A DNA stretch of 64,000 nt from Vitis vinifera (taxonomy: Eukaryota; Streptophyta; Magnoliopsida; Vitales; Vitaceae). Numbering within the stretch: the stretch's first letter is position 1; the number at the start of each line of letters is the position of its first letter. Positions 1 to 64,000 of this stretch are shown here, one piece after another. A model generated the notes under the pieces. That model did no database searches. It was not told where the DNA came from and saw only the letters and a program-made list of their open reading frames with translations. Location of the stretch: contig NC_081810.1 in NCBI RefSeq assembly GCF_030704535.1, positions 1,922,501 to 1,986,500 on the forward strand, in the 5' to 3' direction. A program made the position numbers and the translations under genes.

Positions 1-473
1 ACATTATTGTTAAATATCACCACTTATATTTTACATATATCAATTTTTTTAACAAAACAACCTTAATATTTATATTATTATTTTTCATATCATTTTTTTA
101 ATTGTTGACAATATTTTGATGAGTTTTGATCAATTTTTTACTCATCTATATTTTATATCAAAATATCCACCTATATATCCGTAAAATCAAAGTATCGATA
201 CATCCGAAATTATCAATATTTTCATCCTTACTTCAAAACATTTCACTTATTTTTCTCTATTATATAAATATTAAATAATTTTAAAATGAGGAAATTTTTA
301 ACTTATTAATTATATTGATTTTATTTTGTATTTTTCATAATAAAACTAAACATTAGAAAACTATTTTTCTTAATATATTTTTTTTCCTTATTACTTTCCA
401 ACCAAACATAGCCTAATTTATTAAGAATATGAAGAGGCAATAACTGATCTTCCTGCATTCAAGACTGCATATC
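1..473. other. AT-rich intergenic sequence downstream of the lipoxygenase
   Basis: Very AT-rich sequence with no coding potential that I can see. It lies beyond the 3' end of the minus-strand lipoxygenase. No complete repeat or RNA gene recognised. Confidence 0.6.
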
Positions 474-479
474 TTTATT
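474..479 (-). terminator. Poly(A) signal AATAAA of the lipoxygenase gene
   Basis: The minus strand reads AATAAA about 87 nt past the lipoxygenase stop codon, a suitable position for the near-upstream polyadenylation element. Confidence 0.5.
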
Positions 480-565
480 ACCCTGATTCGAATTTCACAT
501 TTTACATTGTTTTGCAACCATAAAATGAGTTCAAAACTTCACTCCCAAAGCATTTCATTGTGACT

Positions 566-3500
566 TCAAATGGAGATACTGTATGGAACTCCCTTTCCTG
601 TCACACCAGCTCCAGAAAATGGCTTCAGAAGCTCATATGGAACCACTCCAGCTCCGTGTCTGTTCTTCAAATTCTTGTCTTCATTCCTAGCATCAATGAT
701 TCCTTCAATTTCTTTCAACCTTCCAGAAAACCGTTCAAATGCTGCCTTTATTAAGGGATCTGCACCCCATGCTGGCTCCAAATGCTCCCCTAGGTATTCC
801 TCATCTGGAGAATGACTTGATAACACATCTAAAACAGTCAAAACTTTTGCTGCTTGAAGCTGTGTAGGCAGGCATGCCAAGAGTTCATTCTCAGGTTTGT
901 GCAAAAACCGGCGCCATCCTTCTTCAGTTGGGTCCTCAGAAGGGAGGTTGGTCCTGGCAATAGTAGGCCTATTGGGGAAGTAACCAGCATAAGCATATTG
1001 TCCAAAGTTGACGGCAGCATGGTGCCCAGACGTTACCCATACCATAGTTGTGACAATCCCAATTAGGTCTTGGGGTGTTTTGAGGTCTGGCCACCATGTT
1101 TCATCTTTCTTGTCCTCATGGCCTCTTGTTCGGATTTCAGTCCACCATGCTTGAAGCTCTGCATCAGACTTCACCATGCTCGCATCCTTGTAGAAGAAAT
1201 TGACATAATCGGTAACCCATTCTTTTATGGCATCCCACAGGAGGAGACCATCATTGGCAAAAGGATAATCTGGGATTGCTAGCTTTAGGCCATGTGGAGA
1301 ACTTGGGTCCTCAACAGCAATTCCCCTGGCATTACCAAAACAAAATTGTTAATTAGCAAGGAGACTCGGTAGGAATTGAATCTGTTTTAGCCCTCTCTTC
1401 CTCACAAATAAACCATTAGTTTATCATCTAGGAAACGGCCAACAATGTAAATCAACTAGTATTAGTACTCTAATGACCAAAAGAGAGCATAATGACAAAA
1501 TCGTTTTAGGGCAACTATGACCAAGAGTGAATTCACCGATTAGTATAAGTACGATATTGCAAGCTTGCCCTCAAAAATTTATATTTGCCATAAGTAGGAT
1601 AACTTGGGGGATTCTGGCTTAATATGTACCTGCTTATTAGGTCTGCTGGCAGTCCTTGTGTATCAAAGCGCCACTGCAGGCCATAGGCAGCAGAGCTGAT
1701 CTCAGTAGAATACTTTCCGGGTGTGAATGCGGACTCAATGATCCCATCAGCATTGATGAGAGCTTCTCGAGCAAGAGCATTGATCTCCATTGTGTACCGG
1801 AAATGAGGGTGTAACAGTCTATAGATTGGGTGCATTGCACTAAGTTGTCGATTCGTTGCAATTATATAAGGTTCTGTTACACAGTGAGTTCTCAACCTGC
1901 AAAAATAAGCAAAGGAGGTCTCATGTTAGCTCACCGACATTCATGAAGCTTAGTCTGCAAAAAACTTCTCTGAAAATGTTTTCCAAAGAGAAGTGGAAAA
2001 AAATGAAGAAATAAATTAAAGAAAAAAAATTGATAAGTTTGTTTTAAGTGCAAATAATTCTCCAGGCATTATTCTGAGAAGAAATGAAAGGCAATGGCAT
2101 TTACCAGTGACTAACAAGCTGGTGATAACCAGCGTCATGAGCAAGGAAATGAGTTTTAGCAAGTTTCCAGAGCCAGGAACCTGTGGCTTCCCAGCTAGGC
2201 GTAAACACTTGCTTCCACTGCGGCTTCCCATCCATGGGTGGTCGGACGAGTTCGATGGCCAGCGGCTTCAATGTGTTATCAGGGCCTAGGAAGAAAAGTG
2301 CCCTTGATCCATACAGCGTTGTCCCTTTGATTTGCCTTACTTCGCTCACGTATGGCAATAAGATGTCATGATAATCTATGATGAACAGCTTCTTTTGTTT
2401 TAGTGCCTGCATTCATTCATGTACTCACTTTTACATAGTTCAACTGGGAGAATGATAAAGAGGAAGAAGAGACAAAGAAGAGAAGTACATACCTCATCAA
2501 CGGTCATGAATCCTTTGATCTCTCGCTCGACTATCTCCGTGGTGATTGCAGATTCAGGGGGACCATAGATCTTAGGATCGAGTGTGCTCTTCAATGGCCA
2601 TTCCTGCGTGATTTAATGCAACTCTTTTGTCATACATGGAAACTGATAAGTTCATTGTAATATACATCAAGCTAGAGTGATTAATATTTAACAATATATG
2701 ATCCTGAAGCAAATTGATCATTTTCATACCTTAACCAATTGTATACTATATGGATTGAGACCGGCAAGAGTCTGGCGTGAGAACTCCTCATCCCTAAACC
2801 AAGAAAATTTGTCCCCTGCAAATGCAAAAACACATGAGATTGAGAGAAGTCTTAAAAAGGGAGTATAGATCTTGATGAGTAAAGGTCTTTTTCTTACTGA
2901 GCAACAGTTGAGGGGTTTCAAATTGCAGGAGACTATCTGTAGAATTAGTGATGGCCCTCACTAGTCTGGGCAGTATATCTTGCAAAACCTTATGCTTTTT
3001 AAGATTAGGAACATTGATTCCTTCATTGTATAACTCGTCTATTTTGGTGAAGAGTGGAAATCCAAGACTAGTGTCTGTAATCACTGACTCTATTGCCGGC
3101 ACCACAGCGTGCAACGCTGAGTATAACGTATTTGTAGAGAATGTTAGCTCCTTCACGTCCGAAAATGCTTCGTCCCTTGGCACATAGACGGTTGAACTCC
3201 TTGTCTCTGCTTTCGGGTCTGCATGTATCGATGGCGGTTGCCCATATGAGTAAATTAAGTTTAAATCAAACAATTCTGAATGTACATATTTTGTTGTCAA
3301 AGTTTAAGTTTAAGTTCTGATTCTCGTACCAATCTTAGACATTGGACGCCCCGTTCTACATCGTCTTGGGTAGGGATACTGCTTGCTACCACCAAGTACC
3401 GGTCGAGTCAGTTCAGGACTGCTGTCTGGATCACCCAGATCATCGTATACATCATAGTCATAGATTCTATCATATGACTTGCGCTCTCCTTGACCATTAC

Positions 3501-6500
3501 CTCGCAAGGTTACAAGCTCTTTTTCTCTTATTTCTTTGAGTCCACTTGGTGTTTCCAATGGTAAGTATGACTACACAAAACACAGATAAGTAGATTAAAT
3601 CCTAAAAAGTACGAAACATCATGGATGAATGAGGTATTGAAACCTCATAATAATCATTTTCATAATACTTTAACTGTCGAATATTTGAAAATCAATTATA
3701 AATATCAAATCTTAAAAATCCGGCTTGTAAATATCAAAAATGATTTAAAAAACTTAACTAGTTTTGTGGTTCAATGAGCAGTGCTGGTTACTTTCGAAAG
3801 CATGGTTATAAGATCATGTTTGGATGTATTAACCGATTTGAGGACTACTTCCATACACTTGTGAGGACTACTTCCATACACTTGTGAGGTATTAGCCATT
3901 AGATTGACTTTTGTATCTTCTTATTCTTCTCATCTATCCAGCTTTTGAAAGCAACCATTACTGCCTGTGGAGCCACACGCCTTGATTTTGTTCCACAGAC
4001 ATATCGCTCTACCTATTGCCTAAGCCTTGACTCCAATATCCGGCTACCTCCACCATATCAACATCGGTGTAGGCAGAAAATGTGTCACACCAATATTTGT
4101 GGCAAATAATAATAATAACTTAGGAGGTATAAGATAAAATTTAATATTTATTGTTTAATTATAATCTAAATTAAATTTAAATTAAATTATATTTAAATTT
4201 ATTAACTTTTACTTATTTTATAAAATTAACTTAAAATTTATTTTATATCATCAAATTGACATATTTATTTTTATAAATTATAATTAGAATAAAAAAAGTT
4301 GAATAACAACCTGAAATAATAATAAAAATTGATAAAATGATTAAGACAAATGGAGGTAAAAAAATAAAATAAAAATATAAACTTAAAATAAGCTAATTAT
4401 TTCTACTTATTATTTAAAATTATTTTTTATTTTAAGTCATATCATTATATTATTTTACTAAACATACTTAATTTAGTTACTGATTTAAAATTAAATTATT
4501 AAATCACTTTAAACTACTAATTTGATTTATCAACACCTATTTAATAAATGATTTGAACTTATTTTTAATTTGAATGGTTGATATTATAATTAAATGATAT
4601 TAAGTTATAATAAATATATATATTAATACAAAAAGAATTAAAAAAAAAAAAAAAAAAGCTTCTTGATTAATTTTTATTCTCCAATTAAAAGTGGCTTTTG
4701 ATATCACATAAAAATAAAAAAAAATAAAAAAGCGCACACACACACACACCAAAAAATGGGACATCAAAAGGACTGATTCATTGTGGCTTGTGGTCCTGAG
4801 GAGACCCTCTGAGAGAAAATTATGGGAAAAATAGTGGTTTTGTAAAGCCGGATCCAATCAAATAAACGGACTCCGACTCATCACTGAAAATGAAAAGAAA
4901 ACGAAGCAAAAGAAGAATCAAAGCTAGATTGAAAAGTAGTAGAAAGGACGAAGCATGTGATAAGTGTCACTTGAGGGCCACCCGATGGTGAAATTAAAGC
5001 CTTGGGACCAGTTTCGCTTTAACCTGTCCTACACAGATTTTTAGGGACCATATGTTCGAACCAACAGAGGTATTCGATGGAATTAAAGAACATTTAAATT
5101 CATGAGAGGTTGTGGAACAGATCCGAAAGAAAAAAAAAAACTGAGATTTTTAAAACAATTCATTAAAATCCTTCAATATTTTCAAAAATAGTTATCTAAA
5201 ACGATTTTGGGTATGTTTGATTGTTGTTTTTGAAAACTATTTTTTGAATATTTAAAAAAAAGAAAAAATTGTATTTGGAAACTGAATTCTGAAAAACAGT
5301 TTTTATTTTCAAAAACAAAAAATATATATTTGATTAAATTAATAAATAAAAAGTTTAGAATAAGTAAAACATAAAATATGTTTTAAAATTATTATTTTTA
5401 ATTCATAAAGTGTTTTCTTCCATTAACTTGATATTATAAATATATAAATAATCTTCGGATGCACAATTTATTTAAATTAAAAAAAATTATTTTATTTTAA
5501 AATTTTTACACCAATTATAATTTTCTTAAATAAATGATGACTTTATTATTATATATAAGTATATTAATTTCAATAATTTAAGAAAGAAGAAAAGGTTTAC
5601 TGATGGGGTGTGATGGTTGGGTGGAACTCACCTTTGTAAAAACATAAAAACAACTAAGAAAACACAAAAAGAAATAAAAGAAAATACGAAAAACAATCTA
5701 TTTTTTGAACAATAAAAATATTTTTTTTATTGTTCTTGAAAAAGTGATTTTTGAGAACACAAAAAACAAAAACACATCCCCTTCTTCAAACAAATTTTTT
5801 ATGTTTTTTGTTTTTAAGAACATAAAACAATTCTTGAAAACAAGAACCAAACCGACCTTTTTATTCTTAAAAAAAAAATAAACTATTTTAAAAAATTTTC
5901 TTTTAATATTGTTTAGTTTATTTCATTTATTTTTTGAGATCGATTTTAAAAAATAAGTATATACACGTATAAAATTATTAAAAATAAAATATTAAATTTA
6001 AAATTTATTTTTAAATTATTAAAAACTATGTTAAAACCATTTCAGGTTTTTAAATAAATTTTTATTTTATAAAATATAAAAAAAAATGTTGTAAAAAATT
6101 ATTTTTCAAAACTCTTTCCGTTTTAATTAATCTGGAGTCGTGTAGCACCATGAAACATAGGGTAAAAAAAATTATCAATGCAAGTAATGAAGATGGTTGA
6201 TGGCTAATTACCTTGTTGGTGAAGAAGACCCTCTTCTGAGGGTCATCAAACTTGGAAGCAACCCATGAACTACAGTTGAATTCAATGGGGCCATTTGGGA
6301 AGCCATCAAGGACTATGTACCTCAGGTACATCTCCTTGTGGTGCTCATTCTGAACAAGAACCGCACCAATCTCCCCAAAATCATCAGGAATCACAAAGTC
6401 TGATTCATATGTTACTTCCCCGTCCTTTTCGGCAGCCCGATGAGCATATGCGCCGATGGGTTTCTTCTCTAAGCCCGTCTCTTCACAAAAATCATTAACG

Positions 6501-7032
6501 AAAATATCAGTACTTAATCAGTGGATTTTACAGTTCTAACAAACAGGCGAAAGAGCATTTGATAGAGAAAAGAATATGTGGAAAAGTGTTTTGTCTTTTC
6601 AGCATTATCAATTGCTCTGAAAATGGAGGTATGAAATCAACACCAGCCTATAGTATAGAATTTAGGTATGGTGAAATACTTACTGGGGTCAACCTCTGAA
6701 CTGACGACCTCCAAGAGGAGTGTTTTACCAAGCCAGTCAGATACATCATCGAGCCCATGGCTCAACCCTATCAGGCTAGACAAGAACCCTCCAACTGTTA
6801 ATTTCACAGTAACAGTGGCCTTAACAGATACGGACTTCCGGGTATCAGTATCACTAGCAACTGCTTTAATGTTGGCAGGGACGTAGCCAACCCTAACATT
6901 CCTGTACTTTTTTCGGAATTCCGGCCTCGGCCTGACGGAAAATGAAGCAGTTCCGGGGCCGGGAATGCACGGTTTGTTCAACAGGAAGAAGGTCGGGGCA
7001 GTGTGTGACTGGTGGACCTGAGTCTTGAACAT
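566..7032 (-). CDS. Chloroplast linoleate 13S-lipoxygenase (LOX2-type), nine exons
   Basis: Dioxygenates linoleic/linolenic acid to the 13-hydroperoxide, feeding jasmonate and green-leaf-volatile synthesis in plastids. Exons on the minus strand: 7032-6684, 6480-6212, 3570-3330, 3218-2898, 2815-2730, 2603-2493, 2406-2105, 1896-1630, 1325-566. All phases close, giving 901 aa, a normal plastid LOX length. The first ~75 residues are a Ser/Arg-rich, transit-peptide-like leader; the PLAT beta-barrel follows (about 76-215), then the catalytic domain. All five iron ligands are visible: His559 and His564 (SHWLRTHC), His751 and Asn755 (HAAVN), and the C-terminal Ile901. The transit peptide and the GVPYSISI end favour a type-2 13-LOX over a cytosolic 9-LOX. 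Intron 2 (3571-6211) is 2.6 kb and carries MITE-like sequence. Regiospecificity is inferred from family resemblance; no defect seen. Confidence 0.95.
3841..3886. repeat. Tandem duplication of a 23-bp unit in lipoxygenase intron 2
   Basis: The unit beginning AGGACTACTTCCATACAC occurs twice back to back (3841-3863 and 3864-3886) with no differences, so the duplication is recent. Confidence 0.85.
4118..4545. repeat. MITE-like AT-rich element, family A copy 1, in lipoxygenase intron 2
   Basis: This segment aligns by eye along its length with 13814-14252: shared blocks include AAAATTTAATATTTA near the start, AACTTAAAATTTATT, and TTATTTAAAATTATTTTT. The right end reads TTTATCAACACC, the inverse of the GGTGTTTGATAAA start of the other copy. 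Short, non-coding and with inverted ends, as in a MITE. The left end is degraded and the target duplication is not clear. Confidence 0.55.
5213..5853. repeat. MITE-like element, family B, in lipoxygenase intron 2
   Basis: Begins TGTTTGATTGTTGTTTTTG and ends with TTCTTGAAAACAAGAACC, which is roughly the inverse of the start; the interior is A/T-rich and non-coding. Similar segments occur at 15834-16143, 29606-29998 and 41763-42012. Ends are approximate. Confidence 0.5.
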
Positions 7033-7107
7033 ATCTCCAGCAGGGAGAATGGTAGATGAAAGGCTTAATTCGCTTTAGGTATGAAATCTCTGGGGGCTAA
7101 TATCTCT

Positions 7108-7118
7108 TTATATAGTGG
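7108..7118 (-). promoter_or_regulatory. Probable TATA box of the lipoxygenase gene
   Basis: The minus strand reads CTATATAAAGA about 75 nt upstream of the lipoxygenase ATG (7032), which would place transcription start near 7080 and leave a short 5'UTR. Confidence 0.6.
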
Positions 7119-7329
7119 AAATCGGTGAGGAAAAGCCATGGCTTTCAGGAGATATTCCACATGTTCAACGATGGAAAATAAAAACTTAGATGAAGCGTAT
7201 TACTAGATGAATTTTGTCCTCATATGCAATAATTCGATCCAAGATGCCACATAAAGATTATTGTTCACATTTAGATAAGGATTTCTAAAGTATGAGTCTC
7301 CGATTTATCTGTGAACATAAATTTTTAGG

Positions 7330-7560
7330 ACATTAGCATATTTTCATTCAGACTATCAATTTTTATAAGATTTAGATTCAATATACATATCATGCTCCTT
7401 TACATCCTCGCAGAGGATTTGAATATAAATATACATATCATGCATGAACACAAGACTTCTTATTAAACTAAACTCTGATACCATATTAAATTATCAATTT
7501 TTCTAAAAAATTAAGTTTATAAAATTTGGGTTCAATATAAAAATTATACTCCTCAACAAT
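7330..7560 (-). repeat. Fragment of a dispersed repeat with a GATACCAT..TTAAATTATC core
   Basis: Carries CTGATACCATATTAAATTATC followed by a TTTTTCTAAAAAATTAAG tract. Its reverse complement matches the core of the two tandem units at 14739-15325 (TTAGGAAAATTGATA...GTATCAGAAC), and 60285-60350 is a third location in the same minus orientation. Confidence 0.5.
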
Positions 7561-8142
7561 TTTAACAATTGTATTGACCTAGTACAACGATTTTGTCACA
7601 ATAGTGATGCAATGTAGATTAGCCATTGGATTTGGGCATGTTATGAAGGTTCAACTCAATATGTTTTATTATTTTTATAGTACGTTTGGAACATTGAGAA
7701 AGCATGGAATTAGAAATTGAATTTATTTTTCATTTATTACAACCAATTTTGAATCATAATTATAAATGACAATATAAATCAAATATTTACTTAGACTATA
7801 TTTGGTTGCCGAAAAATATTTATAAAAGAAAAAAATGTTAAGAAAAATAGTTTTCTCATATTTAATTTTATCATAAAAAATTCGAAAGAAAATCAAATAT
7901 AATTAAAATTAATTAAAATATTATATAAGTAAACTAAGTAAAATGAATTTTTTTTTTAAAACATATAAAACAATTTATGAACTTTGAATCTATTTTTTAT
8001 TCTTTTTTTTTCTTTTCTTTTCTTTTCTTTAGTGTGTTGTTTTTATTTTCTTTCCCTCCTATTTTTCTTTAAATTTTCGACTGTGATTCGTTTTTATTTT
8101 TTATTTCTATTCCTATTTTTGTAAACAAAAAATCTCCAACAA
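7561..8142. other. AT-rich intergenic sequence, no gene seen
   Basis: Low-complexity A/T tracts and a TTTTCTTTTC run near 8000-8030. One copy of a TTTGGTTGCC-type motif lies at 7801-7816 (see findings). No coding region supported. Confidence 0.5.
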
Positions 8143-8204
8143 TGATGCAGTAGTCCATCTCTTTCATGGCATGTGATGCTGTAGTCCATCTCTTTCATGG
8201 CGTG
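8143..8204. repeat. Tandem duplication of a 31-bp unit
   Basis: The unit TGATGC(A/T)GTAGTCCATC... is present at 8143-8173 and 8174-8204 with two differences (A/T and A/G). Confidence 0.85.
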
Positions 8205-10780
8205 TGATTACCGCATGATATGCTCATCTTTTGGAAAAGTCTATGTCTTTTAAGAGTGGCCGAAACATTATCTGTGAATGCTGCATTCTGCACTTTGATG
8301 GACATTGCCCGGATGAGGGAAAAAAACACTTATCTGTCATTAAGCTGAAAATTAAGCTCTTGGTTAGCATAAATGACTTTGTATTCATTTAAGGCAATTT
8401 TTCCTTTTTTTTGTTTGAATGCGTAGAAAATGAGAAGAAAATAAAATTAGAATGAAAGCTAAACAAACCAAATCTTTCATAAACATCGATGTATAATAAT
8501 AATTTCGGTGACGTGTTCCTTACCTGAACCACACATTGAAGTTGGGTGAAAAAACAGTAGGTTGCCTTCATAATGGCGCCAGCGGCTCATCAGTACAGCC
8601 TCTGAGGCTATGCCAGATATGCCATCTGAAACCTGCCATATAGGACTGTCCCTCAGGGCCCCATCCTCATGCCAGCCTTATCTATTCAAAGTTAATAATA
8701 ATACAGTCACTGTTTTGTACGCCAGCATGCGTGTCAAGATGATAGAAAAATTTTCCATCAAGCCCTCCACCGAAATTGAAATCTTAATTTGTTCAGACAC
8801 GGAGGGCTTTAGTGCCCCTCTTGTCTGTTCATTTTCATCGGTTCGGTATGATTAGTCATCTAGTTTCTTCCACGTGTCTTTTGACGGGAGCAACTTAATT
8901 ATTGAAGTAGTTCATCATATTGTCTGAAAATCAATTTATTAATAGGCTAATTTTTTTTTTTTTTTTTTTTTTGTATGGTTGAAGTCGCTGAAACTTAAAA
9001 TAATTTCATAATTAATATTAAGTTTATGTTTGGTGAGTAAAAATTACTAAAAAAAGAAAAAAATATTTAAAAAATTATGTTATATAAAAAATATAAAAAA
9101 ATCAAATATAATTAAAATTAGTTATAAAATTATATATATTTTAAATTATTTAATTTTTATATTAATAAGTTAAATAAGTTTGAAGTAACAAAAAAAAAAA
9201 AAAAAAAACTTTAAAATCTCTTTTTTTTTTTTCAATTTATTCTTTTCTTCTATTTTTTTCTCTTTATTTTTATCTTTTCATTTTCTCTTAAATTTTCTAA
9301 GAACCATGACCTAAGGGTTTACTTTTAGGAGTTGGCACCAAATCCTAAACTAGTAAAGTCTTAGCCTTGTTTTATAAAGTAATATCAAACCCCAAGTAAC
9401 ATGATCTTAGTTTACTTTTTGAAGTCAATACAAAACACACCAATTTCGTATCTTTGCAAATCTAACAAATCTCCCACTCTCTACAAGAGGTCCTAAGGCG
9501 ACTTAGTTTTAACAACTAATTGACTATTGATTAGGTTAGTATAAGTGAACCCATGACTTGGTACCGATACCACATGCTTTGGTAAAAGCATTATGACCTA
9601 GTTTTGATGTCATTTGTTATGATAAAAGTGTTAATCATTAAAAGTTACTTCTCATGATAAACACATTAATCATCTTATCTAATAATCAATCGGCTAAAAG
9701 CGTGATCAAATTAAACCTCTTTATATGATTCAACTTACACCAAATCATCGAACTTTAAATCTAAATCACATCGAATCTCAAGTTCTGCATCAATCTTGAG
9801 CTTGTTCTTTGAATCATCATTACTTAAAGAATAGCATAGTTATAAAACATAACTAATCTCTCCCTTAACATAGTTCTCCCATAAGTTGAATCTATCACTT
9901 GTTAAGACTCCGAAGTAGAAATTTTAAACAAATCGCTTCCAATATGATCACTACTAGAATTTTTTCATTTGATCGTATTTAATAAGATTATTATTAGAAA
10001 TTTTCACTTTGATCATTGTCAGTAAGATCACTGTCATCACTACTAGATTTTTTCCTTTTGATTTACCAATCTCCCATAATTGCTTAATCATTGACTCAAA
10101 AATGTTGGCTTGTTGATGCTTTGGCTCATAGGGATGATGATCGAGGAGGAACAAGGCATAACCGTTGGAAGGCAAACCTCAACTACTCACAAATAACTTA
10201 TGCCTTACATATCTCTAAAAATCATGTCTCCTATGCTAGAAAAAAAAACATCTTAAGCTTAATTATCACTATATGTGCGAAAATATGACAAACAGATTGC
10301 TCATTACTAGACATATTCCTTTTATTTCTCAAATTGTTAACATATTCACCAAGTCTCTTCCATGCCACTCAACTTTTTTTTTTTTCAGTTCACCTTAAGA
10401 GGTCATTGCATTCCTCTCTACGGTTTGAGAGTGCATGATAAGACACCAAAATAGAAAGTTAAAACAAATCATTATTAGAACAGAGCATTAAAAAGCATGA
10501 CTTAATATAACATATTTTGATTTTATTAATAAATTTTGTTTGTTTATGATTTTGGTTCCCTTTACTATCCTACTTGCTAATTGGTTATTATGAGCATTAC
10601 TTGTCTATCACTTGAATTGTACATGACTTGGTTGCATTGAGAATTATAAAAAAAAAAAATTCAAGTCATAGGTTCCTTACAAGATGATAAGAAGTTTACA
10701 ATCAGTTCATTAATATGGGCAATCTAGTAGAAAATAATGCATTACCTCTTAGTTGAAGGGATTACTTATCTTGATCATTG
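8205..10780. other. Gene-poor intergenic sequence with degraded repeat material
   Basis: Contains poly-T/poly-A tracts (for example 8949-8972) and, from about 9300, tract-like CTTAG/ATCAT sequence of retroelement type. 9942-10090 resembles 12037-12168 in the same orientation (shared GATCATTGTCA..AAGATCACT and ACCAATCT(C/T)CC), so the LTR-like block at 10.8-11.8 kb sits between two related flanks. No intact reading frame or RNA gene recognised. Confidence 0.45.
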
Positions 10781-10789
10781 AGATAGTTT

Positions 10790-11830
10790 TCCTATTATGA
10801 GTGCACTAGTGTGTATAGTTACGCATTAGATGGAATTTACAATAAATTATGACATTAACTATCAAGTAGTCATAATTCACTAAGCTATTATACTACATAA
10901 ACTCTCAACCTTAGAGAATATTAGGCATCTGTTGAAATCAATAAGATACTTTGATCTATTGGTAAAATCTTAAAGCAGTTATATATTCCATACAGATTTA
11001 ATCACTGTTAATGGAAGTTGGTCGCAATATGCATTCTCGATAGAGGCACTATGACATCATATGAGATTGAAATAATATATCCCATTAAGTAACCATAAGT
11101 ATATATGATTAGGAAAACTATGATTGTAGTAATTCTTTAAGTAGAATTTGACACATGTCTTTTGTGAGTTAAAGTACGTCAATTGATTAGAGGATCTGTA
11201 ACTCAAAGAATGAAAAGATAATCTTAAAAGATTGATAGCACATGCCTCATTAGATTACAAACACCAGTTCATATGGAGTTTGCATGCAATGGATAATAGA
11301 TCATAAATACAAGCTTAATTTGTCTCGTTGTAATATCATAAGATACAAAAATGCGGTTGACTCTATTTAGTAGAATGTTGAGTCAACTTCAGAATTAGAT
11401 TCTAAAAGAGTCATTATTTTCCTATAGGTCTTAATGATATTTGTCTAAGTTCTCGATTCAAGGTGGTATGTTTATTTGAGGTTATTTTAGGTTTGTAATT
11501 CATAATTTTAAAGATATTTTGATAAAAACGCAAGTTTACATATGATCTTATGAATGAAATCTCTAGACTGAGCTAATTAATTAATGAAACTTAATAGACT
11601 AATTAATTAATTAGAACTTAAGTGGACTAAATTAAATAACTCAAGCCTAAGTTCAGCTAAAGTCACTTAAGTTCATAGAAAAACCTATATAAACTCTTAG
11701 AAGTTTAAGGCTTCAACTTTTACCATTGTCTTACAAACTCCAAAGAGCAAACCCTAACCTCTCTTCTAGAGAGAAATCCACCCTTCTTTCGTGTCAAGAT
11801 TTGTGAAATGAGTAGAAAATCAATCAGTTT
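10790..11830 (+). repeat. LTR-like dispersed repeat, plus-orientation copy
   Basis: Over about 1 kb this block matches the reverse complement of 63010-63990, collinearly. Shared landmarks are a hairpin (10845-10877), ATCCCATTA, ATTAGATTACAAACACC.. versus its counterpart, and a TATATAAA-type box followed by an AAACCCTAACC stretch near the end (about 11685-11760). A TATA-like box near one end of a non-coding block fits the promoter region of a retrotransposon LTR. No transposon protein is visible beside it, so it may be a solo LTR. The class is inferred. Confidence 0.6.
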
Positions 11831-13813
11831 ATGAGATCTACAACGCCTAAGGAATATCTTCATCAAATTAAATTTGATATGGAAAATTGCAAGTATAAGT
11901 TTTTATCTTTAGATTTATGTCATATTATGGTTTTGATTGCTATAGGTTTTCGTTATGTTAAATTTAAAGAACCTAATATTAGATATGCATGCATCCTACA
12001 AGATTCAAGGTCAAAGAATGAAGTAATTTGAAGTTCTTAGTAATCACTGCTAACAAGGTTACTATCATCATTGCCAAAAATATTCCCTTTGATCATTGTC
12101 AACAAGATCACTACCAGAATTTTTCATTTTGATTAACCAATCTTCCTTGTTATTGCTCAATCACTCTAATTTCTAAAATTCCTTCCTGGGCAGCATTCCT
12201 TAAACAGCCTTCCGACGTCTATTTTGATGCACTTGTATATATTGCCATGATTGAAATAAGTCTAAGTTGGAATACTTCTTAGTCCATTCTCTTATGCTTA
12301 TATTGTTCTTTTAATACTTGTTTACAAATTCGTCATCACTTGCCTTTCATTTGTCAAAAAAAGTCTTAACCATCTTATTTGAAAATTAATTAACTACATA
12401 CAACATCAAGCTAAACTTTTTTATATAATTCAAGTGATCACTTCAAATGCGGTTAAAACAAACACCAACTCTTAACGCGATCTTATAATTCGGTGCTTAT
12501 TTCTTAAGCCCAATATCATGTCAAGTTAACACAATCTCGACTTTTCTTCTCAAGTCAATACAATATCGAGCTTAGTTTTCAAGTCCAACATCAAATCTCT
12601 AACATATCTAATCATAGGGGCTAATACAATCCCAACTTGCTTGTTTTGCAAACCTAAAACAAAAAAATAGCTTTAATTTTATTAAAATCCAAATACAGCT
12701 CATGGGATTAAATACCTCAAAAAAATATCTTAGCAAAAATACAACCATCCAACTTATCATCAAAGGGACATTTGAAAGTAAGCACAAAAAGAAAAAAAAA
12801 AAGTGGTTTATAACTAAATTCCTTTCAACGTAATGATAAAATGCAAAGCAATTGTCATGTCTGACTGAGACCTGAGAAGCACAAGCAGACTCCAGGACAA
12901 AATCCAATCAACGCAATCTGCTAGATGAAGGACCAATGAGATTAAAGATCCAACCGATTGATCAGTATCATCCAATGAGGTGGGACATCTTACTGTTCAT
13001 CACGTGGTGTTTTTGGCCTTCATGATGGACCACCTAACCATGGCTCCATCCCATTTTGAAAGAATATTGGACCACACATCTTGTGATTTCATTTATCATA
13101 GAAAATATATGAAAAGAAATATATGGGTTGATTCATTGTATTCAAATTACGTCTTTTTTCTCTGTATGAAATCCAAGAAATGGAATCCACAAGTTCTTCC
13201 CATGTTCCACACATCTTGGTTGGCATCATCTTCAGAAGGAAACAAGAGCAATAAATCCTAGAAAAACGTGGAGAAAATATTTTCAAATCCATAACTAAGA
13301 AGAAAAGTTTATCACGTAATTTGATTTGAAACATTTGAATGGACGATTTTTAAAAGTTCTTTTGAGAAAAAAAATCCAAACAAAAATCGTTTTTTCAAAG
13401 AGATGATTTTTTTTTTTTAACTATAGGTAAAATTTGTCTTTTGAAGAATTAATTTCTAAAATTTTTTTTAAAAAAAAATCCAAAAAGCCATGTTTGAAAT
13501 AATTTTTTAAATATTAATTATAAATAGCATTTGAAAATTAAACATAATTTTTTAGAGCATTTGATATTTTAAATAAAATTTTGAATCATAAAATTTAAAT
13601 TTTTTTAATGTGATGTATCCGTCTCGTAAAAAATATGGACACTTGTATTTTTCCTTACATATAAAATTATAGTTGTTTATAAAAATAATTTAAAATACAC
13701 TTTCTAGATGTAAAATTCAAATAATTCCACATTAATAATTACTTTTAAGTTTATTAATAATACAAATTAAGTTTATTTTTTACACTATTAAAATATTAAG
13801 AATGATATTATGA
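11831..13813. other. Intergenic sequence, degraded repeats, no gene seen
   Basis: Includes the 12037-12168 direct repeat of 9942-10090 and long low-complexity stretches. No reading frame here has gene-like composition or recognisable similarity. Confidence 0.45.
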
Positions 13814-14252
13814 GGGTGTTTGATAAAATTTAATATTTAATATTTAATAATTTAAATTGATTTTAAGTTAAATTATAATTAAGTTATTGATTTAAAATGT
13901 ACTATTTAATTCTTATTTTAATTATTAAGGTTGTATGATAAAGTTAACTTAAAATTTATTCTAAATCATCAAATTGATATATTTATTTTCAAAAATTATA
14001 ACTAAGGAAAAAGAGGTTGAGTAACAATGAAGGACATGAAATAACAAAAAAAATCATATAGGTAATTAAGATAAATAAATGTAAAAATATAAAATAAAGA
14101 TGTTGATTTAAAAGCAAAATAATTATTTTTACTTATTATTTAAAATTATTTTTAATTTTAACTCATACTGTTAAATTATTTTACTATACTTAATTATTTA
14201 AATTAAGTTATTAAGTTACTTTAAGTTATTAAATTGATTTTTCAAACATCCA
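13814..14252. repeat. MITE-like AT-rich element, family A copy 2
   Basis: Starts GGGTGTTTGATAAAATTTAA and ends TTTTTCAAACATCC, imperfect terminal inverted repeats of about 13 bp. The interior is collinear with 4118-4545. I could not fix a clear target-site duplication, so the superfamily is not assigned. Confidence 0.6.
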
Positions 14253-14738
14253 CTAATTCTAAGGAATAGAGTCATATAATATGGTATATTGATAATGCAA
14301 GAACTTAAATTGTTTGTCAAAAGACCATCAATGTATATCAAGTGTAAATTTTGTAATAAAATAATATTAGTAAAATTTGTCATCCATAACCCCTCATAAA
14401 GTAAGGATATTTTTTAAAATAATTCTAATTGAGAACCATTTTAAAAATAGTTCTGAATTATTCAAGAATTAAATACAAATAATGGTTTATTATATATTTA
14501 TATACAAAGTAAAAGTTCAATTATTGTTAAGAATACTACATAAAATAATTGAAAATATCCTAAATTAATTTATTCTAAAAAATAAGTAACCTGTAAAATA
14601 AATTATTAATAAAGCTATTTTCCATCAAAAATTTGGAAAATTGTTTTCTAATATAAAGAAATTATTTTTTAAAAGAGTATTCAAACCAACTTTAAATCCC
14701 AATGTTATATTTGTTAAGGGAGCATGATATTCATATTT

Positions 14739-15325
14739 AACCTAAATCATGTAAATTTAAAGCCTTAGGAAAATTAATAAGTCAATATAGTATCAGAACT
14801 CTTGATAAGAGGTCTCGAGTTAGACAAATTTTCTATAATTTATATTTCTCAAATTTGTAAGTCGGATACCGAATTCAAATTCTATTTCTCCTCCAATTTG
14901 TAATTTTGAAAATCCGTAAAATACACATATCTTGTTTGCTGGTTTAAGATTAATTTCATTCATCTTTTATATTTTAGTTAAATACATTTAATTTTTAAAG
15001 GTTTAAAATTTCATCATACACTATTCTTAACCTAAATCATGTTAACTTAAAACTTTAGGAAAATTGATAGGTCGATACAATATCAGAACTTGATTTGATA
15101 AGAAGTCTCAAGTTAGACTATTTTTCCATAATTTATATTTCTCATATTTGTAGATTGGATATCGAATCTCAAATTCTGTTTCTCCTCCAATTTGTAATTT
15201 TGAAAATCCGTAAAATACACATGTCTTATTTGCTGATTTAGAATTAATTTCATTCATCTTTTATATTTTAGTTAAATACATCTAATTTTTAAAGGTTTAA
15301 AATTTTATTATACAGTTATTCTTAA
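14739..15325 (+). repeat. Direct tandem duplication, about 290-bp unit
   Basis: AACCTAAATCATG begins at 14739 and again at 15029, and the whole following ~290 bp is repeated with scattered differences; the block TCTCCTCCAATTTGTAATTT is identical in both. Each unit carries a GTATCAGAAC motif resembling TGGTATCAGAGC, the initiator-tRNA-Met primer-binding sequence of many plant retroelements, so the unit may be retroelement-derived. No coding content. Confidence 0.85.
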
Positions 15326-17707
15326 AGAATTGAGAGATGAAAAATCAAAATAAATTTTTATTTAATATTATATATAATCGAGATAAAATAAAATCATCTC
15401 CGATTCTAAAAATTTTCTCAAATTTATCCTAAATTGGGTTACATTTTTCTCAAATTCGTTCTATTTAGGTGAGATCCGGCAAGGGGTGGCCAAAAAAAAA
15501 AAATTGCCTTCTGGAAGGACATGAATTATCTTGGAGGTGGGACCACCTTGCCCTCTCGTCGTTTGTGGATGGTCTCACCGTTTATGGATTGAAAGGAAAG
15601 TTACATCACAATATACAAATCACGCGCTCTTAGAGAGGGGAATCTTTGTGTCACATCAGAAAATAACCATCTTATCTTACCCACTTGTTATCCATCGACA
15701 CGTGTTGTACTATCGGACTTGAAATATGTTTAAAACGTTTTTGATTTTGACAATAAAAAACACAAAAAAAAAAAAAAAAAAGGTTTGATAAGGAGTTGAG
15801 AAAAAAAAATTCCTTTTCTTGAAATAAAAAATAAGGGAACGTTTTTTGAAAATTATTTTTTAATTTTTATAGAATAAAAATTTGTTTAAAAATCTAAAAT
15901 ATTTTTAATTATGTTTTAAAAATTATTTTTATGTATAATATTTTATTTTTAATTATTTCATATATTTATATAATTATTTTTTAAAACAATCATAAACAAA
16001 TAATAGAAAATAATTAAAAAAATATTATCTAAAATTGCCTCATAAAAACATAAAACATGAAATAATTTTTTGTTGTCAAATATAATTTTTTTTTGTTTAA
16101 AAGAATATAAATTGTTCTAAAAATAGTTATCAAATTAGTCCTAAGATATTTTTTAAAAACATCACTTGTTTTTTTATTATCATTTTATAAAATAATTATA
16201 TAAATATAAAAAAATAATTAAAATAAAAATATTACAGATAAAAATTATTTATAAAACATCAAAAATATTTTAAATTCTCAAATAAATTTTTATTTTACAA
16301 AAAACATCGTACAATAGTTTTTAAAAATTATTTTTATTTTTTGAAAGAATTTACCGATCTTAATAATTTTCAAAGAATTAATTTTATTCCTTGATATATA
16401 AATATGCTAAATCATCATTAATTTTAAATTTCATACCCTTATAAATATAACTTTTTCTTATAAAGTTTAATTAATAAATTTTATTTTCTAAAAAATAAAT
16501 TTTATAGACAAAATACATATAAAAAGTTACTTATTAATAAAATTTGAAACTCACACTAAATCCCATAATGATGTAAATGAAATTAACTCTTATTTACGAA
16601 GGATTGGAGTGTATGTTATTTTATATTTATGAATTTAAAAATATGTTTTTGTTTTTGTTTTGTGATCAAACTATTTGAATATTTGGAAACATTTACCTTC
16701 AAACATTGTTTTTTAGTATTTAAAGTGCTTTTCAAATTTTATTGTTAATTAATAATTTCTTTTATTTTTAATAAAAAACCCTAATATATTGACAATACCC
16801 AACAAACAAAAGACACCATTCAAGCACATGTAAAGGGAGATATGGGGAGACCAACATGATAAGAAAGTGAACAATTTTAGCTGTCCAACCCCACATCATC
16901 AATGAAGTCAATAATATTATGCTTAAATTTATTGAGTTGTGCTTGCTTTCTTCAATGTATAAAATAATTTTTATTTTGAAAAATATTAGACGGTGTGGTG
17001 AATTTGATAGAAAAAGTAAAAAAATAATAATATGGTGATTGAATTCTTTTGTAACAAAAATGTGACACTTTGACATTGTTTAGAATTCCTAGCCTAAAAT
17101 TGAGTTGGGTCTATTGGGCCCAAACCATAATGCCCGCAACCTAAAACTTCAAAACCCAAAGTTGAAACCTCATTTTATAAAACACGGTTTCAAAATTTTA
17201 AAATTTAAAAATAAAAGTGCAATCAAAGATATCCCAAATTATCGGAGGATTCTACATCTACATAAATTTTAGGATTTACGTTGTTTGGTCGCTAAGAATG
17301 GAAATGAAACAAAAGTCAAGAAAACAAATTAAGAGTATGTTTGTCAATGGTATTGAAAATATTAAAAATGTATTTTAAAACTATCGTCAAATATATTCTA
17401 AGTTTTATGTTAGTTTATAAATTGAACGGGTTAATTTGGGTTGATAGCTAACTTAAGCTCAATCCAAAACAAGAAACATTCTACTCAATTTCAATCCAAC
17501 TCAACTTGTATAGTGTCTAAGTGATAAGTATAGAGTTGAATCTAATTTTCATAGAACATGAAAACATTTTCTTTTATCTTATTTTCGTTTATTTTTTTCT
17601 GGAAGCATTTTTCAAATTATAAAGTAGAGCAAGCGGTTGCCGCCTTGTTTAACAAGCCTTCCAAAGGGCGTGAGTGTTATTATCATTTACTTTCTCTGAG
17701 GGTATTG
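15326..17707. other. Intergenic sequence upstream of the PPR gene, with a MITE-like stretch
   Basis: 15834-16143 resembles the family B elements (TTTTTTGAAAATTATTTTTTAA at one side, AAATAGTTATCAAATTAG at the other, with A/T-rich filling). The rest is AT-rich with no supported gene. 17283-17300 and 17708-17723 carry TTTGGT-GCT-AGAA-type motifs. Confidence 0.45.
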
Positions 17708-17829
17708 TTTGGTAGCTGAGAAAATAGGCGAAACAGGAAACAAATAGTTGACAAAACAGAAAAACAGAAACCCAAATTTGTGTTGTTATTGTCGGCAATC
17801 AATCAGAATTTCAGGAGTAGCTCTTTGAA

Positions 17830-20133
17830 ATGAAAAGATGCTACTCCACCTTCAAAAAACCGTTAAATTCAAACCAGCTACAGCTCTTTTCACTTGAGTC
17901 CTGCAAATCAATGAACCAAATCAAACAAACCCATGCGCATTTGATCACCACAGGGCTCATCCTACACCCGATCACAGCAAACAAACTCCTCAAAGTGTTG
18001 ATAGCTTCGAGCTTTGGCTCTCTCTCTTATGCCCACCAATTGTTTGATCAAATTCCTAAACCCGATGTCTTTATTTACAACACCATGATCAAGGCTCATG
18101 CAGTTATACCCACTTCTTCGCATAATTCCATGAGAATATTCCTATCCATGGTCCGGGTTTCGGGCTTTTTGCCCAATCGATACACGTTTGTTTTTGTTTT
18201 CAAGGCGTGTGGTAATGGATTGGGGGTTTTGGAGGGGGAACAAATTCGGGTTCACGCCATTAAAATTGGATTGGAGAGCAATTTATTCGTTACCAATGCG
18301 ATGATAAGAATGTATGCGAATTGGGGCCTGGTTGATGAGGCTAGAAGGGTGTTTGATTGGAGCTTGGACCAGGATTTATACTCTTGGAATATTATGATTG
18401 GTGGGTATGTTGGGTCGGGTGAAATTGGTCGAGCTAAGGAAATGTTTGATGAAATGAGTGAACGGGATGTGGTGTCATGGACTACTATAATTGCCGGTTA
18501 TGTTCAGGTATAACACTGGAACCTGGTTTTACCTTTCATTCATTCACTGCCTGAATTGTGTCTCTTTTTCTCTTTGGCGAATGCTACACAAGTTGGCTTT
18601 CCATTTTTTAGGTTATGCGGGAATTTCTTTTCACCATGCCTATTGTTGTGTTACTGATTTTAACCATGCTTTTGATGCATCAACAGAAAGAGCAACGCTA
18701 TTCACTTCGAAAATACTCTGTTTGGCTTCTATAAATGCACATGGTGGTTAAATATCTATGATTTCGAATAAAATTTTATAGCTCAATAAGTGTGTCAAAG
18801 AAGCAAACCAAAGAGCCTCTTTGGTAAAAATCTCATTTTTGTAAAAGGAAATGAGCAGTTGTTGAAGTTTCATAACATGGAATATAGTTTCCATTCAACA
18901 ATGGAGAACATTTTTTGACAAAACTTTTACCTTTAGGTAGGTTGTTTTAAGGAGGCTCTGGATCTCTTCCATGAGATGCTGCAAACAGGTCCCCCACCAA
19001 ATGAATTTACCTTGGCAAGTGCCCTTGCGGCCTGTGCTAATTTAGTGGCATTGGATCAAGGAAGGTGGATACATGTTTACATTGACAAGAGTGAGATCAA
19101 GATGAATGAGCGATTGCTTGCTAGTCTCCTAGACATGTATGCAAAGTGTGGAGAGATTGACTTTGCTGCAAAAGTTTTCCATGATGAATATGGTCTGAAA
19201 CTCAAGGTTTGGCCTTGGAATGCCATGATTGGTGGATATGCTATGCATGGGAAATCCAAAGAAGCAATTGATCTTTTTGAACAAATGAAGGTTGAGAAGG
19301 TTTCTCCTAACAAAGTCACATTTGTTGCATTATTGAATGCTTGCAGCCATGGAAAATTGGTTGAGGAGGGAAGAGGTTACTTTAAATCGATGGCAAGTTC
19401 TTATGGGATTGAGCCAGAAATAGAGCATTACGGGTGTATGGTGGATCTACTTGGGCGTTCTGGGCTCTTGAAAGAGGCAGAGGAGACTGTATTCAATATG
19501 CCAATGGCTCCTGATGCTACTATATGGGGGGCACTACTCGGTGCTTGTAGGATTCACAAAGATATCGAGAGGGGACAAAGAATAGGAAAAATCATTAAAG
19601 AATTGGATTCTGACCATATTGGTTGTCATGTTCTACTGGCTAATTTGTATTCTGCATCTGGGCAATGGGATGAAGCAAAGGCTGTGAGACAGAAAATTGA
19701 AGTTAGTGGTAGAAAGAAAACCCCAGGTTGTAGCTCCATTGAGTTGAATGGAGTGTTCCATCAGTTCCTCGTTGGAGATCGGTCTCACCCCCAAACTAAG
19801 CAGCTCTATTTGTTCTTGGATGAGATGACTACTAAGTTAAAGAATGCTGGTTATGTTCCTGAATTTGGAGAGGTGTTGCTTGACATTGATGATGAGGAAG
19901 ATAAGGAGACGGCACTATCAAAGCACAGTGAGAAGTTAGCTATTGCTTTTGGGTTGATCAATACACCACCTGGAACCGCAATACGCATAGTGAAGAACTT
20001 GAGAGTCTGTGCAGACTGCCATGAAGCAACAAAGTTCATCTCCAAGGTCTATAAACGGGAAATAATTGTCAGAGACAGGATTAGGTATCACCACTTCAAA
20101 GATGGATTCTGTTCTTGTAAAGATTACTGGTGA
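17830..20133 (+). CDS. DYW-class pentatricopeptide repeat protein
   Basis: An RNA-binding organelle editing factor: PPR repeats read the transcript and the DYW domain is a cytidine-deaminase-like unit acting in C-to-U editing. Exons 17830-18507 and 18937-20133, joined at phase 0 (GGTTATGTTCAG, then GTAGGTTGTTTT), give 624 aa; the first exon would otherwise hit a stop two codons into the intron. PPR repeats run from about residue 30 to 440 (VFIYNTMIKAH, DLYSWNIMIGGYV, DVVSWTTIIAGY, VWPWNAMIGGYAMHG), then E/E+ motifs and a full DYW domain. The deaminase signature is present: HSE at 556-558 and CADC at 584-587, ending in DYW at 622-624. The N-terminus (MKRCYSTFKK) could be a mitochondrial presequence. 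An AATAAA lies at 20370-20375. Target site unknown; similar to the At3g62890/At5g66520 type from memory. Confidence 0.92.
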
Positions 20134-20375
20134 AGACATACAAAAGGATGTCAGTGCTCCTCCATACATAACCTGGGAAAGTTTGGTTGAGGACACGACA
20201 AGCTAAAAAACACATGTGGTTGCAGAGATGGCTATCTGTTGAGACTGTTTTTGCATTGGCTCTCACTTAAGGAGTTGAATTCAAGTTGGTCATCAGTGAA
20301 GCAGATCATTCTATTCAAATTTTAGCCGAGGGAGCTACTTCGAGAAGTTAGGTAGCAGATCCTGAAACCAATAAA

Positions 20376-21349
20376 GAATAGACCCTGAAGCAGGCAAGCG
20401 AGAGCACGGTTGTGATCGAGAATTATTTGGTGCATGAAACATACCATATATGTGTTCGATATCATTTATTTTCATGTTGAGTTCCAAATCTTCTCAAGTA
20501 TTCTTTTTCTTCTTTCAAACAGAGAAGAAACTGGTATCTGTTACCTTTGCCAATTCTGGAATTATGTGTATGTGGGCTTTTCTCCTTGCTGCCCAAATTC
20601 TGTGTTCTGGTCTCCAAAATGTTGATGGTTTATTTCACCCTTTGCCTTGCAGTTTGAAGTTCTGGATTCTTAGCATTTTTAATCTTTGGTTCATTTTTCT
20701 CTGTGTTTTCTTTTCTTTTCCTTTTTGCCAAATGGTCATACCAAAAGCCTCTTTCACCTAATTAAATCACCTGAAATGAGCCCATAGACTAGCATCTTCT
20801 GAATAAGTGCAGCTGATCCCTCTCCTCCTGCTGTTCCCCTGCCCCATCAGTCACCTTTCTGGGTTTAAAACCCCCTTTTCTCCAACTCCTGTAATTTCTA
20901 TTTATCTTTGAGCCAAAAGTGAACCCATCTTCTCCATGACTGGGGAACCATCTTCTTCCCTCAAATCATCAAAATAAAAAATTGGGTTTCCCATTGAGAA
21001 ACCAGAGCAAAGAGGGACCCTCTACAATGCTGAATTTGAAGTAGTATATTAAAATAATAATTCATTTAAAATTTATTTATTTCTTTTTCTCAATCTTTTT
21101 GGAAATAAAAGATAATCTAAACAATTTTTTATTCTAATTTTTTTAATATTCAAATATATATAAACTCCATTTAATTTTATTTTCCCCACGGCTTTTAATT
21201 AAAAATTCAAATAAAATATTCTGTAAAAAATGATATGAAAATTAAATGCATTCATAATTCTAAAAAAAAATGTTTTTTTTAACAAATAATTTAAGAATAC
21301 AGGAGTTAGACACTTTCGTTTTTTTATTACAATTTTTTTTTGAAAATCC
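20376..21349. other. PPR 3' flank and AT-rich spacer before TOP6B
   Basis: Pyrimidine-rich sequence (20640-20900) followed by A/T tracts. Short frames here have no gene-like features. No RNA gene recognised. Confidence 0.5.
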
Positions 21350-21357
21350 GCGCCAAT
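21350..21357 (-). promoter_or_regulatory. E2F-consensus site upstream of TOP6B
   Basis: The minus strand reads ATTGGCGC, which fits the plant E2F consensus WTTSSCSS, 133 bp upstream of the TOP6B ATG in an otherwise AT-rich flank. Topo VI is required for endoreduplication, so S-phase control would make sense; function is inferred. Confidence 0.45.
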
Positions 21358-21489
21358 CGTCTACGGACGACACCACCGTGGAGCCGAGCTCCAGTTCTGT
21401 AGCTTTATTCCTTGTTTGGCAAAACCCCCAAACCCTAAAAGCCCAAAGTCCTAGCTCTTTTTTCTCGGGTGAATTTTCTCGGCATTTCC

Positions 21490-24400
21490 ATGGAAACTGG
21501 GGGTAGCAGTGAAATCCCTACTGAGCCAAAGAAGACCAAATCCAAGACAGCTAGAAAGCCCAAAGAAAATCCTCTCAAGCAGAGTAAGTCTTTTATTCTA
21601 ATTCTCATTTATTTTGCTTTTGCAGAGTGTTTGGTTCCTGATAAAATAGGGAGGGAAAAAAGGAAACTGTTTATCTAGTTGTAGCTTGCTGGAAATGTTT
21701 CAATAGTAAGAAAAATAGAAATCCAAAATAGAAATTTCGCATGTTTTGTTTTTCTCTGTTTTCCCGGCAACCAAACAGAAGTTGTAGATTCTGTTTGAGT
21801 AACTGTTTTTCTTCTTGTAGAATCTCCCGCGGAGTTCTTTGCAGAGAACAAGAACATTGCTGGATTTGACAATGTAAGTTCCATACTCAGATTTGAATTT
21901 TATTTTTATTTTTTAGTTCTATAAATGTTTTAGTTCCAAAATATGTGTTTTGATCTCTGTGTAAGCTTGTTTGTGTAATATCACTTCGAGAATCAAATTT
22001 GGGGATTGTATGAGGAATGATGCAAAACTTTTGTTAAAATTCTGCAAGTAGTCATGACTGAAAATCATTTGGTGGTATCACAATTATTTGGAGGCGGCTG
22101 GGCCAAATCGAGGTCAGATTAGGTTGGAAAACAATTCTTTGTATAAAAAAATGAAGAGTGTGATGTTGGATGGCAGTGATAGAATTAGGCAACTATTTGC
22201 CAAATTTGTGTTGTGTATTGAATAATGGAATCACTGTGTTCGCTGATTGTAACCATTCAAACGCGCCCAAACTAAATTCATAAGAAAACTTAGTTGAAAA
22301 TTTCTGCTGTGAATTTAGTCACAATTCCATAAAGGCAAATAATAGGAAAAAGTCACTAAGTTCAGTTGTGTTATTGAGTAAGATAAGAATTTGTTGAAAT
22401 TTCAGCTAAATATTAGAAAAACTTAGAATGAAGGAACCAAGTTGGAACAGTCAGATTTAAGGGAAAATTTTTGGTCATAGATAAAATGCATGTATAGAAA
22501 TGGGTTTTTTTTCCTTCCTTTTGTTTTAATGTTTAATTCACTCATTGTGTTTTTCTGATTCAGCCAGGAAAAAGTCTTTACACAACTGTGAGAGAACTTG
22601 TTGAAAATTCGCTCGATTCTGCAGAATCCATCTCTGAGCTTCCTGAAGTTGAAATAACAATGTGAGTTTTTAAGTTTATGCAAAAGGAAATTGTGAAATT
22701 CATGTGAATTATGCATGGTAGCTTAGATATATGGAAGACTTCACTATGTATATCTAGCAGTTGTTATCTCTTGACGCTATAAATATTAAATATGCATCAT
22801 TATTTCTAATGACTTGGTTATTGTAGTGAAGAGATAGGGAAGAGCAAGTTCAATTCCATGATTGGTCTTGTTGATCGAGAACGTATTGATGAGGAGCTGT
22901 ATGATGATTTTGAGACGGCTAAGGCTCGTGAGGTGTGCATGTTTTTGTGGGTTCATTTTTTTTTTTTTTGTCAGAGTATTTGGTTGAATTTTGAGATTCC
23001 CCTACTGAGCTTACATGTCTGGTGAAAAGTCTTGCTTGAATTGCAGTTGTTTCTGGTTCATTGTTGATAATGCATTGCATGTGTAGTTGCTTTATGGGTA
23101 ACCGGACTTGTTTTACTGGAGGATAGAGTAACCATGTAACATGAACGGCTGCAGCTGATGTACATTATTTTCATACGCAGTCCTCAAGTTCATTTTGTGG
23201 CATTTCTTTTGGTGCCTTGTAGAAACGACTAGCCAAGGAAGCTCGTACTCAAGAATTACAAGCAAAAAATGCTGCCCTTGGGAAGAAAGTTAAAGAGCCC
23301 CAGGCTTCCAAGGGCATGAAGGGTCGAGGGGAGGCCTCATTTTACAGGGTGACTTGTAAGGTGTGATTCACTTTCCTTCTCGGCCTTCTTCCAGTGTGCT
23401 ATTGCTTTATGAGTGTTGCCATAATTTTTGTGGTTTCATTTATCTATTTATATAACAATTGGACATAAGCCAATTCTGAACTGTTCTCTATAGGTTGAAC
23501 TCAGGACTGTAATCTCTTTTCAATGTAGGACAATGGAAGAGGAATGCCACATGATGACATCCCAAATATGTTTGGACGAGGTTTTAAAGTGACTTGCTTG
23601 ATCCAGTTTCTGTTTTGTACACTTTTGTTTACTCATGAGTTTGAATAGTTGTCTTGAACCATAGATATGATACTTCTTTGCAATGTCTGGAATTTATAGT
23701 AGTAAATGTTGCAGCTAGGGAATTTCTAAGTTTTAGGGTTGATATAAGAGTGTGCATCCATGCAGTTTTGTCCGGGACAAAATATGGCTTGAAGCAGACA
23801 CGTGGAAAGTTTGGGCTCGGTGCAAAGATGGTAACACATTGTTTTTACAATTGGTGTAGCTTTGAGTTTTGAAATAACCATCATTTCCAATATAGAAGAA
23901 CTGTTTTCCTCTGGCAATACCCAAGTCTAACTTCCCTTTTCTTGTATCCAGTCATTTTTTATGAAGTGTTGTGCAAATGAAGCTTTTTGAATTGTGTGGT
24001 AGAAGCTAGGCATTGAGTTTATTTTCATAATCTGATTCTAGGATTCTTTTTTTGATAACTATATTATAGAATACATGGAAATTTGATGAAACTTGCACTT
24101 ATGCAGGCATTAATTTGGTCTAAGATGAGTACAGGACTTCCTATAGAGATTTCATCATCAATGAAGGGCCAAAGTTATATTTCATTCTGCCGGCTAGATA
24201 TAGATATTCATCGGTATGATATGAAATTTAGAAAAATGTAGAAGGCTGTACACTTAGAAATGATTAATCATTGTTGCATGCATTCATATATTTATCTATC
24301 CATATAGGACTTATAGGGGGATATCTTATGTCAAGAACATATGATCAGCATTATTATATAGTACCCGGGTGAATTCTATGGTTTAATTATTATCTACTTA

Positions 24401-27400
24401 ATATTTCCTTGTTCATGGTTTCTTAATAGTGCTTCTCTCAATCTTTTAGGAATATCCCTCACATTCATTTACATGAAAAACGGGATAACAAGGAGCGATG
24501 GTGTGGTGCTGAAATTCAAGTTGTCATTGAGGGAAATTGGACAACTTACCGTGTATGTGATACATGTGTCGCATATCATATGTTCATTAGAGTTTCATAT
24601 CTTCTCAATTTAACTGTTCTGATTTATTCTGTCTTGTTTGACATGGATGGTCGACAACAATTTATCAGTATTGTTTTGTTTACCTTAATCTAATGAATTT
24701 TCTGTTGGTGTGGGCAGTCCAAGATATTGCATTATATGCGTCAAATGGCTGTTATCACCCCTTATGCTCAATTTCTTTTTAAATTTGTATCGGATACATC
24801 TGAGTATGCTCTCTCTCTCACTCACTATTTCTTTTCTTTCTTTCTTTCTTTTCTTATAAATCTAATTGCATTTCCTTCTCCTTGCAGTAAAAATGTCACC
24901 ATAAGATTTGCACGAAGAACAGATATAATGCCTCCAGTTCCTGCTGAGACAAAGTACCATCCATCAGCTGTTGATTTACTACTCATTAAACGCCTTATTT
25001 CAGAAACTTCAAAAGAGAATCTTTTGCAGTTTCTTCAGCATGAATTTGTAAATATAGGAAAATCCTATGCTGAACGTTTGATAGGTAAGAATTGCAGTTG
25101 CAAATTTTATCTGTCAATTGGGAGTCGGAAAGAATAGGAATTGTGTGACTGTACAATATTTTCATACGAAATTCAAGAAAATTATTTAAAATGCCTCCCC
25201 TTGAAAACCTGAAGCTTTATGCTGTCAGATTTTAGGAGGAATAAGGGGAGGGAGTGAATCTGATATTATTTAGATTTCCTTGGCTCCAAGTTTCAAGATT
25301 ATGACTATAAAAATATTTCTAGTTTACGGTCTAGTATGATTTCAGGCTGAGTGTTGGATAATTATGCAAGTGAAACTATTGTTATAATATCAGACCATCA
25401 TACCTCAAGATGACACCAAAACGAATACCTTTTGCCAACAGTATTAGCACTATAAGATATAAAATACAGTTTTTCATCATGTGGCAGTAGATTATAGTTT
25501 TGGATGAGAAAAGATTTACAGTATAAAAATCATTGCATATTATCACTTCATCTGTTTTGGATAGCTATTGATAATTTTTTTGAGCCCATCATTCAATCTG
25601 CAGATTTGGAATCTAGGATTCCTGATCAATTGAATATTAAGAGTTATAATGTAGTATGGATACGCTTTCTAGATTTAACCCTCCATTTCACTAAAATCAT
25701 TGTCACAAATATTATGAATGCAGACCACCATCTATTCATGATAGTCTTAACACTTCAGATGTTATTTGCATTTCATCCATTGTGTAGTACAGGTCAACGT
25801 TGGACTGTATCACAGTTGTACAGCTACAGGTAAGATGATTGGGCTGGTCCCTAACTAGATGATGATCTATCATTTTTCAGGAGAAATGGGTCCAGATTTT
25901 AGCCCAAAAATGGCAGTTAAATCTCTGACCTCTCAGCAAATTGTTCGCATCCACCAGTTGTTTCGTCAGGCTAAGTTTGATGACCCTAGTGGTGATGTAA
26001 GATGCTCTTAGTCCTCAAGCATTTTTTTCCCCGTTTTTTATTTTTTATTTTTTTATTTATTTATATTATTATTATCATTTCCAATGCTAACAATTTGTGG
26101 TGGTTTGTTTTTCCTGAAGTAGTTTGGATTGTAATAAGAAACTATTTGCAGTGTCTCAGTCCTGCAGGGGAATACAATCTTCGTCTTGGAATTATAAAGG
26201 AGCTGCATCCAGATATGGTAGCAACTTATTCAGGCAGGTTGTATTTGATATTTTAAATAGCTAGATTTGCTTCTTTCTTATTTTATTCAGGAAATTAGCA
26301 TGTATATAATGTGGTTATATGATTCTCAGTATCTCAAATGCAATCTTTGATGATAACAACTTCAGCATTTTATTTCTCTATTTCTCTTGCTGAAGTATTA
26401 CCATCACTTCTGATGTTTCTCTTTTTCTTCTATCACCTCATACAGTGCTCAAGTTTTTGAAGGCCACCCATTCATGGTTGAAGCTGGAGTCAGTATAGGT
26501 GGAAAAGATGTTAAGCAAGTGCGTGCTTTTCTTTTAATACTTACAATGCATATAGTTCTTTGGCAGCCCCAAATTCATCAACATTATTCTCTATTCCTAA
26601 GTAGTTTGCTGGAGATACACTCCAGATAGAGAAAAAGAAAGGAAAGCAAGAGGGAACCATCCATCATTTTGGGCTCTATTATATTGCCTTGGAGCTTTTT
26701 ACTTTTCTTCATTTTTTATTATGCTGTACAAATCAAGGATGGCTCTGTATTATACAACTGCATACTAGGATGTTTCCATGTTTTGACCTCAGATTCAAAG
26801 TCGAAAGTTTGTTCTAATGCCTAGTTTTCTCAGAGTTTTTGAAGCATCCTATGCCTACTTACATTGTAGGGTCTAAACATTTTCCGATTTGCAAACCGGA
26901 TTCCTCTTCTCTTTGAGCAAGGTGCTGATGTTGTTACCAGAACCGCCTTGAAGAGAATCAAGTAAGAAATACATTAAAAAAATGTATTTTTCATTGTTGT
27001 TTTTTTTAATTTTAATTTTAATTTTTTTTTGTTTTTATTTGGTCATCAACTTTCTTTTCTGGATCTTGGATGGGGAGGAAGGGGAAGGAGTTGTTGCCAT
27101 GATTTTGGAGGCAACATGAAAAGTTACCAAGTTTTGAATAAAAAGAAATCTCACTGAATTGTGTTTTCAGCTGGAATAGTTACAAGATCAACCAGGCACA
27201 AGATAAAATTGGTGTGTTTGTGAGCATTGTAAGCACAAAAATCCCCTTTAAAGGAACAGGAAAGGAATATATTGGAGATGATATAAGTGAAATTGCTTCT
27301 GCTGTTAAGGTGGGTGGTTTCCAGTTCCAATGTAATCTCCATTATGAAAATTATTGGTAATCTGACAACATTCTCCCTTCAGTCTTCTATTCAGCAGTGC

Positions 27401-29049
27401 TGCATCCAGCTGAAATCCAAAATAGTGAAGAAAATTCAGGCTCGTGTGCAGCAGGAAAGAAAACGAAATTTAAGCAAGTACTGACAACCACTCCCTGATC
27501 TTTATTACCAACCAGGGTAGAAAGTGGTTTTCTTGTCAACCCAAAAGACTTGCTCAAATTGAATGCTGTTGATTTGCAGGTATATTCCTGATGCTACAGG
27601 TGCTATATATGATGTCTTAAGAGAAATGGCACAGTTGCATGCATCAAAGAAGAAACGTTATGAAGATGAGGATGCAGATGTACTAAGGAAAGTTTCAACT
27701 CATTCAATTACAAAACAGACACTGAGTGAAAAACTTGCTAAACACGTTGAACAGGTGAGCTCCTTAATTTTATGTTTCTCTGCCAAAATACTCAAGATTT
27801 GCCCTAAACCACCTCCTTGGTTACATAGTTTGGAATAATTTTCTGGGGAGGCCAGACTGTGAAACAGTTTTGAATGGGATTGGGCGAGTGGCCACTGACA
27901 CTGAACTGAAAAGGATTTGACTTGTTTGCTACATGAAGGGGTCCATCTGGTGAAGTTCAGATAGCCTATTGCTTAATTGAAACAAAAAAAAAAAATGTCC
28001 GTTGCATGTGTCATGTGGTTTACTGTCAATGTGATCTTACCACATGGTTGAGACACATACAAGGAAATAGTTCCCACAACCCAGGATACTCTCCACCTCC
28101 ATAAAGCTAGCTTATTCAATTCATGAGTTCGATTTGCTTTATGGGCGTTGACATGTTGTTTGCCAAGTTGTAAAATTGGGCTAGGGGAAACCAGACCAGG
28201 TTTAAATTTTCAGGTGGTCATTTGTTTAGTATGTGAAATGTGAAGAAGAATCTACTCAATTGAGAATGTTCTGGCAAGTCCAAATATTTCCCAATGATAT
28301 CTAGCTTTTTATTTCTGCATAGATTCCCATGTCTCCTTCCTGATGCTTCTGCCCTAGGTAAAGTACCTTTTAAATAAAACCATGATGGATGGGCAAGGAC
28401 AGTATTTGTACAATTTATTAAGGTTTCAATAACTTGGAACAGTGGACTACCTTAACTGAATAGGCATTGCAACAAAAGACTACTAGCTACCTTTGCCATG
28501 ATATTAGCGTCTGTTGATCCAGACCAGCCTTAGGGTCTGAAACTCCTTGTGCCCTGAAACTCCCAACATTTGCACATGTGTGTACTAATGTGAAAATATG
28601 AAATCAAATAGCAACCCTTCAATTTTCCATTAAAACAAAATACCCACTTTTTTCTTCCCTTTTTTTGGGAAAAGGTTTTGTACTAATGAAAAGACTCACT
28701 TCCTCCCATATAGATTTTGTCCACTCTTGGTTCAATGGTTCATCATAGTTTTGAAGCGTATCCATATGATTAAGAGAAGTCGGCTACATGTATAATGTCA
28801 GAAAAAAAATTTCTTATCCGATGTGGGATATTATAACTAACTTTCCAGTAGACATGACAATAAACTGAAATATTTCTGTGGTTCGTTTTGGATGTGATGC
28901 AGGTGGACTACGAGATGGCGTTGGAGTATGCTACACAGAGTGGAGTAAGCGAGGAACCAAGAGAAGCTATATACTTACAATCACTGGAAGATGGGAAGAA
29001 CTTCATTGACTTCCATAGCCCTGTCTTTGCCTTCAGACTCTACCAGTAG
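21490..29049 (+). CDS. TOP6B: DNA topoisomerase VI subunit B
   Basis: ATPase subunit of the plant type IIB topoisomerase (with the SPO11-3/TOP6A subunit), needed for decatenation during endoreduplication (Arabidopsis RHL3/HYP6/BIN3). Nineteen exons: 21490-21583, 21821-21873, 22564-22661, 22827-22932, 23223-23360, 23529-23580, 23766-23830, 24107-24213, 24450-24552, 24718-24803, 24888-25084, 25881-25996, 26152-26237, 26446-26518, 26870-26961, 27171-27309, 27383-27477, 27580-27754, 28903-29049. All phases close to 673 aa, close to the ~670 aa of Arabidopsis. GHKL Bergerat motifs are intact: RELVENSLDS (Glu60/Asn64), DNGRGMP (164-170), GKFGLGAKM (194-202). A Lys-rich stretch (about 113-155) separates the N box from the D-x-G box. 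A transducer-like domain and charged C-terminus follow. An upstream in-frame GTG at 21469 is not used. Confidence 0.95.
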
Positions 29050-29605
29050 GACTTTCTTTCTTCCATCAATCCTTCAACCTGTTCTGGTTCCTGTCTGGCT
29101 CACTGGTAGAAAACAAAGAAAGGTCATTAACTACTTAAATTCCAATTTTTATAATTCAATATTCCTTGTATCCCATAAGGGAAACTGAATGTAAGTCTGT
29201 AACATAAGCTTGATGCTACAAAGCAGTCCAGAGATCTTCATATTCAATCTGTTGGTTCTGGTTTCACATGATGTAATCGCAGTTTTGTTTATTTATGTGG
29301 GAAATTTTTGACAGCGTATTAAAAGGAGAAAACTTTCGGAGGAAAGCGAGTTTGAATATGGTTTTGTTGGTTATCAAACCTTGGACATGCAATGATAAAC
29401 CATGATATTCATGGCTTCAATAGGGAATCAATTGATAAGACCAAAAAGAATTGCTTTAATTATCAATTTTGATAAGAAATGAATCAATTAATAAGACAAA
29501 AAAATGCTTTAAATATCAATTTTGATAAGAAATGATATTTTCTTAATTATATTTATTCAACAAGCTTGTTCATAATTTGATTATTCCTAAAATGAGATAT
29601 TTAGG
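29050..29605. other. TOP6B 3' region and spacer
   Basis: Holds the TOP6B 3'UTR and AT-rich spacer with a short direct repeat (AATTGATAAGACCAAAAAGAA near 29430 and AATTAATAAGACAAAAAAATG near 29485). No additional gene supported. Confidence 0.5.
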
Positions 29606-29998
29606 GTTTCTTTGACAACTAGTTTCGAGAATAGTTTTTATTTTTTAGAATAAAAACAAAAAAAGAAAAAATTTGAAAATCAAAGGTTGTTTTCTATTTT
29701 TAAAAATAAAAAATAAGATGTCTTTTTATAATATTTTTTTAGTTGTCTTTTAGTGTTTTCACTTATTTTTTAAATGTTGTTTTAAAAAATAATCATATAA
29801 ACATATAGAATTGTTAAAAATAAAACTTAAACATAAAAATTATTTTTAAAAATATTAAAAATAAGATAAAAACATTTTAGGTTTTAAAGAGACTTTTGTT
29901 CTTTAAAAAAAAATAAAATTAAAGAACAGTTTTTAAAAACTATTATAAAAAATAGTCTTTTATAATTATTTTCAAAAACAATTAACTAAACAAAGCTT
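29606..29998. repeat. MITE-like element, family B, between TOP6B and the oxidoreductase
   Basis: Begins GGTTTCTTTGACAACTAGTTT and ends AAACAATTAACTAAACAAAGC, an imperfect inverse of the start; the interior is A/T-rich, non-coding and similar in style to 5213-5853. Boundaries approximate. Confidence 0.45.
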
Positions 29999-30617
29999 TT
30001 ATTTCTTCTTTTCTAGTATCAAATTAATTAGACATAAAAAACATCTTCATTATCGGATGAAAGCTTAAATGATTACATTTGAAAGATTTTGGATTTTCTA
30101 AGATAGTTTTTAAAAATAGTTTTATTAACTACTATTATTTTTATTAATAAAATTTTATTTGATAGCTTAAATATAAAAAATTATAGATTTATAATATAAA
30201 AATTTATAAAAAATACCTCAAATTTATTCTAAAAAATGAACCATTTTCCCAATATATTCTAAAAAACTATTTTTTCTTAAAGATTTATTAAACATATTTT
30301 TAAATGTTTTCAAAATAACTTTGAAATAAATAAATAATTTTTTTTAAAAGGTTAAAAATATTAATAGAGAAAAAACAAATTTCATTTATTTTTAGTTGTT
30401 TCATAGAAAATAAAAATATTATCAGAGAAAACACAAATTTCATTTATTTTATTTGTTTCTTGATTCTATGATAATATTACGTAAGATTTGCAAACTCTCA
30501 CCGGTCACTGCTTCCCAAATTTCTGAAAATTCAGATTATTTACAGAACTGATCATTTCACCAATCACAAGAAGTGGCTGAATCTGAGTTTGGTGAAGGTT
30601 ATTAGGAATTTGCAGAG

Positions 30618-33600
30618 ATGGAGAACCCACCTCAGATCGCCGTTCTTGGTGGTGGTATCTTTGTAAGGACTCAGTACATTCCCAGATTGGCTGAGATCTC
30701 TCATCTCTTTGTTCTCAAAGCTATTTGGAGCCGTTCCCAGGTACCTTTATAGCCTCACCTCTCTGTTTGGTTGCTGAGAAACTGTGAGAAAATTGAGGAA
30801 GGAATGGAGAAAACTCGAAATCAACTTGAAATATGACTTGGGTGCTGAAAAAGATTTAGGGAGATGAGGAATGTCGTATGGGGATGTGGACAGAATGAGT
30901 AAAACTTGTAATCAAATTGAAATAGAACTGGGGTTCCCAACAAAATTTAGGGAGATGGAGAATGTTATATGGGGGTCGTATGATTTGTTTGGTTGCTAAG
31001 AAAGTGTAGGAAATTTAAGGAAGTAACAAAGAAAGATTGAAGTATAAGTTGGGTCCTTTCCGAATTTAGGGAGATGAAGAATATAATATGGGGATAAACA
31101 GAGGAAATGAAAGGACATTGGATTACTCATCTGGGTCAGTCTCGTACGATGAATTGGCTAAAATGTGTTAGGGTTTTTGGTTTTCTTTAAGAATTTTACT
31201 CTAGAAGATGCAGGGGTTTTTTTTTTCCTAGAAAAAAATTTCTCTAATTGAGTTACTAGGGAGATGATAATCTCATTTAAGGATGTGTGATCACTTTGGT
31301 TGCTGAGAAAACTGGGGGAAATGTGACAGATATTGGGTTACTCAATCGGGTCAGTCTTGTACTAGGACTTGGTTGAAATGTATCGGGGTTTTTGGTTTTC
31401 TTAGGAAGCAAGCTCCTGAAAATGAAAGAACTTTCATTTCTTTTTGTTGTCCATCTTCTGGATCTGCATTGTTTAAATTATAAATGTTTGTGTGCAGGAA
31501 TCTGCCAATATCACTGTTGAGCTTGCCCGGAAAAATTTTCCTGATGTAGAATGTAAGTGGGGTGAAGATGGTCTTGATGAGATTATTAATGATTCTTCTA
31601 TAACTGGGGTTGCAGTGGTTCTTGCCGGACAGTTTCAGGCATCCCTCTAAAACTCTTTCTCTATAAATTATCAATTGATTTTGTATATGTTTGTATTAGA
31701 AATACTCTACGCCTTTCTGTTTGTGGTTACGGATTGGCCTCTTATGTTGATTTGTGTTCACACTTTCAGGTGTAGAAAATTAAGAAAACAGATATTATGG
31801 TATTTGAAACTGCGGAATTCTAGAATTGGGTGTAGGAATTGAGCAATTATAAATTTTTGTGCAAGGGTAAAAACTATATTGACTGTTCAATTATTTTTGT
31901 ATATGGATACAAGACAAGAACACCAATACTAGCGGGAAGTGAGGTATTATTTAGCTTTCTTTTTGTAGTTGAAAGTGCATGGATAATGCAAATGAAAAAG
32001 TAGAAGTTGATGGTTCGGTGAGATGAACGTACTTTAAAGCTAAAATTCATATCCTTCTTTAGTATACCTTATAAATTTATTTCAACAGAAAAGGTTTTCG
32101 CACAAAACTTTCCATCTTCTACACAATGCATGTTCCCTTAACAAATGTGTTTGTATCTTCTAGAATGAAAGTAGTGCTTAAACAAAAAGCTGCTTATGTG
32201 TATCCACCATAGTTAAACAAACAACTCACTGCATTGTCCACTAGACTCTGTTCCATTTAAATTGTATGTTGGTTGAGTAACATTTCAAGGCGAGCTTCTC
32301 TTTGTGAATGAAATATTTGAAGTAAACCTAGATTCCATTACAAGTAAAATGCAAAGTTAGCTGACCCTAAAAAGGAGAATGAAAGAGGGGACACAATCTT
32401 TTCTAATAGAGTGTTCACTTAAAATGTTCATTATACTTAAAAGCATCTTCTTCAACATTCTATAGTCCTCTGTTAGAAATGTTAATATTTGCATATGAAC
32501 CGATTCATGCAGGTGGAGATGTCACTTAGACTGCTAAAGGCAGGGAAGCATGTTCTTCAAGGTGATTCTGTGTTTGTAAAAAACTATAAACTGAAGTTTG
32601 CTCAGTTCTTGCATCTTTTCAACTAGCCTCCAATTAACTTCTCTTCATCCCCTCCCCTCTCCCCCACCCCGCACACTTACACAAGGATTAAAATATCAGA
32701 AACTGCAGAAACATTGGTAGTTGGGTTTTACTGAAATATCAAATGGAAATCTGAAAAAAAATTTCAGTGGGATGGAAATTAATCAAAACTTAAAAAAAAT
32801 ATTGGAAAAAAAATCCAAGAAATGATGAAAATAATAATAATACGTATATTGGAGTTGTTTTGTTGAAATATATACATATATGATAACATTTATTACGTTC
32901 AACAAGAATATGCAGAAGTTGAAAACACATTTAATACTAAAATGTGTATCTATTTCATTTGGATGTATTTAAGGATATAAAAGAAATGATGAAACATTAA
33001 TGATTATTTTTGTAGTTAAAAATGTTTATAATTTATTTACAAGTTTATATATCTTTTTATATTTAATTTCTACACAAAAGATATAAAGACTTATTAAGAA
33101 AATTATTATGATGATTTTTATATTTTTCAACTACAAGTCAAATGGAATTTGAGAATAAACTATTTAAAATTAATTTATTTACCAAGGTGGCTTTTGGATA
33201 CACTTCTTATTTTTATTTTTAAAATTAGAAATTCCTATACAAAATATAAGAGCTCTTATTCAAAAATGGAAATTACATTGTATTCTTAAAAACCCTTCTC
33301 AAACTTTAGAAATTTGTGGAATTATTTATTTATTTATTTTTTACTTCCTTAAATTTTAAAATATGTTTTCAAGTACACTATGTTTTCAATATGTTTTTAC
33401 TGAGGAATTTTATATAAAATTTTCAATTTAAAAAAAAATAAAAAGTAGGAAATGTATCCAAACATGCGCTACAGCACTGGCATGATGATGCTAAAAATAT
33501 ATTGGCGATTAATAGAAAATGTCATGATAAATTGCCGAAAAATCGACAATTAATAAAAAAAATTTACAAAAAATTGCAGAAAATCCAGAGAAATTCTGCT

Positions 33601-36600
33601 GGCCAAATTGCCAGCCATAAAATCATTTTGGTGGATGCTGAAACATGAAATTTTGGTGAAATTTGCTGAAATTTTAATCCTTGCGCGCGCGCACACACAC
33701 ACACACATTATTAGATTTATATGTAGGAAATAATGAAAGAAAGGAGACTCCTAAATGTTATTATGTAATTGTTATTTCATTGTTTCATAAACTTTTTCCT
33801 ATGCAACATACTAAAATGTACTTTTGGTTTGGGCTTGCCATATGTACTGCTTGGATAAAATGGTGAATCTGAAGAGAAACCGGCAGCAGCTTGTAAGTAG
33901 GATATGATTTCAACTTATTTGAATTTATTCATGTCTTTGGAGTAATTTATCCATGGCAATGATGGAGAAGAATTTGTTGTTTCTTGCTTCTCTTTATATT
34001 ATTGAGTTTGATTTGCACACTTGAGAAACAATGCAATTGCTGTTAGAGTGCAACTCTTTTTCTTTTTCTTTTTTTCCGTTCTTTACATAGGCAGTAAAGA
34101 ATAAGTAACAAAGTAGAAAAGGAGGTGGCAAGGACCTAGAGGTGTGACAATACTGAGTACAAAAAATGGAATATCACATTCTAAGGAAAGCCAAGGGAGG
34201 GATCCCAAAGGTCCTGTGTACAAGAACATCATATTGATGCTTGTTCTAGATGGACTTGTCTGATTGTGTATTTGATAGAAATAAATTCTTACTGTCTTGT
34301 GTTCAGGGTTTTAATTTGCACATTATCACTCTCAAGTAATGTGAAAGGAACTTGCAAGTGATTAACACCCGCAAACTAAGTTTAACCAAATCATTGTGAT
34401 GCTGAAATATGGCCGAGGGTAGTTAGCAAAATATATTTACTAACAATTAAACTCCAACGAGGATCATATGTAATGGTTTGATCATTTTGGATCCAGATAT
34501 TCCTTATTAAGCCTTACCTATGTCCTTTTAGTGCCTTATACTTCACAGAGTGTATCCCAAAGCTGGAGGAAGGAGAGTTGCATGGATAGACAATCAAAAT
34601 AAAACTTACAATCATACTTTTTTTCCGTGATGCGAGAACCCACTGACTCTGCTTTGCATTACCTGGAAAAACCATGGGAATCCTAGACACTTGCAAGTCG
34701 GGCCTTCTCCATACTGCTGCCAAAGAGTAATGGAAGATATGAACCTTAGTAGAGCTGAATGGTGAAAAAGGCTCACATAACCAACTCCAAGTAATTGGAA
34801 TTTAGGCTTTCAAGGTAGTTTAGCACTTTAGTAGGTTGTGATGAGTATATTTTATATCATTGAATTCAACTCACTACGATTTGTCCCTATTAGATATCCA
34901 CTTACCAGCTTTTATTTGCTCTCCCACTTAGTAAAATTGTAGTCATCTTGGTTTTTAAGTTCATGATGTAGGACCTAGAAGGAATCACAGATTAAGGGTT
35001 AAAACCACAAGAAAAATAGCAGGACTACAGACAAATGAAAAGACACCAGAGGCATAGAAAAGAGATTAGAAGAAGAAGACGAGATAACTAATAGCATCAT
35101 ACCAGCATATTTCTAGGTTTGTGAGAGAACCCATATCCAATGACAATGCAGCAGAACTCTTATTCAATCTTGAAACAAAGAGATTCTAAAGATTAGGTAG
35201 GATTCTGGACAATTTGACCCTCAAAACAAAACTAGTTTCAACAATATGTAAGGCAGTTTGACAGGATAGAATGACCTAATGTAAAAAGGAATAATACAAT
35301 ACCTTGAATGGTGACATGAAAAAAGCCTGTTAAGTTTCATTGGCCTCACATCACAACCCTCCCCACAATTAAAGCTTGGGGTTTATATATATTGGTCTCT
35401 TGGTTTCTTTTTGAAGCTTTCTTTATCATTTCCTGTCGATTTAGCTCTCCATAAATTCATTTTGGGTTGTTTGGACATCACACACAGTAAAATCATTGTG
35501 TTCTGCAGAAGATATGGGCATACAATTTAGTAGGCTAATATAAAGATTGGAACTATTACTAGAATCACCAAAAGGCACTGAAGTGATCTATTGAAAGCAG
35601 AAAATTTCCTTTTCTTTTACCTTTAATATTCTATTATATTAAGGGAATTTTCCTTATGGATGCATGCATGAATGCTAAAATACCCTGAAAATTGTTTCCA
35701 ATAGACACATTAAAGGTAAAGCCTTATTAAGTTAAACTTTGCTGACTTTTCCACCACCCTCTTGGATAGAAGTCTAGTATCCATTTTGAATTGTGCTGCA
35801 TAATTGAAACAAAAGAATATAGTGTGAGTAAAGTGAGTTAAGCAATGTGCATATCATCATTAAATAGAATTTCAAGTGAAGCAACATGCAAGCATTGAAA
35901 TATTACAAAAAGCAATGATGAACTCATTTCAAATTTTGTACAAAATGCAATGGACCGATTAAAATTTCATAGGACATCCAAGAGTCTTAATGGGAAACAA
36001 TTTTCTTAATCTCAAAGCTAAGAAAGAAGTTTCTGTTCTTAAGTTTCTTTACAGTTTTCTGAGATTCTGTTTCCCACTGTCTGCTGCTGCAGATGCCAAC
36101 TTTATATTTTCTTTCTTTTATACATACATGTGTGTACTGATATGTATCGGCTCATAAACCACTACAATTGACTTAATTATGGCCTTTTTTCTACTCTTTC
36201 GGCTAGAGCTATTATATATCTGTACTTAAGCAATTCCTAAAATTCAGCATATGTATGATATTTAATAATTACACCATATTCAAGGAGTTTCTTCTCTTAA
36301 GCAAATACACTGTGTCCTAATCATGCAGCTATTAGTGAGGCAGAAACTGCACTCTCACACTACAATTCAATTTGTGCCAGCATCCCTGGCCAACCTATTT
36401 GGGCTGTTGCAGAGAATTACCGGTTTGAACCTGCTTTTGTTGAGGTAATTCTTTTTAGCATAAGTGATTTAATTCCCACTACCCTGCTTGTAAGACAAAT
36501 CATTATTGATTCCACAGTGCAAGAAACTAATGGAAGAGATTGGAGATATGATGAGCATCCAAGTTATTGTTGAGGGATCAATGAACAGTTCAAACCCTTA

Positions 36601-38682
36601 TTTCTCAAGTTCTTGGAGACGCAATTTTACAGTGAGTATATGTTCCATAGTTAAGCAGATTACTATAAATAATTCAATGATTTACCAGAGAATTTCCATG
36701 GCAGATATACTTTTTGGAACAATCAATGACAAAGTTTATTTTCTATGTGATAATTATAATATACATGTGCTCTCATCTACTGAATTGATACATACAATGT
36801 TAAATTGCAAGAAACCCTTAGTGATTATTCACATTGTTATGGTTTCCTTCTTATTCCTTGTAGTAAGTATATGATAAACTAGTTGAATTCTGAATTTTCA
36901 GGGATGTCTCTCCTGTTCTTTGATTGTTTAACCTAACCATCTTCCTCGGACATTATCATACTTAAACTGCCCATTTGTGTCTTATGCTGATAATGATGTA
37001 ATCAATTTGTCAGGGTGGTTTCATTCTGGATATGGGGGTACATTTCATTGCAGGATTGAGGATGGTGAGCTCAAATATCTATTATACCTAATGGCAAATT
37101 AATTATACTTTTGGTTATTTTGGTAAAAAGGTTTACTGATAGGACCGATTCTGTTATTTTTGTTTCAAATTTTGAAAACATTAAAGCTTTCAATTGTCGA
37201 AGTTGCTAATGGGTTAAAAATTAGGTATGAGAAAAAAGTTGGCAGTGGTAACATGGTTAACTCTCAACATACTGTCCATCAGTGATTCTGAAATAGCTTG
37301 CTTGAGTTTGCAGTCTTGCAAAAAGCTCTTAATATTTCAACATTTGTCTTGAATTGTGAAACTTGTATATTGTCAACTCACCAGCCTTGCTATTTCACAA
37401 TAGTAAAATAAATTTCTTGTATGAGTATTGTTTGGACCATTAATCTGATTCTAAATGTGATTTATCTGGTTCACATGAACAGCTTGTTGGATGTGAAATT
37501 GCCTCAGTTTCGGCTATCACTTCTCATGTAGATACGATGCTGCCTCCACCGGATAACATATCCTCTGTCTTGTATGTTTCTAGAGCATGAATTTAATTTT
37601 CCAATAAATTATTTTCTGATGCAATTGAAAGTCTAAAGGTGACAGTTTGGATTTCCCCTTGCCTCATTAGTCAACTGGAGAATGGATGTTCTGGTGTCTT
37701 TGTAATGGTAGTTTCCACGAGGGCTCCTAAGGCATGTGGTGAAATGATACTTTTAGTTCAAATTTCCGTTCTTCACAAATATAAATTATTGTTACTCACT
37801 TGTAGTCCTTTATACCTTCAGATATTCTGGCGAGTTGTTGGCTTAAAAGGAACACTGCAACTTGAGCGAGGGAACAAAGAGGGAAGTCATGGTTACCAGG
37901 TATATTGAAATTCTTCGAGTCTTATTCCATTAATGGGAATTATATGACAGTTTTGAAGGTCTTTAGTGCTTAATGTGCCTGAGAAGCTTGAGTTTCATTA
38001 GGACACAAAAACCATGTACTTAGATTATGAGAAATTACAACCTGCTTTTGATATCTTTCAATCCTATGACAGTTTTCATTTCATGGTGCTGATGGGCAAT
38101 GCAAAAGCTCCTTCTACCCGTTCAGTGGGGTGACTGAGGAATTAAAAACTTTTATACATGACATTTCACAGGCCACCCTTAAGGTAGTGTAAAATGTTAT
38201 GGATGTCATGATGATGCTTATACATCCATTCACAAGTTGTTTCTAGATTCATCCTTTGAAAGCTGGGCTGCTTTGGTTCACTTCACCCCCAAAAAAGAAA
38301 AAAAAAAAAGCTATCCTCTTTCCTCTCTTCCCTTCTTCAATATGATAATAGCTTGTTCAGATGCTTTCCTGAGAGAGGAGTTCTTCTGAGCTTGATAGCA
38401 TTTTGTCATCTTATTTTCACAAGCCTTTAACCATTCTGGCCCATTGTGGAAATAGTCAAATTTAATTCAGTCTAATTGCAGTTGATGTCTCTAAAACATT
38501 GACTTATTTTAGTGGGAACCAATCCTCTGATCCCATTTGCTACATCTTTACAGAAGGGAAGTAGCTATGAAGCCGAAACCCGCCTCTCCTTTGTTGAAGG
38601 TGCCCGGGATGTTGCTATTCTAGATGCAATGCTTGAATCTGGGATGAGGCAGGGAGCCCTTATTCAGGTGAAAAAGTTTTAG
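30618..38682 (+). CDS. Gfo/Idh/MocA-type NAD(P)-dependent oxidoreductase
   Basis: A Rossmann-fold dehydrogenase of the biliverdin-reductase-like, uncharacterised plant group; the substrate is unknown. Exons: 30618-30740, 31498-31638, 32513-32561, 33875-33892, 36329-36444, 36518-36631, 37014-37064, 37483-37571, 37671-37731, 37822-37899, 38073-38183, 38554-38682, giving about 359 aa with closed phases. The N-terminus has the dinucleotide loop AVLGGGIFVR; EKPAAAS gives the conserved E-K-P of the family and AENYRFEPAFVE follows; GGFILDMGVHFIAGLR is the family motif with the conserved Asp and His. Exon 4 is an 18-nt microexon that supplies EKPAA. Introns 2 and 9 start with GC rather than GT. Intron 1 holds imperfect repeats, intron 3 a hAT-like element, and intron 4 is 2.4 kb. 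Similar to Arabidopsis At4g17370-type proteins from memory. Confidence 0.88.
30766..31310 (+). repeat. Imperfect internal repeats in oxidoreductase intron 1
   Basis: TTTGGTTGCT(G/A)AGAAA occurs at 30766-30781, 30988-31003 and 31295-31310, and TTTAGGGAGATG(A/G)(A/G)GAAT recurs near 30858, 30947 and 31066 with a degenerate copy near 31256. A GGGTCAGTCT(C/T)GTAC stretch also occurs near 31133 and 31348. The intron looks built from diverged copies of one unit. Confidence 0.7.
32682..33683. mobile_element. Non-autonomous hAT-like element in oxidoreductase intron 3
   Basis: Begins CAAGGATTAAAATATCAG and ends CTGAAATTTTAATCCTTG, an inverted pair with one mismatch over 18 bp. The same terminus (CAAGGATTGAAATATCGG) bounds the element at 48089-49600. 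About 1.0 kb, no transposase. The right flank is a GC/AC microsatellite (33684-33707), so a target duplication cannot be read. hAT assignment rests on the 8-bp duplication seen at the sister copy. Confidence 0.7.
33684..33707. repeat. Compound (GC)n(AC)n microsatellite
   Basis: A run of CG/GC dinucleotides passing into AC repeats, directly abutting the right end of the hAT-like element. Confidence 0.9.
33875..33892 (+). other. 18-nt microexon (exon 4) of the oxidoreductase
   Basis: AGAAACCGGCAGCAGCTT is preceded by an AG acceptor and followed by a strong GTAAGT donor. It joins exon 3 (ending CAA G) and exon 5 (starting CT ATT AGT) in frame to give QEKPAAASIS, restoring the E-K-P of the family. 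Without it exon 3 would join exon 5 in the same frame but lose six residues. Confidence 0.8.
37732..37821 (+). other. 90-nt GC-AG intron without an in-frame stop
   Basis: Lies between AAG at 37731 and ATATTCTGG at 37822. It starts GCATGT and ends TTCAG, is a multiple of three and has no stop in the gene's frame, so retention would insert 30 mostly hydrophobic residues. Splicing joins STRAPK to IFWRVVG, as the family expects. Confidence 0.6.
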
Positions 38683-41600
38683 CTTATTGATGCAGATCCC
38701 TCTGTTGCTGACATGGTTATATCAGCTATGAAGATGATTTTTTAGGTGCTTTAGAATCTCCATCCCTTTTAAGATTAATATATGAATTCACCCTTGTTAT
38801 GGATATTATTTCTTTTGCCCACTCAATCCTATAAAGCAAAGTTGAGTTCTATATCTTTACAATTTCTAGCATGTGATGTTAAGCATGAAGATTGAAGAGA
38901 TCGTGAGGAAGATTTGAATTGGTGATGAATGATACAGAGAAAGGGAAGGAAATGAGAGGCTTGTGAGGTGAGAGATATGATGAAGGATGCCATTAGAGAT
39001 GAGGAAGGTCTCAAGGGTTCCTCTATGAATGCCATGGATGAACTCTTGAATGCTGCATTTTCTGAGAGATAGATTTCATTACTTTGATTCTAACTTCACT
39101 GAGCTCTAGCCTCTAGTAGCTACACGAAAAAAACTGCCATGATTGTCTGCAGAAACTTTACAAGCCGCATAAAATTTCATTACTTTGGCACCCACTAAAC
39201 CAACAAGAAACAAAAAGCTCAAAAGGACAATCACAACTTGCTACAAAACTATACCCATCTCTATATACAGAATTATACAAAAGGAAAACATGTGAAATCA
39301 TGATAAATTTTTATTAAAAATGTTTTACTTTGCTACTGATAGAAAGGAAGAAAACCCTTAATGTTATATAAATATTGACTTTTCTTAACTTTATAGATAC
39401 AATTTAAAATTGGGAGGACTTCTTTAAGCTTAGTGCAGACAATATATAAATGATTGGGTGTGGGTCATTATATGAATGAATACGGGTTTGACCAAATAGA
39501 ATTTGGACCGAACCAAATAGAATTCGAGCCACCAAACTTTAACAATATTATATTAATGAATTATCATTTTTGTTTAATTATTAAAAAATGCATGAACCTC
39601 GAAACTTGAATTTGAAGATTATTATTCACATTGAAATACCAACTAACGACATATTTTTATGTTTTCATACATATTAATTATTTTTTAATTTCTTATTCTA
39701 TAATCAAATTTATGTTTTATGATTTTAAAATAATTATTTTATTGGTTGGGAGACTAGGAATTTAAAACTAACCCTAGGTGGGGTTTGAGACATGGATATA
39801 TTGAACCAATTGATGGAAGGTCTGATACAAACCTGTCTTCTCAAATTCGAAATTTTTTAGGGTTATCTTATTCTTCACCTGCAAAGTGTTGACTCCATGT
39901 CAAAAGATGCTTTCTGAGGTTCCTCTATATAAGATACGGTTTTAAGTTTCTTTAAGGGGCTTCTTCCATATTATATTTTGTTATACTCTGGTTGTTAAGT
40001 CCAGCTATTCAAACTAGACTAGGTGCAGAGAAAGAACCATAATCTTTGGATCAGAGTTTGAGTTCAAAAAAAAAAAAACAAAAAAGCAAAAAAAAATTGT
40101 AGAATCTTTCTCCCATATTTGGTTGGAAGGCCTGTTTGGCCAGTAGCAGAAGAAGTGCATATGCCCACATGCTGATCATCAATAAGACAATACAGTTACA
40201 ATGACCCCATTTTGTGCCTTGACAAAAGGCCTATTCTTTTCTACTATTTCAGAAGTAGTTGCCTAAAGAAAACAACATCCGTCCAATTTTTCTACAGAAA
40301 ACAATCATCTGCTAGCCTGTCTCTCACTGTTAATTATTTCGTAAGTTGTTGCCCAGACAGCGACATCCTCCCACCGTGTCGGTGGAACCGGATTCCTCTG
40401 CCGACGAACACTGGTGAAAATTCATGCCTTGGTTGCATGGTTTCCATTGTCCAACCATCTGGACTTTGTCTTCCCCTTGTGGAAGCTTTTGGTTCAAGCG
40501 TTTTGGGGTTGTAATGAAACTTGTCACCAAACAAGGAGTAAGCCCATGTTTGTTGGTTGAAAAATTGATTACTGCCGAGATGGTCCCAAACACCATCTCC
40601 TCTCAGGCCCTGGATCAGCTAGCACATCCTTTTCAGGAGTTAGAAAATGGAAGAAAATGAAGTTACCCTCTCAATTTTCTGCTCTCTAGGTGTCTTGTGG
40701 CCACTTTTTTCAGACCATCACTACAAGAAATTTACCTAAACCCTACGCTTGGTAGTTCACCAAAGATCTACTAAGTCAGTTCCTTACAAAATTAATCATA
40801 CTCTCTCTCTCTATATAATAAAAAAATATTTTCAAAAAATAGGAAGAACAATTTTTGGAAACTATCCATTCTTTGATTTTCAAGTCGTTCTATTCTGAAT
40901 CATTTCTACAACCAAAAATATTTAAACCCCAGGGTTTTCTGACTTGATTTCTTTATCCCAACACCACACAAGGATCTGAAGCTTGAAGCCCACTTCCAAG
41001 ACATTAATAACACAGTACACAGTACTGTGCTTTTATTAGTGGTATATTTTTGGTGCAGTTGCTTTTCCTGGTAACCAATCAGACATCTAAGTATCTAACC
41101 CAAACCGTTGCCATCAAGCCAACTGTCATAGAAAAAGGGGAAAAAAAAATTACCATCTACTGCATGGAATGATGGACATGTCATGGACCTCATGGCATGG
41201 TATTGTCAAAAAAACTTTCAATCCACATGATTTTAGATGCTGGGATTCGTTTTTGTTTGATGATAATCTTAATAATCCCAAAAGGGTTTTTTATTTTTAT
41301 TTTTTTAACAATAAAAATTTTATTTTCCCCACTAATATTTTTTATAAGATTTTTTTTAATTATTAAATTAAATAAATATTTTCTTTGACAAACCTATCAC
41401 ACCTACCACTCATTCTTTCTCATTATTTTCTCAACTGCTACACCAAAGTTGATTGAGTACAAGTTTGGCAGGCATTTTCTCACCAAACAATGAGGGAGTT
41501 CATTTTGGAACCCTTGAAAGCTACTAATCTTATGACTTTTTGTTTAAGATTATGGACAAAATTAAAAGCACCACTCTGCTAGCTTTGTTTCAAAATGGGG

Positions 41601-41762
41601 CCAAACCACAATTTTAACTTTCAAAATTGATGTCTAGGATTTTTCTGTCTATAAGAAGTCATTTTGATAACATATCCAAAAATGATGATTAATCAAAATG
41701 GATTATTCTCACATTTTTTATATTTTGATATTGGTGTAGGCCCTTTTTTTCGAGTGTCTCAG
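38683..41762. other. Oxidoreductase 3' flank and gene-poor spacer
   Basis: Ordinary-looking low-copy sequence with A-rich tracts (40067-40097), a CT run at 40801-40813 and AT-rich segments. A 66-codon frame on the minus strand at 40334-40534 and overlapping short frames are not backed by similarity or splice signals. I see no supported gene, RNA gene or complete transposon. Confidence 0.45.
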
Positions 41763-42012
41763 GCCATGTTTGGTAACCATTTTTAAAAATAACTCTTAAA
41801 AACAGTTTTTAAAAATTGTTTTATAATGTTTTATAAAACAAAACTCTGTCCGAAACCTTAAATGTTTTTAAATATATTTTAGAAATAAATCTTATGTTTA
41901 ATGTTTATTTTTAATTATTCTAAATGTTTATATAATTATTTTTTAAATTAATCATAAAAAATAAGTAAAAATAACTAAAACTATTAAAATATATTTTTTG
42001 AAAACATATTTT
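41763..42012. repeat. MITE-like element fragment, family B
   Basis: Starts CCATGTTTGGTAACCATTTTT and continues with TTAAAAACAGTTTTTAAAAAT and A/T-rich filling as in other family B copies; the far end is not clear. Confidence 0.4.
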
Positions 42013-42870
42013 TTTTATACAGTTACAAATCTTTATTCTCATTTATTTGTAATAAAGTTTGTTTCACTATTCGCTCAATCGATCACATTTTGCTATACAC
42101 ATTAAAAACGCCCTAATATTTCTAGATTTTTATTACTATTTTTAATTTTATTTATTTTATTGATAATATAAAATTTAACATTACAAATATTCCTTAAAAA
42201 GCAATATTTAAGTATTTTTAAAATAAGACATATTAAATAAAAAAAGGCAAAGTCTTAAATGTAACATTCCCCACACACATTATGAATTAATATATATATA
42301 TATATAACAACATTTCACTAAAATGCTTCTTCAAACAAAAATAAAATATTTCGATAGATTAAAATTTCAATTAAACTCTTATCTAAGTTTATTTTTCGGT
42401 AACATTCTTGACTTAATAACGATATCGTAATGGCTAAATTATATGATTGTAAAACGACATCTGACTTTATTATTTAAGCCAATCATTAATTTGTATTTAT
42501 AGTAACTATCACCTAAACATGTAAAATCTCAATTATTACAAATATGGAATTTAATTCATGATGTGAAGTTTCATTAATGAAGTTACATGAGGGCCATACA
42601 ACACACTGGATTTCTATTTCAATAATTTTTCTGAGTCCCATTTTTTCACGATGGTCCGAGTCATGAGGCCCACGATCAATTAATTAAATTCAATCAGCAT
42701 TTCCTTCACGCGCTTCACAAGAGCGTCACAAAAATTGCATCTACTACTGCGGTGGACTCCCCAGAACGGACGCAACACACTCCATTTCCCTACAATCGGG
42801 TAAAATCTCAAGTATATTGCAATTGGCTAGTTGTCAGCTTTTTGAGCCGCCACGTCGGGACGTGCTTCAA
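42013..42870. other. AT-rich spacer upstream of the MCTP promoter
   Basis: AT-rich with a TA repeat near 42291-42306. From about 42640 the base composition becomes more mixed as the MCTP promoter is approached. No gene seen. Confidence 0.4.
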
Positions 42871-42873
42871 ATT

Positions 42874-42883
42874 GACACGTGGC
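42874..42883 (+). promoter_or_regulatory. G-box/ABRE GACACGTGGC upstream of MCTP
   Basis: GACACGTGGC contains the ACGTGGC core of ABA-responsive elements and the CACGTG G-box. A CCACGTCGG stretch lies 25 bp upstream and a second CACGTG at 43120-43125. Binding by bZIP or bHLH factors is inferred only. Confidence 0.5.
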
Positions 42884-43119
42884 GCATTTTAATTGGGAGA
42901 TAGGAATACTCTCCTATTTTACTTCAACTGAAACAAAGGCTAAAAGCATCGTACAACGTATTTCAATACAAGGTTAAATTGGCACAACTTTATAACTACC
43001 TATTTGAAAATAAATTTACAAGAAGCAACTTAACTTCTCACGACAAATTGTGGGAACAAATCCCAATTTATCATCTCCATTGGGGAGAAGAAATAGTCCG
43101 ACCAAACCAACTGTCTCCG

Positions 43120-43125
43120 CACGTG
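43120..43125 (+). promoter_or_regulatory. Second CACGTG G-box upstream of MCTP
   Basis: A palindromic CACGTG within CCGCACGTGCTA, about 200 bp upstream of the apparent 5'UTR splice donor. Confidence 0.4.
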
Positions 43126-43326
43126 CTAAAACCGACCAGAGTTCTCACATGTGTCTCTCATTTCCTTGATAATAATAGGAAAGAAGAAATGAGTTACTCA
43201 AAATTGGCTGGGCAACCTGGAGTCTATCTTTGCTCTTCTCTTCTCCACTCTTCTCCTTGCGGATCTCACTCTCATCCCAATACCACACTCTCTTCACCTT
43301 CTCCTTCATGAATCTCTCATTTTCAG

Positions 43327-43996
43327 GTACTGTCATTTCATTAACTTATATACATCTCTGTGCATGAGCATGTATAAAACATGTTTGTAGTATAGCATTG
43401 AAATTGGGTTGTGAAGATTTTGTTGAAACTTCAGTGTGTTTTGTTCAAAAATGGAAGTGGGGTTTTAGCTAAAAAGTTTGATTCTCCAGTGTGCTTGTGC
43501 TATGAGCTTACGGTACTTTTCTAGTTTTGGTTCTTTTTTTTTTTTTTTTTTGTACTGGGATCTGCAATTTTTGTCTTTTTTTTGAGGTGAATATTGCTTG
43601 TAATGAGTGGAGGGTTGCGGGTGTGTATGGGGTCTTTTTTTCACTGTTGTTTTTGCTATTTGGTTGCTGAGAAAGTCCAGGAAAAGAAAAGAAAGGAAAA
43701 GGAAGGAGGATTTTGAATCACTATGGGTTACGGTTTTGGGTTTCCAAAAAGTGGCAGGGTAGTTGAAGAGTAAGTGAGAATGGTGTTGGATTAGTTGAGT
43801 GATGTTTCTTGTTTACTTGGTCCCAGATGATGTAAATGGTTTGAAGGGTGTGTTCTCTTTAACTTATTTATTTGTATGTTATGTTCTCATTTTCTCAGCA
43901 ACCAAACAGAGCATTGGAGTCCTGTTTGTCTGTTGTTTTAAAATTGTAGTGTCTTGTTTCTAACTTATTTTGGTCTCCTTTCATTTCATTTTACAG
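43327..43996 (+). other. Probable 5'UTR intron of the MCTP gene
   Basis: GTACTG follows a leader ending in TTTCAG, and a pyrimidine-rich TTTCATTTTACAG acceptor closes the 670-nt intron at 43996. It contains a poly-T stretch and a 16-bp inverted repeat (43659-43674 and 43891-43906). Based on splice signals only. Confidence 0.5.
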
Positions 43997-44310
43997 GTTT
44001 TTGCTCAATGTGACCTGAAGCTTTCTGAGAAAAGCTTTTAGCCTCGGAATTTGAACCATTCTAGCTCAAAAGAACTTGAGTTTCTTGGTCATTGACTGTC
44101 CAGTTGAGTTCTTGTTTGGGAAATTTAGTTTCCATACCACTCGAAAACCCTTAGATTTTCCTGTTTCAGGGCATTTGTGAAGGCCAATGTCATATTGGGA
44201 GTAACAAAAGCTCTGTTTGTTCTAGTTCTTATTTCAAACTTTCTAGATTTTGAAAGTCATTGGCTGCTTCTTCCTGGTTTTCACTTTCCTGGGTGAGTGA
44301 AAACGACAAA

Positions 44311-46635
44311 ATGCAGAAGCCTCCACCTTCGGTCGAATTTGCTCTGAAGGAGACAAAGCCCCAACTTGGCGGGGGCAGTGTGATTGGGGACAAGCTCACA
44401 TGTGCCTATGACCTAGTTGAGCAAATGCACTATCTTTATGTCCGGGTCGTTAAAGCCAAGGATTTACCCCCAAAAGATGTAACTGGCAGTTGTGATCCTT
44501 ATATAGAAGTGAAACTCGGGAACTATAAGGGGGTTACCAAGCATTTTGAGAAGAAGACGAACCCTGTATGGAATCAGGTTTTTGCTTTCTCAAAAGATCG
44601 GCTTCAAGCTTCAGTTCTTGAAGTTGTGGTGAAAGATAAGGATTTTGTGAAAGATGATTTCATGGGTAAGGTTAGTTTCGATCTCCATGAAGTCCCAAGA
44701 CGTGTGCCACCGGATAGCCCATTGGCTCCACAGTGGTATAGGCTGGAGGATAGGAAGGGGGAGAAGGCTAAGGGAGAGCTCATGTTGGCTGTCTGGATGG
44801 GAACTCAAGCAGATGAGGCTTTTCCAGATGCCTGGCATTCAGATGCAGCAACAGTCAGCATTGAAAACATTACCCACATTCGATCCAAGGTATACCTTTC
44901 CCCCAAGCTTTGGTATCTTCGGGTCAATATCATCGAAGCCCAGGACTTGGTGCCTAGTGACAAAAGTAGGTACCCTGAAGTTTTTGTGAAGGGCACCTTA
45001 GGAAATCAGGCTTTGAGAACCAGAACATCTCAAATCAAGAGTATTAACCCAATGTGGAATGAAGACTTGATTTTTGTAGCTGCTGATCCATTTGAGGAGC
45101 CTTTGGTTTTGACTGTGGAAGATAGAGTGGCATCTAATAAAGATGAAGTCTTGGGTAAGTGTGTGATTGCTTTACAGAATGTACAGAGGAGGTTGGACCA
45201 TAAGCCCATTAATTGGAGGTGGTACAATCTTGAAAAGCATGTGCTTGTGGATGGGGAACTGAAGAAGGAAACCAAATTTGCTAGTAGGCTTTGTATGAGG
45301 ATCTGTTTGGAAGGTGGGTATCATGTCTTCGATGAATCTACACAGTATAGTAGTGATTTTAGGCCAACGGCAAAGCCATTGTGGAAGCCTAGCATTGGGA
45401 TTCTGGAAGTGGGGATTCTAAGCGCTCAAGGACTGGCTCAGATGAAGACGAAAGATGGGAGGGGAACAACGGATGCTTACTGTGTTGCTAAATATGGGCG
45501 GAAATGGGTTAGGACAAGGACAATCATAGATAACTTCAACCCAAAATGGAATGAGCAGTACATTTTTGAGGTCTTTGATCCATGTACTGTTATTACCTTA
45601 GGGGTTTTCGACAATTGTCACTTACATGGGGGCGATAAAACTGGAGGGACAAAGGATCTGATAATCGGTAAGGTCAGAATCCGGCTGTCTATTCTTGAGT
45701 CTGAGCGGGTTTACACACACTCATATCCTCTTATAGTGCTGCAATCTAAAGGGGTGAAGAAGATGGGTGAAATACAGTTAGCTGTGAGATTCACATGTTC
45801 AACTTTAGTTAACATGTTGTATCTTTATTCACAGCCACTGCTGCCGAAAATGCACTATATTCATCCACTGTCTGTGATTCAGGTTGATAGTTTAAGGCAC
45901 CAGGCGACTCAGCTTCTCTCAGTGAGACTGGGCAGGGCTGAGCCACCCCTGAGGAAGGAGGTGGTGGGGTATATGCTGGATGTCGATTCGCATATGTGGA
46001 GTATGAGGAGGAGTAAAGCTAATTTCTTCAGAATCATGGGGGTTATAGGTGGGCTGATTGCAGTTGGAAAATGGTTCAACAATATCTGCAATTGGAAGAA
46101 CCCTCTTACGACCATCCTCATTCACATCCTCTTTGTGATACTGGTCCTTTTTCCTGAGCTCATACTTCCAACGATTCTGCTCTACCTCTTTTTTATTGCT
46201 CTCTGGAACTTCCGACGGAGGCCAAGGCACCCTCCTCACATGGATATCCAACTGTCTCATGCTCATGCCGCCCATCCTGATGAATTAGACGAAGAGTTTG
46301 ATACATTCCCAACTTCAAAACCATCGGATCTTGTTAGGATGAGGTATGATCGGCTGAGGAGCATAGCAGGGAGGATTCAGACTGTGGCTGGCGACATGGC
46401 AACTCAAGGGGAGAGGTTTCAGTCTCTTCTGAATTGGAGAGACCCGAGAACTACAACTCTGTTTGCAGGCGCTTGTCTGATTGGTGCCATAGTGCTCTAT
46501 GTTACACCATTTCAAGTTTTGGCCCTTCTTGCAGGGTTTTATATACTAAGGCATCCCAGGTTTCGCCAAAAGCTTCCTTTTACTCCACTCAACTTCTTTA
46601 GGAGATTGCCTTCAAGAGCTGACAGTATGTTATAA
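44311..46635 (+). CDS. Multiple C2 domain and transmembrane region protein (MCTP/FTIP family)
   Basis: An ER-anchored tether that binds plasma-membrane lipids through C2 domains, typically at plasmodesmata; family members such as FTIP1, QUIRKY and MCTP3/4 move or regulate signalling proteins. The intronless frame encodes 774 aa from the first in-frame ATG (44311, A at -3), the short form typical of MCTP3/4. Three C2 domains start near residues 40 (YLYVRVVKAKDLP), 200 (WYLRVNIIEAQDLVP) and 362 (IGILEVGILSAQGL). The first keeps the acidic loop residues (SCDPY, VKDKD). The C-terminal PRT_C region has membrane segments at about 605-640 and 713-745 and the usual NFFRRLPSRADSML end. An AATAAA lies at 46711-46716. 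The same frame extends upstream only through non-ATG codons. The specific partner cannot be read from sequence. Confidence 0.95.
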   Translation: MQKPPPSVEFALKETKPQLGGGSVIGDKLTCAYDLVEQMHYLYVRVVKAKDLPPKDVTGSCDPYIEVKLGNYKGVTKHFEKKTNPVWNQVFAFSKDRLQASVLEVVVKDKDFVKDDFMGKVSFDLHEVPRRVPPDSPLAPQWYRLEDRKGEKAKGELMLAVWMGTQADEAFPDAWHSDAATVSIENITHIRSKVYLSPKLWYLRVNIIEAQDLVPSDKSRYPEVFVKGTLGNQALRTRTSQIKSINPMWNEDLIFVAADPFEEPLVLTVEDRVASNKDEVLGKCVIALQNVQRRLDHKPINWRWYNLEKHVLVDGELKKETKFASRLCMRICLEGGYHVFDESTQYSSDFRPTAKPLWKPSIGILEVGILSAQGLAQMKTKDGRGTTDAYCVAKYGRKWVRTRTIIDNFNPKWNEQYIFEVFDPCTVITLGVFDNCHLHGGDKTGGTKDLIIGKVRIRLSILESERVYTHSYPLIVLQSKGVKKMGEIQLAVRFTCSTLVNMLYLYSQPLLPKMHYIHPLSVIQVDSLRHQATQLLSVRLGRAEPPLRKEVVGYMLDVDSHMWSMRRSKANFFRIMGVIGGLIAVGKWFNNICNWKNPLTTILIHILFVILVLFPELILPTILLYLFFIALWNFRRRPRHPPHMDIQLSHAHAAHPDELDEEFDTFPTSKPSDLVRMRYDRLRSIAGRIQTVAGDMATQGERFQSLLNWRDPRTTTLFAGACLIGAIVLYVTPFQVLALLAGFYILRHPRFRQKLPFTPLNFFRRLPSRADSML

Positions 46636-46716
46636 GCCCAGTTGCCATCTCTACTTGGCCACTCCCGTTGTTGACTCTGATATGTATTCTATGCAGAAAG
46701 TGCAGCAACAAATAAA

Positions 46717-47820
46717 ATTTGTTTCTTTCTCAAGTCTTTGCCGGACATGAAGAACTGGTATGCATTTCAACTTCCATTACTGTTAACTGGTAAAACCGGC
46801 AAGTTGCTGCTTGTTTATGTTGTTCATTTTAATTCTGTATCTGTAATTAATGCTTTTTGATTCAGTTTGAATAAATTTCATTGAAGTCTACTGCTAGAAC
46901 TATGTTCTTTGAATGGACTTTAAAGATGTGCCTCACTTCAACCTAATCAAAAGTAAATTTCAAGTGTTTTGTTTCCCATCAACCAAACAGTGCCTTATTT
47001 TTAACAACTAGAGTTTCTTATTGTAAATTGATATGATACCTAGAAGGGATGAACCAATCTCTCATTAAATCTTAGAAGTTTCAAGTGTATGTGATTGTTT
47101 ATATTAGGTTACAGAACTGACTATGCGATTGTGGGTGTATGACATGGGCTGGTAAAAGGCAAAAAAAAAAGTTAAATTTTGTTCGAGCATGATATACATT
47201 ATGGATCCAAATCCTAACGGTTTAACCGAAAGTCGATAACCTAATATGGTATAGTTTTGGTTAATTAGTAGTCTTTGAGTTTATTATGCACTTGCATAGT
47301 ATAAAAGAAGATTGTCTCAATCCTTATGACTTAGAGATTTTTTTTGTTTTTAAAAATAAATATAAAGACAACTTAATAGCATTAAGTTTTAAGTTGTTTT
47401 TTTTTTTTTAATTTTAATTTTATTATTATTTTATTTTAATTAAGTATTAATAGGGTGAGGGTGGTATTGATATTATATTTTGATTGTTTCATAAAGTTAT
47501 TTTTACCCTTTAATAAAAAATAAAATATTTTGACCTTTTTATTTAGTAAAAAAATTTTAAAATTTTAAATAAATCATTTAACATTTGAAAGCAAATTGCA
47601 TTTAATATTAAGTATAAAAAAGAAATATTACCTAAAATCCATAATTTAATACAACACTAAAATTTTTGTTAGTAAGATTATGTTTAGTTTCTAAAAATTA
47701 TTAAGGAAAAAAATATTAGGAAAAATAATTTTTTTTATATTTGGTTTTATATAAAAAAAATGTAAGAAACTTATATATTTTTAAATTATTTAATCTTTTA
47801 TAAATGATTTAAAATATTTA
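46717..47820. other. MCTP 3' flank and AT-rich spacer
   Basis: Ordinary 3' flank to about 47300, then A/T-rich sequence leading into a tandem-repeat field. A TTTCCCATCAACCAAA motif is at 46972-46987. No gene seen. Confidence 0.5.
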
Positions 47821-48088
47821 AAATGAGTTTAAAGTAATATATAAAAATAATTTATTGATTTTAAATATATTTTTTATTTGTTGAGAGAGAAAGAATAGCG
47901 TAATATTTTATAAATGATTTAAAATACTTAAAATGAGTTTAAAGTAATATATAAAAATAATTTATTAATTTTAAATTTATTTTATATGAGAGAGGGAGGG
48001 GAGGTGGGTTTAAAGTAATATATATAAATAATTTATTGATTTTAAATCTATTTTATATAATATATGAGGGAGAGGGGTGAGTTTAAAG

Positions 48089-49600
48089 CAAGGATTGAAA
48101 TATCGGTTTTTACGGATATATCGGTACTTCAATTTTACGGATATATCGGAAATATCGGAGAAATATCGGTGGATATTTTTTCATAAATATCGGTGGAGTG
48201 AAAATTATTTAAAATTAATAGGAATGCTTGAAAAACTTCAAAAAATGATAACATAAGTAAGAATACACATTTTAAAGTTATCTTGTAAGTGTAATTGATA
48301 TATATATATATAATTAAGAAGAAAAATATCGTAAATAGAGATATATTGGTAGATTCGATATTTGAATTTTAAAAATAATATATATGAATTTTGAAAGTGT
48401 ATAAAGTTAAAATTGAGTTAAGAAATATGAGATTGCAATAGTCCTTATACTAAGAAAGATATCGATGTAGTTTCAATATATTATTAGATGAAGGGAGTTC
48501 ATCTTGTTGAAGACAGTATTTATTTTAAAAATTTTAAAATATTTTTATTAAAACATATTTTATTATATTTTAAATGAAAAATTAAATTAATTTATATAAA
48601 ATATCTTATTTGAGATTTAATTTTTAAAATTTTATTAAAAATATGTGATAATAACTTTTTCTATTAATATTAATTTATTTAATAATAAAAATAAAGGTTG
48701 ATAATTAATAATTATTTATATAGAGAGTGGAAAATTGTTCTCATGATTTTTTTACATATTTTATTATATTTTAAATGATAAATTAAATTAATTTATATAA
48801 AATATCTTATTTGAGATTTAATTTTTAAAATTTATTAAAAAATGTGATAACAACTTTTTTTATTAATATAAATTTATTTAATAATCCAAATAAAAGTTGA
48901 AAATTAATAATTATTTATAGAAAATTGTTCTCATGTTTTTTTTATTTTTTATTTTTTATTTTTTTATCTCCCCTAAATCTAAAAATAAAAAAAAATAAAA
49001 AAGGCACCCACTTCTCTCTCGGGCATCAAGAACCCTTTTCTGAAGGTGTCTTCCAGCGAGAGAATCCCTAAAAAGCCCTATTTTCCTCTGCTACTCTCAA
49101 ATCTCAATCCTCGCAGGTACTAATCTAATCATGTTATTATTATTTTTTTTTTTGCAACCCCCGTTTGATTCCCAAGAAAATCCATCCCCATTCGATTTCC
49201 GGGAAAATTCATCCTCGTTTGATTTCCGAGAAAATCCATTCAAAACTCCCAAAGAAAACCAAAAAAATTGCTTTTCTTTTGCTCCCTGTGTTTTCTGGAT
49301 CTGTTTTAGGGGTCTCTTTGCTGTTGTGCCATTGGATTTAAATTTCACGAACCCTAAATCCACGATTTTTGAGCCAGGCTGAAAAACACAACTGCGCGGG
49401 CTGGACTGGTAGGAAATATCGCGATTTTTCTCCGATTTTTCGGTGCTTCACCGATATTTCGCCGATATATCGGCGATTTTGTCGATTTTTGGCCGATTTT
49501 TCCGTCGATCGATAATCGGTGCCGTTTATCGTTTCCATGCCGCCCGATAACCGATATTTCGACGAAATATCGGCGACATTTTCCGATTTTTCAATCCATG
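48089..49600. mobile_element. Non-autonomous hAT-like element, 1512 bp, with 8-bp target duplication
   Basis: Flanked by GTTTAAAG on both sides (48081-48088 and 49601-49608). Ends are CAAGGATTGAAATATCGG and CCGATTTTTCAATCCATG, inverted repeats. An 8-bp duplication and CA-starting ends fit the hAT superfamily. Both subterminal regions are packed with ATATCGG/CCGATA motifs (six in the first ~110 bp; over a dozen CGAT-type motifs in 49410-49590), as expected for transposase-binding repeats. No transposase; the middle holds a 201-bp tandem duplication and a piece resembling a gene 5' end. Confidence 0.8.
48553..48940 (+). repeat. 201-bp tandem duplication inside the hAT-like element
   Basis: ACATATTTTATTATATTTTA begins at 48553 and again at 48754; the following sequence, including GATTTAATTTTTAAAATTT and GAAAATTGTTCTCATG, is repeated with a few substitutions and small indels. 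Confidence 0.85.
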
Positions 49601-49736
49601 GTTTAAAGTAATATATAAAAATAATTTATTAATTTTAAATATATTTTTATTTGTTTTTTGAGAGAGAGAGAGGAGGGTAATATTTTTATAAATGATTTAA
49701 AGTATTTAAAATGAGTTTAAACTTTAAAGTAACATA

Positions 49737-49875
<139 letters not shown>

Positions 49876-49880
49876 TCCAA

Positions 49881-49991
49881 ACAAATAAATTTTTATAATG
49901 TATCAACATTGGAAAGTGTGAGAGAGAGATCTATGAACCCAAACAAACAAACAAATAAATTTTTATAATGTATCAACATTGGAAAGTGTGA
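49881..49991 (+). repeat. Partial tandem duplication, 70-bp period
   Basis: ACAAATAAATTTTTATAATG and the next ~20 bp (to GGAAAGTGTGA) occur at 49881 and 49951, identical, with a short GA tract in between. Confidence 0.9.
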
Positions 49992-50233
49992 CATTGTGAC
50001 CAACAATGGAAACCAAAGTGTGATTCAAATCTATCCAGTTGTCTACATTGCAGAGGAGCCTCTTATTTTCTAAACTACTCCTTTCAATATCATCTGCTTG
50101 TCCATTGCATCACTCCCCGCCTTCAAAAACGGCTGTTTGCATCATGGGAAACAGATGGAAAATTTTATTCATATGGGAAAGTGACACTCATCACCCCATT
50201 AAAAAAAAAAGGCTATTTAATTTCCCTTTTGTC

Positions 50234-50450
50234 GATTTTGGATTTGTCTGCAGGCTACAATATCCGCATCAACAATGGCATAATGGGTAACAATTGACTT
50301 TGGAGTTGCATTCACGTCATATAATTCCAATTTATTTGGATTTTGGATTTGTCCGCAGGCTACAATATTCGCATAAACAATGGAATAATGGAATAATGGG
50401 TATCAATTGACTTTGGAGTTACATTCACTTCATGTAATTCCAATTTATTT
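50234..50450 (+). repeat. Tandem duplication, 105-bp period
   Basis: GATTTTGGATTTGTC(T/C)GCAGG begins at 50234 and at 50339. The rest of the unit, including CAATTGACTTTGGAGTT and AATTCCAATTTATTT, is repeated with few differences; copy 2 has an extra GGAATAAT. Confidence 0.9.
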
Positions 50451-51160
50451 AAAAAAAGGAGAAAAGTAATTTAATAAATTCATTTAACTATATATATTAA
50501 ACTTTATTCTACTTCTTTATTTAATGACGTGGAATTTTTTTAAATATATTTTAAATAACAATAAACTAAATAAATTAAGGTTTTCAAAGGTTAAGGTAGT
50601 GTTTATTTTTTGATTGAATAGAAAAAATTAAAATATTTGACTTTTCTATTAAGTTAAAAGTATATTTTATTGATATTAGTCAATATAATTAAAGTGAATT
50701 CGTTATCAATAAATTTAATTTAATTATATTGGTTGGCGTCAATGAATAACTTTTACCTAAATAGAAAAAGTTAAATATTTTGATTTTTTTTATTCAACCA
50801 AAAAATAAACAGTTATAATTCAAATCCAACTTAACATATGCCGTCAATTGAATCATGACCGTCCCTCAAGTGGGTCCCCCGGTAATAAACGGTCCTGGTC
50901 ACAACCCACTTCTGATACAGTTATGATCGTTGATGTATCGGTGTTACCCGCCAACTGTTCCCGCTCAACTTCTCGCTGTAAAATAAAATAAAAAATCCAC
51001 AAAAAAATAAAAAGAGGCTTGTGATTTCCGCCATGAACAACAATCTACCAAAATCCGACTCTCATAGTTCGTACCGAACAATCGGAATCGAAATATTCTT
51101 GTCCGATAATGGCATCTTAATTCAACTCTTTTATGTTGGAATCAGTACAGGTTAGCTTCC
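50451..51160. other. AT-rich spacer and promoter-side region of the multidomain enzyme
   Basis: AT-rich until about 50830, then a more mixed sequence that may include the promoter and start of transcription of the downstream gene. No clear TATA box chosen. Confidence 0.4.
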
Positions 51161-51431
51161 ATGGCGGACCTTTCTATTGTTGTTTGGGTGGAAGGAGAAT
51201 CTCTGGAGCGGTGGATGGGTAAAAAAGATCGGACACAACGAGAAAATTCTGAGATTATGAACAGTGGATTTTGTCATGATTTACTTGGACAGACGAAGCA
51301 TCCTGTGTATTTAAATTCGGGTATGAGATCAGCGATTGTGGTCCATGGAGAAACGGCTTCGACAATACTTTTCGATTATTTTTCGCCATTTGGCATTGAA
51401 CTTGTACCCCTTTTGCCTGTTCAAGTACTCA
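51161..51431 (+). other. Possible 5' exon with an upstream open frame for the multidomain enzyme
   Basis: An ATG in good context (TTCCATGGCG) opens a frame running to CTCAG at 51431, where a GTATGT donor follows. If spliced to the AG acceptor just before GAATTATTGATAC near 52413, the frame would end after three codons, 5' of the main ATG, making it a ~90-codon upstream ORF in the leader. I do not recognise the peptide. It could equally be a chance frame. Confidence 0.3.
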
Positions 51432-51561
51432 GGTATGTTATTTTAAGTTTTAGCTCGATCACTATCTGAATTGTTTTTTCAGATTTTGTAGTGGTATGTT
51501 ATTTTATGTCTTTGCTGAAGGACTATCTGAATTGTTTCTTCAAATTTTGTAGTGCAACTAG

Positions 51562-51612
51562 AAGTGGGGGAGAGAGAGAGAGAGAGAGGGAGGGAGGGAG
51601 AGAGGGAGAGAT
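51562..51612 (+). repeat. GA-rich microsatellite in the 5' region of the multidomain enzyme gene
   Basis: A mixed GAGA/GGGA tract followed a little later by a (GGGT)n stretch near 51625-51640; it sits in what is probably the leader intron. Confidence 0.85.
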
Positions 51613-52447
51613 TTGAATGTGTTGGATGGGTGGGTGGGTGACAATTCTTCCCATTACTCATTTGATATTTGGTTTGAGAGAGAGGTTATAGCGGAGTGTC
51701 ATGTGTTTGAAGCGTCTGGTGCTTCGTTGAATACCTGTCTCTTTTTTCGCTATTTGAACGGTTTCTCAGTGTTCATTGACCATGGCATTGCAGGGGGAAG
51801 TGTGTAGTACTGGGTTTTGAGTTTGTCTTACCAGCTTTGAAGGCGGTGATAGTGGACATTCTTTTCTTCCCTAAGGCATGTTTCTGATCATTTTATCTTC
51901 TTTCTTATGCATGATTCTTGAACTAGTCTGTATTTGGCACTTAAAAATCCCAGCCTTTCAAGATTCACGCATTGGTGAACCTCGTTCACTGCTATGTTCT
52001 TTTTTCATAAGGTTGGCCCCACGATGCCAAATGAAAATAGGGAATTTCATCCTGGTAATAAACTGTCAGAGAATGATCTAGTGTCTTACTTGACTAAAAT
52101 ATTTTGGAAAATCTTTCTTCTTAGTAGCTACATATGAAATGATCTGCTAGGAGCATTGTTTTAACCGAATAAGCTTTTGTCTGTACACAAACTTCTGTTT
52201 TTGATGTTATTTATATTATGGGCGAGCTTTCTAGTTTGTAGAAATCCTTTATATGTGATTTAACAGAAATCATAGTTATGGTTTTATAACAATAAACTTC
52301 TTCAGGAGTTTGTCTCTCTTTTATTTCCTTGATTACACTTGCATTTTGGTTAGTAAAAATTGAGTCAGAACCAGATGCATATTGGATCTCAGTTTATTAT
52401 TTGATCTCAGCAGGAATTATTGATACAAGGTCCGGGTCAAAGACTAG

Positions 52448-55400
52448 ATGGACTCGAGAAAATCAATAGAAGATCAATTCTCCAAGCTACATCCATCCCT
52501 GCCTGTGAGCACAAGAATTGGGATAGTGGGAGGTGGTCCAAGTGGCTTGTCAGCTGCTTATGCACTCGCTAAGCTTGGTTACAGTAATGTAACCGTGTTG
52601 GAGAAGTATCAAACTGTTGGGGGCATGTGTGAATCAGCAGAGATTGAAGGTACAAATTGATTATGAATATACTTTCTCTCTAGTTTTCTATGCCATCTAC
52701 TCGAGCTACATGTATACCATACTTTCCTTGCAGGAAATATATATGATCTGGGTGGCCAAGTTCTTGCTGCAAATAGTGCCCCTGTTATCTTTCACTGGGC
52801 AAAAGAAATTGGGTCAGAACTAGAAGAAATGGACTCCCACAAACTCACCCTTATTGATAGTTCTACAGGGAAGCATAAGGACATAAAAGTTGCAGATGAT
52901 TATGTATCTGTAATCTCACTGACTTTGGAACTCCAGGTCAGTTTCTAGTATATTACATAGAGTGGTTGGCTTATTCTAAAGCTTAGAATGAGTTTATTGT
53001 ATTCGTTTTTTTTTTTTTTTTTTCACAGGATAAGGCAAAGGATTCAGGTCGAATTGGGGTCCATGCTGTAAGTGAAATCGCTTCAGATTTGACTCCTGAG
53101 TTTCTTGAGGCTCGTGGATTTAAATCTGTTCCCAAGTCTGTGGCTTGTGGATACACTGCTTCTGGGTATGGGTTTGTCCAAGACATGCCTTATGCTTACA
53201 TTCATGAGTTCACCCGGACTTCCATGGCTGGAAAAATTCGACGTTTTAAAGGTGGATACATGAACTTCTGGAAGAAGCTCAGTGAAATGCTGCCGATAGA
53301 AGTTCGTTGCAACACTGAAGTATTGGCAGTCAGACGCAGCTCTGCTGGCGTTAGTGTTGATGTGAAAAATTCTAATGGAGAAGTCGAAGTTATAGAGTTT
53401 GATGAGATCATCATCTCTGGATCCTTTCCTTTCAAGAATGGAAAAACTTACAGAGCACCCCCTTCAAGTTCAGCAGGTTTCTAGTTCATTAGTTTCACAG
53501 TGTTCTCCTATTTTTCTTTTGTCCTCTTCCTTTTAGATTGACATTTTTATCTGGAAATCTTCTCTGCAGAACCTGAGACTGGGGTAATGGATATGAATGA
53601 GCTTGAAAAGAAGTTATTCAGTAAAGTACAAACAATTGATTACTATACAACCGTTTTGAAGATTAAAGGGCTGGAGCATATCCCAGTGGGATTCTATTAT
53701 TTTGAGGAATTCATGGACGATCCTGCAACTATTGGACATCCAGTTGCAATGCAGAGATTCTACAACAACACTGATGTTTTCTTGTTCTGGTCTTATGGCA
53801 ATTCTGTTGATATTAAGGGACCAACTGTTACTGAGCTCGCAATCAACACTGCTAAAAATATGGGAGGTGAAATTGAGGAGGTGGTTTTACAACGAAGATT
53901 CAAGTATTTTCCTCACATCAGCAGTCAAGGTAGTATATGCAGCAATTCACTTCTGCACAAGTTAACCCTGCCTGCTGAAGGGGACTAATTCTTTATATTT
54001 GAACACAGATATGAAGGAAGGATTTTATGAGAAAGTGGAATCTGAACTTCAAGGCATGAGGAACACTTACTATGTAGGTGGCCTTATGGCATTTGAGCTC
54101 ACAGAAAGAAACGCATCCTATGCCGTGGCTCTAGTCTGCAAGCACTTTGCAAATGACACTCCTTCACCAACATTTCCATATGTTAAGGTAATTTGTCATT
54201 ATGGATAACTGATCAATGGATAAGTATAACAAATGATGTTATGAGATGTGTTTTAGAATGAATTACTTAATCAAAGCATGTGTTTCTGCAGAGGTTGTTT
54301 CCATTGCAATCAGATGGGTGGGGTGGGAATCCCAAAATATTAGATGAATTCCCAGGAGTGAAGTTCCCCGATATTGCTTCCCTTGATGGCTATTTGAAGC
54401 ACTGGGGGACTCATGAAGTCATCCAAAATAAAACACTCTATACCTGGATTAATGAAGAAGGGGTAGTGGTGAGCCAGAGGACTTACAGAGAACTTCATGC
54501 AAATGCTTCTTGCATTGCTCATAACCTCTTGTTAAACCAGAAACCATTGTTCAAGCCTGGTGACAGGGTTCTCCTGGTCTACATTCCAGGTCTGGATTTC
54601 ATTGACGCCTTCTTTGGGTGCCTAAGGGCAAAACTCTTACCAGTTCCAGTTCTTCCTCCGGATCCACTGCAAAGAGGTGGACAGGCACTTCTGAAGATTG
54701 AAAATATTGCCAAATCATGCAATGCATTGGCCATTCTATCGACCATTAGGTATCATGCAGGTGTCTGTGCAGGTTCTGTGAAGAGTTTGATCTCATTTAC
54801 AGGAAAAAATGGGAAAAACTCAGCTCGCTGGCCTAATCTTCCATGGTTACATACAGATTCTTGGATCAAGTATTCCAGAAACTTGCTTCAGGAAGATATT
54901 GCTGATCAATCTGAACCACAGCCAGATGATCTTTGTTTTCTGCAGTTCACCTCAGGGTCCACTGGTGATGCTAAAGGAGTGATGATAACTCATGGTGGGC
55001 TTATTCATAATGTGAAGTTGATGCGGAGGAGATACAAGAGCACCTCAAAGACAGTACTCGTGAGCTGGCTTCCTCAATACCATGACATGGGGCTGATTGG
55101 AGGACTTTTCTCTGCACTAGTTAGTGGTGGATCTGCAGTTTTATTTTCTCCAATGTCCTTCATCAAGAACCCCCTCTTATGGCTTCAGACCATGAGCAAG
55201 TTCCAGGCCACTCACAGCGCTGGCCCCAACTTTGCTTTTGAACTTGTGGTTCGAAGATTGGAGTCAGGCAAGGATACAGTTCACAATTATAATCTCTCTT
55301 CCATGATTTTCCTCATGGTTGCTGCAGAACCAGTGAGGCAGAATACACTGAAAAGATTTGTGAAGCTTACCAGCCCCTTTGGCCTTTGTGAAGAGGTATT

Positions 55401-58400
55401 GGCTCCTGGTTATGGCTTGGCAGAAAATTGTGTGTTTGTAAGTTGTGCATATGGAGAAGGGAAGCCCATCTTGGTAGATTGGCAGGAAAGAGTTTGTTGT
55501 GGTTATGTGGATACAGAGAATGCCGATGTTGACATCAGAGTAGTTGATCCCGAGACTGGTGAAGAGCAAGAGGAAGTTGGAAAGGAAGGAGAGATCTGGA
55601 TTAGTAGTCCAAGTGCTGGAGTTGGGTACTGGGGCAGGGAAGAACTAAGTGGGAAAACTTTCAGAAATGAGCTTCAGAATCACCCTGGTAGGAGATACAC
55701 TAGAACTGGAGATTTGGGACGAATCATTGACGGGAAATTGTTCATAACTGGAAGGATCAAGGATCTTATTATTGTAGCTGGAAGAAACATTTATGCAGCA
55801 GATGTAGAAAAGACTGTTGAGAGCTCATCAGAACTTCTTCGCCCAGGGTGCTGTGCTGTAATTGGTGTTCCAGAGGAAATCTTATCACAAAAGGGGATTT
55901 CATTGCCGGATCATTCTGATCAGGTTGGCTTGGTCGTGATTGCAGAGGTCAGAGATGGTAAACATGTTGGTAAAGATGTTATTGAACAAATTCAAGCACA
56001 TGTTGCAGAAGAACATGGGGTTACTGTTGCTTCCATCAAGCTGATCAAACCCAAAACCATCAGTAAAACCACTTCAGGGAAAATAAAGAGGTTTGATTGC
56101 ATCAGACAGTTCTCTGATGGAACACTGAGTTTAGTTCCGGAGCCTATATTGTCAAAAAAAGTATTGCATCGGTCTTTCACAACAGGAACATGTAGGGAGG
56201 GAAATACACCTCGACCTGAGCTCAATAAATATCCTCTAACAAATCCTAGGTTGAGTAAAGAAGATATTGTTGAGTTCCTGAAGGGTTTGGTTTCTGAGCA
56301 GACAGGAATTCCTATAAAGAACATCTTTGCCTCTGAGAGCCTATCCTCTTATGGGATTGATTCAATTGGAGTAGTGAGAGCAGCTCAAAAACTTTCAGAC
56401 TTCCTTGGAGTTCCAGTTGGGGCAGTTGATATGTTCACAGCAACCTGCATCGCAGACTTGGCAAATTTCTCAGAGAATCTTGTAAGGAAGTCTCACCATC
56501 AATACATGACCGCTCCATCCTATGTTCCAGAACCTGAGACTGACTTGTCTGAGTTGGTGATGGAAATTGCACCATCTCACAAATTGGGCATTTGGTTTTT
56601 CCAACTTCTGGCCCTCATCTACATTTCTGTGTTGCTGATCATTCCTGCATATCTATCGGTTTCTGCTTTTATAAGTCTGCTCTCTACCTGCTGCAACCTT
56701 ATAGATGGAACTTCTTGGTTGGATTATTTGATTTCTTTGGCTTTTGCTCCACTTGCATGGCTACTTTGCATATTCTCCACCTGCATATGTATTGCCTACT
56801 TGGGGAATTCATTCCTTCAACCGAACTATGCCCTGACCCCAGAAATTTCTATCTGGTCAAAGGATTTTGTTAAGTGGTGGGGACTTTACAAGGTCCAAGA
56901 AGTTGCTTCAAAAGTTCTAGCAGTGCATTTGAGAGGAACAGTGTTCCTGAAATGCTGGTTTGAGATGCTAGGAGCCAGAATTGGATCGTCTGTTTTGCTT
57001 GATACCATTGACATCACAGACCCATCTCTGGTTTCAATTGGGGATGGAGCTGTTATTGCAGAAGGAGCACTGATCCAAAGCCATGAGGTGAAAAATGGAA
57101 TCTTGAGTTTCCTACCAATCAGAATTGGACAAAATTGTTCTGTTGGTCCTTATGCTCTGATCCAGAAAGGAAGTGTTTTGGCAGAAGGAGCTGAAGTACA
57201 GGCCTCACAAAAGAGTGAAGGAGGGACATCTGTATTCCAATCTAACAAGGCTAATAATGTTCCAAAGGTAAGAGCTCTCCAGATTTTCATTTACATCTTA
57301 GCATTGTCAGCTAGAAATCTTCTTTAGCTATTATGTTTCTTTATGGTTAAGTACTTCAACCACTTGTCAGCACATCATGATTCCATTACTTCATTAGATT
57401 CTATAAGGGATTTTCTTTGCCAGTTGATTCAATTTTGGCTGCCTTTTCATTGCTTACAGTAATCCTTTTACTTCAGGGTTCAGTGCTTCCAAAAGATTCC
57501 AGAAATGCTCAGATTGAGGCCATTTACCACTTCTTGGGAATTTACATGGTTGGTTTCCTCAGCTCTCTCGCAGCAGCTCTCTTCTACTTCCTCTACCTTT
57601 GGCTGTCTAGAAGTCCCCCATCCTTTCAACACTTTACTTTTCTTTGCATCTCTGGAGCCTTTCACTGGTTTCCCTTCACCATTATTGCATATACTACCAT
57701 GTTTTCAAGTGCCTCCTTGAGCCCACCTTACTTTGCCATCTCAGTTGCTGTTGCTTATCTAGCTCATGGCTTGATACTTAGCTTTCTCACCTGCACCATG
57801 ACACGCTTCCTTGCTAGAAAACCCGATACAAAGCAGAGCCACATGAAAACCTGGCTCAGACACCGAATTATGATTGCCTGCCATCTTAGATTTGCCAAAC
57901 TCCTTTCTGGAACAGAAGCCCTCTGCATTTACTTGCGGCTTTTGGGTGCAAAAATTGGCAGTCATTGCTCCATCAGAGCCATCAACCCTGTTTCAGAACC
58001 AGAATTGATTTCAATTGGTGCTGGTGTCCATATGGGTGACTTCAGCCGAATCATTCCTGGTTTCTACTCATCCAGTGGTTTTACTTGTGGGCAAATTAAG
58101 GTCGAGGATAATTCGGTAGTTGGGAGTCAAAGCTTAGTCCTCCCTGGCTCTGTCCTTCAAAAAGATGTCATTCTTGGTGCACTTTCAGTTGCTCCAATGA
58201 ATTCAGTTCTCCAAAGGGGTGGTGTTTATATTGGCTCTCAAACCCCAGTCATGATCAAGAACACACTGCATGCTTTGGATCAGAGAATAGAGGAGATGGA
58301 TGTGAAATATAAGAGAATAGTGGGAAACCTTGCTGCAAATTTGGCTGTTACAACGATGAAGGTTAAATCAAGATATTTCCATCGAATTGGTGTAGGTGGG

Positions 58401-60068
58401 AAGGGAATCTTAAAGATTTATGACAATATTAAAGGGTTTCCAGATCACAAGATCTTCCAGCCAGGAAAAAGCTACCCTGTCCTAATCCGGCACAGCAATA
58501 GCTTGGCTGCTGATGATGATGCAAGGATTGATGCGCGTGGTGCAGCATTGAGAATACTGCCAGATGAACCTGGCAGTGACTCTCCACTCCTTGACCTGAC
58601 ATTGAAAACGGGCAATGCCTTTTATGCCCGCACAATTGCTGATTTTGCAACATGGCTTGTGTGTGGGCTTGCTGCAAGGGAGGAGCATGTGAAGCGGATT
58701 CCACGAGTGCGTGATGCTGTGTGGGCTTCCCTGAGGCGAGCAGACTCATTTGCTGAGCTGCATTACTACTCAAACATTTGCAGGCTCTTTCGGTTCAAGG
58801 ATGGACAGGAAATGTATGTGAAGCTCAAGTTAAGGCCTTATGATGAAAAGTTCAGTGAGGATTCCGGTAAGATCGAACCAATTGGGATCCTCCCACCAGA
58901 AACAGGTGCAATTCCAAGGGATGATACCGACACACGCCCATTGCTCTTCCTTGCTGAAGATTTCCAGCAACGTGTGAATTCTGCTGGTGGGGTTCGCTAT
59001 GTTTTCCAGATGCAATTCCAGCCAGTTCCAGGTGATGAAGCCACCTGTGACAGTGCCCTTGACTGCACCAAACCGTGGGACGAGAATGAATTCCCACATA
59101 TCGATGTTGGGGAAATAATTGTTGATCAGATGCTTACCAGAGAAGAATCTGAGCAGCTGGAGTTTAATCCATTTCTACAGTGCCATGAAGTGGATGTCAT
59201 CCGGGCTTCATCATCTTCCCAGAGTGCTTCAATTGACCATGGCCGTTCATTGATATATGAGATTTGCCAGCATTTAAGAAACAGGGAACCACTCCCCGAA
59301 GCCTGGAGGATCTTCCTAGAGCAATCTGATTTTAAAGTAGACCTTTCTGGCTGTCCCATGGCAGCAGCATTGCAGAAAAAAGATGTCCAAAATGTGACCC
59401 TCTCAAGGACTTGGTACCAGACCTTATGGGTTATTTTTGCTCAACCATTGCTGCAAACGGTTTTGCCTTATTTCATCATGGGGCTAGTAGTCTTTGCTCC
59501 TCTAAACTGGGTCTTTTACTGGAAGAACACCAAGAAACTCCCACTTCACTGGTTGCTTCCTTTCTTTTGGCTATCTTCAGGGACTTTGGCTGCCTTGGTT
59601 TGCATAGTGGCCAAATGGGGTTTGGTCGGAAAGAAAAAAGAAGGCGAAACTGCACTGATTTGGAGTAGAAGTGTCTTCATGGACACTATATGGCAAGCCT
59701 TTAGGACACTGGTAGGGGAGTATTTCATGGAAATGATAACTGGGTCTTTTTTGTTTGCTCTGTGGATGAGGCTCATGGGATCGAATATTGAGCTGAATGA
59801 AGGGGCTTATGTGGATAGCATGGGAGCCGTGTTGAATCCTGAGATGGTAGAGATTGAGAGAGGTGGATGTGTGGGAAGAGAAGCTCTTCTGTTTGGGCAC
59901 ATATATGAAGGTGAAGGTGGGAAAGTGAAGTTTGGGAAGATCAGCATTGGGGAAGGTGGTTTTGTAGGGAGTAGAGCTGTGGTCATGCCTGGGGTGAGAG
60001 TGGAGACTGGAGGCAGCCTCAGTGATCTCTCCCTTGCCATGAAGGGAGAAATTGTGAAGCCTAGGTAA
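52448..60068 (+). CDS. 2319-aa multidomain enzyme: FAD isomerase-like, acyl-AMP ligase-like, carrier, membrane, catalase-like
   Basis: Seven exons: 52448-52649, 52734-52936, 53029-53476, 53570-53929, 54009-54187, 54292-57267, 57477-60068; all phases close. An in-frame TAG directly precedes the ATG. Residues 1-464 are an FAD amine-oxidase-fold domain (GIVGGGPSGL at 24-33) resembling bacterial polyunsaturated fatty-acid isomerase. About 480-1075 is an adenylation domain of fatty acyl-AMP ligase type: FTSGSTGDAKG (~683), SWLPQYHDMG (~725), GYGLAENC (~838), RTGDLG (~934), catalytic-type Lys in KTTSGKIKR (~1056). An acyl-carrier domain follows with the phosphopantetheine Ser in GIDSIG (~1152). Then membrane segments (1231-1300), beta-helix repeats (1357-1434), more membrane segments (1475-1566), beta-helix (1613-1696), a catalase-like segment (~1755-2080), membrane segments (2105-2173) and beta-helix to the end. 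Substrate and product unknown; probably ER or another membrane, lipid-related. Confidence 0.85.
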
Positions 60069-60166
60069 AGAGTTCTTGATGCCTATATACATATATACTT
60101 TGTAATGTTACATGCCTAGCTGGTCGTATAAATAAGACATCCGCGTCAAGGTTTTGATACAACCCT

Positions 60167-60172
60167 AATAAA
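60167..60172 (+). terminator. Candidate poly(A) signal of the multidomain enzyme gene
   Basis: AATAAA about 100 nt after the stop codon; AATAAG at 60130-60135 is a weaker alternative. Confidence 0.45.
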
Positions 60173-60284
60173 ATCACTTCTCACATCTTAAGCTAGAAAT
60201 TCCAAGATTTTGATGTAAACCTAATTGCACTTGAGAATTAATTGCCCAATTAATATTAGTAGAGATTGAAACTTAATCGATATA

Positions 60285-60350
60285 TTTTCGTTAACCATAT
60301 ATAATTCTGATACCATGTTAAATTATCAACTTTCCTATAAATTTAAACAA
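60285..60350 (-). repeat. Fragment of the GATACCAT..TTAAATTATC dispersed repeat
   Basis: CTGATACCATGTTAAATTATC followed by AACTTTCCTATAAATTTAAAC, matching in reverse complement the core of the 14739-15325 units and, in the same orientation, 7330-7560. Confidence 0.5.
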
Positions 60351-62190
60351 TTAGGATTGTTTCAAATATATCGCAAGTTAACATATTACTAGTGTTTGGT
60401 ATGCACCACATATTAGTAGTGTCAAAAGAATTTCCACTATGTGTTATTTTAAAATAAAAAGTTCATTTATGAACTTTCTATTATTATATCAAGGTAGGGT
60501 ACATGGAGGAATTGCGTAACAAAAAAAGGAAAAAATAAAAAGAAGCTATCCGCATTCAAATATTTTTTTATATATTTCAGTTAAATCAATTTATATGAGT
60601 GAAGACTATAACACTTAGGTATCGAAAATACAATATTATTATGTGTCAAGACTAGAACTTATTTACATGAAAGTCAAACTTTAAATATTCAATATTTTTT
60701 TATATTTATTGAATATTTAAGTTTGTTAAAATTTTATCTTGAAGTGTAGTTTTTTTTTTGTTTGAAGAATTTTGGCCTTTATTTAAAAAAAAAAAGCCTA
60801 AAAGCAAGTTTATCTCTGCAAGTAATAGAGATTACACAAGCATTTGGGGATGATGAGTTTATTTCTTCTTTGGGAAAAAAAATAACAAAAAAAAAAGTTA
60901 AAAGCTTAAAAAAAAGTCAAAATGGAATTTAAAAAAAAAAAATGAAAAACTTGCAAGTTAAAAGCATTTTATCAACTACGAGATGCAATCCACCAAGGGT
61001 AAGGGACCTCTCATGGAGAATTTAAGTTTGGTCTCTCAAATTATTGTTTTCTTTATATAAAAATAATTAAAAAATTGGAAGGGAAGATACCCTGAAAAAA
61101 AAGAAATTGATGTTGAAATAAAAAGCTTTCTTATTAACACAATGGTTTCCTTTGATACCAAGTGGAAGGAAAGGAAGAAATAAAGCAATGTTTGATAAGT
61201 GGACAAAAATATTTTGAAATAGGAAAATTTCCTATAAAAAAGACTTCTTTAAAAAATAAAAATAAAAATTAAAGAAGATTGAAAACTCAAAAGACTAACT
61301 TCAAGTCTCATCTTGTACCTTATAAAAAAGACAATGCATATATATGTTGCACCTTAAAGTGAGGACTTTTATAGATATACAAAATCATGGTGGATTAAAT
61401 TATCACTTAATTGTTCATCAAAATTGTGACTCTTTACTTCAACAAAATCTGGGCTTGATAAGTGACAAGTCATACACATTGAACACGTGACATGCAATTC
61501 AAAAAATAACACAGCAAAATCTAGAAGGCTATAAGTTGTAAAATAAAATAAAATAATTCAAGTCAAGAAGAAATTAGAAAAAAATACTTTTTTGTTGGAA
61601 AATTTCCTAAACAAAAGGAAATAAATCTTCAAATTGAAATCAAAAGAGAATTAAAAATAAATATTCTCTTATTGAAAAATTTCTTAAATAAAGGAATCAA
61701 GCTTCCAAAATCAAAGAGCTGAATTTATTCATTTAAGCAATTAAATCTTAAGGATTCTAAATTTAATCCTCTAACTTTACCTATAAATAATGGTGGCCTC
61801 CTTTAATAAGGAGCATTGAAAAAACAACATTATAAGGGAAAAAAGACTTCATAAGGAGAAAAAAACTTCACAAGACATTTTTGAGTGAAAGAAAACACAT
61901 GAAATACTACACATGTACTTTTCACCATCCTCAAACTCATTTAGGAATAAGTTGTGCTAGGCCCTTAATTGATCTTCAACTTCAAGAAAGTACACACTAT
62001 TGGGAATCCTTGGATTGCTCCATTTCTAGTTGTAGATTGATAGCGGTGACATGCAAAAATTTCCAAAAACTCTCTAAATATAATACATATAAGCATACAA
62101 GCATAAAAACCTTAGATCTAAAGGTTAGGGTGCTTTACCTTATATTTGAATGTTACGTACTATATTAAGCCTAACACAAATATGGTGATT
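60351..62190. other. Repeat-like intergenic region, possibly retroelement-derived
   Basis: AT-rich, with long A tracts (60870-60950) and a diverged direct repeat (TTGTTGGAAAATTTCCTAAAC near 61593 and TTATTGAAAAATTTCTTAAAT near 61668). A CTATAAATAATGG box near 61782 followed by A-rich leader-like sequence resembles the promoter part of an LTR. A 95-codon frame at 61881-62168 has no recognisable similarity. No gene supported. Confidence 0.4.
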
Positions 62191-62194
62191 AGGG

Positions 62195-62720
62195 CTCTCT
62201 TCTCTCTAGAGAGAATGAAAGACTAAACTCTTAAACCCTTAAAGGGGGGCTTCATGTGGTCTTAAGTGACTTAAGCCAATCATGAGCTTATATTACTTAA
62301 TTTAGCCCACTTAGATTCTAAATAATCAATTAGCCTTATTTGGCTCCAATTCATCAATTAGCTTAGTCTACAAAGACCATTCATAAGCCCTTGTACAACC
62401 TTGCATATTTACCAAAATGTCCTTATGCACACATGTAAATAGAGAACCTAAATACTCCTTAATAAATATGTCATCAAAGAATAAGAGTTCGAGTAGAAAC
62501 TAATGAGACTCATAGGAAAATAGTGGTTCCATCATAATTCAATTCTAAAATTGACTCAATATCCCACTACAAAGAGTCAACTTCATTTTAGCATCTTATG
62601 ATATTATAACAAAATACAAGAACTTAGGTATATGAGCTATTATCCACTATATATAGGTTCCTTATGAATTAGTGTTCATAATCTAATGAGGTGAATGTTA
62701 TCAACTGTTGGGAACCCCAT
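62195..62720 (-). repeat. LTR-like dispersed repeat, partial minus-orientation copy
   Basis: Collinear with 63010-63540 in the same orientation (shared CCTTAAAGGGG / CGTAAAGGGG, ATCAATTAG, CATCAAAGAATA, TGACTCAA(T/C)ATCCCACTA, ATCTAAT(G/A)AGGT) but more diverged and shorter. Confidence 0.65.
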
Positions 62721-63009
62721 ATTACTTTGTTTCCATGCCCTGAATCATGGAGGGTGCATGCAAATCTATTATAGGCTCTCTAAATCTATCGCAACAGATA
62801 AACAAATATTTAAAAACAACAAGAATACCATAGAAAACATAGATCTAGAGAATAAAGCTATATACCTTGGATCCGAATGTTCCTGAATCAATTCCAATTG
62901 ATGTAGATAGTCGTAGTAGATCTCTTAAACACCATGATCTTTCACCTGATGACTCTTTCTTGTGTCTTAGCACTGAGATGGTGGAGATCTCAATGGTGGA
63001 GATCTCAAT

Positions 63010-64000
63010 GGTGAAGGTTCGGGTTCTCTCTCTAGATTGAAGGGAAGAATGACAAGACATTGAAACCCTAACCCGTAAAGGGGTATTTATAGGTTTCTTA
63101 CTAGGCTTAAATTATTTAAGCCCACAATGGGCTTGTGTCACTTAATCTAGTCCAAAAAAGTTGCTAATTGATTAATTAACCATACAAAGCCCTAATTAAT
63201 CAATTAATCCAGTCCAAAGATGTCACTCACTTATCCCTATGGAACATTGTGTAATTACCAAAACACCCTTATTTACAAAAATGAACTAAAAACCCATCCA
63301 ACCGTCATAAACCGTGCCATCAAAGAATATGAGCTCATAGTGGAGACCATTAAGACCCATAGGAGTATTAGCTCTTTTATAATCAAATTCTGAAATTGAC
63401 TCAACATCCCACTATAGAGAATCAATTACACTCCAATACCTTATTTAAATTACAATGAGACACCAAGTGCTCAGGTCTATGACCTACTATCCATTACATG
63501 CAGACTCCTCATGAACTAGTATCCGTAATCTAATAAGGTAGTGTTATCACCTATCAAGACTACCTCTCAAATTATTGAGTTATATATCTCACTTATTATA
63601 TGATCAACTGATATACTTTAGCTCCAAGGAACATATATCAAATTCCACTAAAGGAATTATAGTGGCCATAGATTTCATGATCACATTTCCTTTGAATCAC
63701 CTAATGGGATACACTGTCTCAATCCTATGAGATATCATGGTGTCTCTATTGAGAATATTTGTTGCCGCTAGTCCCCATCAACAGTGACCCAATCCATAGG
63801 GATATATGACCACTTTAGGATCTCACCCATAGGTCAAAACCTCATGTTGATTTTGGCACATGCTCAATATCCTCTCAAGGCTGAGAGTCCATGTAATTTT
63901 GTAGCTTGGTGAATCATGACAATTGATAGCTTTGCGTCATGATTCACCATAGGTCATGTCCAATGTGCATCACATATACTAGCATACTCACCATAAGAAA
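63010..64000 (-). repeat. LTR-like dispersed repeat, minus-orientation copy, cut by the window end
   Basis: The reverse complement matches 10790-11830 throughout. It contains a CCTATAAATACCCC box on the minus strand near 63080-63095 and a 13-bp perfect inverted repeat GGTGAATCATGAC / GTCATGATTCACC at 63908-63948. Probably part of an LTR; the far end lies outside the window. Confidence 0.6.

Follow-up and report, generated by a model that had tools for sequence, protein, structure and literature searches.

Gene model and chain organization

The window, a stretch of 64,000 nucleotides of Vitis vinifera DNA, carries a plus-strand gene of seven exons.

52448..60068, + strand: whole gene, seven exons, 2319 aa
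52448-52649, 52734-52936, 53029-53476, 53570-53929, 54009-54187, 54292-57267 and 57477-60068, + strand: exons of the rebuilt model
60167..60172, + strand: AATAAA, resembling a poly(A) signal, 3' of the gene

Rebuilding the exon model reproduced the 2319 residues with GT..AG at every intron, in agreement with the preliminary description of seven exons that close in frame, and an in-frame TAG lies immediately 5' of the ATG. The splice choices are supported by the 464-residue product of exons 1–5, since residues 19–451 align to one structure, 2b9w (E 9.7e-26). Exon 7 has alternative in-frame acceptors at 57408, 57513 and 57519; judged by eye, the pyrimidine tract is best at 57477. One open frame of 1018 codons spans a fatty-acid–AMP ligase (FAAL), a carrier, a membrane pair and a first beta-helix repeat (C1), and one of 895 codons spans a second repeat (C2), a heme domain similar to allene oxide synthase (AOS), and a third repeat (C3). 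There is no Met upstream of the FAAL P-loop in the open frame of exon 6, where the first Met codon is at 54982, and the FAAL can therefore not begin as a separate gene within this exon. At the level of gene models, this and the fused state of the bacterial relatives favour the single polypeptide proposed earlier. The exon-7 protein was found only once in a search of the 496-Mb genome. Bacterial contamination was ruled out by the introns and by neighbours in the 64-kb window with PPR-DYW, C2/PRT_C and lipoxygenase domains.

The chain begins with a PAI-like flavodomain, followed by the FAAL, the carrier and a Pls/PosA-type module, with the heme domain set before the last part of the latter. Domain searches found all the modules that had been claimed, with E-values far from chance.

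The flavodomain, the FAAL and the carrier

52505..54154, + strand: PAI-like FAD domain (aa 20-453; exons 1-5); 2b9w E 9.7e-26 over 19-451, PF01593 1.7e-16
54337..56169, + strand: FAAL domain (aa ~480-1090); 7r7e E 2.7e-81, NCBIfam PRK05850 306 bits
56275..56469, + strand: carrier protein domain (aa 1126-1190); PF00550 8.1e-11
56362..56364, + strand: Ser1155 codon, predicted phosphopantetheine site in a GIDS motif

The structure 2b9w, named 'putative aminooxidase' in the PDB, is presumably the fatty-acid isomerase of Propionibacterium acnes, and its match over nearly the whole domain bears out the isomerase-like module of the preliminary description. Besides this near-full-length match, the plant domain has the FAD motif of the family and is identical at 37 of the 41 columns conserved at 85% in an alignment of 16 rows. 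The positions that we take to be the PAI substrate residues are not conserved across the aligned set.

The adenylation domain scores best with the fatty-acid–AMP ligase model PRK05850 (306 bits). The amino-acid adenylation model TIGR01733 gives 139.5 bits and the CoA ligase PRK08314 138; PRK07768, a model named CoA ligase, reaches 261 bits, and all these NCBIfam scores lie under the curated whole-protein cut-offs. The adenylation motifs compared across FAALs are retained. The loop between YGLAE and VVDPE, which we assume to be the location of the FAAL-specific insertion, is short in the plant protein, at 38 residues, and has 37–59 in 19 other FAALs. Together with PF00550 and Ser1155, to which we assign the phosphopantetheine role from family knowledge, these scores support the predicted acyl-AMP ligase and carrier of the earlier proposal. 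An amino-acid polymer synthetase was rejected as a candidate on the FAAL-type adenylation scores. As for DIP2, Pfam searches gave a single AMP-binding match and no DMAP1-binding domain; the 'DIP2-like' model PF23024 matches the C-terminal piece (4.8e-8), as it does bacterial FAALs.

The membrane beta-helix module and its inserted heme domain

56578..56820, + strand: hydrophobic pair 1 (membrane segments 1-2), from hydropathy
56629..57201, + strand: TIGR02353 repeat 1 (C1), E 9.8e-22
57519..57803, + strand: hydrophobic pair 2 (membrane segments 3-4, with an extra weak stretch between), from hydropathy
57702..58259, + strand: TIGR02353 repeat 2 (C2), E 3.8e-13
58245..59417, + strand: insert relative to bacterial Pls/PosA (aa 1713-2103, gap columns), containing the AOS-like domain
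58329..59294, + strand: AOS-like heme domain (aa 1741-2062, boundaries estimated); 1u5u E 4.6e-30
58377..58382, + strand: Phe1757-His1758, aligned with T66-H67 of coral AOS (cAOS)
58605..58607, + strand: Lys1833, aligned with cAOS N137
59256..59258, + strand: Tyr2050, expected proximal heme ligand, aligned with cAOS Y353
59424..59627, + strand: hydrophobic pair 3 (membrane segments 5-6), from hydropathy
59451..60065, + strand: TIGR02353 repeat 3 (C3), E 4.9e-17
59898..59900, + strand: His2264 of C3, candidate catalytic residue, conserved in the Pls/PosA rows

After the carrier, three hydrophobic pairs, assigned from hydropathy only, alternate with three beta-helix repeats; the hydropathy scan flagged two further stretches, both within the FAAL domain. 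TIGR02353 scores 84, 56 and 69 bits in three pieces, each under the curated cut-off of 423 bits, and the match is fragmented because an intron and the insert interrupt it. The TIGR02353-type membrane beta-helix proposed earlier thus stands as regards its three repeats and pairs, each repeat falling short of the family cut-off. Conservation in 7 or more of the 8 Pls/PosA rows defines 103 columns; the plant protein matches 42 of these and is gapped at 7, and the 42 may be an underestimate, as the carrier stretch appears by eye to be off register. C3 retains His2264, Glu2267, Lys2274 and MKGE (2311–2314), all conserved in the Pls/PosA rows. According to the accessible parts of two accounts, the C-terminal modules of PosA/Pls form amide bonds, and models of them consist of packed left-handed beta-helices that resemble acyltransferases (PMC10522769, PMC4668381).

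The insert consists of three adjacent pieces in which 6 or more of the 8 bacterial rows have gaps, and it holds a domain whose best structure match is coral AOS (E 4.6e-30), the best catalase giving E 3.6e-3. Equivalents of cAOS R64, H67, R102, R349, Y353 and R360 are present, and the distal Thr66 and Asn137 are replaced by Phe1757 and Lys1833. On the two E-values and the Asn to Lys change, catalase identity was ruled out. Of the catalase-like module described previously there remains a heme domain with a Pfam Catalase match (9.5e-9), which is closer to AOS and lies inside the membrane beta-helix module. Among five FAAL-linked AOS domains, the Phe-His distal signature is found in four and the distal Asn in none. 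In G513 the columns of position 66 and of the distal His are both gapped; given the gap at the His, catalysis at the heme site may not extend to all members.

Bacterial relatives

Genomes of the Myxococcota phylum encode one-chain relatives of the plant protein, a finding that is new here; a literature search aimed at the bacterial fusion found no published description. In G366, the only complete one of four, a chain of 1826 residues runs FAAL-AOS-PAI-carrier and ends in a PF01553 acyltransferase. G1010 has AOS-PAI-carrier-hydrolase-thioesterase, with contig ends cut on both sides, and G1012 and G513 have FAAL-AOS, both running off their contigs. The AOS parts were identified by BLAST to the plant protein and were not reported by the Pfam Catalase model; the PAI of G513 was counted as FAAL-linked, although it lies on a different contig from its FAAL-AOS.

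At 5 of 11 bacterial AOS-type loci (L014, L017, L019, G110 and G320, with one or two frames scanned) a lipoxygenase is fused to or adjoins the AOS-type gene, which points to lipid hydroperoxide metabolism. None of the other plant modules was found in the DNA around any of the 11 AOS loci from a scan of genome contigs; in 9 of the genomes with these loci, TIGR02353 gave weak matches in 8, none above the cut-off. A clear FAAL was found beside the Pls-type match at none of 25 bacterial loci, many of them with no more than about 1.5 kb to either side, and weak partial FAAL matches (50–69 bits) occur at 4; the two modules are thus seen together only in the plant. A scan of genome contigs with the plant C-terminal 1215 residues gave five pattern matches, and a scan of viral contigs gave two, none related.

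The plant protein groups with the Myxococcota-phylum relatives in the FAAL tree (100/99, whether 12 or 16 outgroup rows were used) and, with moderate support, in the PAI tree (93/93) and the AOS tree (89/92, trait columns masked). An alternative AOS grouping of the plant with the cyanobacterial rows G110 and G039 is not rejected (p-AU 0.059); a grouping with P. acnes PAI is disfavoured (p-AU 0.021). The plant forms a long branch and is compositionally odd in the PAI and FAAL trees. Of the ancient bacterial acquisition suggested previously, the three trees support the kinship, and give neither direction nor donor.

Proposed mechanism and alternatives

From its sequence, the gene appears to encode a giant membrane protein that activates, holds, alters and passes on a fatty acid. 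We slightly favour a membrane-bound fatty-acyl assembly line on one chain, of bacterial descent and with a Pls-type acyl transfer at its end; the nearly full-length match of the PAI, FAAL and AOS parts each to a fatty-acid enzyme family was counted for it. With FAAL and carrier intact on one chain, the FAAL would very probably convert a free fatty acid to acyl-AMP and load the adjacent Ser1155. The PAI-like flavodomain, to judge from its family, may move double bonds in the acyl chain before or after loading. The heme domain could conceivably process the same chain, its substrate perhaps being a conjugated product or a hydroperoxide; the change in its distal pocket speaks against both catalase and standard AOS chemistry. 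Of the double-bond or peroxide modification envisaged earlier, the isomerase-like domain supports the former, while peroxide chemistry is not established. By analogy with PosA/Pls, and with the acyltransferase and thioesterase modules that follow the carrier in the bacterial relatives, the Pls-type module would then pass the carrier-bound acyl group to an acceptor at the membrane, an amine or a hydroxyl; His2264 is the candidate catalyst. The relatives terminate in modules for transfer or release, and TIGR02353 is known for forming amide bonds, so that the plant chain probably ends in acyl transfer, a step absent from the preliminary description. Possible, if somewhat short of an even chance, is a fuller version: a thiotemplated line inherited from bacteria, in which the tethered acyl chain is isomerised, processed by the non-canonical heme domain and released as an acyl conjugate by the Pls-type beta-helix transferase, the built-in heme domain coupling the final oxidation to release. 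On this view the bacterial relatives would make up a family that has not been described, with release modules that can be exchanged.

It is unlikely, though deserving of weight, that the FAAL-carrier core works while the heme domain is dead or a structural lipid-binding element, the product being a simple or isomerised acyl conjugate. The five FAAL-linked rows lack the distal Asn, and have neither Thr nor Ser at position 66 (Phe in four, a gap in G513), but all five keep the Tyr ligand and the Arg349 equivalent, and four the His. Mutants of the Asn in cAOS reportedly alter the rate and not the chemistry, which was also counted against a dead domain. Separate genes read as one, two or more, are hardly credible: the model does rest on genomic sequence, and exon 7 has its alternative acceptors, but exon 6 lacks a Met before the P-loop, the modules share the two long open frames, and the bacterial relatives are also fused.

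The TIGR02353 repeats and the three hydrophobic pairs would suit a Pls/PosA-like synthetase of poly-amino acids or lipo-amino acids, with an amino acid as adenylation substrate. This is very improbable given the FAAL-type adenylation domain (306 bits with PRK05850 against 139.5 for the amino-acid model), which has as close relatives FAALs in fusions with AOS and PAI. A non-synthetic regulatory lipid protein, as is possible for the eukaryotic FAAL-like DIP2 proteins, would be compatible with the lack of a second copy of the exon-7 part in the 496-Mb genome, and with the PKS/NRPS-independent roles proposed for eukaryotic FAAL-like proteins in the accessible text of PMC8460268. DIP2 is, however, without carrier, flavin and heme modules, and the plant FAAL retains its adenylation motifs, making this reading improbable.

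The preferred assembly line, if true, would be a sign of a plant lipid still to be discovered and made independently of the CoA pool, perhaps an oxylipin-like or acyl-conjugate compound that serves as signal or barrier. We know of no carrier-tethered, FAAL-started lipid pathway in plants. The bacterial fusions, which make the proposal directly testable, suggest which modules cooperate, and that the last module sets how the product exits.

Comparison with known systems

The preliminary description knew of no plant pathway for such a protein; the architecture itself is already in print: Patil 2021 (eLife, PMC8460268) presents a plant HemY-FAAL-catalase protein, in the accessible text with its function given as unknown. 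Among the matches listed in our literature search, this alone describes the plant architecture. By description the architecture is that of the Vitis chain; the flanks are there named HemY and catalase, whereas those of the Vitis protein are closest to PAI and AOS, and the accessible part of the account does not mention the Pls-type module, the heme-pocket change or the bacterial fusion relatives.

As in the plant, FAAL, AOS, PAI and carrier share one chain in G366, the cut copies holding parts, and the Phe-His signature occurs in three of the four Myxococcota-phylum relatives. The module order, FAAL-AOS-PAI-carrier, is different, and the ends (PF01553 acyltransferase in G366, hydrolase-thioesterase in G1010) are not TIGR02353. 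In Pls/PosA proteins, as in the plant, the three membrane pairs and three beta-helix repeats come after the carrier, and C3 has the His, Glu, Lys and MKGE, but in the plant a FAAL replaces the amino-acid adenylation domain, a heme domain stands between C2 and segment 5, and a PAI is added. The coral AOS-lipoxygenase and the bacterial AOS-LOX fusions have a similar heme domain by sequence, with the Tyr ligand and distal His; unlike these, the plant chain is without lipoxygenase and has Phe for T66 and Lys for N137. The P. acnes isomerase, which matches nearly full-length, is free-standing. Fungal TmpL, likened here by its description in the accessible part of PMC2766074, also combines AMP-binding, six membrane segments and a flavin domain in one eukaryotic protein, but is without a thiolation domain, and its FAD/NAD(P) domain is C-terminal.

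Gene structure and genomic setting

The predicted seven-exon structure is upheld as a single gene on the forward strand (52448–60068) with GT/AG introns, encoding a chain of 2319 residues. The ATG is directly preceded by a TAG codon, and an AATAAA lies downstream at 60167. The window corresponds to G000:C6:1922501-1986500 in the plant's own assembly (495.6 Mb, 21 contigs), and a search of this whole genome with the exon-7 protein, in which the best candidates were scored, returned the gene itself as sole locus, with its own exon 6 ranking second. TIGR02353, the family of the terminal module of the poly-amino-acid synthetases Pls and PosA, gives three matches at the gene and four weak ones elsewhere in the plant genome. 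Other genes in the window include:

569–6517, reverse strand: lipoxygenase gene pieces (PF00305 in 569–1348 and 2797–3303; PLAT domain in 6065–6517)
17821–20130, forward strand: pieces of a PPR protein with a DYW deaminase domain
44254–46632, forward strand: MCTP-like protein containing PRT_C and three C2 domains

The lipoxygenase pieces are about 46 kb from the gene; it is tempting to imagine a substrate link between this lipoxygenase and the allene oxide synthase (AOS)-like domain of the chain, but the PPR and C2-domain genes separate the two.

Domain composition

The sequence of the chain is established, as are the families of its modules at the level of sequence matches. Residues 19–451 match P. 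acnes structure 2b9w (E 9.7e-26), a 'putative aminooxidase' which we take to be the linoleate isomerase PAI, and this part also matches PF01593. Residues from about 480 to 1090 match structures of fatty acyl-AMP ligases (FAAL), the best being 7r7e (2.7e-81), and the adenylation part scores 306 bits with the FAAL model PRK05850, versus 139.5 for the amino-acid adenylation model and 138 for the CoA ligase model PRK08314, but PRK07768, another model bearing the CoA ligase name, reaches 261. Next in the chain comes a carrier domain (PF00550, 8.1e-11), with Ser1155 within a GIDS motif. The isomerase-like, acyl-AMP ligase-like and carrier modules of the preliminary description are thereby borne out, and so is its membrane module of TIGR02353 type, where three repeats (C1–C3; 9.8e-22, 3.8e-13 and 4.9e-17, all below the curated cut-off) alternate with three hydrophobic pairs. 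The hydropathy scan that gave these pairs shows one extra weak stretch in the second, and it picks out two further segments within the FAAL domain.

Heme domain

When the plant chain is aligned to eight bacterial Pls/PosA proteins, its residues 1713–2103, located after C2 and before membrane segment 5, face gaps in six or more of the eight rows, as three adjacent pieces. Compared with solved structures, the heme domain is far closer to coral AOS (4.6e-30, over chain residues 57–361 of 374) than to the best catalase (3.6e-3), so that the suggested catalase-like module persists only as a Pfam Catalase match (9.5e-9), which accounts for the older label, and a catalase identity is rejected.

Residue roles are taken from passages on coral AOS in PMC5617202, which also note that Asn137 may aid substrate binding rather than catalysis. 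Because several of the 28 aligned AOS-type rows are near-copies (G319/G422 and NGR234/L013 in the AOS tree, G457/G349 by motifs), the following counts are not independent. Position 137 (coral AOS numbering, as below) is Asn in 21 rows, the exceptions being Lys in the plant, Thr in the Myxococcota genomes G366, G1010 and G1012, Leu in G513 of the same phylum, and Ser in cyanobacterial G110 and G039. Position 66 is Thr or Ser in 22 rows and Phe in four, all FAAL-linked (plant, G366, G1010 and G1012); in G513 and G349 this position and the distal His are both gapped. Tyr occupies the proximal ligand column in 16 rows, among them all five that are FAAL-linked; 10 rows are gapped there and two have Ile.

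Bacterial relatives

An AOS profile search of genome contigs gave 11 loci, and none of the other plant modules was found in the DNA fetched there. Pfam scans of one or two frames at each of 11 bacterial AOS loci show a lipoxygenase fusion in L014 and G110 and a neighbouring lipoxygenase in L017, L019 and G320. The latter three belong, with L015, L016, L020, G422, G319, G524 and G1001, to a bacterial AOS-like subfamily in which the proximal Tyr column is gapped even though the Arg, distal His and Asn are retained.

When whole genomes were searched with plant residues 1105–2319, the phylum that includes an Oscillatoria MAG gave matches in 8 of 292 genomes, the Plesiocystis phylum (Myxococcota, taken from the L018 label in the AOS tree) in 10 of 282 and the phylum that includes a Moraxellaceae MAG in 18 of 398; with an AOS query, the phylum that includes an Acidimicrobiales MAG gave 1 of 346. 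Two of the 11 AOS matches listed for the Plesiocystis phylum lie in FAAL frames (G366 and G513). An order-level search (4/144 genomes) added the fusions in G1012 and G1010, and a family-level search around G513 (2/22 genomes) gave no further fusion. Across all fetched loci, most genome loci spanning only about 1.5 kb either side of the match, AOS stands alone in 33, and AOS with FAAL or PAI comes solely from these four genomes.

The G366 protein is ordered FAAL (30–580), AOS (611–922), PAI (959–1369), carrier (1383–1447) and PF01553 acyltransferase; about 1.2 kb beyond its gene, on the opposite strand, is a gene for a fatty-acid desaturase. G1012 encodes FAAL–AOS running to the contig end; G1010 has AOS–PAI–carrier–hydrolase–thioesterase on a contig cut at both ends; in G513, PAI–carrier is near the start of another contig than the FAAL–AOS frame. 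In the 25 fetched loci that match the Pls type, no clear FAAL is present, and four show weak partial matches (50–69 bits). In the phylum of G366, loci L103–L108 and L110–L112 carry PAI-like genes and none of the other modules in the fetched DNA. On pNGR234a (L001, 4856–6951), the frame that encodes an AOS-like domain overlaps one annotated as catalase, with a diheme cytochrome c peroxidase and a patatin-like phospholipase adjacent; in the related locus L013, the catalase match and the AOS part share one frame.

In its main text, the FAAL review PMC11837247 refers to plants but uses neither of the words 'catalase' and 'isomerase'. A search of an open-licence library for the bacterial fusion proteins gave no description of them.

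Phylogeny

In the AOS tree (26 rows, G349 and G457 dropped from the 28; masked at positions 66, 67 and 137), a branch with 89/92 support (not starred) separates the five FAAL-linked rows from the rest, and they lie within a starred 99/97 set with cyanobacterial G110 and G039; constraining the plant with these two is not rejected (p-AU 0.059). The AOS-type domains of G110 (L073 6628–9096, fused to lipoxygenase) and G039 (L036) are the ones closest to the FAAL-linked group, and have Ser at the distal Asn position. The PAI tree (16 rows, nine of them same-phylum copies with no other module in the fetched DNA) groups the plant with G366, G1010 and G513 at 93/93, the G513 copy being counted as FAAL-linked despite its separate contig, and placing the plant with P. 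acnes gives p-AU 0.021. The FAAL trees, with 12 and then 16 FAALs from plasmid records as outgroups, both place the plant with G366, G1012 and G513 (100/99, starred); constraint with five cyanobacterial FAALs gives p-AU 0.006.

Kinship is thus established to the extent of these trees, which bears out that part of the proposed bacterial origin. The trees settle neither direction nor donor, because the plant row is long and of odd composition in the PAI and FAAL trees, the FAAL outgroups are plasmid records, and other FAALs of the same bacterial genomes were left out.

Proposed mechanism and comparison with known systems

We infer every reaction of the chain as follows. As FAAL and its carrier share one chain, a fatty acid would be loaded without CoA. 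Substrates of PAI and AOS relatives are polyunsaturated chains and lipid hydroperoxides (PMC5617202; PMC2885616).

After the carrier the systems differ, with an acyltransferase in G366, a hydrolase and thioesterase in G1010, and a module of Pls type in the plant. Passages in PMC10522769 and PMC4668381 indicate that relatives of this module form amide bonds, and the latter that Pls needs all three tandem domains. The plant matches 42 of the 103 columns conserved in at least seven of eight Pls/PosA rows, in an alignment whose carrier stretch looks off register by eye. By analogy, the Pls-type module would transfer the acyl group to an acceptor, since the bacterial kin end in an acyltransferase or in hydrolase and thioesterase, the Pls relatives make amide bonds, and the plant C3 repeat retains His2264, Glu2267, Lys2274 and MKGE as in Pls and PosA.
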